Shown in pieces: positions 1 through 31,997 of a stretch of 31,997 nt of DNA. The stretch covers positions 1 through 31,997 of IMG/VR virus record IMGVR_UViG_3300030430_000702. One strand, 5' to 3'. Origin of the DNA: a virus. The position numbers were made by a program, and so were the translations under genes. The notes below the pieces were generated by a model, which searched no databases, had not been told where the DNA came from, and worked only from the letters and a program-made list of their open reading frames with translations. Positions within the stretch are counted from its first letter, which is position 1. The number at the start of each line of letters is the position of its first letter.

Positions 1-231
1 TACATTAAAATTTTTGGTGGTTTTACTGACAATAGATTTGACGGCGTTCTGCCTGGCTTCATGATCAACAGTAAAGTTTGCAGTAAAGTTTACTGTAGAC
101 TTTACTTTATTTTCTTTACTTAAATTATTTACTAGGAGTTTGTCTATACTTTTAGCTAGGGTGTGACGTAAACTTTGCTGTATAGACTGTCTACTAACGA
201 TTTTATCTTTTGAATTTTTTTCGTCAATCAT
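1..231 (-). CDS. N-terminal 77 codons of an unknown early protein (cut by window edge)
   Basis: An open frame begins with ATG at 231-229 and runs without a stop to the window edge. It overlaps the stop of the preceding gene (228-506) as ATGA, the coupling used throughout this operon. The visible part is hydrophilic and rich in Lys, Ser and Asn, with an internal near-repeat (VNFTANFTVD) produced by repeated DNA at 69-106. I recognise no domain. As the fifth gene of the leftward early operon that starts at the Cro-like gene, it could belong to replication functions, but that rests on position only. Confidence 0.6.
   Translation of the reverse strand, partial: MIDEKNSKDKIVSRQSIQQSLRHTLAKSIDKLLVNNLSKENKVKSTVNFTANFTVDHEARQNAVKSIVSKTTKNFNV
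69..179. repeat. Iteron-like cluster of AGTAAAGTTT motifs
   Basis: CAGTAAAGTTT occurs in tandem at 69-79 and 81-91 with a 12-bp period. The second copy extends into the palindrome AGTAAAGTTTACT (82-94). Inverted versions follow at 99-106 (ACTTTACT), 114-120 (CTTTACT) and 168-179 (GTAAACTTTGCT). The cluster lies inside the coding region of the truncated gene. It could be protein-binding iterons, as in some replication origins, or a by-product of a repeated peptide. Confidence 0.4.
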
Positions 232-506
232 TTTTTTTCTTCTAATGCACCAGCTATAAATTTATAATTCCCACCGTCTACCGCGTGATCCCTTTTGTAT
301 CCCCCTACATCCCACCGAGTACCTTTTAATTCATCTAAAATTCTTGCGCCTTCAGCTGGTGTTACATCCTCTTTTAGCTTTCTTGCCAGGACTAAACTGA
401 TTCGTGCAGCAAAATTTATAAACACCTCTTCATAATTTCCATAGTTCTTGCCACGCTGTTCAAGTATGCTCGCAGCTTCTTTTGCTAGTTGTTGTGGTTT
501 AATCAA
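228..506 (-). CDS. DUF6378-like small phage protein, TTG start
   Basis: 92 residues. The N-terminal part (EQRGKNYGNYEEVF, about residues 16-29) and the C-terminal part (KRDHAVDGGNYKFIAGALE) resemble the small DUF6378-type proteins of many phages; their function is unknown. The start codon appears to be TTG at 506-504, preceded by a good AAAGGAG site seven bases upstream; no ATG is available there. It overlaps the preceding zinc-ribbon gene by 8 bases and is followed by an ATGA overlap with the truncated gene, so it is the fourth gene of the leftward early operon. The domain name is from memory of the family; the coding call is firm. Confidence 0.75.
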   Translation of the reverse strand: MIKPQQLAKEAASILEQRGKNYGNYEEVFINFAARISLVLARKLKEDVTPAEGARILDELKGTRWDVGGYKRDHAVDGGNYKFIAGALEEKK

Positions 507-810
507 TGCCTAACTCCTTTAAATCTATAAAATCATCACCATTTAGCTCTTCAAACTCATCATACCTTGTTCTTGGCTCTTGGCGCCTTGCTGGTAACAC
601 TTTCTTTTTTTTAGGTCTAATCGTACCACTGGTAACCTGATTGACACCTCTACGGAGCTTATTGACGTTTATTTTTTCCTGAACTCTTGCTTCCAGCGTA
701 TAAAATGAATATTTGCAGCTCGTACACACTCTTCTGCGCCTAACCTGGTTATCTTCATAAGCTCGACTATCTTTTACCTGGGTAGATTTTTTACACATAG
801 GACAATTCAT
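499..810 (-). CDS. NrdR-like zinc-ribbon protein lacking the ATP-cone
   Basis: 103 residues. Residues 1-45 match the zinc ribbon of the ribonucleotide-reductase repressor NrdR: C3-x2-C6, the signature STQVKDSR, a basic run R24-R27, then C29-x2-C32 and FYTLEARVQ. Full NrdR (about 150 residues) continues into an ATP-cone domain that senses dATP/ATP. Here the rest is a short, charged tail ending in an acidic stretch, so the nucleotide sensor is absent. A DNA-binding role is likely, possibly at NrdR boxes or phage promoters, but unproven. It overlaps the VRR-NUC gene upstream (ATGA) and the DUF6378-like gene downstream. Confidence 0.75.
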   Translation of the reverse strand: MNCPMCKKSTQVKDSRAYEDNQVRRRRVCTSCKYSFYTLEARVQEKINVNKLRRGVNQVTSGTIRPKKKKVLPARRQEPRTRYDEFEELNGDDFIDLKELGID

Positions 811-1217
811 GCCCCAAGCTCCTTGGCAAGTTTCTCGATCATCTGCATTTGTGTGTTGTCTTTTAACTCAATCAAGTTTGATAAAAATAATTTCATCTTT
901 GAAAAGTTATCTATTACAGCTACAGCTGCACCAGCTTCTATCAGCTGTTCATGCATCTTCTTTTGCTGCGCTGATGTTCTACCACCTGGTCTTTTTAGCT
1001 CTAAGAATATACTGCACGGCACACCATCCCAAAAGTAACGCTGCGGTACAAATATGCATAGATCAGGAAACCCAGCCTTCATACCCATAGCTTTCATTTT
1101 GACATGGTAGTTTACATGACGCCTACCTTCATTTGGTGAATGATGATATATAGCGCCCCTGGGTAATGCAGCATCTAACCAATCCACAACCATTTTATGA
1201 AATTGGTATTCTTTCAT
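807..1217 (-). CDS. VRR-NUC domain nuclease
   Basis: 136 residues, the usual size of a stand-alone phage VRR-NUC protein. The PD-(D/E)xK core is visible: GFPDL with D52, then FLELK with E73 and K75, followed by RPGGRTSAQQKKMHEQL and AGAAVAVIDNF, the conserved second half of the domain. Members are Mg-dependent nucleases thought to act on branched DNA during replication or recombination. Its place just after the Cro-like gene in the early leftward operon fits a DNA-metabolism role. It starts one base after the Cro-like gene's stop and ends in an ATGA overlap with the zinc-ribbon gene. Confidence 0.85.
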   Translation of the reverse strand: MKEYQFHKMVVDWLDAALPRGAIYHHSPNEGRRHVNYHVKMKAMGMKAGFPDLCIFVPQRYFWDGVPCSIFLELKRPGGRTSAQQKKMHEQLIEAGAAVAVIDNFSKMKLFLSNLIELKDNTQMQMIEKLAKELGA

Positions 1218-1218
1218 G

Positions 1219-1428
1219 CTAATCTACACGATAAAAATCATTAGGCGTTACAGCTCCGTCAGTTACTGTCATGATTGCAGCCATGTATTTTGCGCTTGGT
1301 ATCATCCTATCTTTGTGTGTTTTAGGAAGACAAAAACGCCTGGCAATCGTTGCATGATTAGCACCTATCATTGCAGCTAACTTGGCATAGCTCATTTTAT
1401 TTTGATCTTTAAATTCTCGTAATGTCAT
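1219..1428 (-). CDS. Cro-like helix-turn-helix regulator
   Basis: 69 residues, mostly one HTH. MTLREFKDQNKMSYAKLAAMIG followed by NHATIARRF gives helix 2, turn and recognition helix (about residues 12-32), and the C-terminus contains a strand-like segment (VTPNDFYRVD). It is the first gene of the leftward early operon and is divergent from the larger repressor gene at 1535, the standard cro/cI arrangement. No ribosome-binding site fits between its -10 box (1436-1441) and the ATG, so its mRNA may be leaderless. It probably competes with the repressor for the operators at 1447-1472. The Cro-like call is firm; the biological role is inferred from position. Confidence 0.8.
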   Translation of the reverse strand: MTLREFKDQNKMSYAKLAAMIGANHATIARRFCLPKTHKDRMIPSAKYMAAIMTVTDGAVTPNDFYRVD

Positions 1429-1435
1429 GCCCTGG

Positions 1436-1463
1436 ATTATATATAATTGACAGTATCGGTCAA
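1436..1463 (-). promoter_or_regulatory. Leftward early promoter (Cro-like operon)
   Basis: On the minus strand, TTGACC (1463-1458) and TATAAT (1441-1436) are separated by 16 bases, close to the sigma-70 consensus. Only 7 bases lie between the -10 box and the ATG at 1428. The -35 box and spacer are covered by the inverted repeat at 1447-1463, so a bound repressor would block it. Confidence 0.75.
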
Positions 1464-1472
1464 TACTGTTAA
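1447..1472. promoter_or_regulatory. Operator, left (repressor/Cro binding site)
   Basis: TTGAC (1447-1451) and GTCAA (1459-1463) are inverted arms of a 17-bp site. An overlapping GTCAATACTGTTAA (1459-1472) is an imperfect inverted copy of TTGACAGTAT, which suggests two overlapping half-site pairs. A site of the same length and arms lies at 2209-2225, and both are preceded by the identical ATATATAATTGACA (1439-1452 and 2201-2214). Confidence 0.65.
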
Positions 1473-1481
1473 TTATTTAAT

Positions 1482-1510
1482 TTGCAATATGACAGAATGT
1501 GACATATCAT
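1482..1510 (+). promoter_or_regulatory. Candidate promoter of the repressor gene
   Basis: TTGCAA (1482-1487), a 17-base spacer and TATCAT (1505-1510) point toward the repressor gene at 1535. The spacer holds TGACA twice, at 1490-1494 and 1500-1504, which could be half-sites for autoregulation. A weaker alternative is TTGACA (1447-1452) with TAATTA (1470-1475). Confidence 0.5.
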
Positions 1511-1534
1511 TTATTTCAACAATGAGGTACAAGA

Positions 1535-2200
1535 ATGAACAATAGAATTTCAAATTATCGAAATATGCTCTTGGGAGATCATTATCGTTATATGACATCT
1601 AATTTGAAAAAGTACATACAGCTATCAGGCATGAGCCATGCTGAAGTTGCAGCTGCTAAAGGTATTGCGCCTGAAAGCCTTAGTAGGCATATATCAGGTA
1701 GATCACAATTCAGTATCCAAGATGCCATTGAATACGCTGAAATATTACAAATAGACCCAACTGCTATCCTATTTGATCCATGTAAAGTCAAAGTGTTTGG
1801 CAATATAATAAACGGATTTAGTGTCAATATGGTTAATGCCAGTGAAAAAGAAAAATTTGTTTATACATCTAATATCCGATTCGCTAGTCATGTTGGTGCA
1901 TTTACTAATCAAAGATCTGAATTTAATACTTATTTTGATGGTACTATTACTTGGGCAGATATGCGCCCAATACAATCAGAAACAATACCCCAGGACGCTT
2001 TGAGTAGGTGCTGTATATATAAATGCGCAAACACAAAAACTATAACTCAAGCCGTTTTGCACAAGCAACAAAGCGGTAAATTCACCATAGAACCTCTTGA
2101 ACATGGACACTCTATAATGACAGATGTTGATGTTGTATGGGCGTGTCCAGTTTTAGGAAGAGCTGAACGACCTGATTTGTTAGGTTTAGAAATAAAATAA
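1535..2200 (+). CDS. CI-like lysogeny repressor (HTH protein)
   Basis: 221 residues. An XRE-type HTH spans about residues 20-80: NLKKYIQLSGMSHAEVAAAKG, then APESLSRHISG as turn and recognition helix, and a closing helix with IDPTAILF. The C-terminal 140 residues are probably the oligomerisation domain. They faintly recall the S24/LexA fold (VFGNIINGFS; a C-terminal VWACPVLGRAERP), but I see no clear self-cleavage site or catalytic Ser/Lys pair, so induction may not use RecA. The start is supported by GAGG at 1524-1527, seven bases before the ATG. Matching operators on both sides of the gene imply that it controls both early operons and probably itself. Confidence 0.8.
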   Translation: MNNRISNYRNMLLGDHYRYMTSNLKKYIQLSGMSHAEVAAAKGIAPESLSRHISGRSQFSIQDAIEYAEILQIDPTAILFDPCKVKVFGNIINGFSVNMVNASEKEKFVYTSNIRFASHVGAFTNQRSEFNTYFDGTITWADMRPIQSETIPQDALSRCCIYKCANTKTITQAVLHKQQSGKFTIEPLEHGHSIMTDVDVVWACPVLGRAERPDLLGLEIK

Positions 2201-2208
2201 ATATATAA

Positions 2209-2237
2209 TTGACAAGTACTGTCAATTTCTATTTAAT
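2209..2237 (+). promoter_or_regulatory. Rightward early promoter with operator
   Basis: TTGACA (2209-2214), a 17-base spacer and TTTAAT (2232-2237) form a strong sigma-70-like promoter. The inverted repeat TTGACA-AGTAC-TGTCAA (2209-2225) sits on the -35 box and half the spacer, an ideal repression position. It drives the recombination operon from 2271. Confidence 0.75.
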
Positions 2238-2262
2238 CCCATCTAGTAGATAACAGATGGGG
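2238..2262 (+). promoter_or_regulatory. 5'-leader hairpin covering the ribosome-binding site
   Basis: CCCATCT (2238-2244) pairs perfectly with AGATGGG (2255-2261) around a 10-base loop. The 3' arm contains the only purine-rich Shine-Dalgarno candidate (GGGG, 2259-2262), eight bases before the ATG at 2271. No T-run follows, so it is not an intrinsic terminator. It begins right after the -10 box, so the first bases of the transcript may or may not include the whole 5' arm. Confidence 0.45.
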
Positions 2263-2270
2263 TTAATTAT

Positions 2271-3200
2271 ATGGAGTTCCCAACACTGCCCAACTGGGCA
2301 ACACAAAAAAACTACTTATGGCATTCTAATCCTGAAAGTAGACCAGTATGTAGAACATACTTTGATAAATGTATTATAAGACCAAAGCTAGATATAGCTT
2401 GGTCTATAGTCAAAGGCGAAAAGGACGGTGATAAAGATCACGCCTTAGAACAAATCAAAAAATATACTAATGACGCAGCTAAAATGACAGCTGGTAAAGT
2501 TGTGCAATCATTAGTTGAAGATTACAGAATCAATAACAAAGCAGATACGATAGAAGATTGTATTGGTGCTGGTAAAGAAATGTTTGCCGAATACAAACCT
2601 AAGACCTGGGATGATGGCAAGGACGAAGCGCAACTAGAAATATGTAGAGATACTTTTGCTGATGTATTTAAGAATGCTTTGCAAGGTATCGATGAAGCGC
2701 AAAACAAATTAAGAATAAATAAACTAGAAGGTGAACGTAATTATATGTTTGCTGTTCCAGGTCTAGCATTAGAGTATAACGGCAAGCCTGATTTTAACGG
2801 ACAAATAGAACTTAAAACTACCTGGGCAACATACAGTAAACTAATAAGTTCAGGAAGGCGTTCAGCTAGTCTACCTTCGCAACCTAGCTGGTCGCATCTA
2901 TGCCAAGTTGCTGGATACTGGGCATTCAAGAATGAGCCGCAATCAATTGTATATGCTAACGAAAAAGGTTTTAGAGTTTTTACTGAAGAGAACTGCGAAA
3001 AACTAGCGCCTGAAGCATTAAAAAATATTTGGAATCATATTGTAGCTAAATGTCGTATCCGTGAAAACCAGCTCAAATCAGCTGATACAGTAAATGATTT
3101 GATACAGCTAGTCGAACCTGACTTTAGCCATATGTACGCTTGGGATATTCATCCTGACGTTTTATCAGAAGCAAAACTATTATGGGGATTTATACAATGA
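2271..3200 (+). CDS. PD-(D/E)xK nuclease, RecB/Cas4-like
   Basis: 309 residues. The motifs of the RecB-type nuclease superfamily appear in order: AGKVVQSLVEDY (about 74-85) in the place of motif I, GKPDF with D174, IELK with E180 and K182, and LCQVAGYW with Q212 and Y216, the QxxxY motif of this group. Phage members act as 5'-3' exonucleases that prepare single-stranded ends for recombination, often next to an annealing protein, and one is encoded at 3659. It is the first gene of the rightward early operon under operator control. Whether it is an exonuclease or an endonuclease cannot be told from the sequence. Confidence 0.8.
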   Translation: MEFPTLPNWATQKNYLWHSNPESRPVCRTYFDKCIIRPKLDIAWSIVKGEKDGDKDHALEQIKKYTNDAAKMTAGKVVQSLVEDYRINNKADTIEDCIGAGKEMFAEYKPKTWDDGKDEAQLEICRDTFADVFKNALQGIDEAQNKLRINKLEGERNYMFAVPGLALEYNGKPDFNGQIELKTTWATYSKLISSGRRSASLPSQPSWSHLCQVAGYWAFKNEPQSIVYANEKGFRVFTEENCEKLAPEALKNIWNHIVAKCRIRENQLKSADTVNDLIQLVEPDFSHMYAWDIHPDVLSEAKLLWGFIQ

Positions 3201-3334
3201 ATAAGTATTTAAAAATGCATATTGCAAAAGCAACACCCAAACAAAATTTAAATTTATTTAGGTACACTGTTTTACAGTTTCTTGGTTTTTTTATGTTCAC
3301 TGTATTCATGATTTTCCTACTGGTGATATTATGA
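3197..3334 (+). CDS. Single-pass membrane peptide, 45 residues
   Basis: The frame starts with ATG at 3197, overlapping the nuclease stop as ATGA, and ends at 3332-3334, overlapping the next ATG the same way. The 45-residue product has a basic N-terminal third (NKYLKMHIAKATPKQN) and one long hydrophobic helix from about residue 26 to the end, typical of a membrane peptide with a cytoplasmic N-terminus. The double ATGA overlap argues strongly that it is translated. No family recognised. A membrane peptide among early recombination genes could serve superinfection exclusion or host takeover, but that is speculation. Confidence 0.7.
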   Translation: MNKYLKMHIAKATPKQNLNLFRYTVLQFLGFFMFTVFMIFLLVIL

Positions 3335-3669
3335 TTCAAACAAATATGTTTGATAAATTAGAGGTTCCTAGAAATGTCCGTGAAGCACGCTTTCTAGAGT
3401 TTCATAAACAATATCCTATAGTCTATAGATTATGGGATAGGTTTACCAGGGAATGCATACATAATGGCATGAAAAAGATTGGCGCAGCTTTAATTATGGA
3501 ACGTATACGCTGGGAAACAAGTGTTGTCATACAAGACAGCACGCAAAACGAAAAAAAATTAAAAATAAATGATCATCACAAAGCATATTATTCACGGCTT
3601 TGGATGAAAAATAATCCTGAATATAAAGGTATATTTGAAACTAGAGGAGTAGAAGGCAGTGAAGATTGA
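3331..3669 (+). CDS. Conserved phage protein of unknown function, 112 residues
   Basis: 112 residues, starting in an ATGA overlap with the membrane peptide gene. It resembles a conserved type of phage protein built around FLEFHKQYPIVYRLWDRFT, a central IGAALIMERIRWET and a C-terminal KINDHHKAYYSRLWMKNNPEYKGIFETR, often found near recombination or replication genes. The many aromatic and basic residues would suit nucleic-acid contact, but no catalytic motif is visible and I assign no function. It overlaps the next gene by 11 bases. Confidence 0.75.
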   Translation: MIQTNMFDKLEVPRNVREARFLEFHKQYPIVYRLWDRFTRECIHNGMKKIGAALIMERIRWETSVVIQDSTQNEKKLKINDHHKAYYSRLWMKNNPEYKGIFETRGVEGSED

Positions 3670-4288
3670 AGATATAATTAGTGAAATTAAAAGTATCGAG
3701 AAAGTCGATATAAAAGGCAAAGCATACACAACTGTTGCAACAAGGGTAGAAATTTTTAGAAAATTTTTTGGTTTTGATTACTCAATAAACACAGAATTAT
3801 TAGTTGATGATGGCAAAAGAATTTTAATGAAAGCAACCATAAGTAATAAAGAAGGTAATGTTGTAGGCGTTGGTCATGCTGAAGAGATAAGAGGGTCAGG
3901 ATATTTTCCAATGAATGATAAAAGAAATATAAACACAACATCAGCACTAGAGAATTGTGAAACCAGTTGTATTGGTCGTGCGCTTTCCTCTCTTTCGTTA
4001 CATGGTGGTGAATACGCAAGTATTAATGAAATAGAAATAGCAGAAGGAAAGAAAAAAAAGTTGGATAAAAAACCTACTACTAAATATCAAGAAGATAGAC
4101 TTGCAGCTGCTGAAAAATATGTAGAGGAACAGATGCAAGCTATCCAAACTATGAACCCAAATGCACTTATAGTTTGGACACAACAAGAATCAGATAACTT
4201 AAAATCGTTAGCTGATTTTAGTAAAAATCTACATACAAAATTGTTTAATGCTTATAAGGAAAGGAAACAAAATGGCATCAGCACCTAA
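3659..4288 (+). CDS. Candidate single-strand-annealing recombinase (ERF/Rad52-like)
   Basis: 209 residues, GTG start at 3659 with GAGGAG (3643-3648) upstream. The core has KAYTTVATRVEIFRKFFG, a beta-rich middle (ISNKEGNVVGVGHAEE) and INTTSALENCETSCIGRALSSL followed by HGGEYAS. The 'TSALENxETSxIGRAL' block is shared by phage proteins I associate with Rad52-fold annealing or ssDNA-binding proteins. The C-terminal 75 residues are Lys- and Gln-rich. Pairing with the nuclease at 2271 gives a Red-like exonuclease/annealing set. The coding call is sure; the function is moderately supported, and an ssDNA-binding role is the main alternative. Confidence 0.65.
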   Translation: MKIEDIISEIKSIEKVDIKGKAYTTVATRVEIFRKFFGFDYSINTELLVDDGKRILMKATISNKEGNVVGVGHAEEIRGSGYFPMNDKRNINTTSALENCETSCIGRALSSLSLHGGEYASINEIEIAEGKKKKLDKKPTTKYQEDRLAAAEKYVEEQMQAIQTMNPNALIVWTQQESDNLKSLADFSKNLHTKLFNAYKERKQNGIST

Positions 4289-4568
4289 TATGAAAAATAG
4301 TAAACTTAGACTAAATGGATCTATAAATGCTACTGATCAAATATCAGTTGGATTTTGGTTTAACATTGACGATCCTGATCTAGTTGACCAGCTAGAAAAG
4401 TATTACGCTATAGCTAATAAATCACCGTCAATACAGCTGCAAAGAAAAGAGATAGATACATACACAACAATGGGTAGTGCTAATCTATTTTTACCTGATG
4501 AGCGTAAGACTATGTTGCAAAGCAACTCAACATTAATAGGAGATGATGATGGCTTCCCTGGAAGGTAG
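4272..4568 (+). CDS. Small early protein of unknown function
   Basis: 98 residues from the ATG at 4272, chosen over an in-frame ATG at 4248 because AAGGAAAGGAAAC lies just before it. The protein reads MASAPNMKNSKLRLNGSI, then QISVGFWFNIDDPDLVDQLEKYY, and ends in an acidic GDDDGFPGR. The pattern suggests a short beta-sheet plus a helix; no family is recognised. It overlaps the annealing-protein gene by 17 bases and the HTH gene downstream by 20, so it belongs to the same operon. Roles in recombination or as an inhibitor of a host enzyme are both possible and untested. Confidence 0.65.
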   Translation: MASAPNMKNSKLRLNGSINATDQISVGFWFNIDDPDLVDQLEKYYAIANKSPSIQLQRKEIDTYTTMGSANLFLPDERKTMLQSNSTLIGDDDGFPGR

Positions 4569-4752
4569 AACTTTATTAAGACCTAAAGAAGTAGCCATTA
4601 GATTGTTTGGTGATTTTGGTGATACTAATCGTAAAAGAATTTATCGCTGGATACACAACAAAAAAATAAAATCTATAAAAGATAATAGAGTGTACTTTAT
4701 ACCTAAATCTGAAATACACCGTATTGAATCAGAAATGGAAATGGCGGATTAG
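4549..4752 (+). CDS. Excisionase-like HTH protein
   Basis: 67 residues from the third of three consecutive ATGs (4549), which sits six bases after AGGAG (4538-4542). LLRPKEVAIRLFG followed by TNRKRIYRWIHNKKIKSIKDNRVYFIPKSEI has the MerR/AlpA 'HTH_17' shape: helix, turn, recognition helix, then a two-strand wing ending in a 'yfipkseieri' motif. Small proteins of this type next to an integrase are usually excisionases or directionality factors. It is the last gene of the rightward early operon, so excision would follow derepression. Its stop overlaps the integrase stop on the other strand. Confidence 0.75.
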   Translation: MASLEGRTLLRPKEVAIRLFGDFGDTNRKRIYRWIHNKKIKSIKDNRVYFIPKSEIHRIESEMEMAD

Positions 4753-4762
4753 TTTCCGCCAT
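4741..4762. terminator. Hairpin containing both stop codons at the convergent junction
   Basis: ATGGCGGA (4741-4748) and TCCGCCAT (4755-4762) form a perfect 8-bp, GC-rich stem with loop TTAGTT. The loop holds the stop codon of the excisionase-like gene (TAG, 4750-4752) and most of that of int (4751-4749 on the minus strand). Neither side has a T-run, so it would act as a processing or weak termination site for both converging transcripts. Confidence 0.5.
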
Positions 4763-5897
4763 ACATTGCTGAAGCAGCTGCTTGTCTTGCCTTTGCTTGT
4801 TTTCTTTCATTCTTAACAAAGTGACCATACTGCTTGTAAGTAAAGTTAGAGTTTGAATGCCCCATAAGAGCTGCTACTTCCGCCCAATCTTCACCCAGGC
4901 TAGATAACTGTACTGATGCATAAAAGTGTCTCATATCGCCCCATAGGATAGGTTTTACACCAGCTCTTTCACAAACTCTTTTAATTAGTTTGATCAATAT
5001 CTTTTGTACTTTTGGTGTACCGTTAGAGCTTGCAAACACAATGTCACCAGGTGCGCTAAACTTTGATGCAATCTTTAGCTCTTTAAGTTTCTTCATAGTA
5101 GCTGCATCAATAGGTATTTCTCTTCTACCTCTTTTAGTTTTAGTGTCACCAATAATCATTGTGCCATGCTTCACTGCACCCTCGATACGAATTGTATGAT
5201 TATTAAAATCAATGTTGCCCCACTTCAATGCACGCAGCTCACCTTGTCTCATACCGCTTGCAAGAGCTGTAAGAACCATACACTGATCATAAAGAGTTTC
5301 AGCTGGTAATCCGTCATTAACAATCTTTTGAATTGTCTCAGGCTGTATTCTTGGCGCCCTATCTCCAAGCTCTGATGACATACCTAATGAAACTTTATCA
5401 AGAGGGTTTATTGTAATCCAACCTTTAAGATCACAATAATTTAAAAACATTTTTAATACTTTAATTCTTTTCTCAGCTGTAGCTTTTGATTTACCTTCGT
5501 CAGTAATACCTTTAACAAAAGCTGTAACTAATTCAGATTTGTTTTCTCTTTTAATAATATCAAAACTTTGATCTAAAAATTTCTTACCATCAATTTTAAT
5601 ATCCAAACAATAACCTAACGATTTTTTTATCTCTTTGAAAAATGAAACAGACAATTCTTTATTATCTATCCTAGTTGATTGGTAATGATAAAACTTATCT
5701 ACTGCCTGGGATACTTTTACTACGTCAACTTTTTCTGCAATAGCACCAGTAATAAATTTAGCTTTGAGTAATTCAGCTTCTTTTAAAGCAGCTGCTTTTG
5801 ATGAAAAGTTACCATAATAATGTGAGTAACCCACACGCCTTGCATCAATAACCCAATGCTTTCTTTCTTCCCAATATCTTACTTTTAGATCCTTCAT
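4749..5897 (-). CDS. int: Tyrosine-recombinase integrase
   Basis: 382 residues, typical phage integrase length. The N-terminal ~55 residues are an arm-binding-type domain (VRYWEERKHWVIDARRVGYS); residues 60-165 are the core-binding helices; the catalytic domain follows from about 180. Visible catalytic residues are R217 (GMRQGEL), a lysine in the hairpin (K253 or K255 of DTKTKRGRR), R323, H347 in LMGHS and the nucleophile Y357 in YKQYGHF. The first His of the HxxR box is replaced by Gly (G320 in WGDMRH). AGGAG lies seven bases before the ATG. The gene reads away from attP and is convergent with the early operon. It would insert the phage into a tRNA-Asp gene. Confidence 0.95.
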   Translation of the reverse strand: MKDLKVRYWEERKHWVIDARRVGYSHYYGNFSSKAAALKEAELLKAKFITGAIAEKVDVVKVSQAVDKFYHYQSTRIDNKELSVSFFKEIKKSLGYCLDIKIDGKKFLDQSFDIIKRENKSELVTAFVKGITDEGKSKATAEKRIKVLKMFLNYCDLKGWITINPLDKVSLGMSSELGDRAPRIQPETIQKIVNDGLPAETLYDQCMVLTALASGMRQGELRALKWGNIDFNNHTIRIEGAVKHGTMIIGDTKTKRGRREIPIDAATMKKLKELKIASKFSAPGDIVFASSNGTPKVQKILIKLIKRVCERAGVKPILWGDMRHFYASVQLSSLGEDWAEVAALMGHSNSNFTYKQYGHFVKNERKQAKARQAAASAMYGGN

Positions 5898-5929
5898 TCA
5901 CCGCTCCTTTGTTAACCGCTTATGTAATA

Positions 5930-5957
5930 AATATAACAGTAGATGACATATTTTCAA
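5930..5957 (-). promoter_or_regulatory. Candidate integrase promoter
   Basis: On the minus strand, TTGAAA (5957-5952), 16 bases and TATATT (5935-5930) precede int by about 33 bases. The repeat at 5976-5994 lies just upstream, so Int bound to its arm sites could influence its own expression. Confidence 0.5.
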
Positions 5958-5975
5958 GATATAGACAGAAAAAAA

Positions 5976-5994
5976 TGTCTACAAAATGTCTACA
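5976..5994. repeat. Candidate Int arm-type site, copy 1
   Basis: TGTCTACAAAATGTCTACA: two TGTCTACA units 11 bases apart. The identical 19-bp sequence recurs in the same orientation at 6196-6214 on the other side of the tRNA fragment. An inverted TAGACA lies at 5962-5967. Confidence 0.7.
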
Positions 5995-6063
5995 TGGACT
6001 ATTTATAAAAGTTATGAGAAAGGTGTTTTGGGGGATAAGCCATTGATATTGCTAGGAATATAA

Positions 6064-6108
6064 TGGCGAGAGTGACGAGACTCGAACTCGCGACCTCCGG
6101 CGTGACAG
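6064..6108 (-). other. attP core: 3' part of a tRNA-Asp gene
   Basis: Read on the minus strand, 6108-6064 equals tRNA positions 32-76: anticodon loop CTGTCAC (anticodon GTC, Asp), the 3' anticodon strand GCCGG, variable AGGTC, T-arm GCGAG-TTCGAGT-CTCGT, the 3' acceptor strand CACTCTC, discriminator G (as in tRNA-Asp) and encoded CCA. The 5' half is missing: the bases past 6108 cannot pair with GCCGG. This is the usual form of a phage attP that restores the 3' end of the target tRNA after integration. The surrounding non-coding stretch 5898-6215 holds the int promoter, this core and two copies of the arm repeat; bases 6109-6195 hold no gene that I can see. Confidence 0.9.
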
Positions 6109-6195
6109 TTCGTAAAAAACCTATGCGTGGGGTGTAAAGAGGTAGGTATTCAGGGAAATACGGCTACAGAGTTCCCACCGATTCCCTCGAAAAAG

Positions 6196-6214
6196 TGTCT
6201 ACAAAATGTCTACA
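6196..6214. repeat. Candidate Int arm-type site, copy 2
   Basis: An exact second copy of the 19-bp sequence at 5976-5994, 87 bases beyond the tRNA fragment. It lies two bases after the stop codon of the 34-residue gene in that gene's reading direction. Confidence 0.7.
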
Positions 6215-6215
6215 A

Positions 6216-6320
6216 TTAAGATTTATATTTACCCATGATAGATTTCTTTTTTTTACCATCTTTTTTCATAGGCTTTTTCTTTTTATCCATTTTCTTACCG
6301 TATGATGATTTACCGTACAT
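6216..6320 (-). CDS. 34-residue lysine-rich miniprotein
   Basis: A frame from ATG 6320-6318 to TAA 6218-6216 encodes 34 residues: MYGKSSYGKKMDKKKKPMKK, then a KDG, a KKKK run and SIMGKYKS. About half of the residues are Lys. The start overlaps the upstream stop as TAATG, and GGAAAA lies just before it. It is the last gene of the late operon, ending two bases before an Int arm repeat. The G-K-Y repeats and charge suggest nucleic-acid binding or a short virion-associated peptide; function unknown. Confidence 0.65.
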   Translation of the reverse strand: MYGKSSYGKKMDKKKKPMKKDGKKKKSIMGKYKS

Positions 6321-6511
6321 TATTTTTTTCCTTTCATTTTTTTCATTAATGACATTGCTTTTGATTGAGCTGCTTTTGATAAATCCTTTGCATGAAATAC
6401 TTGTTTGGATGCTGCACTATGTGAAGCGCCAGTATGTATCTGACCATCCATCTTATGTGTCTTACCCATATAAGGTTTACCATCTTTAAAAAAGTGTGTG
6501 CCTTCAGCCAT
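6320..6511 (-). CDS. Basic small protein, 63 residues
   Basis: Start set at ATG 6511, six bases after GGAG (6521-6518), rather than the upstream in-frame ATG at 6523 that precedes this site. The product begins MAEGTHFFKDGKPYMGKTHK, is rich in Lys, His and Ser, and ends in MSLMKKMKGKK. The N-terminal hairpin-like 'FxDGKPYxGxxHK' and the helical 'AKDLSKAAQSKA' part are of a type I associate with marine phage small proteins, but no function is known to me. It starts two bases after the 93-residue gene ends and is coupled to the next gene by TAATG. Confidence 0.7.
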   Translation of the reverse strand: MAEGTHFFKDGKPYMGKTHKMDGQIHTGASHSAASKQVFHAKDLSKAAQSKAMSLMKKMKGKK

Positions 6512-6513
6512 TA

Positions 6514-6795
6514 TCAACTCCATTTAGTTCTGTCTGCCCAGTAAGCAGCAGACATTTTTCCCTTGGCTATATTCTTTGCGTGTCTAGCCTTGAAACTTTT
6601 ACGTTTGTTTTTCATTCTTTCGCTTTCGCCTTTCTTTGGCGCACCAGCTGTATCAGCTCCTTGCTGACCAAATCGTATTGTCTTTATTTTTTCACCTACC
6701 TTGGCAACAACAACATGACTTTTTGTTGGATGATTAGGTGTACGCTTTGGTTTATTAAAACCACTGACCTTCATTCTTTTGAGAATGCTGCTCAT
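6514..6795 (-). CDS. Basic conserved phage protein, 93 residues
   Basis: 93 residues, strongly basic. The central KSHVVVAKVGEKIKTIRFGQQGADTAG is beta-rich, and the C-terminal ESERMKNKRKSFKARHAKNIAKGKMSAAYWADRTKWS is a long cationic segment. The 'KxRxSFKARHxKNIAKGKMSAAYWA' block is one I recall from many unrelated phages, where the protein has no assigned role. The start overlaps the upstream stop as ATGA. It sits in the coupled cassette between endolysin and attP. A nucleic-acid-binding or virion-packaged role would fit the charge but is not shown. Confidence 0.8.
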   Translation of the reverse strand: MSSILKRMKVSGFNKPKRTPNHPTKSHVVVAKVGEKIKTIRFGQQGADTAGAPKKGESERMKNKRKSFKARHAKNIAKGKMSAAYWADRTKWS

Positions 6796-6962
6796 GAAGA
6801 TCTAACGGAACCCATCTTTGATGCTTTGTTTGCAAACTTAGAACCACCTATTTTTGTCATTGTACCGTATACATAACTATCAGCAGCTTTGCCCTTCAAA
6901 CCTTTTGCTTTGGCTTTTGCCATCAAAGATTTTTCTAATTTTTCTTTCATCATGCCTGGCAT
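6792..6962 (-). CDS. Basic small protein, 56 residues
   Basis: ATG 6962-6960 to TGA 6794-6792, coupled on both sides (TAATG upstream, ATGA downstream), with AGGAGG five bases before the start. The 56-residue product begins MPGMMKEKLEKSLMAKAKAK as a cationic amphipathic helix and continues GLKGKAADSYVYGTMTKIGG, ending in a Lys/Ser-rich tail. No family recognised. The excellent ribosome-binding site and double overlap make translation likely. Belongs to the same cassette of basic late proteins. Confidence 0.7.
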   Translation of the reverse strand: MPGMMKEKLEKSLMAKAKAKGLKGKAADSYVYGTMTKIGGSKFANKASKMGSVRSS

Positions 6963-7207
6963 TATATCCTCCTAAATTGTCTAGTTTTTTTCATGATTGA
7001 TTCAGGTTGTTTTGAAAACTGTTTACCAGCTTTCTTTGACTTTCTTTTAGCAGCTGTAGTTGCAGCATACTCAGCTGGTGTGAGAGCCTTTATTGCTTTT
7101 TCAGGTAAATAACGCTCACCAGTAACGCTTGATTTTTTGCCTGACTTAGTGCGCCATTTTTGTTCGCCCCAGCTCTTCAGGCTTCTTTGTGACTTGGCTA
7201 GGCTCAT
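6962..7207 (-). CDS. DUF5872-like basic protein
   Basis: 81 residues: SLKSWGEQKWRTKSGKKSS, VTGERYLPEKAIKALTPAEY, AATTAAKRKSKKAGKQFSKQP and a C-terminal IMKKTRQFRRI. This is the pattern of the short phage and viral proteins I know as DUF5872 ('W..QKWRTKSGK...TGERYLP.KAI..L...EYAATT.AKR'), whose function is unknown. It is strongly basic with conserved Trp and Tyr, compatible with binding nucleic acid. The ATG at 7207 overlaps the upstream stop as ATGA; its own stop overlaps the next start as TAATG. Confidence 0.8.
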   Translation of the reverse strand: MSLAKSQRSLKSWGEQKWRTKSGKKSSVTGERYLPEKAIKALTPAEYAATTAAKRKSKKAGKQFSKQPESIMKKTRQFRRI

Positions 7208-7374
7208 GATCTGTAACCACCACCTCTTGCCTTGTATGTTTTAGCTAGTAGTTGTGCTTTCCTGGCTGACCATTTACCAGCAGCTGTTCCATGAGTAGCT
7301 CGACCTAATATAGATTTATATAATCTTTTTCTCATTTCAGGTTTGGTATAATTACCAGCTTTATTAACCGCCAT
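7204..7374 (-). CDS. Basic conserved phage protein, 56 residues
   Basis: ATG 7374-7372 to TGA 7206-7204, with AAGGA upstream; it overlaps the end of the endolysin gene by 11 bases and the DUF5872-like gene by 4. The product starts MAVNKAGNYTKPEMRKRLY and ends GKWSARKAQLLAKTYKARGG plus GYRS. The blocks 'GNYTKPExRKRL' and 'GxWSARKAQxLAKxYKxxGGGY' are ones I recall as frequent in tailed phages, always as an uncharacterised protein of about this size. It opens the run of six coupled basic genes. Confidence 0.8.
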   Translation of the reverse strand: MAVNKAGNYTKPEMRKRLYKSILGRATHGTAAGKWSARKAQLLAKTYKARGGGYRS

Positions 7375-7813
7375 GTAACAATCCTTTTCTATAGCCTTCT
7401 GATCTATTGTATGTCAGTGTTTCTTTTCTACCATCAGGAACATATGAACAATGTATCCAGCCGCTGTTACCGCCCTGGAAACATTCTAATATTAATTGAT
7501 CAAATGGTAGGTTTTCTTCTATCCATGTAGCTAACTTATAATTACTAACACCAGCTACCTCAAAATCTGCAGCTTCACCTTTTGCGTGTTGGCTGGTTGC
7601 CTTTGATCCAATAGCTTCACATAGTTCAGGTGATCGATATCCACTTGAAACTATAAATGATCCAAACTCATTTCGTATTGGCTGTAATATATTTTCACAC
7701 AATGCTGTAAGATTAAAAATGTGATCAGCTGTTGGTGTATTTGGTATACCTTTTCTTTCAGCTGTCTGACTTTTTGTAAGTTCAGCTAGAGAAAAGTTTT
7801 TTGATAACATCAT
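7364..7813 (-). CDS. Endolysin, peptidase M15 family
   Basis: 149 residues, a complete single-domain M15 peptidase. SSGYRSPELCEAIGS leads to SQHAKGEAADFE, with zinc ligands H76 and D83; DQLILE supplies the likely catalytic Glu (E110) and WIHCSY the third zinc ligand, H121. Such enzymes cleave the peptide cross-bridges of peptidoglycan and, without a signal peptide (none is visible), need a holin. The holin-like gene directly upstream overlaps it as ATGA. It lies near the end of the late operon, as expected for lysis timing. Confidence 0.9.
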   Translation of the reverse strand: MMLSKNFSLAELTKSQTAERKGIPNTPTADHIFNLTALCENILQPIRNEFGSFIVSSGYRSPELCEAIGSKATSQHAKGEAADFEVAGVSNYKLATWIEENLPFDQLILECFQGGNSGWIHCSYVPDGRKETLTYNRSEGYRKGLLHGG

Positions 7814-8190
7814 TTTCTATTCCTGAATTTATCTACACCCTTCAATCCAAGTCCAGCTAGAATTGTGAAATACAAAACATTCTGATACCAATCAGGCAGC
7901 TCGTTTAATCTATCAAATCCTTGTTTGACTATATCTTCCATACCAGGAATAAAAACCAGGATCACTGGTATTAAGACAATGACGGTAATTATTTCGTCTT
8001 TCCAAGAACCCTGGGTACTCTGCGCCATAATAAGTTCCCACTTACTACTATGGGTTGCAGCTGTCTTCATTACTTCAGCTTCAGCTTCTGCCTTTGCTTT
8101 TGCTACGGCGCCTTTTGCTTTTGTCTGCTCTATCTTTGATTCCATAAAGCTAGATGCAAGGGATGCAAGCGGTGTTAAAAATTGTAACAT
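7810..8190 (-). CDS. Holin-like membrane protein
   Basis: 126 residues from ATG 8190, chosen over the in-frame ATG at 8211 because the GGAGAG site (about 8205-8200) lies inside the longer frame and before 8190. An N-terminal amphipathic helix (LTPLASLASSFMESKI), an Ala/Lys/Glu-rich helix and WELIMAQSTQGSWKDEI lead to two hydrophobic segments, ITVIVLIPVILVFIPG (about 69-84) and VLYFTILAGLGLKG (about 105-118), with WYQ between them. The layout resembles the three-helix holins of alphaproteobacterial phages and gene-transfer agents. Position next to the endolysin supports export of that enzyme. Confidence 0.75.
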   Translation of the reverse strand: MLQFLTPLASLASSFMESKIEQTKAKGAVAKAKAEAEAEVMKTAATHSSKWELIMAQSTQGSWKDEIITVIVLIPVILVFIPGMEDIVKQGFDRLNELPDWYQNVLYFTILAGLGLKGVDKFRNRK

Positions 8191-8192
8191 AA

Positions 8193-8504
8193 TTATTTTC
8201 TCTCCATCCAAGCAGTTGTACCCATATATGTACCAACTATACCAGCGCCTGAAATGTAAAATAAATTAGATATGTCTGACATAGCTTCCAGGCGATCTAA
8301 TGGAATAAAGAAACAAGCAACTGTAAATACACCCATACCAATCAAAGTGTATCTTGCCATTCTAAGTTGCGCTAAATTTTTTCTTAGTTTTGTTTCTGTC
8401 TCTCTTATTTCTTTAGCAGCGGATATCTCCTCATCGCTGATTTCACCGTCCTGATTGAGATCCCAACCACTATACTTAGATTTTTTTTGAAATTTTTTCT
8501 GCAT
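8193..8504 (-). CDS. EF-hand membrane protein of the lysis cassette
   Basis: 103 residues from ATG 8504, which overlaps the upstream stop as TGATG; a TTG at 8507 is less likely. Residues 15-26 (DLNQDGEISDEE) form a canonical EF-hand calcium loop with D15, N17, D19, G20, I22 and E26 in the required places. A charged helix follows, then two hydrophobic segments, YTLIGMGVFTVACFFIPL and LFYISGAGIVGTYMGTTAW. So one calcium-binding loop precedes a two-helix membrane hairpin. It sits directly before the holin-like gene (2-base gap), which suggests a holin partner or antiholin. A single EF-hand would have to pair, perhaps by dimerising. Confidence 0.75.
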   Translation of the reverse strand: MQKKFQKKSKYSGWDLNQDGEISDEEISAAKEIRETETKLRKNLAQLRMARYTLIGMGVFTVACFFIPLDRLEAMSDISNLFYISGAGIVGTYMGTTAWMERK

Positions 8505-8704
8505 CAATAAACCTTTATTTTACTTGTATCTACGTTTGGAACTACTTTACATAAACATTCATAAATAACTTCTTTACCGTTTGCAGTATCGTAAGTTTGC
8601 TGACTTAAATATTTTGAATAGTACAAGCAATCATTTACGTTACGAAAATGTAAAGTTGCACTAAGGCTGCCTGATAGATAGCAAGCCAACATAAAACTTG
8701 TCAT
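8504..8704 (-). CDS. Small Cys-containing protein, possibly exported
   Basis: 66 residues, coupled on both sides (ATGA with the upstream gene, TGATG with the EF-hand gene). A short hydrophobic N-terminus (MTSFMLACYLSGSLSA) is followed by a polar part with three cysteines (C26, C50, C52). It looks like a weak signal sequence, but the basic n-region is missing and I would not call a lipobox. Unknown function; placement within the lysis block raises the idea of a spanin-like or envelope protein, without motif support. Confidence 0.6.
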   Translation of the reverse strand: MTSFMLACYLSGSLSATLHFRNVNDCLYYSKYLSQQTYDTANGKEVIYECLCKVVPNVDTSKIKVY

Positions 8705-9171
8705 ATAATACCTTTTTTCTTAGCAATAACTGCCAGGACGGTTACAACACCAGCACATAAAGCAGTTATCATTATTGCTAAAATTGTTTTTAAAATTATG
8801 TCTTGGATTTTTTCTTTTTGTTTTTGTCTATCTATTGCTGCTTGTTTTCTTCTTTTACGAGCGTCAGAGCAGTGCTGTAAATAGTCCGTATAAAGATTTG
8901 CTCTTCCATATAGCTGCATGAACTCAGCAAGCATTTGTTGCTTACGTCTAATTTCTTCTAATGCCATAAACTCTTCTAAGTCATTATCTTCCTTACCAAG
9001 AAAATTAGTCCATATACTATTTTTTCTTTTATGGAGGTCTTGTCTTAACTGATCTTCAGCATTTACAAATTTTTGAATAGCTGCTCCAGCTGCACTTATC
9101 TCCCTACCATTTTCAACAGTTTTTTTAATAACAGCATAAGCAGCATTGGCTGCTGCCAACATCTCAAGCAT
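8701..9171 (-). CDS. Coiled-coil protein with C-terminal membrane helix
   Basis: 156 residues. Residues 1-125 are helical and highly charged (IRRKQQMLAEFMQLYGRANL, DARKRRKQAAIDRQKQKEKI), and residues about 126-150 (LKTILAIMITALCAGVVTVL) are one transmembrane helix followed by KKKG. The topology, a cytoplasmic coiled coil anchored at the C-terminus, is unlike a canonical i-spanin, which is anchored at the N-terminus. Unknown family; similar proteins occur among marine short-tailed phages next to lysis genes. It is separated from the upstream gene by 19 bases and coupled to the downstream one. Confidence 0.7.
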   Translation of the reverse strand: MLEMLAAANAAYAVIKKTVENGREISAAGAAIQKFVNAEDQLRQDLHKRKNSIWTNFLGKEDNDLEEFMALEEIRRKQQMLAEFMQLYGRANLYTDYLQHCSDARKRRKQAAIDRQKQKEKIQDIILKTILAIMITALCAGVVTVLAVIAKKKGII

Positions 9172-9190
9172 GACATGATTTACCTATTAA

Positions 9191-9361
9191 TTAGTTTTTA
9201 AGGATTATTGATATTAGTAATACGATCGTTGTACCAGCAGAGCCTATGAGGACAGCTTCCAGGCGCTTTACACGATTGAGTAATTCTATAAATCTTTCCT
9301 GGCTAAGTGCTGCTAGAGTATCAAGTTCAGCCTTAACAGATTGCACACTAGGTTTAGCCAT
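9191..9361 (-). CDS. XhlA-like membrane miniprotein
   Basis: ATG 9361-9359 to TAA 9193-9191, 56 residues, overlapping the preceding stop as TGATG. A helical N-terminal half (SVKAELDTLAALSQERFIEL, LNRVKRLE) is followed by one hydrophobic helix, AVLIGSAGTTIVLLISIIL, ending KN. That is the layout of the XhlA family of lysis-associated membrane proteins (about 60-80 residues: coiled coil plus C-terminal helix). With the downstream holin and endolysin it makes the upstream edge of the lysis cassette. The family match is by architecture only. Confidence 0.65.
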   Translation of the reverse strand: MAKPSVQSVKAELDTLAALSQERFIELLNRVKRLEAVLIGSAGTTIVLLISIILKN

Positions 9362-9534
9362 CAATCTGCATCCTCTATCTTGTTGCCTTCAGCTACCCAT
9401 TCTTGGATTGCTTGGTAGTGTCTGTTGTTAGGGTCTAGTGGTACAAACAGTTCTTTCCCATCTATAGTAGCAACTATTACTTGATTAGCATTGCCATCTT
9501 CATTTAAACAATATTTAGCTTTTGTAATATTCAT
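9361..9534 (-). CDS. 57-residue phage protein of unknown function
   Basis: ATG 9534-9532 to TGA 9363-9361, with GGAG directly upstream (TAGGAGATACT before the ATG). The product reads MNITKAKYCLNEDGNANQVI as a beta-rich start, then VATIDGKELFVPLDPNNRHY, and QAIQEWVAEGNKIEDAD. The C-terminal 'NNRHYxAIQEWVAEGNxIxxAD' block is one I recall from small proteins next to tail-fibre genes in marine phages. Function unknown; perhaps a fibre chaperone or attachment protein. Both neighbours are coupled or nearly so. Confidence 0.75.
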   Translation of the reverse strand: MNITKAKYCLNEDGNANQVIVATIDGKELFVPLDPNNRHYQAIQEWVAEGNKIEDAD

Positions 9535-9542
9535 AGTATCTC

Positions 9543-10577
9543 CTACATCTCTGCATCCATTTTAAAAGCAGTAAATCTGGGGTCTCGGTTTGAGTCACTT
9601 ATTGCAGATGTATTTGCCCTTAACATATCTGTGCTTATTGTTGGAGTGTCTAGTGTAGCACTACTTCCATCAGCATCATAAGTTACGTCAGCAGTTGGTG
9701 CTGCTCTCATATCTACTGGAAACATAACTTGGAAACATCTTTTATTGTCAGGTCTTAAAACAAAACTTACAATTCTTAATGCTAAACTTGGTTGATAATA
9801 ATAACGTCTACATAAATTTAATTCTTCTCCAAATGACCTATGCTCAAATGGTGTGGCTACAGAACCTACTTCCATTTGTATGCCAGTAATATACCACTCA
9901 TTATCTGTTGAGGACATTATATTTGCTGCTTGCCCAGCATATCTACTAGATGTCGCTGTAGTTGCCCAAGACGTTCCTAAAGAACCTGATGAAAAATTAC
10001 TACCAGCTGCAACACAAAATGCAATTTCAAATCTGTTACTAATATCATTAGTAATTGATGTCGCTGTATTTTTTGGTAATTTTAATATTTTTCTTTCCCA
10101 AGTGTTAGCACTTAATATTGTATATTGTTTTGTAATGGTGCTTGTTCCAGCTGCATTTAATCTAAACTCAACTGTGTAAACTCCAGTTACATTAGAACGA
10201 ACATAAAAAGATACAGTCACTTCTTCAGAAGCACTTGAGCCATAATTAAAGTGCTGCACATCTTGACCCTCTATTTTATAAAGAAATCTAGCTAACTCAT
10301 CTGCATCAAGTGATGATTCAGCAGTGGTGCAATCTAGTTTAAGTGATTTTGAAAATCCATCAGGTGCAGTGGAAGATTGCGATACAGTAAATGCAAAGTT
10401 GTCTGTGTTGTTTGTTAGAAATTGTATTCTGTCACAAGTTTTAAAACCTGTTGATGTGCTTGACGTTCCTCTCTCAGCTACTTGCATTGCACCATTGATG
10501 ATAATATTCCTTCGCCCACCAATCTGACTATTGGTTAGGACTTCACCCATCTTTGCTAATTCTGCTGCTTTGGTCAT
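9543..10577 (-). CDS. Tail-fibre/receptor-binding protein with beta-sandwich domain
   Basis: 344 residues. The N-terminal QIGGRRNIIINGAMQVAERG with a following CDRIQF is a recurrent opening of marine-phage and prophage fibre proteins. The middle (VTVSFYVRSNVTGVYTVEFR to NEWYITGIQMEVGSVATPFE) has the strand pattern of a carbohydrate-binding beta-sandwich, and FGEELNLCRRYYYQ precedes a C-terminal strand-rich tip. Presumably a distal fibre or appendage contacting a surface glycan. It follows another fibre gene by 10 bases in the late operon. No chaperone or enzyme motif visible. Confidence 0.7.
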   Translation of the reverse strand: MTKAAELAKMGEVLTNSQIGGRRNIIINGAMQVAERGTSSTSTGFKTCDRIQFLTNNTDNFAFTVSQSSTAPDGFSKSLKLDCTTAESSLDADELARFLYKIEGQDVQHFNYGSSASEEVTVSFYVRSNVTGVYTVEFRLNAAGTSTITKQYTILSANTWERKILKLPKNTATSITNDISNRFEIAFCVAAGSNFSSGSLGTSWATTATSSRYAGQAANIMSSTDNEWYITGIQMEVGSVATPFEHRSFGEELNLCRRYYYQPSLALRIVSFVLRPDNKRCFQVMFPVDMRAAPTADVTYDADGSSATLDTPTISTDMLRANTSAISDSNRDPRFTAFKMDAEM

Positions 10578-10587
10578 TCGTTACTCC

Positions 10588-11991
10588 TTAACAAGCCATC
10601 AATACACAAGGCACTAAATATGTGCCATCATTATATGTATGTGATACGTTTGTTGATGTTACTTTTGCTATTGTTTTACTTCTTACAATATCATCGCCTT
10701 GAGGTTTTGCAGTACCATCTCCAGCACTCATTAGCAAATCACCTCTAGCTACTTTTGTGCCTTTAGCAATTCTTATAACCATATCGCCAGTCATTGCTAC
10801 GTTCATATCATTTGTATAAATTTCATCATCATTATCCCAGTTAACAAAAACTCCAGCAACATTAACATCACCCTCAACACTTGATACTGCCATACAGTTT
10901 AACTGCTCATTTTCTTCTTTAACACCATCTGTTGTCCATTCTGCCATTTGATCAAGGTTTGTCATAACTGTACCTTTGACTATGGTTTCATCACGAGTGT
11001 TGTCTTTTAATTGTGAATAACGAGATAAATGACCGCCATTATACGAAACAGTTGAACCACTCACAGAAATAGTGCCTTCTGTTACATTATCTTGACGTAA
11101 AGCAACAATATCACCATTATTACCATGTCTGTTTAATAATAGAACAAGACCACTATCTGTAGTTTGATTAAGTCTATTACCAATGTGTGTACCTTCAGTA
11201 GAATCAGAAATTGCGGTTTTACGAAAAACAACACTACCATTTGCTAAAATTCGCATACGTTCTGTGTTGTTTGTTGAAAAAGTCATTCCAGCATTAGAAG
11301 TATTATTTATATTTAAAAAACCACTTGAAGGAACGCCAATAGTTGATGTTCCAGAGCCAGTTCTTTCTAGTTTTATTTCTAAATCAGATGATTTTTCTAT
11401 ATGAATATCACTATCTACAGTTGTAGCACCTATTCCCAATTTGCCACTACTATCTATTCGCATACGTTCAGTACCACCAATACTGAATTGATGTCTAGTA
11501 CCATTGATATTCATATCAAATCCACCACCATCACCAAATTCTACATTACCATGTACATCTAATTTTGCATCAGGACTAGTATCGCCTATACCTACGTTTT
11601 CAGAACTATCTATGGTAATAGCAACAGCATCAGCATTATCGTCAATGCCTTGTGATGTAAAAGCACCACTTACAGTAACACCACCATCAAACGTACCACC
11701 ATTAGTCTTGCTTACTGTATCTGCCACAGAGAATACGTCATACACAACAATAACAACCAAGTCATCAGCACTAGCACCTTGTGCCAATACAACAGATGTG
11801 CCACTGGTACTTGTATAGTCTGCACTACCTAGCAATACTCCATTCTGAAATACATCTATGTAGTTTGTATCAACATAAGAAAGAGTTACACCCTCGCTAC
11901 TTGCACCAGTAAATGTAGTCTGACTAGCAGTAGCTGTATAGGTATGTACTCGTCTTACTCCGTTGCTTGGACTTGTTCCTATGTATGGCAT
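10588..11991 (-). CDS. Tail-fibre protein with repeat shaft and C-terminal head domain
   Basis: 467 residues. Residues 1-110 (MPYIGTSPSNGVRRVHTYTA, FQNGVLLGSADY) are an attachment-type domain. The shaft follows with repeats of the 'ENVGIGDTSPDAKLDVHG' and 'GTERMRIDSSGKLGIG' kind, common in phage fibres. From about residue 330 (GGHLSRYSQLKDN) a compact head domain begins with KEENEQLNCMAVSSVEGDVN and MVIRIAKGTKVARGDLLMSA, ending PCVLMAC. This C-terminal part resembles the autoproteolytic chaperone-type (Peptidase G2-like) ends of some fibres, a match I hold loosely. Probably a receptor-binding protein. Confidence 0.7.
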   Translation of the reverse strand: MPYIGTSPSNGVRRVHTYTATASQTTFTGASSEGVTLSYVDTNYIDVFQNGVLLGSADYTSTSGTSVVLAQGASADDLVVIVVYDVFSVADTVSKTNGGTFDGGVTVSGAFTSQGIDDNADAVAITIDSSENVGIGDTSPDAKLDVHGNVEFGDGGGFDMNINGTRHQFSIGGTERMRIDSSGKLGIGATTVDSDIHIEKSSDLEIKLERTGSGTSTIGVPSSGFLNINNTSNAGMTFSTNNTERMRILANGSVVFRKTAISDSTEGTHIGNRLNQTTDSGLVLLLNRHGNNGDIVALRQDNVTEGTISVSGSTVSYNGGHLSRYSQLKDNTRDETIVKGTVMTNLDQMAEWTTDGVKEENEQLNCMAVSSVEGDVNVAGVFVNWDNDDEIYTNDMNVAMTGDMVIRIAKGTKVARGDLLMSAGDGTAKPQGDDIVRSKTIAKVTSTNVSHTYNDGTYLVPCVLMAC

Positions 11992-12000
11992 AGTTTGTTC

Positions 12001-12297
12001 CTACTCAATTTTGTTTGCATCATCTTTTTGTTTCCGTGTCTTATAATCACTTCTTGCAGTTACAAGTGCAACAAAGTCTGCTTGGTTGCTTGGTATGGGG
12101 TCTGTAAAGCTACTGTCGTTCATCAACCTTGTAGTCCACTCTTGTTGCATACGTTTCCAACAGTTGTTTAACTTGCCATCAATAGCACCTTGTATCCAAT
12201 CATCAATGCCTTTGTTATCAGTATCATTATACAAATCATTAGATAAAATTTTCTGTTGTAAATCTGTTAATGTTACTGTTTTTTTATGATTTGCCAT
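12001..12297 (-). CDS. Small helical protein between fibre genes
   Basis: 98 residues with AAAGGAGATATAAA before the ATG, an excellent ribosome-binding site. The sequence is helical and polar: TVTLTDLQQKILSNDLYN, then GIDDWIQGAIDGKLNNCWKR, MQQEWTTRL and ending in a basic KTRKQKDDANK. It resembles small proteins seen beside tail fibres in marine phages. Function unknown; assembly factor or minor tail part are both plausible from position. Confidence 0.65.
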   Translation of the reverse strand: MANHKKTVTLTDLQQKILSNDLYNDTDNKGIDDWIQGAIDGKLNNCWKRMQQEWTTRLMNDSSFTDPIPSNQADFVALVTARSDYKTRKQKDDANKIE

Positions 12298-12334
12298 TTT
12301 ATATCTCCTTTAAGATGAGTTGTTTCACTCTTGG

Positions 12335-13096
12335 CTAACAGACTAAATAGCCTGAAAAATTACAATGATTTGTATTTATATCTGCTTGTGCAGTGCCACT
12401 GTTATGAGGTTTAATTTTAATTATACAAGTATCATTTGCGTCCATATCAGTAAAAATTGCAAAAGAACTATGATATACACCCAAATCACCATTTAATTGT
12501 CTTGGGTCAAATATATCTCTAAATTCAAAATTTGATGTTATGATTTTAGTTTCATAAAAAAAAGTAGCTGAATCTAAACTTCCCATTCTTGTATTTACAT
12601 TAAATTGATACCTTCCTGTTACTGGTGCAGTAAAAATAGACGTAGAATTATCAAAATCACCATTTTGGTCAAATACTTCTGTTCCAAAAACTACAGTTGT
12701 ATCTGTATTAATAGCTAAATTAGCTTGTGTAGATGAAACCCTTGCTAAAAAAGCTGGTTGAAGTGGTTTGGTTACAGCACCATTATCACCATCAACAACC
12801 ATAACAGCAGAAGGTGTACCATTCATTGCCCTACTTAAAGATAAATAACGACTATCACTATTTGCTCTTTGAAATCCCCACCTTGCATCTGCTCCAAATC
12901 TCATAATATTTGTATTTGCACCAGTTGTAATATGCAAAGGTGCTTGTGGACTTGCTTCTAATATACCCACACGATTATTTGCACTGTCAACTTTTAAAGT
13001 AGATGTGTCTACCGTTACGTCATCTTTTATCGTAGCTGTATCAACACTAATAGACGTAGGAAATACTGTTGTTATTTGATTGCCTATATATCCCAT
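12335..13096 (-). CDS. Tail protein with C1q-like C-terminal domain
   Basis: 253 residues. The N-terminus (MGYIGNQITTVFPTSISVDT) is a common fibre attachment segment, followed by a short shaft with ANNRVGILEASPQAPLHI. From about residue 118 the sequence follows the C1q/TNF-like pattern: PAFLARVSSTQANLAI, TTVVFGTEVFDQNGDF, then STSIFTAPVTGRYQFNV and a terminal beta-strand NFSGYLVC. C1q heads form trimers that bind ligands, so this is likely a receptor-binding tip. It shares its first residues with the type seen at 10588, suggesting that both dock to the same tail site. Confidence 0.75.
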   Translation of the reverse strand: MGYIGNQITTVFPTSISVDTATIKDDVTVDTSTLKVDSANNRVGILEASPQAPLHITTGANTNIMRFGADARWGFQRANSDSRYLSLSRAMNGTPSAVMVVDGDNGAVTKPLQPAFLARVSSTQANLAINTDTTVVFGTEVFDQNGDFDNSTSIFTAPVTGRYQFNVNTRMGSLDSATFFYETKIITSNFEFRDIFDPRQLNGDLGVYHSSFAIFTDMDANDTCIIKIKPHNSGTAQADINTNHCNFSGYLVC

Positions 13097-13104
13097 ATCA
13101 ACTC

Positions 13105-13431
13105 CTACTCACTGATCGTATCAACTACTGATACCCAAACATCTACCGAACTTGCTACAGTGCTTTGTACTTTTAAAATATCACCTGATTGCATAACTAT
13201 TTTTGCACCACCATCTAATAAAGATAATGCCGAGCCTTTTGGAATCGGTGCCGATTTCACAAGGTAAAAGTCATTTGCTCCATCATTTATAAATACATCT
13301 ACATCTATTTGTGAGGTATGTGTATTTGCTATATTTACACCAACCAAAGCATCATCAGAGTTTGCAGTTCTAACTGTAATAGCAGACGTTCCTACATTTC
13401 TCTGTTTATCTCTTTCAAAATCTTGTGCCAT
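13105..13431 (-). CDS. Small beta-rich tail-associated protein
   Basis: 108 residues. The pattern NVGTSAITVRTANSDDALVG, VNIANTHTSQIDVDVFIN, DFYLVKSAPIPKGSALSLL and VWVSVVDTISE is all beta strands, a compact jelly-roll-like domain of the sort found in small tail-tip or head-decoration subunits. It lies between the T7-type fibre and the C1q-like protein, so a tail adaptor or decoration role is inferred. No named family recognised. Confidence 0.65.
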   Translation of the reverse strand: MAQDFERDKQRNVGTSAITVRTANSDDALVGVNIANTHTSQIDVDVFINDGANDFYLVKSAPIPKGSALSLLDGGAKIVMQSGDILKVQSTVASSVDVWVSVVDTISE

Positions 13432-13443
13432 TTATTTTCTCCT

Positions 13444-14844
13444 TTACAATGCTATTGCCATAGCAGTAGCAAATCCCTTTGTAGCTAAAGCTGTTGCATC
13501 TATCGCAGCATCTTGCCAGGCAGAGCCGCTATAAACTCTAAGTTTGTTTGACGTTGTATTAAAATATAGATCACCAGCATTTAGAGCATCACCATCATTA
13601 TCAACACTTGGATCACTAGACTTAGCGCCTAAATATGTATCATCAAAATTATCTGCACTTGTTGCAGCAGCTGCCGCACTTGCTGCCGCAGCAGTTGCGC
13701 TACTAGCTGCATTTGTAGCTTGTGTTGTAGCGGTTGCGGCTTGTGTCGTGGCAGTTGTTGCACTAGCAGCTGCATTAGTTGCGCTGGTTGATGCTTCACT
13801 TGCTTTTGTTGTAGCAGTACTTGCTGACGTTGAAGCGTTTGTTTCAGACGATGCAGCTGCTGTTTCAGAAGAAGCCGCAGCCGTTGCAGAACTCGCTGCT
13901 GCCGTTGCACTTGTACTTGCTGCTGTCGCTTGTGTGCTTGCAGTGGTTGCAGAAGTTGCTGCATTTGTCGCAGATGTACTTGCTTCACTAGCCTTTGTCG
14001 TTGCTGTGGTTGCACTTGTCGCTGCATTTGTTTCGCTTGTTCCAGCATTTGTAGCTGAGGTAGCAGCTTCACTTGCTTTTGTTGTAGCTGTTGTCGCACT
14101 AGCAGCTGCATTTGTAGCACTTGTTGTCGCACTAGCTGCATCAACAATAAGTGAATATTTTGCACTGTTAGCGTTAGTCGTTAATGGCTGTGATCCGCTA
14201 GATGTATGAGCTGCGGTTACAATAAAAATATTATTTGTACTTGTATCTTTTACAATATCTCTTACTGCATATGCAGTACTTGCCGCCCAATCACCTTTAA
14301 AAGTTCCAAGCTCTTGTGTAACTGCTAATTCACCGCTTGTATCAAAAGCTAATATTTTGCTTGCTCTATCAGTAGCTGAATTTGTAAATTCAGTACTTGT
14401 CATTGTGTTAGTTCTTGATAGTTTAATAGATCTATCAAGCTCTTCTTGCAGCTGTTGAGTTATAAACGTAACTCTATCTAATGCATTTTCATGACTTTCA
14501 GCTGGAAACGGATCATTCTCAACATAATCTGTTCCCTGGGTAAGAGTTAGATTTCTTCTTATTACAACAGTTTCACCACTAGCTGGTCTATTGTCTGAAG
14601 ATGAATGATGAGCATCAGAACTGTTACCAGTATTAAATTTGAATAAAACATTTCCACCTGATGAATTACCAGCGTTTGTAACAATGTAGTGTGTATTAAG
14701 TGTTTTTACAGTTTCTGTACCAGTAGATGATCTTATAATTACAGTAAGATCAGCATCAGCAAATATCTTAAATCCATAGGCAAAACTATGGGTAGATCCA
14801 TTACCTGAATAACTGTTCTTGGTAGTTGTACTAGATACTGTCAT
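13444..14844 (-). CDS. Tail-fibre protein with T7-type N-terminus and heptad stalk
   Basis: 466 residues. Residues 1-150 (NSYSGNGSTHSFAYGFKIFA, FPAESHENALDRVTFITQQL, QEELDRSIKL) match the T7 gp17-type N-terminal domain that anchors fibres to the podovirus tail. Residues about 232-402 are an Ala/Ser/Thr-only stalk of seven-residue repeats like those in lambda Stf. The C-terminal 60 residues hold GDLYFNTTSNKLRVYSGSAW, a short domain found at many fibre ends. With no large receptor domain, it probably acts as the hub or proximal stalk for the proteins encoded downstream. Confidence 0.85.
   Translation of the reverse strand: MTVSSTTTKNSYSGNGSTHSFAYGFKIFADADLTVIIRSSTGTETVKTLNTHYIVTNAGNSSGGNVLFKFNTGNSSDAHHSSSDNRPASGETVVIRRNLTLTQGTDYVENDPFPAESHENALDRVTFITQQLQEELDRSIKLSRTNTMTSTEFTNSATDRASKILAFDTSGELAVTQELGTFKGDWAASTAYAVRDIVKDTSTNNIFIVTAAHTSSGSQPLTTNANSAKYSLIVDAASATTSATNAAASATTATTKASEAATSATNAGTSETNAATSATTATTKASEASTSATNAATSATTASTQATAASTSATAAASSATAAASSETAAASSETNASTSASTATTKASEASTSATNAAASATTATTQAATATTQATNAASSATAAAASAAAAATSADNFDDTYLGAKSSDPSVDNDGDALNAGDLYFNTTSNKLRVYSGSAWQDAAIDATALATKGFATAMAIAL
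13640..14150 (-). repeat. Heptad-repeat stalk, Ala/Ser/Thr-rich
   Basis: About 170 codons in which the units SATNAAA, SATTATT and KASEAST recur with a seven-residue period. TTKASEA appears three times. At the DNA level 21-bp and longer near-identical blocks recur, for example around 13794-13813 and 14069-14087. Confidence 0.8.
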
Positions 14845-14854
14845 TTTTTTACCT

Positions 14855-17800
14855 TTAATCTAATAAGTTATTTTCAAAAAACACACGCTGTAATTCTTCG
14901 TTACCAGGCATTGCAAGCATTATTGGCAATGCAGCTTCATAAAAATTATCTTCAGCAGTTTTGATCATTTGTTTTTTTGCATCATCCTTCGCTCTTACAT
15001 AAACTGGATGCACCATAAGAACTTTTAAATAATCTCTAAATTTATACATACCGCTGCCCCTTGAGCCTTGCACATTCAAACGCAGCATAACTTTGTTTTT
15101 AGCTATTTCTGTAAGTTGCCCTCTTCTAATATTATCCAGGGCAACACCATTAACTCTTGCTTTTTCATCTCTTAAAGGCGCACCTAATCTAACAAGTTCA
15201 GCAAAATAAGGTTCTATTTTCTCTTCGCCGTATTTCATTCTAAATGGCGTAATACTATTCCATAAAGCAAGCATTGGATTTACAGCAAAAGGAACACCAC
15301 GCTCTTTTTTAAATCCAAGCATATCGTATCTATATGCATAGTTTTCTTCTACACCTTTTGCGTAAGGTATAGTCATAACTTGCTGGTTCCATCCGTATGC
15401 AACCGTGTCATAAAAAAACGTAGCCGCTGAATCACCATCTATATTTTTTTTAGTACCAACTAATGAGTATGGTTTTTCTTTAAATGGATTATCTGTTTTT
15501 TGACTATCTTCATAAAGTTTATCAACGTCAGCAATTGTATAATATAATTGTGGTATTGCTGGTTGTTTACTAGGTATTATAGTGCCTTGTCCTTCAACAC
15601 CCTCTTCACTATCTGTTAATTTTTTTATGTTTCTGACAGCGCTGCTAAAAGGTAATGGAGCTATGCCAACCATACTTCCTAACGGACTATCAATAATTAA
15701 TGATGGATCTGCATAATCAAAAGATCTTATGATAGACCCTAAACCCTGAAGGAACGGTAAGTCTCTGAAATAATCCACAGTTGCCACAGTAGCAGCTGAA
15801 ACTAAATTTAGCCTATCTTCAGGATCATAAAACATTGTTTGATATTGAGCTGTACTTGCTGCAATACCTAAAAATGCACTCACTGGTTCTAAACCCTGGT
15901 AACTTACATAAACTAATTTACCATTCGGTAAACCAGTTTTTTCATTGTACATCGGCAACGGATCACCATCATCATCCGTTGGAAAACCTTCAGCTCTATA
16001 TACTAAACTGTATGGCTGCCATCCTGGGGGCAACATTTTCTGCGCTGTTGCATCTCTTGGATATGATCCAGTTATCTGACCATTTACAGCGTACTCATGA
16101 AATATAGACATTGTCATTGCACCCAATGACATTTTACCCATAGCTCTTTGTTGCGCCCTTGCACCATTTTGCCCAAGTAAATTTTTTCTAATAGTACTGC
16201 TAGGATTTAACATAGAAGCAGCAATAACTAGTGGATGCCCTTCTCCTATCCTCAACATACTATTTGTTGGCGCCTTGGCAAAAGGCATCAACATTTTACC
16301 AAAAAAGTTTTTTCTAATACCTTTGGTAAATGATCCTAGTAATCCATCACCAAGATCATCTGTCATTGTTACATATCTAGCTGCATTATCTAGTTCGTCT
16401 GATTTATACTTTGGGTCTAACAAAGTCATCATAGCATCATCAACAGCGTCATCTATTGATTTACCTTTTGCTTTTGATGCTCTAGCAGTTCTTACAGCTT
16501 GTTCATATAACTCACCACGGCTTGAAATAACTCTCCAAAAATCATCAGCTGCTTGGAGAGCTGTACCTGGGTATCTAATTAACTTACCAATTTTATCAAT
16601 AGCTTGACCAGCTGCACCTGATATATTTAATGTTTCAGAATCAATCGCCCTATAATTAGAGTTTTCAATTTTATTTAAAACATCAGCTGGAACGCCAGTT
16701 TCAAATGTTTTGCCCATAACAACATAGGCATCTCTTAATGATTTAGAATATCCATATACCCTGGCAAACAAATCTTCAAAATACACACCTTCAGGATTTA
16801 CTTGCTTACCAACTAATCGTTGACCAGTTCTAACGCCAGTTCCTATACTAGCTGCCAACATATCTGCCATTAGATTGTACGTCATGAATAATGGCGTAGC
16901 TAACATATTTTTAAGATGAGTTGGCGCCCAACTTAGTAAACCATTTATATATACTTCTTGCCAAATATCACCAATCTTTTGATACCATGCACCAGCTACA
17001 TATTTATTAGCATTTGCCTGACCACCAGTTTTAAGTGCGTCTAAATAACCTTTAGCCATATCTTGTGCTAATTTAGTGCCACCAGTTTCATCTAGTATAA
17101 CTTGCGCTTGAACATCAGGAATATTAGTACCAGTTTTAATTCTAAATGATTGTAATGCCCTGGCTATTTCAGTTTGTGCGCCTTTTGCTTTCATTTGTAT
17201 TCCAGCATGAATAGACATTTGGCGCCTGAATGCTACCAGGTCATTTGGACTTGCATCACCACTTTCAACCTTTTTAGCTAACTCTTCTAACCTTGCTGCT
17301 GATTTTTGTAACAAAACTCTTACAGCTGTCATTTCTTCAGCATTTAAGAGTTGTCCTGATTTTTTATTTAGTAGTTTTTTTGTTAGACCAATTTCATCAG
17401 CAAGTAATTCTGAAGCATTTGCAAGTGTTTTTTCGTTTGTTTGTATACCTCTTTTTTCTAATTCTTGTGGGTTTTTGTATATTTCACTAATTGAATTGAT
17501 AGCTCTATTAACATCACTACCACTTTCAAAATTATTAAAATTGAAATCTAAACCAGTGTCACTTGTAATTAGATCTTTTTTTCTAATTTCTAAAAAGTCT
17601 AAGGCGTCACCCTCATTCGCAAGACCAGTTTGAAAATTTCTCATACCTTTTTTGGCAACTGTATTTACTTCTTCATCAGCTGCTTTTCTGGCAAGATCAA
17701 TTAGATCATCTTCAGGTTCTATTGCTACTTTTGCCTGAAAGCCACCCTTGGCAAATCTTTCTTGACCTTCAGGTGTAAGTACTTTTTCAGATAAATCTTT

Positions 17801-18058
17801 CTGTACACCTTTGTAAGTTTCATCGTCTTTTAACAGACCTTCTACGGATGGTTCAGGAACTTTTTTTGTTGCGCCTGATCCTGACACACCAGTATCCATG
17901 CCGCCTTTTTGTCTGTTGAGTATTTCACCAAACAAACCAAATATTTCTTTTCCTAGTCCAGCAGTTTGAATGTTCTTGCTGACGTCAGGTCTTTTGTCGG
18001 CAAAATTAGTCATGCCAGTTGCGGACGCTTCTAGCGTTTGTTCTTCAGGTGTTGCCAT
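14855..18058 (-). CDS. Large internal virion / DNA-ejection protein
   Basis: 1067 residues, the largest gene. The N-terminal ~300 residues are charged helices; near residue 365-430 there is an amphipathic segment (NGLLSWAPTHLKNMLATPLF, MTYNLMADMLAASIG) that could insert in membranes. Later parts contain RYPGTALQAADDFWRVISSR, FGKMLMPFAKAPTNSMLRIG and VSYQGLEPVSAFLG, blocks seen in giant late proteins of marine podoviruses. Size and position after the other internal proteins match T7 gp16, but I see no transglycosylase motif. Intrinsic terminator 18068-18096 lies directly upstream, with GAGG before the ATG. Confidence 0.7.
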   Translation of the reverse strand: MATPEEQTLEASATGMTNFADKRPDVSKNIQTAGLGKEIFGLFGEILNRQKGGMDTGVSGSGATKKVPEPSVEGLLKDDETYKGVQKDLSEKVLTPEGQERFAKGGFQAKVAIEPEDDLIDLARKAADEEVNTVAKKGMRNFQTGLANEGDALDFLEIRKKDLITSDTGLDFNFNNFESGSDVNRAINSISEIYKNPQELEKRGIQTNEKTLANASELLADEIGLTKKLLNKKSGQLLNAEEMTAVRVLLQKSAARLEELAKKVESGDASPNDLVAFRRQMSIHAGIQMKAKGAQTEIARALQSFRIKTGTNIPDVQAQVILDETGGTKLAQDMAKGYLDALKTGGQANANKYVAGAWYQKIGDIWQEVYINGLLSWAPTHLKNMLATPLFMTYNLMADMLAASIGTGVRTGQRLVGKQVNPEGVYFEDLFARVYGYSKSLRDAYVVMGKTFETGVPADVLNKIENSNYRAIDSETLNISGAAGQAIDKIGKLIRYPGTALQAADDFWRVISSRGELYEQAVRTARASKAKGKSIDDAVDDAMMTLLDPKYKSDELDNAARYVTMTDDLGDGLLGSFTKGIRKNFFGKMLMPFAKAPTNSMLRIGEGHPLVIAASMLNPSSTIRKNLLGQNGARAQQRAMGKMSLGAMTMSIFHEYAVNGQITGSYPRDATAQKMLPPGWQPYSLVYRAEGFPTDDDGDPLPMYNEKTGLPNGKLVYVSYQGLEPVSAFLGIAASTAQYQTMFYDPEDRLNLVSAATVATVDYFRDLPFLQGLGSIIRSFDYADPSLIIDSPLGSMVGIAPLPFSSAVRNIKKLTDSEEGVEGQGTIIPSKQPAIPQLYYTIADVDKLYEDSQKTDNPFKEKPYSLVGTKKNIDGDSAATFFYDTVAYGWNQQVMTIPYAKGVEENYAYRYDMLGFKKERGVPFAVNPMLALWNSITPFRMKYGEEKIEPYFAELVRLGAPLRDEKARVNGVALDNIRRGQLTEIAKNKVMLRLNVQGSRGSGMYKFRDYLKVLMVHPVYVRAKDDAKKQMIKTAEDNFYEAALPIMLAMPGNEELQRVFFENNLLD

Positions 18059-18067
18059 GAGATCCTC

Positions 18068-18096
18068 AAAAAAAAAGGAGCGCCTAAAGCACTCCC
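18068..18096 (-). terminator. Intrinsic terminator inside the late operon
   Basis: On the minus strand GGGAGTGC-TTTAG-GCGCTCC is followed at once by nine T (18076-18068). The stem is 7 bp with one G-T pair. It lies in the 63-base gap before the 1067-residue gene, so it would lower expression of that gene and everything beyond unless read through or antiterminated. Confidence 0.8.
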
Positions 18097-18121
18097 ACTA
18101 TATATAGTCTTCTACCATATT

Positions 18122-18304
18122 TTAGGACATTTGTGAATTTTTTTCACTTGTCGGTTTGTTTGCAGATCCACTAACATACAACTCGGCAAATCCTTTGCCT
18201 GATTTTTTTGCTTCAATTTGTCTTCTAAGGTTTTTTACAATAAAAGAATTTTCATCTTTACCTTTTTGTAATTGCCTATCTAGTTGCTGTTCCAAAGTAC
18301 TCAT
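18122..18304 (-). CDS. Small hydrophilic late protein, 60 residues
   Basis: Start set at ATG 18304 with GGAG nine bases upstream, instead of 18319. The product begins MSTLEQQLDRQLQKGKDENS and continues FIVKNLRRQIEAKKSGKGF, then a Ser/Asn-rich tail. It is helical and charged, with no recognised family. It overlaps the end of the 939-residue gene by 29 bases and is the last gene before the terminator at 18068. Confidence 0.6.
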   Translation of the reverse strand: MSTLEQQLDRQLQKGKDENSFIVKNLRRQIEAKKSGKGFAELYVSGSANKPTSEKNSQMS

Positions 18305-21095
18305 CGTATGATACTCCACCGTTGATCCATGTTGCAGATGGGTTCTTATAAACCACGGTCTTATATTGTACTACATCTGCAAAACTTATTCCATCTATTT
18401 TTCCTATTTCTTCTATAACATCTGCAAATAAGTCTTCTTTTTCTTCAAATATTTCTTTTGCCCTAGATGGATCAAATGCTTCATCAAACTCAGGTATGTA
18501 CTGAAATCTAATACCAGTTAATCCAGCTGTTGGTTCATTACTTAAAGACATAATGTCAGGTCTATCTTTATACCTTGCGTCAGTAATAAATGTAAAACCA
18601 TCAATTCCTCTAGCTCTAAGTGTGTTGGTAATTATCTGCGCAAAGTCTACATTTTGTCTGTTTTGAAAGTATATTTCTGCGCCAGGTCTAGCTCCTTCAG
18701 TTCCGTCAGCAACAACCTTTGATACAAAAACTGCATCCTGGTTAAATTTTTTGCCCATCTCAACAACTTTATCTGTCATAGCCTTGGGATTAAAATTTGT
18801 TCTTGTAACAACCTCAAAATTCAAAGATCTTTCCAATTCACCCATAAATTCGCCATATGTGTTATTAGCCTGGAAAGCCATAACAGTATTATCATTTTTA
18901 AGAGGTGCTGTAAGTTCTGCTGACAACTCAGCTTGTTGTATGTTTGTTGGAACATTGTCAGGTCTTTCTCTTGAAATACCTATTGTTGTTCTTTCAGGTG
19001 ATCCTTCAAGAGTTTTTAATTCATCTGCTGCTTTTATTTTATCAGCTTCACTTGAAGCAGAACTATTAATAATTGATCTAAGCTCTTTTACTCTTTCAGG
19101 ATTAGCTGACCCACCATACACACTTTCAAAGTCTAATGATCCACCCTCACCAGCTTTTGTTGTCCATCCGTTCTTAGTCCACTTTTCTTTTTCTAAAAAC
19201 CATACAACTGCTTGAAGATCATCTGCGCCCATGTCACCAATATTTGGATTAAATGCTTTTATACCGCCCTCCGTATTCAATCTATTTGCAGCATCAGAAA
19301 ATACCTCTTGACCAAAACCAAACTCAGATCCTATTTGTGGATTTTCAAAAGTACTTTTAGTTAGATGTTTACCAGCTACAGCTTTTTCTGCTGGTGGTGG
19401 TATTCTTGGTAATCCAGCAGCATCTCTAAGATATCTAGCCGCCCATACATCTATTGTAGCTTCATTACCAAAACCAATAAGATTACCAGTAAAGTTAATT
19501 GTTTTAGGAGCTTTGCCAGGTTTTATTTGCCTGAACATATCAAGTAAAGCTGTAGTGGCTGCTGGACTATTATTTCCAAATAATTTACCAGCTGCATTTC
19601 TTATAAGATCAAAATCAACATTTTCATCTTTTGCCATTGCAGTAAGTCTTGTTGAACTTAAATTACCATCTTCATCGGCAATCTTTTTATACATTTCAAT
19701 TTGTTTGTCAAAATCACCACGGACAAAAGATCTTAGTACACCAACAGCATTTTCATAGTTTTGTTGTACGTTAGTCATTGCTGACGTTGCACCAATAATA
19801 TCAGCAAATACATCAGATAAACCACCAAACTCTCTTCTTAGTCTAGATCTCATTGATCTATACCAATTAGCCTGGTTAATAATATCTATTGCAGCTTGAT
19901 CACCACCCTTTGCTCTTTCAAGCACAGCGTTTACATCAGCAACCATTTTGTTTACAAGATTAGATTTATGAGTTGTAACAGCTGCTGCTTTTTTATCACC
20001 CTTTAATTTGTCAAAATTTCTAACATTGGGAATATGAAAAGCATATGCTGGTTGCTGCCATCTTATATCTATTGTACCTTTTTTATCAACTTTAAATGAT
20101 GGGTTTTTACTATCAGCTGCAATATTTATTGGAAGCCATCCTTCACTTTCAGGGTATTCATTTTTTACTCTTAGAGCTTCGTCTCTAATAGTATTATACT
20201 CTTTTGTTGTTTTAGTATCTGCTTTTAACTTTGTTGTTTCTGCTCTTGATAGACGTTTGATTAAATCACCTATAACACCAGCTTCAGCTTCACTTGTTGC
20301 AGCCGAACCAGCTGCTACAGTGCCACCTTGTAAAACTCTTTTCCAAGGTATTTTTCTACCAATCCTAAATGCAGCTTCTAATAAACCACCTATGCCCATT
20401 CCCTCTAAAGATGACTTTGCAAGTTTAACAGCTTCAGGATCATCTTCGTATTTTGTAAACAAACCAACTAGCATTTCTCGCAATGCTTCCTGATCTTGTT
20501 GCTCAACGCCCTCAGGGTTTGACAATAACTGACCTACGAGCGTTTGATCGTTTGCATTAAAAGCAGTAGCATCAGCTATACCGCCCCACATTAATGACCT
20601 GGTAAAAGGATTTGCATTTGTAATTAATTTTACAAAAGAAGCAGCTGGTATTGCTGTTGTACCAAATTGAGATATAGCTTCTGTCAATGCGCCAGTAATT
20701 TGATTGTCATACGGTTTGGAAAGATACTCATTAAATTTTACATTTAAAGATTTTGGAATAAGTTGTTCTCCAAAATCTGTTATAGCCTTTATACCGCTTT
20801 GTAAAAAATCACTTCCCATAACTGGATTTTGTATATCAAAGCCAATTTTATTTAGACCAGCTGTTACAATATCAACTGGCGCACCAACAATTGTTGCCAG
20901 GTTCATTGGCGCTTCTGTCATACCTTTGACAGCACCTTTTACAGTAGCACGCCCTATTGTTCCTGGTATTGATTCAGTTTCATTTACAACTGGCTCTACT
21001 TTTTCTTTAGGCTTATTAACAACACCAATATTAAAAAAAGCAGCTGTGTCTGCTGCTTCATAATTATTTTCTATTTGGTCTAAATAACTTGTCAT
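18276..21095 (-). CDS. Large internal virion protein, 939 residues
   Basis: The N-terminal ~290 residues are Gly/Ala-rich with weakly hydrophobic stretches (IGRATVKGAVKGMTEAPMNL, MGIGGLLEAAFRIG), suited to a pore or ejection role. From about residue 400 the sequence becomes well-folded and enzyme-like: WYRSMRSRLRREFGGLSDVF, then IIGATSAMTNVQQNY, FTGNLIGFGNEATIDVWAAR and DDLQAVVWFLEKEKW, a domain set I recall from other phage giant proteins with no firm function (perhaps DUF7178-like). The last ~150 residues are beta-rich. It is flanked by other internal-protein genes with 4-base and 29-base overlaps. Confidence 0.65.
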   Translation of the reverse strand: MTSYLDQIENNYEAADTAAFFNIGVVNKPKEKVEPVVNETESIPGTIGRATVKGAVKGMTEAPMNLATIVGAPVDIVTAGLNKIGFDIQNPVMGSDFLQSGIKAITDFGEQLIPKSLNVKFNEYLSKPYDNQITGALTEAISQFGTTAIPAASFVKLITNANPFTRSLMWGGIADATAFNANDQTLVGQLLSNPEGVEQQDQEALREMLVGLFTKYEDDPEAVKLAKSSLEGMGIGGLLEAAFRIGRKIPWKRVLQGGTVAAGSAATSEAEAGVIGDLIKRLSRAETTKLKADTKTTKEYNTIRDEALRVKNEYPESEGWLPINIAADSKNPSFKVDKKGTIDIRWQQPAYAFHIPNVRNFDKLKGDKKAAAVTTHKSNLVNKMVADVNAVLERAKGGDQAAIDIINQANWYRSMRSRLRREFGGLSDVFADIIGATSAMTNVQQNYENAVGVLRSFVRGDFDKQIEMYKKIADEDGNLSSTRLTAMAKDENVDFDLIRNAAGKLFGNNSPAATTALLDMFRQIKPGKAPKTINFTGNLIGFGNEATIDVWAARYLRDAAGLPRIPPPAEKAVAGKHLTKSTFENPQIGSEFGFGQEVFSDAANRLNTEGGIKAFNPNIGDMGADDLQAVVWFLEKEKWTKNGWTTKAGEGGSLDFESVYGGSANPERVKELRSIINSSASSEADKIKAADELKTLEGSPERTTIGISRERPDNVPTNIQQAELSAELTAPLKNDNTVMAFQANNTYGEFMGELERSLNFEVVTRTNFNPKAMTDKVVEMGKKFNQDAVFVSKVVADGTEGARPGAEIYFQNRQNVDFAQIITNTLRARGIDGFTFITDARYKDRPDIMSLSNEPTAGLTGIRFQYIPEFDEAFDPSRAKEIFEEKEDLFADVIEEIGKIDGISFADVVQYKTVVYKNPSATWINGGVSYDEYFGTATR

Positions 21096-22735
21096 TGGAT
21101 GCTATCAATCCTAAATTTTTTGTAAGTTAAAATTTCTCTTCTAAGATTTTGTACAAGCAAATCACTTGGTCTAAACAATGTTGGATTATTTTTCATATAA
21201 TCTAATGTTGATTGGATTGGTTTGTTTTCATCAAAAACTATTTGATTTGGTAGCATTGAGTTCATGCTCGTTAAATAATCAACAGCTGTTTGTTTCATAG
21301 TTTTACGAAACTCAAGTTCTTTTTTACCATAAATTTCTTTTGCTTTTGCAATAGTGTTTGCATAAGTAATCGGTTTATTTTCTGCGTTTTGTGTAAGTTT
21401 CCATTCAAATAATTCATTTTGAGCATCATCAAACATAAGTTGTAAAGATTTACCAGCTGCACCGCTAGTATCTGCATTTTCATTATAACTTAATTTTGTT
21501 CTAAAATATTGTTTTGCGTCTCTAAATCCATCATTTATTTCACTTTGAACGCGAGTCATAAATTTTCCAAAATCACCATTATTAAGACCTGATGAATTAT
21601 TTATTACAAGAGATGCTGTTAAAGTATTATTTCTATCAGCTGCGGTAAGTAATTGAATAACACTTCTATCAGACGCACCTGATTTTGTTTCAGCTTTTTG
21701 TATTCCTAACATAATTTCTGTTTTTTTAATTTTATCTATTGAATCATAGTATCCTCTTGATTTAAGTATTTGATGATTTTTCTTTGCGCTTTCAACTTGG
21801 TTTGGATCATTTAAATCAATATTGATAACCTTGGCATAAATACCATCGTTGATACCTTCTAATTCTTTTTCTTTATCTTCTTTTGCTTGTTCACGATCGT
21901 TGTCAAATTCTTCAGCTGCTTTTAGTATTCTGTCACGCAGTTTTGTTTTATCGCCTATAAGATTAATAGCATTATTTAAAATTACATTATCACTTTTGCC
22001 ATCTACTATTTCCATAGCCACAGCCATAGCACTCGGTGACTTTTTCATTTCTTTCAAAACTAATCCATCAACAAGCATTTCAGCAGATTTATCAAAAGCT
22101 GTGGTGTATTCTTTTGAGCTGTAGCTACCACCAGTAAGAGCTTTAGTTAAAATACCTGGATTGTTTATATTAGTAGAAAAAACCTTTTGAAAGTTTTCAT
22201 TAGCTGTTCCAAAGTTATCTGCATTTATGATTGCATTTACAGCTTCATCCGTGCTGCCAGATATATTTGCTTTGTTTACCTCAATAATTCTAGAATTGTT
22301 TTTTTTGACATAATCAATAATTGCAGAACTATAGACCTCTTGACCTATAGACATAAATCTTGATTGTGATTTTTTAGTACTCAAATAAGGTTTACCAGTT
22401 GTAGGATTTATTTTTATACCCATTGTGTATTGTTTGAGTATTTGTCGCATCTTTCCCCTGGCTTCATTTTCAGCCTGGATAGGATTTTCACTTTGCAATG
22501 CTCTTGATTTTTCCAACTCAAACTCTGCAACAATAGCTTTTTTTGCTGTATTGACTTCGGTATCAGTTTCTATCTCTAGTTTTCTCATACCTATCTCAGT
22601 AACAGTATCACCAATATCAGCTATAGTTCTAGCTACAGCTGTAGCTGCATTCGGATTTAGACTTGCTGTTAGACGCTGTCCGCCACCACCACGGATACCA
22701 AAACCAGTTTGTTGTTTATATGTAGGAACTTTCAT
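21092..22735 (-). CDS. Internal virion protein, helical (T7 gp15-like position)
   Basis: 547 residues. The N-terminus (KVPTYKQQTGFGIRGGGGQR, LTASLNPNAATAVARTIADI) is Gly-rich and similar to the starts of podovirus internal proteins; the rest is long helices with many Lys, Asp and Asn and no catalytic motif. It lies between the gp14-like gene and the 939-residue gene, matching the T7 gp14-gp15-gp16 order of the ejectosome. It overlaps the downstream gene by 4 bases. The role is inferred from order and composition, not from a domain match. Confidence 0.65.
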   Translation of the reverse strand: MKVPTYKQQTGFGIRGGGGQRLTASLNPNAATAVARTIADIGDTVTEIGMRKLEIETDTEVNTAKKAIVAEFELEKSRALQSENPIQAENEARGKMRQILKQYTMGIKINPTTGKPYLSTKKSQSRFMSIGQEVYSSAIIDYVKKNNSRIIEVNKANISGSTDEAVNAIINADNFGTANENFQKVFSTNINNPGILTKALTGGSYSSKEYTTAFDKSAEMLVDGLVLKEMKKSPSAMAVAMEIVDGKSDNVILNNAINLIGDKTKLRDRILKAAEEFDNDREQAKEDKEKELEGINDGIYAKVINIDLNDPNQVESAKKNHQILKSRGYYDSIDKIKKTEIMLGIQKAETKSGASDRSVIQLLTAADRNNTLTASLVINNSSGLNNGDFGKFMTRVQSEINDGFRDAKQYFRTKLSYNENADTSGAAGKSLQLMFDDAQNELFEWKLTQNAENKPITYANTIAKAKEIYGKKELEFRKTMKQTAVDYLTSMNSMLPNQIVFDENKPIQSTLDYMKNNPTLFRPSDLLVQNLRREILTYKKFRIDSIQ

Positions 22736-23212
22736 TTAACGCATACCATAAGTTGTGGCAGCTCTTCCTAAAGCTGCTATCTTCATTGCTCTTGCTTGTT
22801 GCTTTGCTTCGTACAATGCAAGTTGTCCTCGAAGCCTTTCATTTACAGCATTTTCTCTGTAATCACTTGCTGTAGCAGCTGCCTGGCGTCTTTGATTTTC
22901 GTTATCTATTTCAAAGTTCAAAGCATTATTAAGTAAAACATCAAGAGCTGATCCAGTTATAGCTACATTGTTTTTACGCATTGCCATAGCTGACGCATCA
23001 TTCAATCCTCTAAAATCATTCCTAAATTTTACAGCATTCCTGGATGCATCAAACAAAGCCATTTCTGCTTTTTGTTCTGCTACCTTTGCATTTCTATCAG
23101 CTATCTGTTTGTTATATCGCCCAGCTTTTTTTGTGCCGTCAGCAGCCATAAATGTTGCAGCTGTTGATACTCCAGTACCAATAGCCATAAGTGTAGCAGC
23201 TTCTAATCCCAT
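22736..23212 (-). CDS. Internal virion protein B-like (T7 gp14-like)
   Basis: 158 residues. An Ala/Gly-rich hydrophobic start (MGLEAATLMAIGTGVSTAAT) precedes a long helix (YNKQIADRNAKVAEQKAEMA) and VAITGSALDVLLNNALNFEI, then ENQRRQAAATASDYRENAVN. This is the profile of the small ejection proteins of T7 (gp14) and related podoviruses, which go into the outer membrane first. Its start coincides with the end of the GNAT-like gene (one-base overlap) and it stops one base before the 547-residue gene begins. Confidence 0.75.
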   Translation of the reverse strand: MGLEAATLMAIGTGVSTAATFMAADGTKKAGRYNKQIADRNAKVAEQKAEMALFDASRNAVKFRNDFRGLNDASAMAMRKNNVAITGSALDVLLNNALNFEIDNENQRRQAAATASDYRENAVNERLRGQLALYEAKQQARAMKIAALGRAATTYGMR

Positions 23213-23652
23213 TATGTCACCTTACTAAATAAAATATGATCTCTGCCATCAGGACTAAATTTCCTAACAACACCCTCTTTTTGCATTCCGAGAAAGGCTA
23301 TCCATCTATTTGCTCTATCCCAATCATGCCTGATATGAGCTTGTACACGATGTAAATTATTATCGCTCATCAATACATCTAAATATTTTTTTACGACCCT
23401 GGTAACCATTATAGGCTTATCATTTACTATATTAGTTCCAAGAAACCATGCTTCGCCAACACCATCCCATATTGGATATATACCACCTGAACAAATTATC
23501 TGACCATTTAGAATACCAGTAAACGCCATATTCTTTACGACCATTGGCTCAACAAATCTCGATACTTCAATTGGAGGTCTTATCTTTTCATCATTTACTG
23601 AACCACCTAATATTTCTTTTGCGTGGTCAGATTCAAAATCAACAATAATCAT
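23212..23652 (-). CDS. GNAT-fold protein in the position of T7 gp13
   Basis: 146 residues. The pattern VVKNMAFTGILNGQIICSGG, IYPIWDGVGEAWFLGT, then VTRVVKKYLDVLMSDNNLHR and VQAHIRHDWDRANRWIAFLG with MQKEGVVRKF is the acetyltransferase (GNAT) fold, ending with the typical 'A.RFL..lGF..EG' segment. In T7-type phages a protein of this kind (gp13, internal virion protein A) lies just before the gp14 gene, exactly as here. Whether it acetylates anything is unknown; it may be a structural relic. The start overlaps the tail gene stop as ATGA. Confidence 0.75.
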   Translation of the reverse strand: MIIVDFESDHAKEILGGSVNDEKIRPPIEVSRFVEPMVVKNMAFTGILNGQIICSGGIYPIWDGVGEAWFLGTNIVNDKPIMVTRVVKKYLDVLMSDNNLHRVQAHIRHDWDRANRWIAFLGMQKEGVVRKFSPDGRDHILFSKVT

Positions 23653-25916
23653 TTATCAAAAACAGATACCGTTGGGAATATAGCTAGTATTGTCATTGGT
23701 AATGGCTGGTCTTGCTGAATAACGATCGTTGCATCATCATCGTACCCACCTCTAAATTCTACGGTTTTATCTCCAGTAAATAATGGTGTTGCTGTATCCA
23801 TTGCATCTCCTGAATCTCTAAATGGCACAACATCTAATTCACTGGTAGATGTACCAACCTTTAATCCTACTGATCTAAATAGTCTTACTGTAACTTCTGA
23901 TATTCTTTTGACTTTGCCTTGAGAACTACCCAAAGCACTACCACCGTCAACTCTAAGTGTTTCTACCTTACTTGTAAAAGGCAAACCTATGTGTGCTTTT
24001 GTAACAGAACGCTGGAGCGTAACAGCGCCTGAACTTACAGTGACGTTTGGATGCACTGATCCATCTGCTAATACTGAAACAGTTTGACCTTCTAAATGGT
24101 CTAGACCTGATATAGTTGTTGCAGCGCTGCCTGAATATGTTAGTCCACTATCAACAAAGTATGCATCTGTAATATCAGATCCAAAATCAAATCCTGACAT
24201 TCTTTCAACATATCTTTTTGTTGCTCCACCTATTGTCCTTTTTACAATTAAATAAACTTCATCTTCGTCTAGATCGCCAGGTATAACTGCCACTGATTCA
24301 ACAACTGCATTGCCTGATCCGAATGCACCACCTATAATATGCCTATGCCATGCAACAACTTGCTCTTCTCTTCTATATGTCATGCATGATAGGACGCCGT
24401 CTGATCTAACCGTCCATGCAACGCTGTCAGGCTCTTGCTGATAAGCAAAAGCTGTAATACCGCCCTCTGTTATATGTTCAGCTAAAATAGTCATGTCAGG
24501 CGCTACATAGCTATCTGATTCATTACTGAATACTAATTCACGCAGTTTTCTTTTAGCACGCTGTAAAAACAATGTAGCATTACCAACTTGCATTGGCTGG
24601 ATATCTGCTGATCCATATGTTGTTTGTTGTTTGATCTGCGTGTTGTTTGGCTTCAATGGTTCGTCAAAACCTGACGCTCTAACAATAAACTCACCACCGC
24701 TAGTGCCAACTATTAGCTGCCGTCCTGATGCCAAGTATCTAATTACATTTACCTCATTAGATCCTATGGTATAAACCAAACCGTCATCATCATTTGTACC
24801 ACGCTCAAAGTTTTCAAAATCACCGCTTTGTGAAAAGAATATTGTTTGTGGTTGATTGCTTGTTCCAGCAAATACAAGTCGCTGCTCATAAAATGCCACA
24901 GCTGCTGGAAAACCAGTTGTTTCTGAAAACGCACCTAATGAAAAATTACTATCTGCAATAAGATCACCAGTAAGAGTAAAACTACTACCAGCACTTTCAT
25001 TTGCCAGGTCAATGCCAGGTGCAAGCGTCAATACTGTATCAGTTACATCAACTATAAGTTTACCTGATGCATTATTGCTAGATGTACCACTTATGGTAAT
25101 CTTCATACCATTTTCAAAACCCTGGGTTATAAAATTACCAGCGCTGTCTTCTATTCTATCATTATGCTCTAAACCAGTTGATGATGGATCACCTTCATGA
25201 AACGATAACGTACTAGCTGCATATGTAGGCATTAACTCTGATCTACCGTCCTCTAGCTCTTGTACGGTCGCTGTAACCGATGTAGCGCTACTAAAGTTAG
25301 TTATCTTAGCAAAACCTTTATGCAGCTTCACAAGGCGTCCTACGTCCGTAGAAACAAATGTACTTGCACTAGCAGTTATTGTTACACTGCCAGTTCTACC
25401 ATTAGCTGTTAATGTAGTTGTTGTCAGATTTTGATCTAACATTGCCCCACGCTGTAGATCTACCTCAGTAACTGTCCATGCAGTATGGCTTGTCCTGGTA
25501 ATCTTTCTAGGCGCATGACTTGGATGAGCTATGTACATAACGTCAGCTGTTTGAGCAAACTTAATCTGATCTAACTGCGCTGTGGTGTAAGGCGTTGTAA
25601 ATTCTACTGGACTACCACTTGATACAACAATGCCGCCGTCTTTATAAACTCTAAAATATTGATTGCCAAATTCAAGTATATACGCTTGTTCAACATTAAA
25701 CTGAAAAGGTATTAACCTGGTTTGTGCAGAGCTTGTTTTAACCTCTCTAATAAATTGTGTTCCTGGTCTTCTGCCTAAACCGCCATGTGGTTGTACTAAA
25801 AAATTTTCTATTAGTTGTGCTGCGTTATCATAACGTCCTAGATCAGTTCTACCAGTTAGCCTGGGTGTAATCTCACCTGACGTAAAATTTTGTTTTGCAG
25901 CTGTAATCTTTGCCAT
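23649..25916 (-). CDS. Large tail-tube/nozzle-type protein
   Basis: 755 residues. The N-terminus QNFTSGEITPRLTGRTDLGR with YDNAAQLIENFLVQPHGGLG and RRPGTQFI is highly characteristic of the large tail protein of BPP-1-like and T7-like podoviruses, which forms the nozzle below the portal. A later block (LVYTIGSNEVNVIRYLASGR, QLIVGTSGGEFIV) matches the propeller-like middle of that family, and the C-terminal part is beta-rich. It follows the shorter tail-tube gene with a one-base overlap. Strong call by N-terminal motif, size and position. Confidence 0.85.
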   Translation of the reverse strand: MAKITAAKQNFTSGEITPRLTGRTDLGRYDNAAQLIENFLVQPHGGLGRRPGTQFIREVKTSSAQTRLIPFQFNVEQAYILEFGNQYFRVYKDGGIVVSSGSPVEFTTPYTTAQLDQIKFAQTADVMYIAHPSHAPRKITRTSHTAWTVTEVDLQRGAMLDQNLTTTTLTANGRTGSVTITASASTFVSTDVGRLVKLHKGFAKITNFSSATSVTATVQELEDGRSELMPTYAASTLSFHEGDPSSTGLEHNDRIEDSAGNFITQGFENGMKITISGTSSNNASGKLIVDVTDTVLTLAPGIDLANESAGSSFTLTGDLIADSNFSLGAFSETTGFPAAVAFYEQRLVFAGTSNQPQTIFFSQSGDFENFERGTNDDDGLVYTIGSNEVNVIRYLASGRQLIVGTSGGEFIVRASGFDEPLKPNNTQIKQQTTYGSADIQPMQVGNATLFLQRAKRKLRELVFSNESDSYVAPDMTILAEHITEGGITAFAYQQEPDSVAWTVRSDGVLSCMTYRREEQVVAWHRHIIGGAFGSGNAVVESVAVIPGDLDEDEVYLIVKRTIGGATKRYVERMSGFDFGSDITDAYFVDSGLTYSGSAATTISGLDHLEGQTVSVLADGSVHPNVTVSSGAVTLQRSVTKAHIGLPFTSKVETLRVDGGSALGSSQGKVKRISEVTVRLFRSVGLKVGTSTSELDVVPFRDSGDAMDTATPLFTGDKTVEFRGGYDDDATIVIQQDQPLPMTILAIFPTVSVFDK

Positions 25917-26506
25917 TACAACCTCGATGCAAGGAAGATATTACTTTCTGCTACTGTCAAACTAGATTCATTATTCATGGTTGCTGGTGTACCTTCATTA
26001 GCATCAACAAACCTAGCTTCAACAAGTTTAGCTTTGTACATTGTATTGAGTTGCACCATAAGATTTGCGCTATTGACCAGGGCATAACAGATATCTGCTG
26101 CAAGTTTAGCTGATATAGCTTCTATTAATAACTGATCATATTCATTTGGATCTTCAACTCTTGCCACATAAAGCATTTTTATTTCTGTTGAATTAGCTAA
26201 AATCTTACGTCCTTCAACTTTATAAACTAAATCTTGATCTTGGAGTTGTAGAACACGCAAACAAAATGGATCTGTTGGAAGGGTGAATTGATTAGAAAAA
26301 TCAAAGTCAGGAGTTTCTGTGTCAGGAGCCAGTGTTACTCGTCTTAGAAGACAATTCCAGGGATGAGATCTAAATGTTGCATCTCTTACAAAATTATATC
26401 TTTGATTACAAATCCTGGCAGCTTTACTATCTTCAGTGAGATCTAGAATATTAGATGCACCAATTAAGTTCAAAGCTGAATTACATATATCAACAACACT
26501 AGCCAT
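25916..26506 (-). CDS. Tail tubular protein A-like adaptor
   Basis: 196 residues, usual length for gp11-type podovirus adaptors. ASVVDICNSALNLIGASNIL, the helix KAARICNQRYNFVRDATFRS and the block HPWNCLLRR are the signature of this family; in T7 twelve copies form a ring below the portal. It lies directly before the large nozzle gene and is the first gene after the terminator at 26520-26546. No start alternative needed. Confidence 0.85.
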   Translation of the reverse strand: MASVVDICNSALNLIGASNILDLTEDSKAARICNQRYNFVRDATFRSHPWNCLLRRVTLAPDTETPDFDFSNQFTLPTDPFCLRVLQLQDQDLVYKVEGRKILANSTEIKMLYVARVEDPNEYDQLLIEAISAKLAADICYALVNSANLMVQLNTMYKAKLVEARFVDANEGTPATMNNESSLTVAESNIFLASRL

Positions 26507-26519
26507 AATAAACCTTTTG

Positions 26520-26546
26520 AAAAAAAGGGGCAGCGTTAACTGCCCC
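26520..26546 (-). terminator. Intrinsic terminator after the capsid block
   Basis: On the minus strand GGGGCAG-TTAACG-CTGCCCC (26546-26527) is followed by seven T (26526-26520). The stem is a perfect 7 bp and GC-rich; it is the cleanest terminator of the window. It lies 8 bases past the stop of the cement-like gene and would reduce tail-gene transcription relative to capsid. Confidence 0.9.
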
Positions 26547-26554
26547 CTAGTTAA

Positions 26555-27016
26555 TTAATCTAATGCATAAAGCATAGTTAATTCGATTGTACCAGTTGCA
26601 GCTGCACCAGCTAGTGTAACTGTTACTGGGTAACCATCCTGATTAGCATCAATCTCAATACCTGATCCTAATGCTAATGTAGCCGCTACATCAGCTTTAC
26701 CAGCTGAAGCAGACGAAGCTGCTGCCTTAAATTCATCGGCATCTAAAGCAACTGTTGTACCAGCAGCATTTACATATGCGCCGTGACCAACTGCTAAAGT
26801 TGTGCTTGAACCCAATGCATCATGAGCAAGAGAACCAGTGATGATTCTTGCGCCGTCAGGAAGGATAAACATTTCAATGACATCACCAGCTGAAAGTGAT
26901 GATGCTTCATAAACGCCGTGAGCAATACGAACTCTGCCACCTAATTCGTTAGCTTTGTTCTTAACGGAAGGAACTGCTCTAGCGTTAGTTCTTTGAGTAG
27001 AATATACTGTAGCCAT
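26555..27016 (-). CDS. Capsid cement/decoration-like protein
   Basis: 153 residues, Ala/Gly/Thr-rich and beta-strand-like throughout: GGRVRIAHGVYEASSLSAGD, VIEMFILPDGARIITGSL, GVAHGAYVNAAG-type turns and a C-terminal GTIELTMLYALD. The 'AGDVIxMxxLPxGARI' motif is common to small jelly-roll cement proteins such as those encoded after the capsid gene in BPP-1-like phages (Bbp16-type). It starts 11 bases after the capsid gene and ends just before a strong terminator, so it shares the capsid's expression level. Name by position and fold pattern. Confidence 0.7.
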   Translation of the reverse strand: MATVYSTQRTNARAVPSVKNKANELGGRVRIAHGVYEASSLSAGDVIEMFILPDGARIITGSLAHDALGSSTTLAVGHGAYVNAAGTTVALDADEFKAAASSASAGKADVAATLALGSGIEIDANQDGYPVTVTLAGAAATGTIELTMLYALD

Positions 27017-27027
27017 TTATCTCTCCC

Positions 27028-27891
27028 TTACTCTGAACACTTAATTTCTATTACTTTTTCTTCTTCCATGCGAGTAGCTCCCATAGTCATGCAGTAATAG
27101 ACTTGTGTTGCGTATGATTTATCAGCTCTTACATCAATCCTTGCTTGAGGTTCTTTGCCAAGAGCCACCTTCATTCCATCTTGCGCCCAGGCAAATACTC
27201 GTCTATCAGAGCTACCATCAACTGGTAATCTGTTAGAAACGATAAATTCAAACCCAACGAAATTGCTTATCGTTCCAGTTGATAACGCTCTCACAGTATT
27301 AAAGTCGGCGCTAGTGACTGTTGTTGAGTTTAACAAATCACTGATTTGCTTTGGGGATACAACGATGTATCTTGCGATTGATGGATCAACAGAATTTTCA
27401 TCTAGCTTCTGTTTTGCTTCAACTAACTTAGCGATTGTAAGACCGCCTGATCCTGAAGCAATTTGATTGCCTGATGGAAATGATGTTGTAGAAGATCCAT
27501 CTTTTCCAGTTTTAGCATCACCAAACATTGCAGCAATGATAACGTCATCCATCTTTCTGCCCATAGCAGCTGCTGCTGCCCTGGCGTAAGTTGATGTAGG
27601 ATCAATCAATAATCTGATTTTATCCTGGTCATCGATTAAAGTAGCATACTCATAATCTGACATTGTGACCATACGTCTTTCATGAGGTGTTTCAACCAAA
27701 GGTGTATCAGCATTCCTTGTAGTTTTTTCTACAGCTGCTGTTGATCCAACTTGGTCGAAGAAAGCCTTCTCACCATTAACAGTTTCAATATCTACGGTGT
27801 TTCGTAGAAGTGATCCCATTTGTTGTGAGAGAAGCTGAACATTCGATGAAAATTGATTCACGAATGCGGTAGTTATCTGATTAGCAGACAT
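27028..27891 (-). CDS. Major capsid protein
   Basis: 287 residues. The order MSANQITTAFVNQFSSNVQL, RNTVDIETVNGEKAFFDQVG, then ETPHERRMVTMSDYEYATLI, DDQDKIRLLIDPTSTYARAA and DDVIIAAMFGDAKTGKDG matches the short HK97-fold coat proteins of BPP-1-like and related podoviruses. The C-terminal part has IARYIVVSPKQISDLLNS and GFEFIVSNRLP, typical of the A-domain. No protease domain is present; a scaffold gene lies upstream instead. The gene has its own 230-base leader and sits between two terminators, which suggests separate, high expression. Confidence 0.85.
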   Translation of the reverse strand: MSANQITTAFVNQFSSNVQLLSQQMGSLLRNTVDIETVNGEKAFFDQVGSTAAVEKTTRNADTPLVETPHERRMVTMSDYEYATLIDDQDKIRLLIDPTSTYARAAAAAMGRKMDDVIIAAMFGDAKTGKDGSSTTSFPSGNQIASGSGGLTIAKLVEAKQKLDENSVDPSIARYIVVSPKQISDLLNSTTVTSADFNTVRALSTGTISNFVGFEFIVSNRLPVDGSSDRRVFAWAQDGMKVALGKEPQARIDVRADKSYATQVYYCMTMGATRMEEEKVIEIKCSE

Positions 27892-28123
27892 TTACATTCT
27901 CCATAAAAATTAAGATTTAAGTTTCTACGATTGGCTATCTGCTTGCGCAGACCATCTATTACTAAGGGTAATTACTCCACCTTACGCAAAGGTATGTGCT
28001 ATGGGGCATATAGCTTATCCATAGATTAACCCATCACTGGGTATAAAAAAAACTTGTATTTATTTATAAATTCTGTATTCTTTTTTTTGGCTCATTAAAA
28101 AAATGTGCTTTTAAAAAAAGAGT
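27892..28123 (-). other. Structured non-coding leader of the capsid gene
   Basis: No open frame of credible length. Four short inverted repeats are visible: TCTGC-TTGC-GCAGA (27938-27951, a GCAA tetraloop when read on the minus strand), ATTAC-TAAGG-GTAAT (27958-27972), GCTAT-GGGGCAT-ATAGC (27998-28014) and ACCCA-TCAC-TGGGT (28029-28042). The rest is very AT-rich with A- and T-runs (28043-28120). I see no consensus sigma-70 promoter, though one must exist if the upstream terminator works. A GGAG lies eight bases before the capsid ATG. Confidence 0.55.
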
Positions 28124-28148
28124 AAGGCTTAGACAATGTCTAAGCCTT
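28124..28148. terminator. Bidirectional terminator between scaffold and capsid genes
   Basis: AAGGCTTAGAC-AAT-GTCTAAGCCTT is a perfect 11-bp stem with a 3-base loop. Seven T follow on the plus strand (28147-28153); on the minus strand seven T follow after four bases (28119-28113). It begins three bases after the scaffold stop codon, so its working direction is most likely leftward. Confidence 0.75.
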
Positions 28149-28151
28149 TTT

Positions 28152-28988
28152 TTATGCAGCATCACCAGTTAACATCCCATTGAGCTGTAAAGCACGCTGC
28201 ACAACTCTATTATGATCAGGATGTTGTTTATCCCAGTACGGTGTACCAGGCGCCATAATGCTATTTAATTCTTGTTGTACTTCTTCTGTAGCCATACCAG
28301 GAACATTGTCTCTTCCTGAAAAACTATCTTCTCCAATTTTCTCAGCTATGAACTGACCTATGTTTGAAAACATTTCAATGAGCATTGGATTGTCACCAAT
28401 CCTAGTGCCATCAGCTAATTTCATTTCTGTTATGGCATCCTCGTCACTACCAAAAAAACTTACAACTTCATTGCTGTAACCAATATTTTTTTCATATTGA
28501 TCACCCCATTCATTTTGTAAATCTTTTTCTAGACCAACTCTTATCTGCTCTATTTGCTCTTCTGTTTTCTCACCCATTGTATCTATATATCCACCATATT
28601 CAGTTAAGATATTTTCAGCCTGGGTTTGTGTTAATCCGTTTTTATGTGCAAGCTCTCTAAAGAAAGTTACACCTTCATCACCTATAACCTCATTGCTTGA
28701 TAGCTCATAGCCGTCAGCTGTATCAGGTCTACCTATCTTTGAATAGAAACTATCCATTTCTTCAGGTGTTGTGTATTTGCCTGGTATAGCAACTTTATCT
28801 GCGCCAACCATTTTTTGGGCATTGATAAGAGATTTAGCCATACCATTGATATCTTTATATGTAGATAAACTTGGATCATCTCTTATTGATTCATCAATGT
28901 GATCTCTAAAATTAAATTCTGTTGTTCCTTCAGACGCTGCTTGTCCAGTATCTACTGGGGCATCCGCTACCTGATTTTCTTCAGACAT
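28152..28988 (-). CDS. Capsid scaffolding protein
   Basis: 278 residues, acidic. A disordered start (SEENQVADAPVDTGQAASEG) leads to FRDHIDESIRDDPSLSTYKD, INGMAKSLINAQKMVG and IPGKYTTPEEMDSFYSKIGR, a block found in podovirus scaffold/capsid-assembly proteins ('...A.S..NAQKMVG..K...P'). The remainder is helical with many Glu, and the C-terminus QHPDHNRVVQRALQLNGML may be the coat-binding helix. It lies directly before the capsid gene, and is separated from it by the terminator and leader. Confidence 0.85.
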   Translation of the reverse strand: MSEENQVADAPVDTGQAASEGTTEFNFRDHIDESIRDDPSLSTYKDINGMAKSLINAQKMVGADKVAIPGKYTTPEEMDSFYSKIGRPDTADGYELSSNEVIGDEGVTFFRELAHKNGLTQTQAENILTEYGGYIDTMGEKTEEQIEQIRVGLEKDLQNEWGDQYEKNIGYSNEVVSFFGSDEDAITEMKLADGTRIGDNPMLIEMFSNIGQFIAEKIGEDSFSGRDNVPGMATEEVQQELNSIMAPGTPYWDKQHPDHNRVVQRALQLNGMLTGDAA

Positions 28989-29211
28989 TTATAGCTCCTT
29001 CTTGTTCTATTGGTTTTTTATCTTCAATCATGTTGTTAATAAACACCACAACTGACCTTTGACCTTCACGGTATATTGTCTCATCACTATTTGGCACGAA
29101 GGTAGAAGACTTGTAACTAAACCTAGTTTCTAAATCTTCTAAGACCTTCTTACCTTCAGCGGAGGAGAACAATTCTTTAAATAAAACTCTTAGCTGTTCA
29201 GGACTACTCAT
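28981..29211 (-). CDS. Bbp19-like small head-region protein
   Basis: 76 residues from ATG 29211 (a GTG at 29214 is the alternative); it overlaps the portal stop and the scaffold start by 8 bases each. The sequence LFKELFSSAEGKKVLEDLET, then STFVPNSDETIYREGQRSVV and VFINNMIE is the pattern of Bbp19-type proteins found between portal and scaffold genes of BPP-1-like phages: 'F.s..G..VL.DL ... sTF ... REGqR.Vv..I'. The role is unknown; the position suggests head assembly. Confidence 0.8.
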   Translation of the reverse strand: MSSPEQLRVLFKELFSSAEGKKVLEDLETRFSYKSSTFVPNSDETIYREGQRSVVVFINNMIEDKKPIEQEGAINV

Positions 29212-30862
29212 CACCAGCTACCAAATTCAATACTGCTTCTTGTGCTTCAGGACTTACATCATCAGCTGCTCTAAGACCTGGCGCACCTTCACCAGCTGCT
29301 TTTGCAAGCATAGCTGTCCTCTGATCAGCTGCCATTTGAGCTTGCATTTGTTGCTTCTGTTCGCGGATTGCAGCCACCTCTTCTGCCCCTCTAACCACAC
29401 TGGCTGGTACTCCAGTAGTTTTGATTATGTGCTTAGCTAATCCATCAACATCCAAGAAATCAACCACATTAGGATCAACTTGCATAAGAGGTGCAAGAAA
29501 CTGAAACAACTCAAGTGATGCCTGAATATCACCCTGACGTTGTGCTTTAGCTAGTGGTGATACATATTCTATATCTATTTCATTACCAGCCATAGTTTCA
29601 GGAGCTGGTGCAAAACCTTTTTTCTTTGATATTAAATTAAATATTCTATCAATAAGCGGTCTTAGTAATTCTGATTGCAGCCTACCAGTAAGCGGTGCAA
29701 GTATTCTCATTTTCTCTGTAGATTTTTGAATCACTTCTGTTGCTGTCATTCCTGGTCTATTACCAGTAACTAACTGATCTACATAAAACGCAGCTCTAAT
29801 TGCTGTTCGTCTTTGTTCTAACTGGTTTTCACCTAAAGGATTATTAGCGCCAATATTCAGTGGCTCAATTCTATCCCTAGTGCCTGATCGGTAAAAATTC
29901 AAACCGCCTGGAACGGTACGAACTGGAAGTATAAAACCATCATCAGGTACTAGAAGGGGAGGATGGATTTGCAATTGAGCCGCCTGAATAACTGCTTTGG
30001 ACATTTCATTCAGCATTTTTATGTCAGCCAAAGCTGTCATAGCTGGTGATCGTCCATAACCATTTTCATATGATGCCTTGCGAAATCTAGGAACCATATA
30101 CGGAAACTCATCAAATCCACTTTCAGATATAATCTTTTTATCACCAGGATCTAAATATATAGATGCCACTGGTTTATTCTTTGCATCAATCTTAACAGTG
30201 TCTCTTTCGTATCTTGGCATCACTACATGAAGCAGCTCAACCATATCATACGGATCATCCTGGGATTTTTTCAAAAGTCTTTGTGTTATATTCTCTTCAC
30301 CAAACTGCGCCACAGCTGCCCTGGCTGGCATTTTGAACTCACGAAATACTGTATCAACTCTTCCAAACTCATCTTCAGATACATAACATTCTGATATGTG
30401 CCTGGTTGAAAATCTTAATGTACCTTCTTTGTCAGTATCAACAAACATTACAGCTGTGCCAAAAGTAACCAGGTCAAAATATAATTCATTAATAGCTTCA
30501 TGAAAATTTGATCTACCGATCTCAACATACATTGTATCCGTTGCAGCTTCTAACCATTCCTTTGATGTATCGTCAGTTTCAAACTCATCGTCAGTATAAC
30601 GAAGACTAAACCAGGGCGTGCCTGAATTAGTCAACATTCCATGCATACTTGACGCCATAAGTTCAGCTGCGAACTGGGCAGTACCATCAAATATACGCTC
30701 GGTGTTTTTATCACCATGCGTTCTTTTTTTGGTAATGTTACCCTTGTTCGGCGCAACAAAGTCACCGATTTCTTGCCAGTGACTTTCCCAGTTACTTCTG
30801 TATGTCTTCAGGCTGCCAAACCTTTTCATCAATACGGCAGCTCTTTGATCAATCTCAGCCAT
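29204..30862 (-). CDS. Portal (head-to-tail connector) protein
   Basis: 552 residues, usual length for podovirus portals. The N-terminus LMKRFGSLKTYRSNWESHWQ with EIGDFVAPNKGNITKKRTHG and DGTAQFAAELMASSMHGML is characteristic of the T7/BPP-1 connector family; later, GYGRSPAMTALADIKMLNEM and NRPGMTATEVIQKSTEKMRI mark the wing and stem. The C-terminal ~60 residues are Gln/Ala-rich, as in the crown. Twelve copies would form the DNA channel. It lies between terminase and scaffold genes, in the classical order. Confidence 0.9.
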   Translation of the reverse strand: MAEIDQRAAVLMKRFGSLKTYRSNWESHWQEIGDFVAPNKGNITKKRTHGDKNTERIFDGTAQFAAELMASSMHGMLTNSGTPWFSLRYTDDEFETDDTSKEWLEAATDTMYVEIGRSNFHEAINELYFDLVTFGTAVMFVDTDKEGTLRFSTRHISECYVSEDEFGRVDTVFREFKMPARAAVAQFGEENITQRLLKKSQDDPYDMVELLHVVMPRYERDTVKIDAKNKPVASIYLDPGDKKIISESGFDEFPYMVPRFRKASYENGYGRSPAMTALADIKMLNEMSKAVIQAAQLQIHPPLLVPDDGFILPVRTVPGGLNFYRSGTRDRIEPLNIGANNPLGENQLEQRRTAIRAAFYVDQLVTGNRPGMTATEVIQKSTEKMRILAPLTGRLQSELLRPLIDRIFNLISKKKGFAPAPETMAGNEIDIEYVSPLAKAQRQGDIQASLELFQFLAPLMQVDPNVVDFLDVDGLAKHIIKTTGVPASVVRGAEEVAAIREQKQQMQAQMAADQRTAMLAKAAGEGAPGLRAADDVSPEAQEAVLNLVAGDE

Positions 30863-31092
30863 TAATAGTTCCTTTTATTTTGTCCTAACAAACTTGGCTT
30901 TTCTGTTGGCGCTTCTTCAAGCAATCCCTGACCACCAGTTACCCTGGCTGCCATTTGCCCCCTCTTCCTAGCTTGCGCAGTTTTTACCCTCTGCTGCTCT
31001 TTTGATCCTTGAGGTGTAATTGTAGGCTCAATCGGCGGCGGTGGAGGTGGCGGTGGCGGCGGTGGTGGTGCTTTAGGTCTTAAAAATCCCAT
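30862..31092 (-). CDS. Polyproline-containing small protein
   Basis: 76 residues. MGFLRPKA is followed by twelve consecutive prolines (codons near 31033-31068), then IEPTITPQGSKEQQRVKTAQ and a basic ARKRGQMAARVTGG, ending KPSLLGQNKRNY. Small proteins with such a run sit between terminase and portal genes in several marine podoviruses; role unknown. The ATG lies one base before the terminase stop in the operon order, and the stop overlaps the portal start. Translation of a run this long normally needs elongation factor P. Confidence 0.75.
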   Translation of the reverse strand: MGFLRPKAPPPPPPPPPPPPIEPTITPQGSKEQQRVKTAQARKRGQMAARVTGGQGLLEEAPTEKPSLLGQNKRNY

Positions 31093-31093
31093 A

Positions 31094-31997
31094 TCATACT
31101 CCTACTTGTTGAAAAGGGTTGTAATCCATTTCGGCATGAATTTGCGGCGGTCTACTACTCTTAACCGCTTCTTTGATACCGACCGCCGTGTAGCGTAGCG
31201 CGTCAGCGAAGTGCGAAGACCAATCGTGTACTGGTGTAGTACGGAAACTACGCGCTCTTTCATTATACCCACGGTGATACTGACGGAGCGCCACCAAGCC
31301 TTGCTTGCACTTTTCAGCATCGAACCAACTCCTGGGTATCAGCATCTGCGCTGCGTGTAATCCATCTTCTAAGGGTAGCTTTGGTACAACCCTGAAATTT
31401 AATCCTAAATCCCATGCTATCTCCCTTCTAGATTTACCTGATCCAAGTTCACGCACCTCAATATCATGCGGTGCAAAGTGATCTCCATATAAATAATTCT
31501 TCTTAGATAAAACACTTACATAATGGGGCAATCCCTCACCCCTATTCTCATAACAATCTATAAAATGAATAGCTCTACCAACTGATTGTACAAACCAAAT
31601 AGCTGTACTATCACCAACACCTAAATCCCAAAACGTATCCACCTTTACGGTTGGATCATGAGGAACCTTCGATATGCGCCCCTCTTCCATAGCTGCTTCA
31701 AGCTCTTTACCAAAAATGGCACCTGGTACATTGGCAACCCATGAACATTCATATTCCTGGGCATACTGATCACTCGTCATAGCTTCTTTAGCACTACGCA
31801 ACTCAGTAGCATTCAATATAGCTGTATCACTAGCCTTATGTACCGCCGTATACCAATCATCATTATTAGTCGCTTGTTCATACATTTCAAAAAATGCATT
31901 CTGACCTTTTGGCGTTCCTACAAAATAACAAAAACCTTCACGATCAGATAGCGCTGGTCTAATAACTTCAGGAAATACCTTTTCAGGCATATCCGCT
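31094..31997 (-). CDS. terL: Terminase large subunit, C-terminal part (cut by window edge)
   Basis: About 300 codons are visible; the N-terminal ATPase half lies beyond the edge. The frame stays open past the ATG at 31990 with Ala-Asp before it, which fits the end of a Walker B region ('..ADMPEKVFPEVIRPALSDR'). FVGTPKGQN is the coupling motif. The nuclease domain shows VDTFWDLGVGDSTAIWF with its first Asp, HFAPHDIEVRELGSGKSR, and the last acidic site SSHFADALRY. The enzyme cuts and pumps phage DNA into the head through the portal encoded downstream. Sure call; the length cannot be assessed. Confidence 0.95.
   Translation of the reverse strand, partial: ADMPEKVFPEVIRPALSDREGFCYFVGTPKGQNAFFEMYEQATNNDDWYTAVHKASDTAILNATELRSAKEAMTSDQYAQEYECSWVANVPGAIFGKELEAAMEEGRISKVPHDPTVKVDTFWDLGVGDSTAIWFVQSVGRAIHFIDCYENRGEGLPHYVSVLSKKNYLYGDHFAPHDIEVRELGSGKSRREIAWDLGLNFRVVPKLPLEDGLHAAQMLIPRSWFDAEKCKQGLVALRQYHRGYNERARSFRTTPVHDWSSHFADALRYTAVGIKEAVKSSRPPQIHAEMDYNPFQQVGV

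Follow-up and report, generated by a model that had tools for sequence, protein, structure and literature searches.

A putative lysis-lysogeny switch with matching 17-bp operators on both sides of a CI-like repressor gene in an HTVC010P-like podovirus

The window, by which we mean the whole stretch of 31,997 nucleotides analyzed here (positions 1 to 31,997 of IMG/VR virus record IMGVR_UViG_3300030430_000702), contains a gene for a CI-like repressor of 221 aa (1535..2200, plus strand) with an N-terminal HTH_3 domain (Pfam 1.7e-6) and a match to the PHROG transcriptional repressors. On its left, a leftward operon begins with a gene for a Cro-like small HTH protein of 69 aa (1219..1428, minus strand), an ORF for which 16 homologues were aligned and whose individual Pfam HTH matches are weak only. 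On its right, the first gene of a rightward operon encodes a putative recombination nuclease (2271..3200, plus strand), which has no Pfam match and resembles regions annotated 'putative nuclease' in the Pelagibacter phages HTVC100P and HTVC028P. A putative ssDNA-annealing (ERF/Sak-like) protein (3659..4288, plus strand), whose PHROG match is a family of unknown function, adjoins the nuclease as in phage C72C1. It is followed by a putative excisionase (4543..4752, plus strand; Pfam HTH_17 at 6e-6, just under the cut-off, and a weak PHROG excisionase match) and, convergent with the operon, by a tyrosine integrase (4749..5897, minus strand; Pfam Phage_integrase 2.4e-22). The portal protein is 52-57% identical over 86-99% of its length to those of HTVC010P-type pelagiphages. 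We are probably dealing with the immunity region of an HTVC010P-like podovirus, and a temperate one. Farther along the leftward operon lie a VRR-NUC nuclease gene (807-1217) and, adjoining it, a gene for a 103-aa protein with an NrdR-like zinc ribbon (499-810; Pfam 5.7e-13). A long imperfect stem, AGTAAAGTTT...AGACTTTACT, was flagged as terminator-like within a coding region near the left end of the window (70-106).

The C-terminal domain of the repressor belongs to no recognized family. HTH is found in nearly all of its 53 homologues and S24 is unmatched in any of them; in a sequence test across homologues, neither a Ser nor a Lys is invariant within the C-terminal part. These sequences lend no support to an SOS-type cleavage switch.

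The two AT-rich spacers that bound the repressor gene carry matching elements. The first-pass annotation had pointed to a 14-mer, ATATATAATTGACA, repeated at 1439-1452 and 2201-2214; both coordinates are correct, and there is no third copy in the 31,997 bases (0.00 expected). It had also described 17-bp inverted repeats at 1447-1463 and 2209-2225. These are real, and they are the only exact occurrences of TTGACN7GTCAA in 32 kb, where dinucleotide-preserving shuffles lead us to expect 0.01. We refer to them as putative operators O1 (1447..1463, TTGACAGTATCGGTCAA) and O2 (2209..2225, TTGACAAGTACTGTCAA), which lie 762 bp apart and cover the -35 elements of the leftward and rightward promoters, respectively; like the other candidate sites described below, they are annotated without a strand.

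While the repeat itself is present, the direct 14-mer did not hold up as a functional unit: its first bases are unconserved at O2 (this copy reads ATTTATAATTGACA in two relatives, L005 and L007), and its roles differ at the two sites. An inverted match, ATTGACNNNTACTGTCAATT, fits both promoters better. With one copy on the minus strand (1445-1464) and one on the plus strand (2208-2227), it gives O1 and O2 identical placement and orientation relative to their respective promoters: read in the direction of transcription, ATTGACCGATACTGTCAATT has TATAAT downstream on the left and ATTGACAAGTACTGTCAATT has TTTAAT downstream on the right. Since this consensus was derived from O1 and O2 themselves, the informative point is its absence elsewhere in the genome, even at one mismatch. 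Tested against shuffles spacer by spacer, the best palindromes are not significant (p 0.43 to 0.64). The case therefore rests on the genome-wide uniqueness of the motif and on its conservation in relatives; on both counts, the earlier concern that the 17-bp site might occur at random elsewhere is answered in the negative.

Sequence inspection bears out that the two promoters fire outward, left into the Cro-like operon and right into the recombination operon, with the repressor gene between them at 1535-2200. Both had been described as strong. The leftward promoter (1436..1463, minus strand; TTGACC-16-TATAAT) has a consensus score of 11/12. For the rightward promoter (2209..2237, plus strand; TTGACA-17-TTTAAT) the term was overstated: the -10 is weaker, matching 5/6, and reads TCTAAT in relatives. 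The leftward -10 ends only 7 nt before the Cro-like ATG, which predicts a leaderless Cro-like mRNA (1428-1441). Among 23 cluster representatives the best -10 sits 5-10 nt from this ATG, a spread bounded by the search range, and the distance is about 7 nt in many clusters. On the other side, the nuclease mRNA is predicted to begin with a stem-loop (2238..2261, plus strand), immediately ahead of the ribosome-binding region. The leader hairpin computed over 2238-2290 (-12.4 kcal/mol, z -0.93) is not significant by itself in the window phage; several relatives have stems of differing sequence at the same place as 2238-2261.

Searches of IMG/VR returned 69 relatives of the Cro-like gene, 11 of the nuclease and 80 of the repressor. 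We measured 61 immunity regions, those where automatic placement succeeded for the Cro-like start as well as for the repressor, forming 23 clusters (repressor identity <60%); L131 and L137, where the reading frame is broken near the match start, were left out of the spacing test. Most regions preserve the order Cro-like gene, repressor, nuclease, with repressor identity falling to about 25-30%, and an integrase is present in all 15 repressor-bearing records tested. The arrangement is shared by many divergent phages of the ocean. Nearly all clusters with clear sites have the start of O1 at 17-20 nt from the Cro-like ATG, and O2 mostly lies no more than 30 bp past the repressor stop. A clear O2 is absent in L115, L159 and L162, and O1 and O2 are poorly matched in L127 and L147; in L114 and L118, one 17-mer occurs in exact inverted copies at the two positions.

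Comparison of these regions also revealed sites missed in the first pass. A putative operator O1b (1489..1505, ATGACAGAATGTGACAT) precedes the repressor start, at a distance of 42 bp from O1. In 18 of the 23 clusters, the motif match that scores best beyond O1 is at 39-43 bp; 200 trials with shuffled sequence gave a mean of 1.9 clusters and never more than 5. The other five clusters lack this spacing, and the DNA between the two sites is poorly conserved among relatives. As about 42 bp corresponds to four helical turns, O1 and O1b would lie on the same DNA face. An extra half-site adjoins O1 (1464..1472, TACTGTTAA, reverse complement TTAACAGTA) and has a GTTA that is conserved at this offset in the profile of the relatives.

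We may ask whether all this reflects shared sigma-70 promoter elements only, with -35 boxes in AT-rich spacers resembling each other by chance and no operators at all. TTGACA is indeed the -35 consensus, the single palindromes are not significant by shuffling, and site positions 1-5 double as the -35 element, so that their constancy is no sign of repressor binding. However, the right half-site GTCAA has no function in the promoter concerned, and O1b bears the motif where no promoter is evident. The fixed 39-43 bp spacing, a co-variation of inner positions outside the conserved core and a site near the integrase, the last two described below, also speak against such an origin, which we regard as very unlikely.

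Among phages, the outer TTGAC/GTCAA is nearly constant and the inner bases differ, defining TTGACA, TTGAYTTT and TTGACG types. Permutation of O2 among phages shows that O1 and O2 of the same phage resemble each other beyond chance at half-site positions 6 and 7 (p 0.015 and 0.001, respectively, with relatedness uncorrected). Whole-spacer matching is likewise higher within than between phages (p 1.5e-4 for 20 cluster representatives, shared ancestry uncorrected). Motif classes track the recognition helices predicted for both the repressor and the Cro-like protein: HTH helices of the GIAPESLSRH type go with TTGACA, and GIRPETVSRH/GFKEAT with TTGAYTTT.

Close relatives provide a second view of this association. 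In L006 and L008, the segment formed by spacer, repressor and spacer is only 52-60% identical to the window, against 94-95% for the Cro-like gene and 90-94% for the nuclease; in L008, the successive values are 95% (Cro gene), 60% (spacer), 52% (repressor), 59% (spacer) and 94% (nuclease). As judged from these alignments, the repressor and both operator regions are exchanged as a block within conserved flanks. This bears on the idea that a host regulator, such as host LexA or another HTH protein, binds the palindromes in place of phage proteins. Sites for host factors are commonly palindromes overlapping promoters. A host factor, however, would not swap along with a phage repressor, and the motif does change with the repressor gene between close phages and follows the helix classes of the repressor and Cro-like protein. 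We hold a host regulator to be exceedingly improbable.

In 15 loci examined, the Cro-like gene and the nuclease have no repressor gene between them, and one or two 17-bp sites are retained; L018 displays a single palindrome between these two genes, which are divergent. That the palindrome outlives the repressor suggests that the Cro-like protein probably binds it. Gene content varies in these phages: L014, L018 and L019 keep the Cro-like gene, integrase and excisionase, L012 and L013 also keep the Cro-like gene while lacking that for the repressor, and in the L025-L047 group, where the Cro-like gene adjoins the nuclease with no repressor, integrase is absent in 8/8 records tested.

The sites might then be mainly operators of the Cro-like protein, the large repressor acting elsewhere or only via Cro. 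The Cro-like gene is the constant neighbor of the palindrome, including in repressor-less phages, and in L006 and L008 it stays 94-95% identical in DNA while the repressor and spacers have changed. Yet in these same swaps O1b and O2 change with the repressor and not with Cro; furthermore, O2 and the integrase site are far from the Cro gene, and the sites flank the repressor in most repressor-bearing clusters. On balance we find this explanation unlikely, while according it some weight.

The integrase site is a putative fourth operator (5933..5949, ATAACAGTAGATGACAT), 36 bp upstream of the integrase ATG; L091 has a matching site, ATAACAGTAAATGACAT, in the equivalent position. We scanned each phage with a motif trained only on its own O1, O1b and O2. 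The window's site ranks fourth outside the immunity region by the window's own motif, and its counterpart ranks first in most relatives. In 11 of 19 clusters, the best extra match falls within 400 bp upstream of integrase (0.94 expected), often at 32-42 bp from its start codon. The integrase site also comes first in 39% of trials with motifs taken from other phages, and thus much of this signal comes from the shared TTGAC/GTCAA core. Two other matches in the window (20519-20535 and 1256-1272) also exceed the background score; both are intragenic, and we rejected them as operators.

The 3' end of a tRNA gene is the usual form of an attachment site. A probable attP of this kind (6063..6108), beside the integrase gene, is 91% identical over 45-46 bp to the 3' end of tRNA-Asp(GTC), the matches being to two alphaproteobacterial genomes (MAGs). 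Repeated AATGTCTACA motifs flank it at 5971-5994 and 6194-6213 and may be arm-type sites for integrase. Several relatives also have strong copies of their own operator in the interval that separates the early-left operon from the terminase genes, mostly before rightward genes: L099 (1216-1254), L103 (895-933), L106 (1388-1426), L145 (1008-1024), L146 (935-951) and L134 (2772-2788). Some of these copies are paired 22 bp apart. It looks as if cargo genes in such phages carried repressor-controlled promoters.

Taken together, we think it very probable, on the strength of these comparisons, that the region is a lysis-lysogeny switch, in which the repressor would act on O1 and O2 to shut both early arms. 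In the following scheme we infer which protein pairs with which site, any cooperativity or looping, and the direction of each effect. In a lysogen, repressor dimers on O1 would block the leftward promoter, hence the Cro-like gene and early-left operon, and dimers on O2 would block the rightward promoter of the nuclease, annealing protein and excisionase: a single protein would thus silence both arms. O1b probably lets the repressor or Cro control repressor synthesis, and O1 and O1b may be bound cooperatively. The fourth site would place the integrase promoter under the same control. During lytic growth, the Cro-like protein, on at least O1, would lower expression of the repressor and early genes.

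A broader reading is that this is a widespread marine switch distinct from that of lambda, based on a repressor with no recognizable S24 domain and a Cro-like protein that share dispersed 17-bp operators; we consider the arguments for and against it evenly balanced. By the same reading, to which we give an equal chance of being right or wrong, operators would be placed at the Cro promoter, at the repressor start (with the fixed four-turn spacing) and at the promoters of recombination, integrase and, in some phages, cargo genes, and lineages losing the repressor would keep operators and Cro, some with integrase. The proteins are named and the candidate operators exact to the base pair, so that tests in E. 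coli would not require the host in culture. The motif predicts which phages share immunity, and natural losses of the repressor can show how temperate phages turn lytic.

HTVC010P relatives are among the most abundant viruses in the ocean (PMC4981710). The window resembles these Pelagibacter podoviruses in its portal, homologous at group-level identity, and has distant nuclease relatives in HTVC028P, HTVC100P, HTVC106P and Lederberg; it differs in its repressor, for which a set of 50,697 phage records contains no match. Our literature search found no operators described for the HTVC010P-like group, an absence that is no proof, and no paper on how HTVC010P relatives might hold lysogeny. Compared by layout, the lactococcal phage TP901-1 offers a likeness: its CI/MOR switch of <1 kb combines a CI-type repressor, a divergent small regulator and three dispersed operators, OR, OL and OD (PMC7250872). 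However, TP901-1 is a Gram-positive phage, its MOR is a partner of CI at composite sites, and its operators are not arranged as promoters that flank the repressor gene and fire outward. Rhizobium phage 16-3 is an alphaproteobacterial temperate phage with a master repressor, C (PMC10460002). We liken the window to it by description only.

In lambda, the repressor gene stands between two outward operator-promoters, with a divergent cro, and a promoter beyond the repressor 3' end drives the recombination genes and excisionase. Lambda operators are 17 bp long and cover promoter elements, and relatives exchange heteroimmune blocks. The first-pass annotation spoke of a lambda-like PL-cI-PR region: this holds for the layout and not for membership, as we found no operator triplets, no recognizable S24, N or rex. 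By the molecular features that define the lambda family, the region does not belong to it. Where lambda has two sets of three sites, the window has one 17-bp site at O2, and O1 with O1b 42 bp away. The lambda operator regions are 2.3 kb apart (PMC3708714), against 762 bp here. Other differences from lambda are the separate putative operator at integrase and the repressor without a recognizable S24 cleavage domain. Neither an N antiterminator nor rexAB was found in the region, where no gene intervenes between the repressor stop and O2 and the nuclease gene directly follows O2. The likeness lies in a repressor gene placed between outward operator-promoters, a divergent Cro-like gene, a recombination/excision operon starting past the repressor 3' end, and one same operator at both promoters, whose two copies change jointly from one heteroimmune relative to another. 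In the window's relatives the repressor moves together with the operator regions, as it does in heteroimmune lambdoid phages.

Follow-up and report, generated by a model that had tools for sequence, protein, structure and literature searches.

What kind of attachment site lies at positions 5976-6214 of an uncultured marine virus, which bacterium it belongs to and which protein reads its repeats are the questions raised by this locus. The DNA analyzed here (the window) is IMG/VR record IMGVR_UViG_3300030430_000702, a linear 31,997-bp virus contig. We consider it probable that the locus serves a temperate, HTVC010P-like SAR116 podovirus as its attP, that its arm repeats and integrase (Int) belong to covarying types, and that integrase-less elements found in SAR116 genomes are most likely mobilized in trans by such phages.

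The attachment site, its phage and its host

The original prediction took the interval 5976-6214 for a complete attP, and the interval is indeed an arm-core-arm block of the tyrosine-integrase type. Exact 19-bp repeats (TGTCTACAAAATGTCTACA) lie in the same orientation at 5976-5994 and 6196-6214, precisely where they had been placed, and between them, on the minus strand at 6064-6108, is the expected 45-bp tRNA-Asp fragment (tRNA positions 32-76 with CCA). This core identity block, 5'-CTGTCACGCC...CTCTCGCCA-3', is the 3' half of tRNA-Asp(GTC) including CCA and matches SAR116 tRNA-Asp genes exactly; ARAGORN called no complete tRNA in the window, as expected for a 3' half. On the minus strand, the P-side arm sites (6196-6214) are a pair of TGTAGACA octamers at an 11-bp step, preceding the core by 106 and 95 bp, and the int-side arm sites (5976-5994) are a second TGTAGACA pair, placed 114 and 125 bp past the start of the core. 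The four exact copies of TGTCTACA in the window are all inside the two 19-bp repeats, and none of 60 Markov-shuffled windows had two exact copies of a 19-mer within 400 bp of each other. A consensus match predicts an IHF site (WATCAANNNNTTR: TATCAATGGCTTA; 6036-6048, minus strand) between the core and the int-side arm; the exact consensus recurs at the same place in 7 of 7 close-family tRNA-Asp attPs scanned (the window, L039 and L041-L045) and, among four attL sites scanned, in L016 and L095. The P-arm spacer (CTTTTTCGAGGGAATCGGTGGGAACTC...TTACGAA; 6109-6195, minus strand) is kept at 96-98% in the attR of the four integrase-less elements described below.

This attP recurs in eight other viral contigs, in most cases beside an int gene whose product is 88-98% identical. 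Arm repeats thus stand on both sides of the core at conserved spacing, with octamers starting at -106, -95, +114 and +125 from the core in all nine tRNA-Asp attPs measured (the window and these eight); the L043 attP has additional octamer copies at 10-11 bp steps. The space from attP to int varies across the phage family, and L046, L048 and L049 have extra ORFs, one of them acyltransferase-like, between the int-side arm and int. Upstream of int in L047, L048 and L049 there is a single TGTTTGCA arm with no tRNA fragment found nearby; their attachment site is possibly lost or different. Other viral matches of the arm 19-mers (L035, L037, L038, L129 and L130) were set aside, as these have the repeat, lack the att core and look unrelated.

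Profile matches bore out the presence of phage genes on both sides of the attP. To its left are integrase, probable excisionase and repressor genes; to its right are tail, nozzle, portal and terminase-like genes, a T7-like structural set. The tyrosine integrase (382 aa; 4749-5897, minus strand) matches PF00589 (2.4e-22) and phrog_1 (1.2e-45), and in the annotated phage collection the public integrases among the best matches listed are less than 30% identical to it. Convergent with int, and its neighbor in relatives as well, is the gene of a 69-aa HTH_17 protein (4543-4752, plus strand), a probable excisionase (RDF/Xis-like) whose match to PF12728 (6.1e-06) is slightly under the gathering score. 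The HTH repressor (221 aa; 1535-2200, plus strand; PF01381, phrog_4583) points to a temperate lifestyle. The head-tail connector, or portal (29204-30862, minus strand; PF12236, 3.6e-142), which is the part of the module used for this comparison, is ∼52-57% identical to those of HTVC010P-type pelagiphages, and by this likeness the phage appears to be an HTVC010P-like podovirus. At the DNA level, the closest phage similarity to the window is patchy and chiefly to pelagiphages. The tail fiber gene contains an exact 23-bp repeat (13793-14088, copies 273 bp apart).

The tRNA half had also been proposed as a clue to the host, a proposal that would have failed had no candidate host carried such a tRNA. 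Its 40-bp GTCACGCC...CTCTCG part is matched exactly by 33 stretches of genome contigs, nearly all from single-cell genomes titled SAR116; at the majority of the 33, ARAGORN called a complete tRNA-Asp(GTC), and the CCA end was present in the matches inspected. Because this match is exact, SAR116 is the likely host. The SAR116 genes diverge from the phage at position 31 and are identical to it from position 32 on, so that the core equals the host attB, strand exchange would be expected in the anticodon loop (CTGTCAC), and the phage would bring a replacement 3' half. Identity of int and att is an established means of assigning hosts, also to SAR116 phages (Mizuno et al. 2013, PMC3861242), and here the attP gives an uncultured marine temperate phage a likely host. 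The search for prophages bounded by attL and attR in the host was only partly successful: predicted attL and attR sites exist in SAR116, around integrase-less cassettes, but the search turned up no prophage of this type. A full prophage was rejected because none of 136 SAR116-order genomes has an Int homolog at E≤1e-10, in a search whose positive control recovered relatives down to 54% identity.

Covariation of arm octamers and integrase

The octamer varies among related attPs (TGTAGACA, TGTACACA, TGTTAACA and TGTTTGCA), and all copies within one attP agree. More distant relatives have TGTACCCA-type arms around another tRNA (L115 and L046) or TGTACTAC arms around a tRNA-Asp (L114). In the Int alignment, the arm type is tracked only by residues ∼22-35, in one short N-terminal stretch that reads SHYYGN with TGTAGACA, NNRYGN with TGTACACA, SVNYGN with TGTTAACA, SHAHGK with TGTTTGCA, GNKYGN with TGTACCCA and NDRHGN with TGTACTAC. 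Between types among close relatives, pN in int codons 21-35, a 15-codon segment picked after the alignment had been seen, is 0.25-0.31 as compared to ∼0.01 across the remaining gene, and within a type (close pairs) it is 0; the clustering of int differences among close relatives has p values of ∼1e-7 to 3e-6. The association of arm type with Int residues has a permutation p of 1e-4 in a small sample of 12 sequences and six types that are phylogenetically linked. The Xis-like protein, by comparison, is 100% identical in the window and L040 despite their different arm types, and the repressor does not follow arm type either; both were therefore rejected as readers of the arms. The original prediction that the repeats are Int arm sites thus gains support from their covariation with the N-terminal domain of Int and not with Xis or the repressor. 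From these comparisons of sequence, we conclude that the arm octamer and a ∼14-residue Int segment covary as what is apparently a natural arm-site specificity code. Synonymous differences are also raised in int codons 21-35, so the type-specific segment was probably exchanged by recombination; Int and attP, being neighbors, may have moved together as a single block, in which case the code could look stronger than it is.

The structural model of Int places the varied residues at the beta2-beta3 turn of a putative arm-binding domain (residues ∼1-50) with three strands (5-9, 14-18 and 27-31) and one helix (34-49), at a pLDDT of ∼70-85 across residues 1-40 and with much of the remainder at low confidence. 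The top fold-search match of Int was lambda Int (1z1b). The catalytic domain is that of a tyrosine recombinase (PF00589), with R217, R323, H347 and Y357 invariant in the alignment. In all aligned relatives the HxxR box (residues 319-323) reads WGDMR; the position held here by G320 is usually His. The first catalytic His is thus replaced, and the active site is an unusual one for a tyrosine recombinase.

We propose that a lambda-type Int cuts most likely in the anticodon loop of tRNA-Asp, and that its N-terminal domain, which we infer to bind the arm octamers, would grip those lying one helical turn apart on both sides of the core. DNA bending, probably by IHF, would fold the arms onto the core, and integration would restore the tRNA with the phage-borne 3' half. 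With their matched arms, the Int types would then form a set of integrases of naturally altered specificity, which might serve as orthogonal recombination tools.

Integrase-less elements in SAR116

At least four of the 136 SAR116-order genomes have integrase-less elements at tRNA-Asp bounded by phage-type attL and attR. The L016 element (2.15 kb between cores; arms TGTACACA/TGTGCACA) encodes a 504-aa DndB-like protein and a 73-aa ORF for which Pfam has no family; L089 holds the same DndB-like cassette in another species. The L028 element (1.62 kb, arms TGTTTGCA) encodes a 440-aa trypsin-like protease whose protease part resembles that of RT-Protease_XI defense proteins. A further element, with GmrSD_N (GmrSD-like) and AlbA_2 parts, is pieced together from two contigs of one genome (L094 and L095), its middle being unassembled. 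All four cassettes lie between attL and attR sites that belong to a known element family, and their ORFs include no integrase or transfer genes. Over 126 bp, their attR sequences match the phage P arm at 96-98% identity, and in the three elements measured the arms stand at phage spacing to within a few bp. Some att sites have decayed: the L089 attR core and one arm, and one arm of L094. Two species (G003 and G022) share the DndB cassette horizontally: their copies are ∼99% identical, and the identity drops at each att border. No close relative of the DndB-like cargo was found in the viral contigs. Neither an excision product nor a circle nor a co-resident helper was seen.

Related arrangements were noted elsewhere. 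A 2.2-kb integrase-less element at tRNA-Lys (L122:1313-3642, genome G070) encodes a protease that shares 59% identity with the L028 cargo, as well as a 114-aa ORF, and has AATCACTAGGACA-type arm-like repeats near both ends; the integrase-less arrangement is thus not confined to one att family. At L096:1450-3943 and L097:1603-5447, tRNA-Asp 3' halves are duplicated 2.4 and 3.8 kb apart with no integrase seen among the ORFs; the two loci have a common P-arm sequence that differs from the phage's and occurs at five places in three genomes, and the L096 cargo is a 646-aa protein without a Pfam match. P-arm-like sequences with 80-84% identity lie in the same gene neighborhood of two SAR116 genomes (L091:7238-7331 and L093:2981-3075); as they have no tRNA core, we set them aside as old relics or another att type.

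The cassettes resemble CIMEs of a phage type, mobilized in trans by Int of the window's phage family, a reading to which the sharing of a cassette between species lends indirect support. They would most likely be excised and inserted by the Int of an incoming phage of matching arm type, and the route between cells may be travel in tandem with the phage at the common site; movement between species could also occur by homologous recombination. A broader proposal, to which we would give not quite an even chance, is that SAR116 bacteria carry miniature integrase-less cassettes, some with anti-phage genes, which counterfeit phage att arms and rely on phage Int in trans for their movement, the octamer type deciding which phage pairs with which cassette and the Int/arm types diversifying as lock-and-key sets. 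The cassettes suggest that single likely defense genes could spread in streamlined ocean bacteria by means of a borrowed temperate-phage integrase.

The elements might instead be relics, prophages reduced to one gene between attL and attR and spread only by homologous recombination of their flanks, with no mobilization by Int. Some of their att sites have decayed, CIMEs have been described as arising by such decay (PMC5704250), and the sampled genomes contain no helper prophage, all of which would fit. However, no recognizable phage gene is left and one or two intact ORFs occupy the space; the cargo at a single site differs, with the arms in every case paired and spaced as in the phage; cassette identity drops at both att borders rather than grading into the flanks; and the related protease recurs in another integrase-less element, that at tRNA-Lys. 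We thus regard decay as a rather unlikely account of these elements.

Two other readings concern the phage DNA itself. Instead of arm sites for Int, the near-palindromic octamers could be operators of a phage repressor or sites for Xis, and an identical TGTTTGCA direct repeat adjoins a repressor-like gene in the unrelated viral contig L129; this is nevertheless highly unlikely when considering that arm type is followed by Int residues 22-35 and not by the repressor or the Xis-like protein, that the repeats keep a fixed phase on either side of the core, and that the window has no exact TGTCTACA beyond them. The window could likewise be a junction in a tandem prophage array, whose sequence would equal attP, but no host gene was seen in it, the same arrangement occurs in several virus contigs, and the SAR116 genomes yielded no prophage of this type, so that such an origin is very unlikely. 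Recurrence of the arm-core-arm and int block in several independent viral contigs, with phage genes beyond it, agrees with the earlier suggestion that the window is the unintegrated form.

Relation to known systems

No description of this arrangement was found in the open-access literature searched, which is no proof of its absence. The attP resembles those of the lambda/Tn916 type in its core with flanking arms, probable IHF bend site and probable Xis gene by int, and Int resembles its counterparts in its modeled three-strand/one-helix N-terminal domain, as described for these integrases (PMC8138268), with lambda Int as the closest fold. Unlike that type, the direct-repeat octamers of this family, at an 11-bp phase, diversify with a short Int segment among integrases that are 88-98% identical, and the first residue of the HxxR box is not His. 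The marine temperate phages of group G16 in Mizuno et al. 2013 (PMC3861242) are similar in that an integrase and a tRNA-fragment attP assign a SAR116 host; in the accessible text of that study the match serves host assignment, whereas here the arms, the specificity types and the integrase-less elements are described as well.

Phage satellites (PICI, PLE and P4-like) often carry anti-phage genes, and the SAR116 cassettes resemble them in that they would need a helper phage. The cassettes differ in having no integrase and no recognized replication or packaging gene; instead of the integrase, replication or packaging-interference genes of a satellite there are one or two ORFs only. Typical satellites are integrase-encoding and 7-20 kb long, according to the accessible text of PMC13376191. 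CIMEs, known from ICEs, are flanked by attL and attR, lack integrase and transfer genes, and are mobilized via a related element at the same site (PMC5704250). The SAR116 cassettes fit this definition in their flanks and gene content, and would do so in their presumed mobilization; in contrast to CIMEs, their att sites are phage-type rather than ICE-type, they measure ∼1.6-2.2 kb where complete and carry one or two cargo genes, and at least two of their three kinds of cargo resemble proteins of anti-phage systems.
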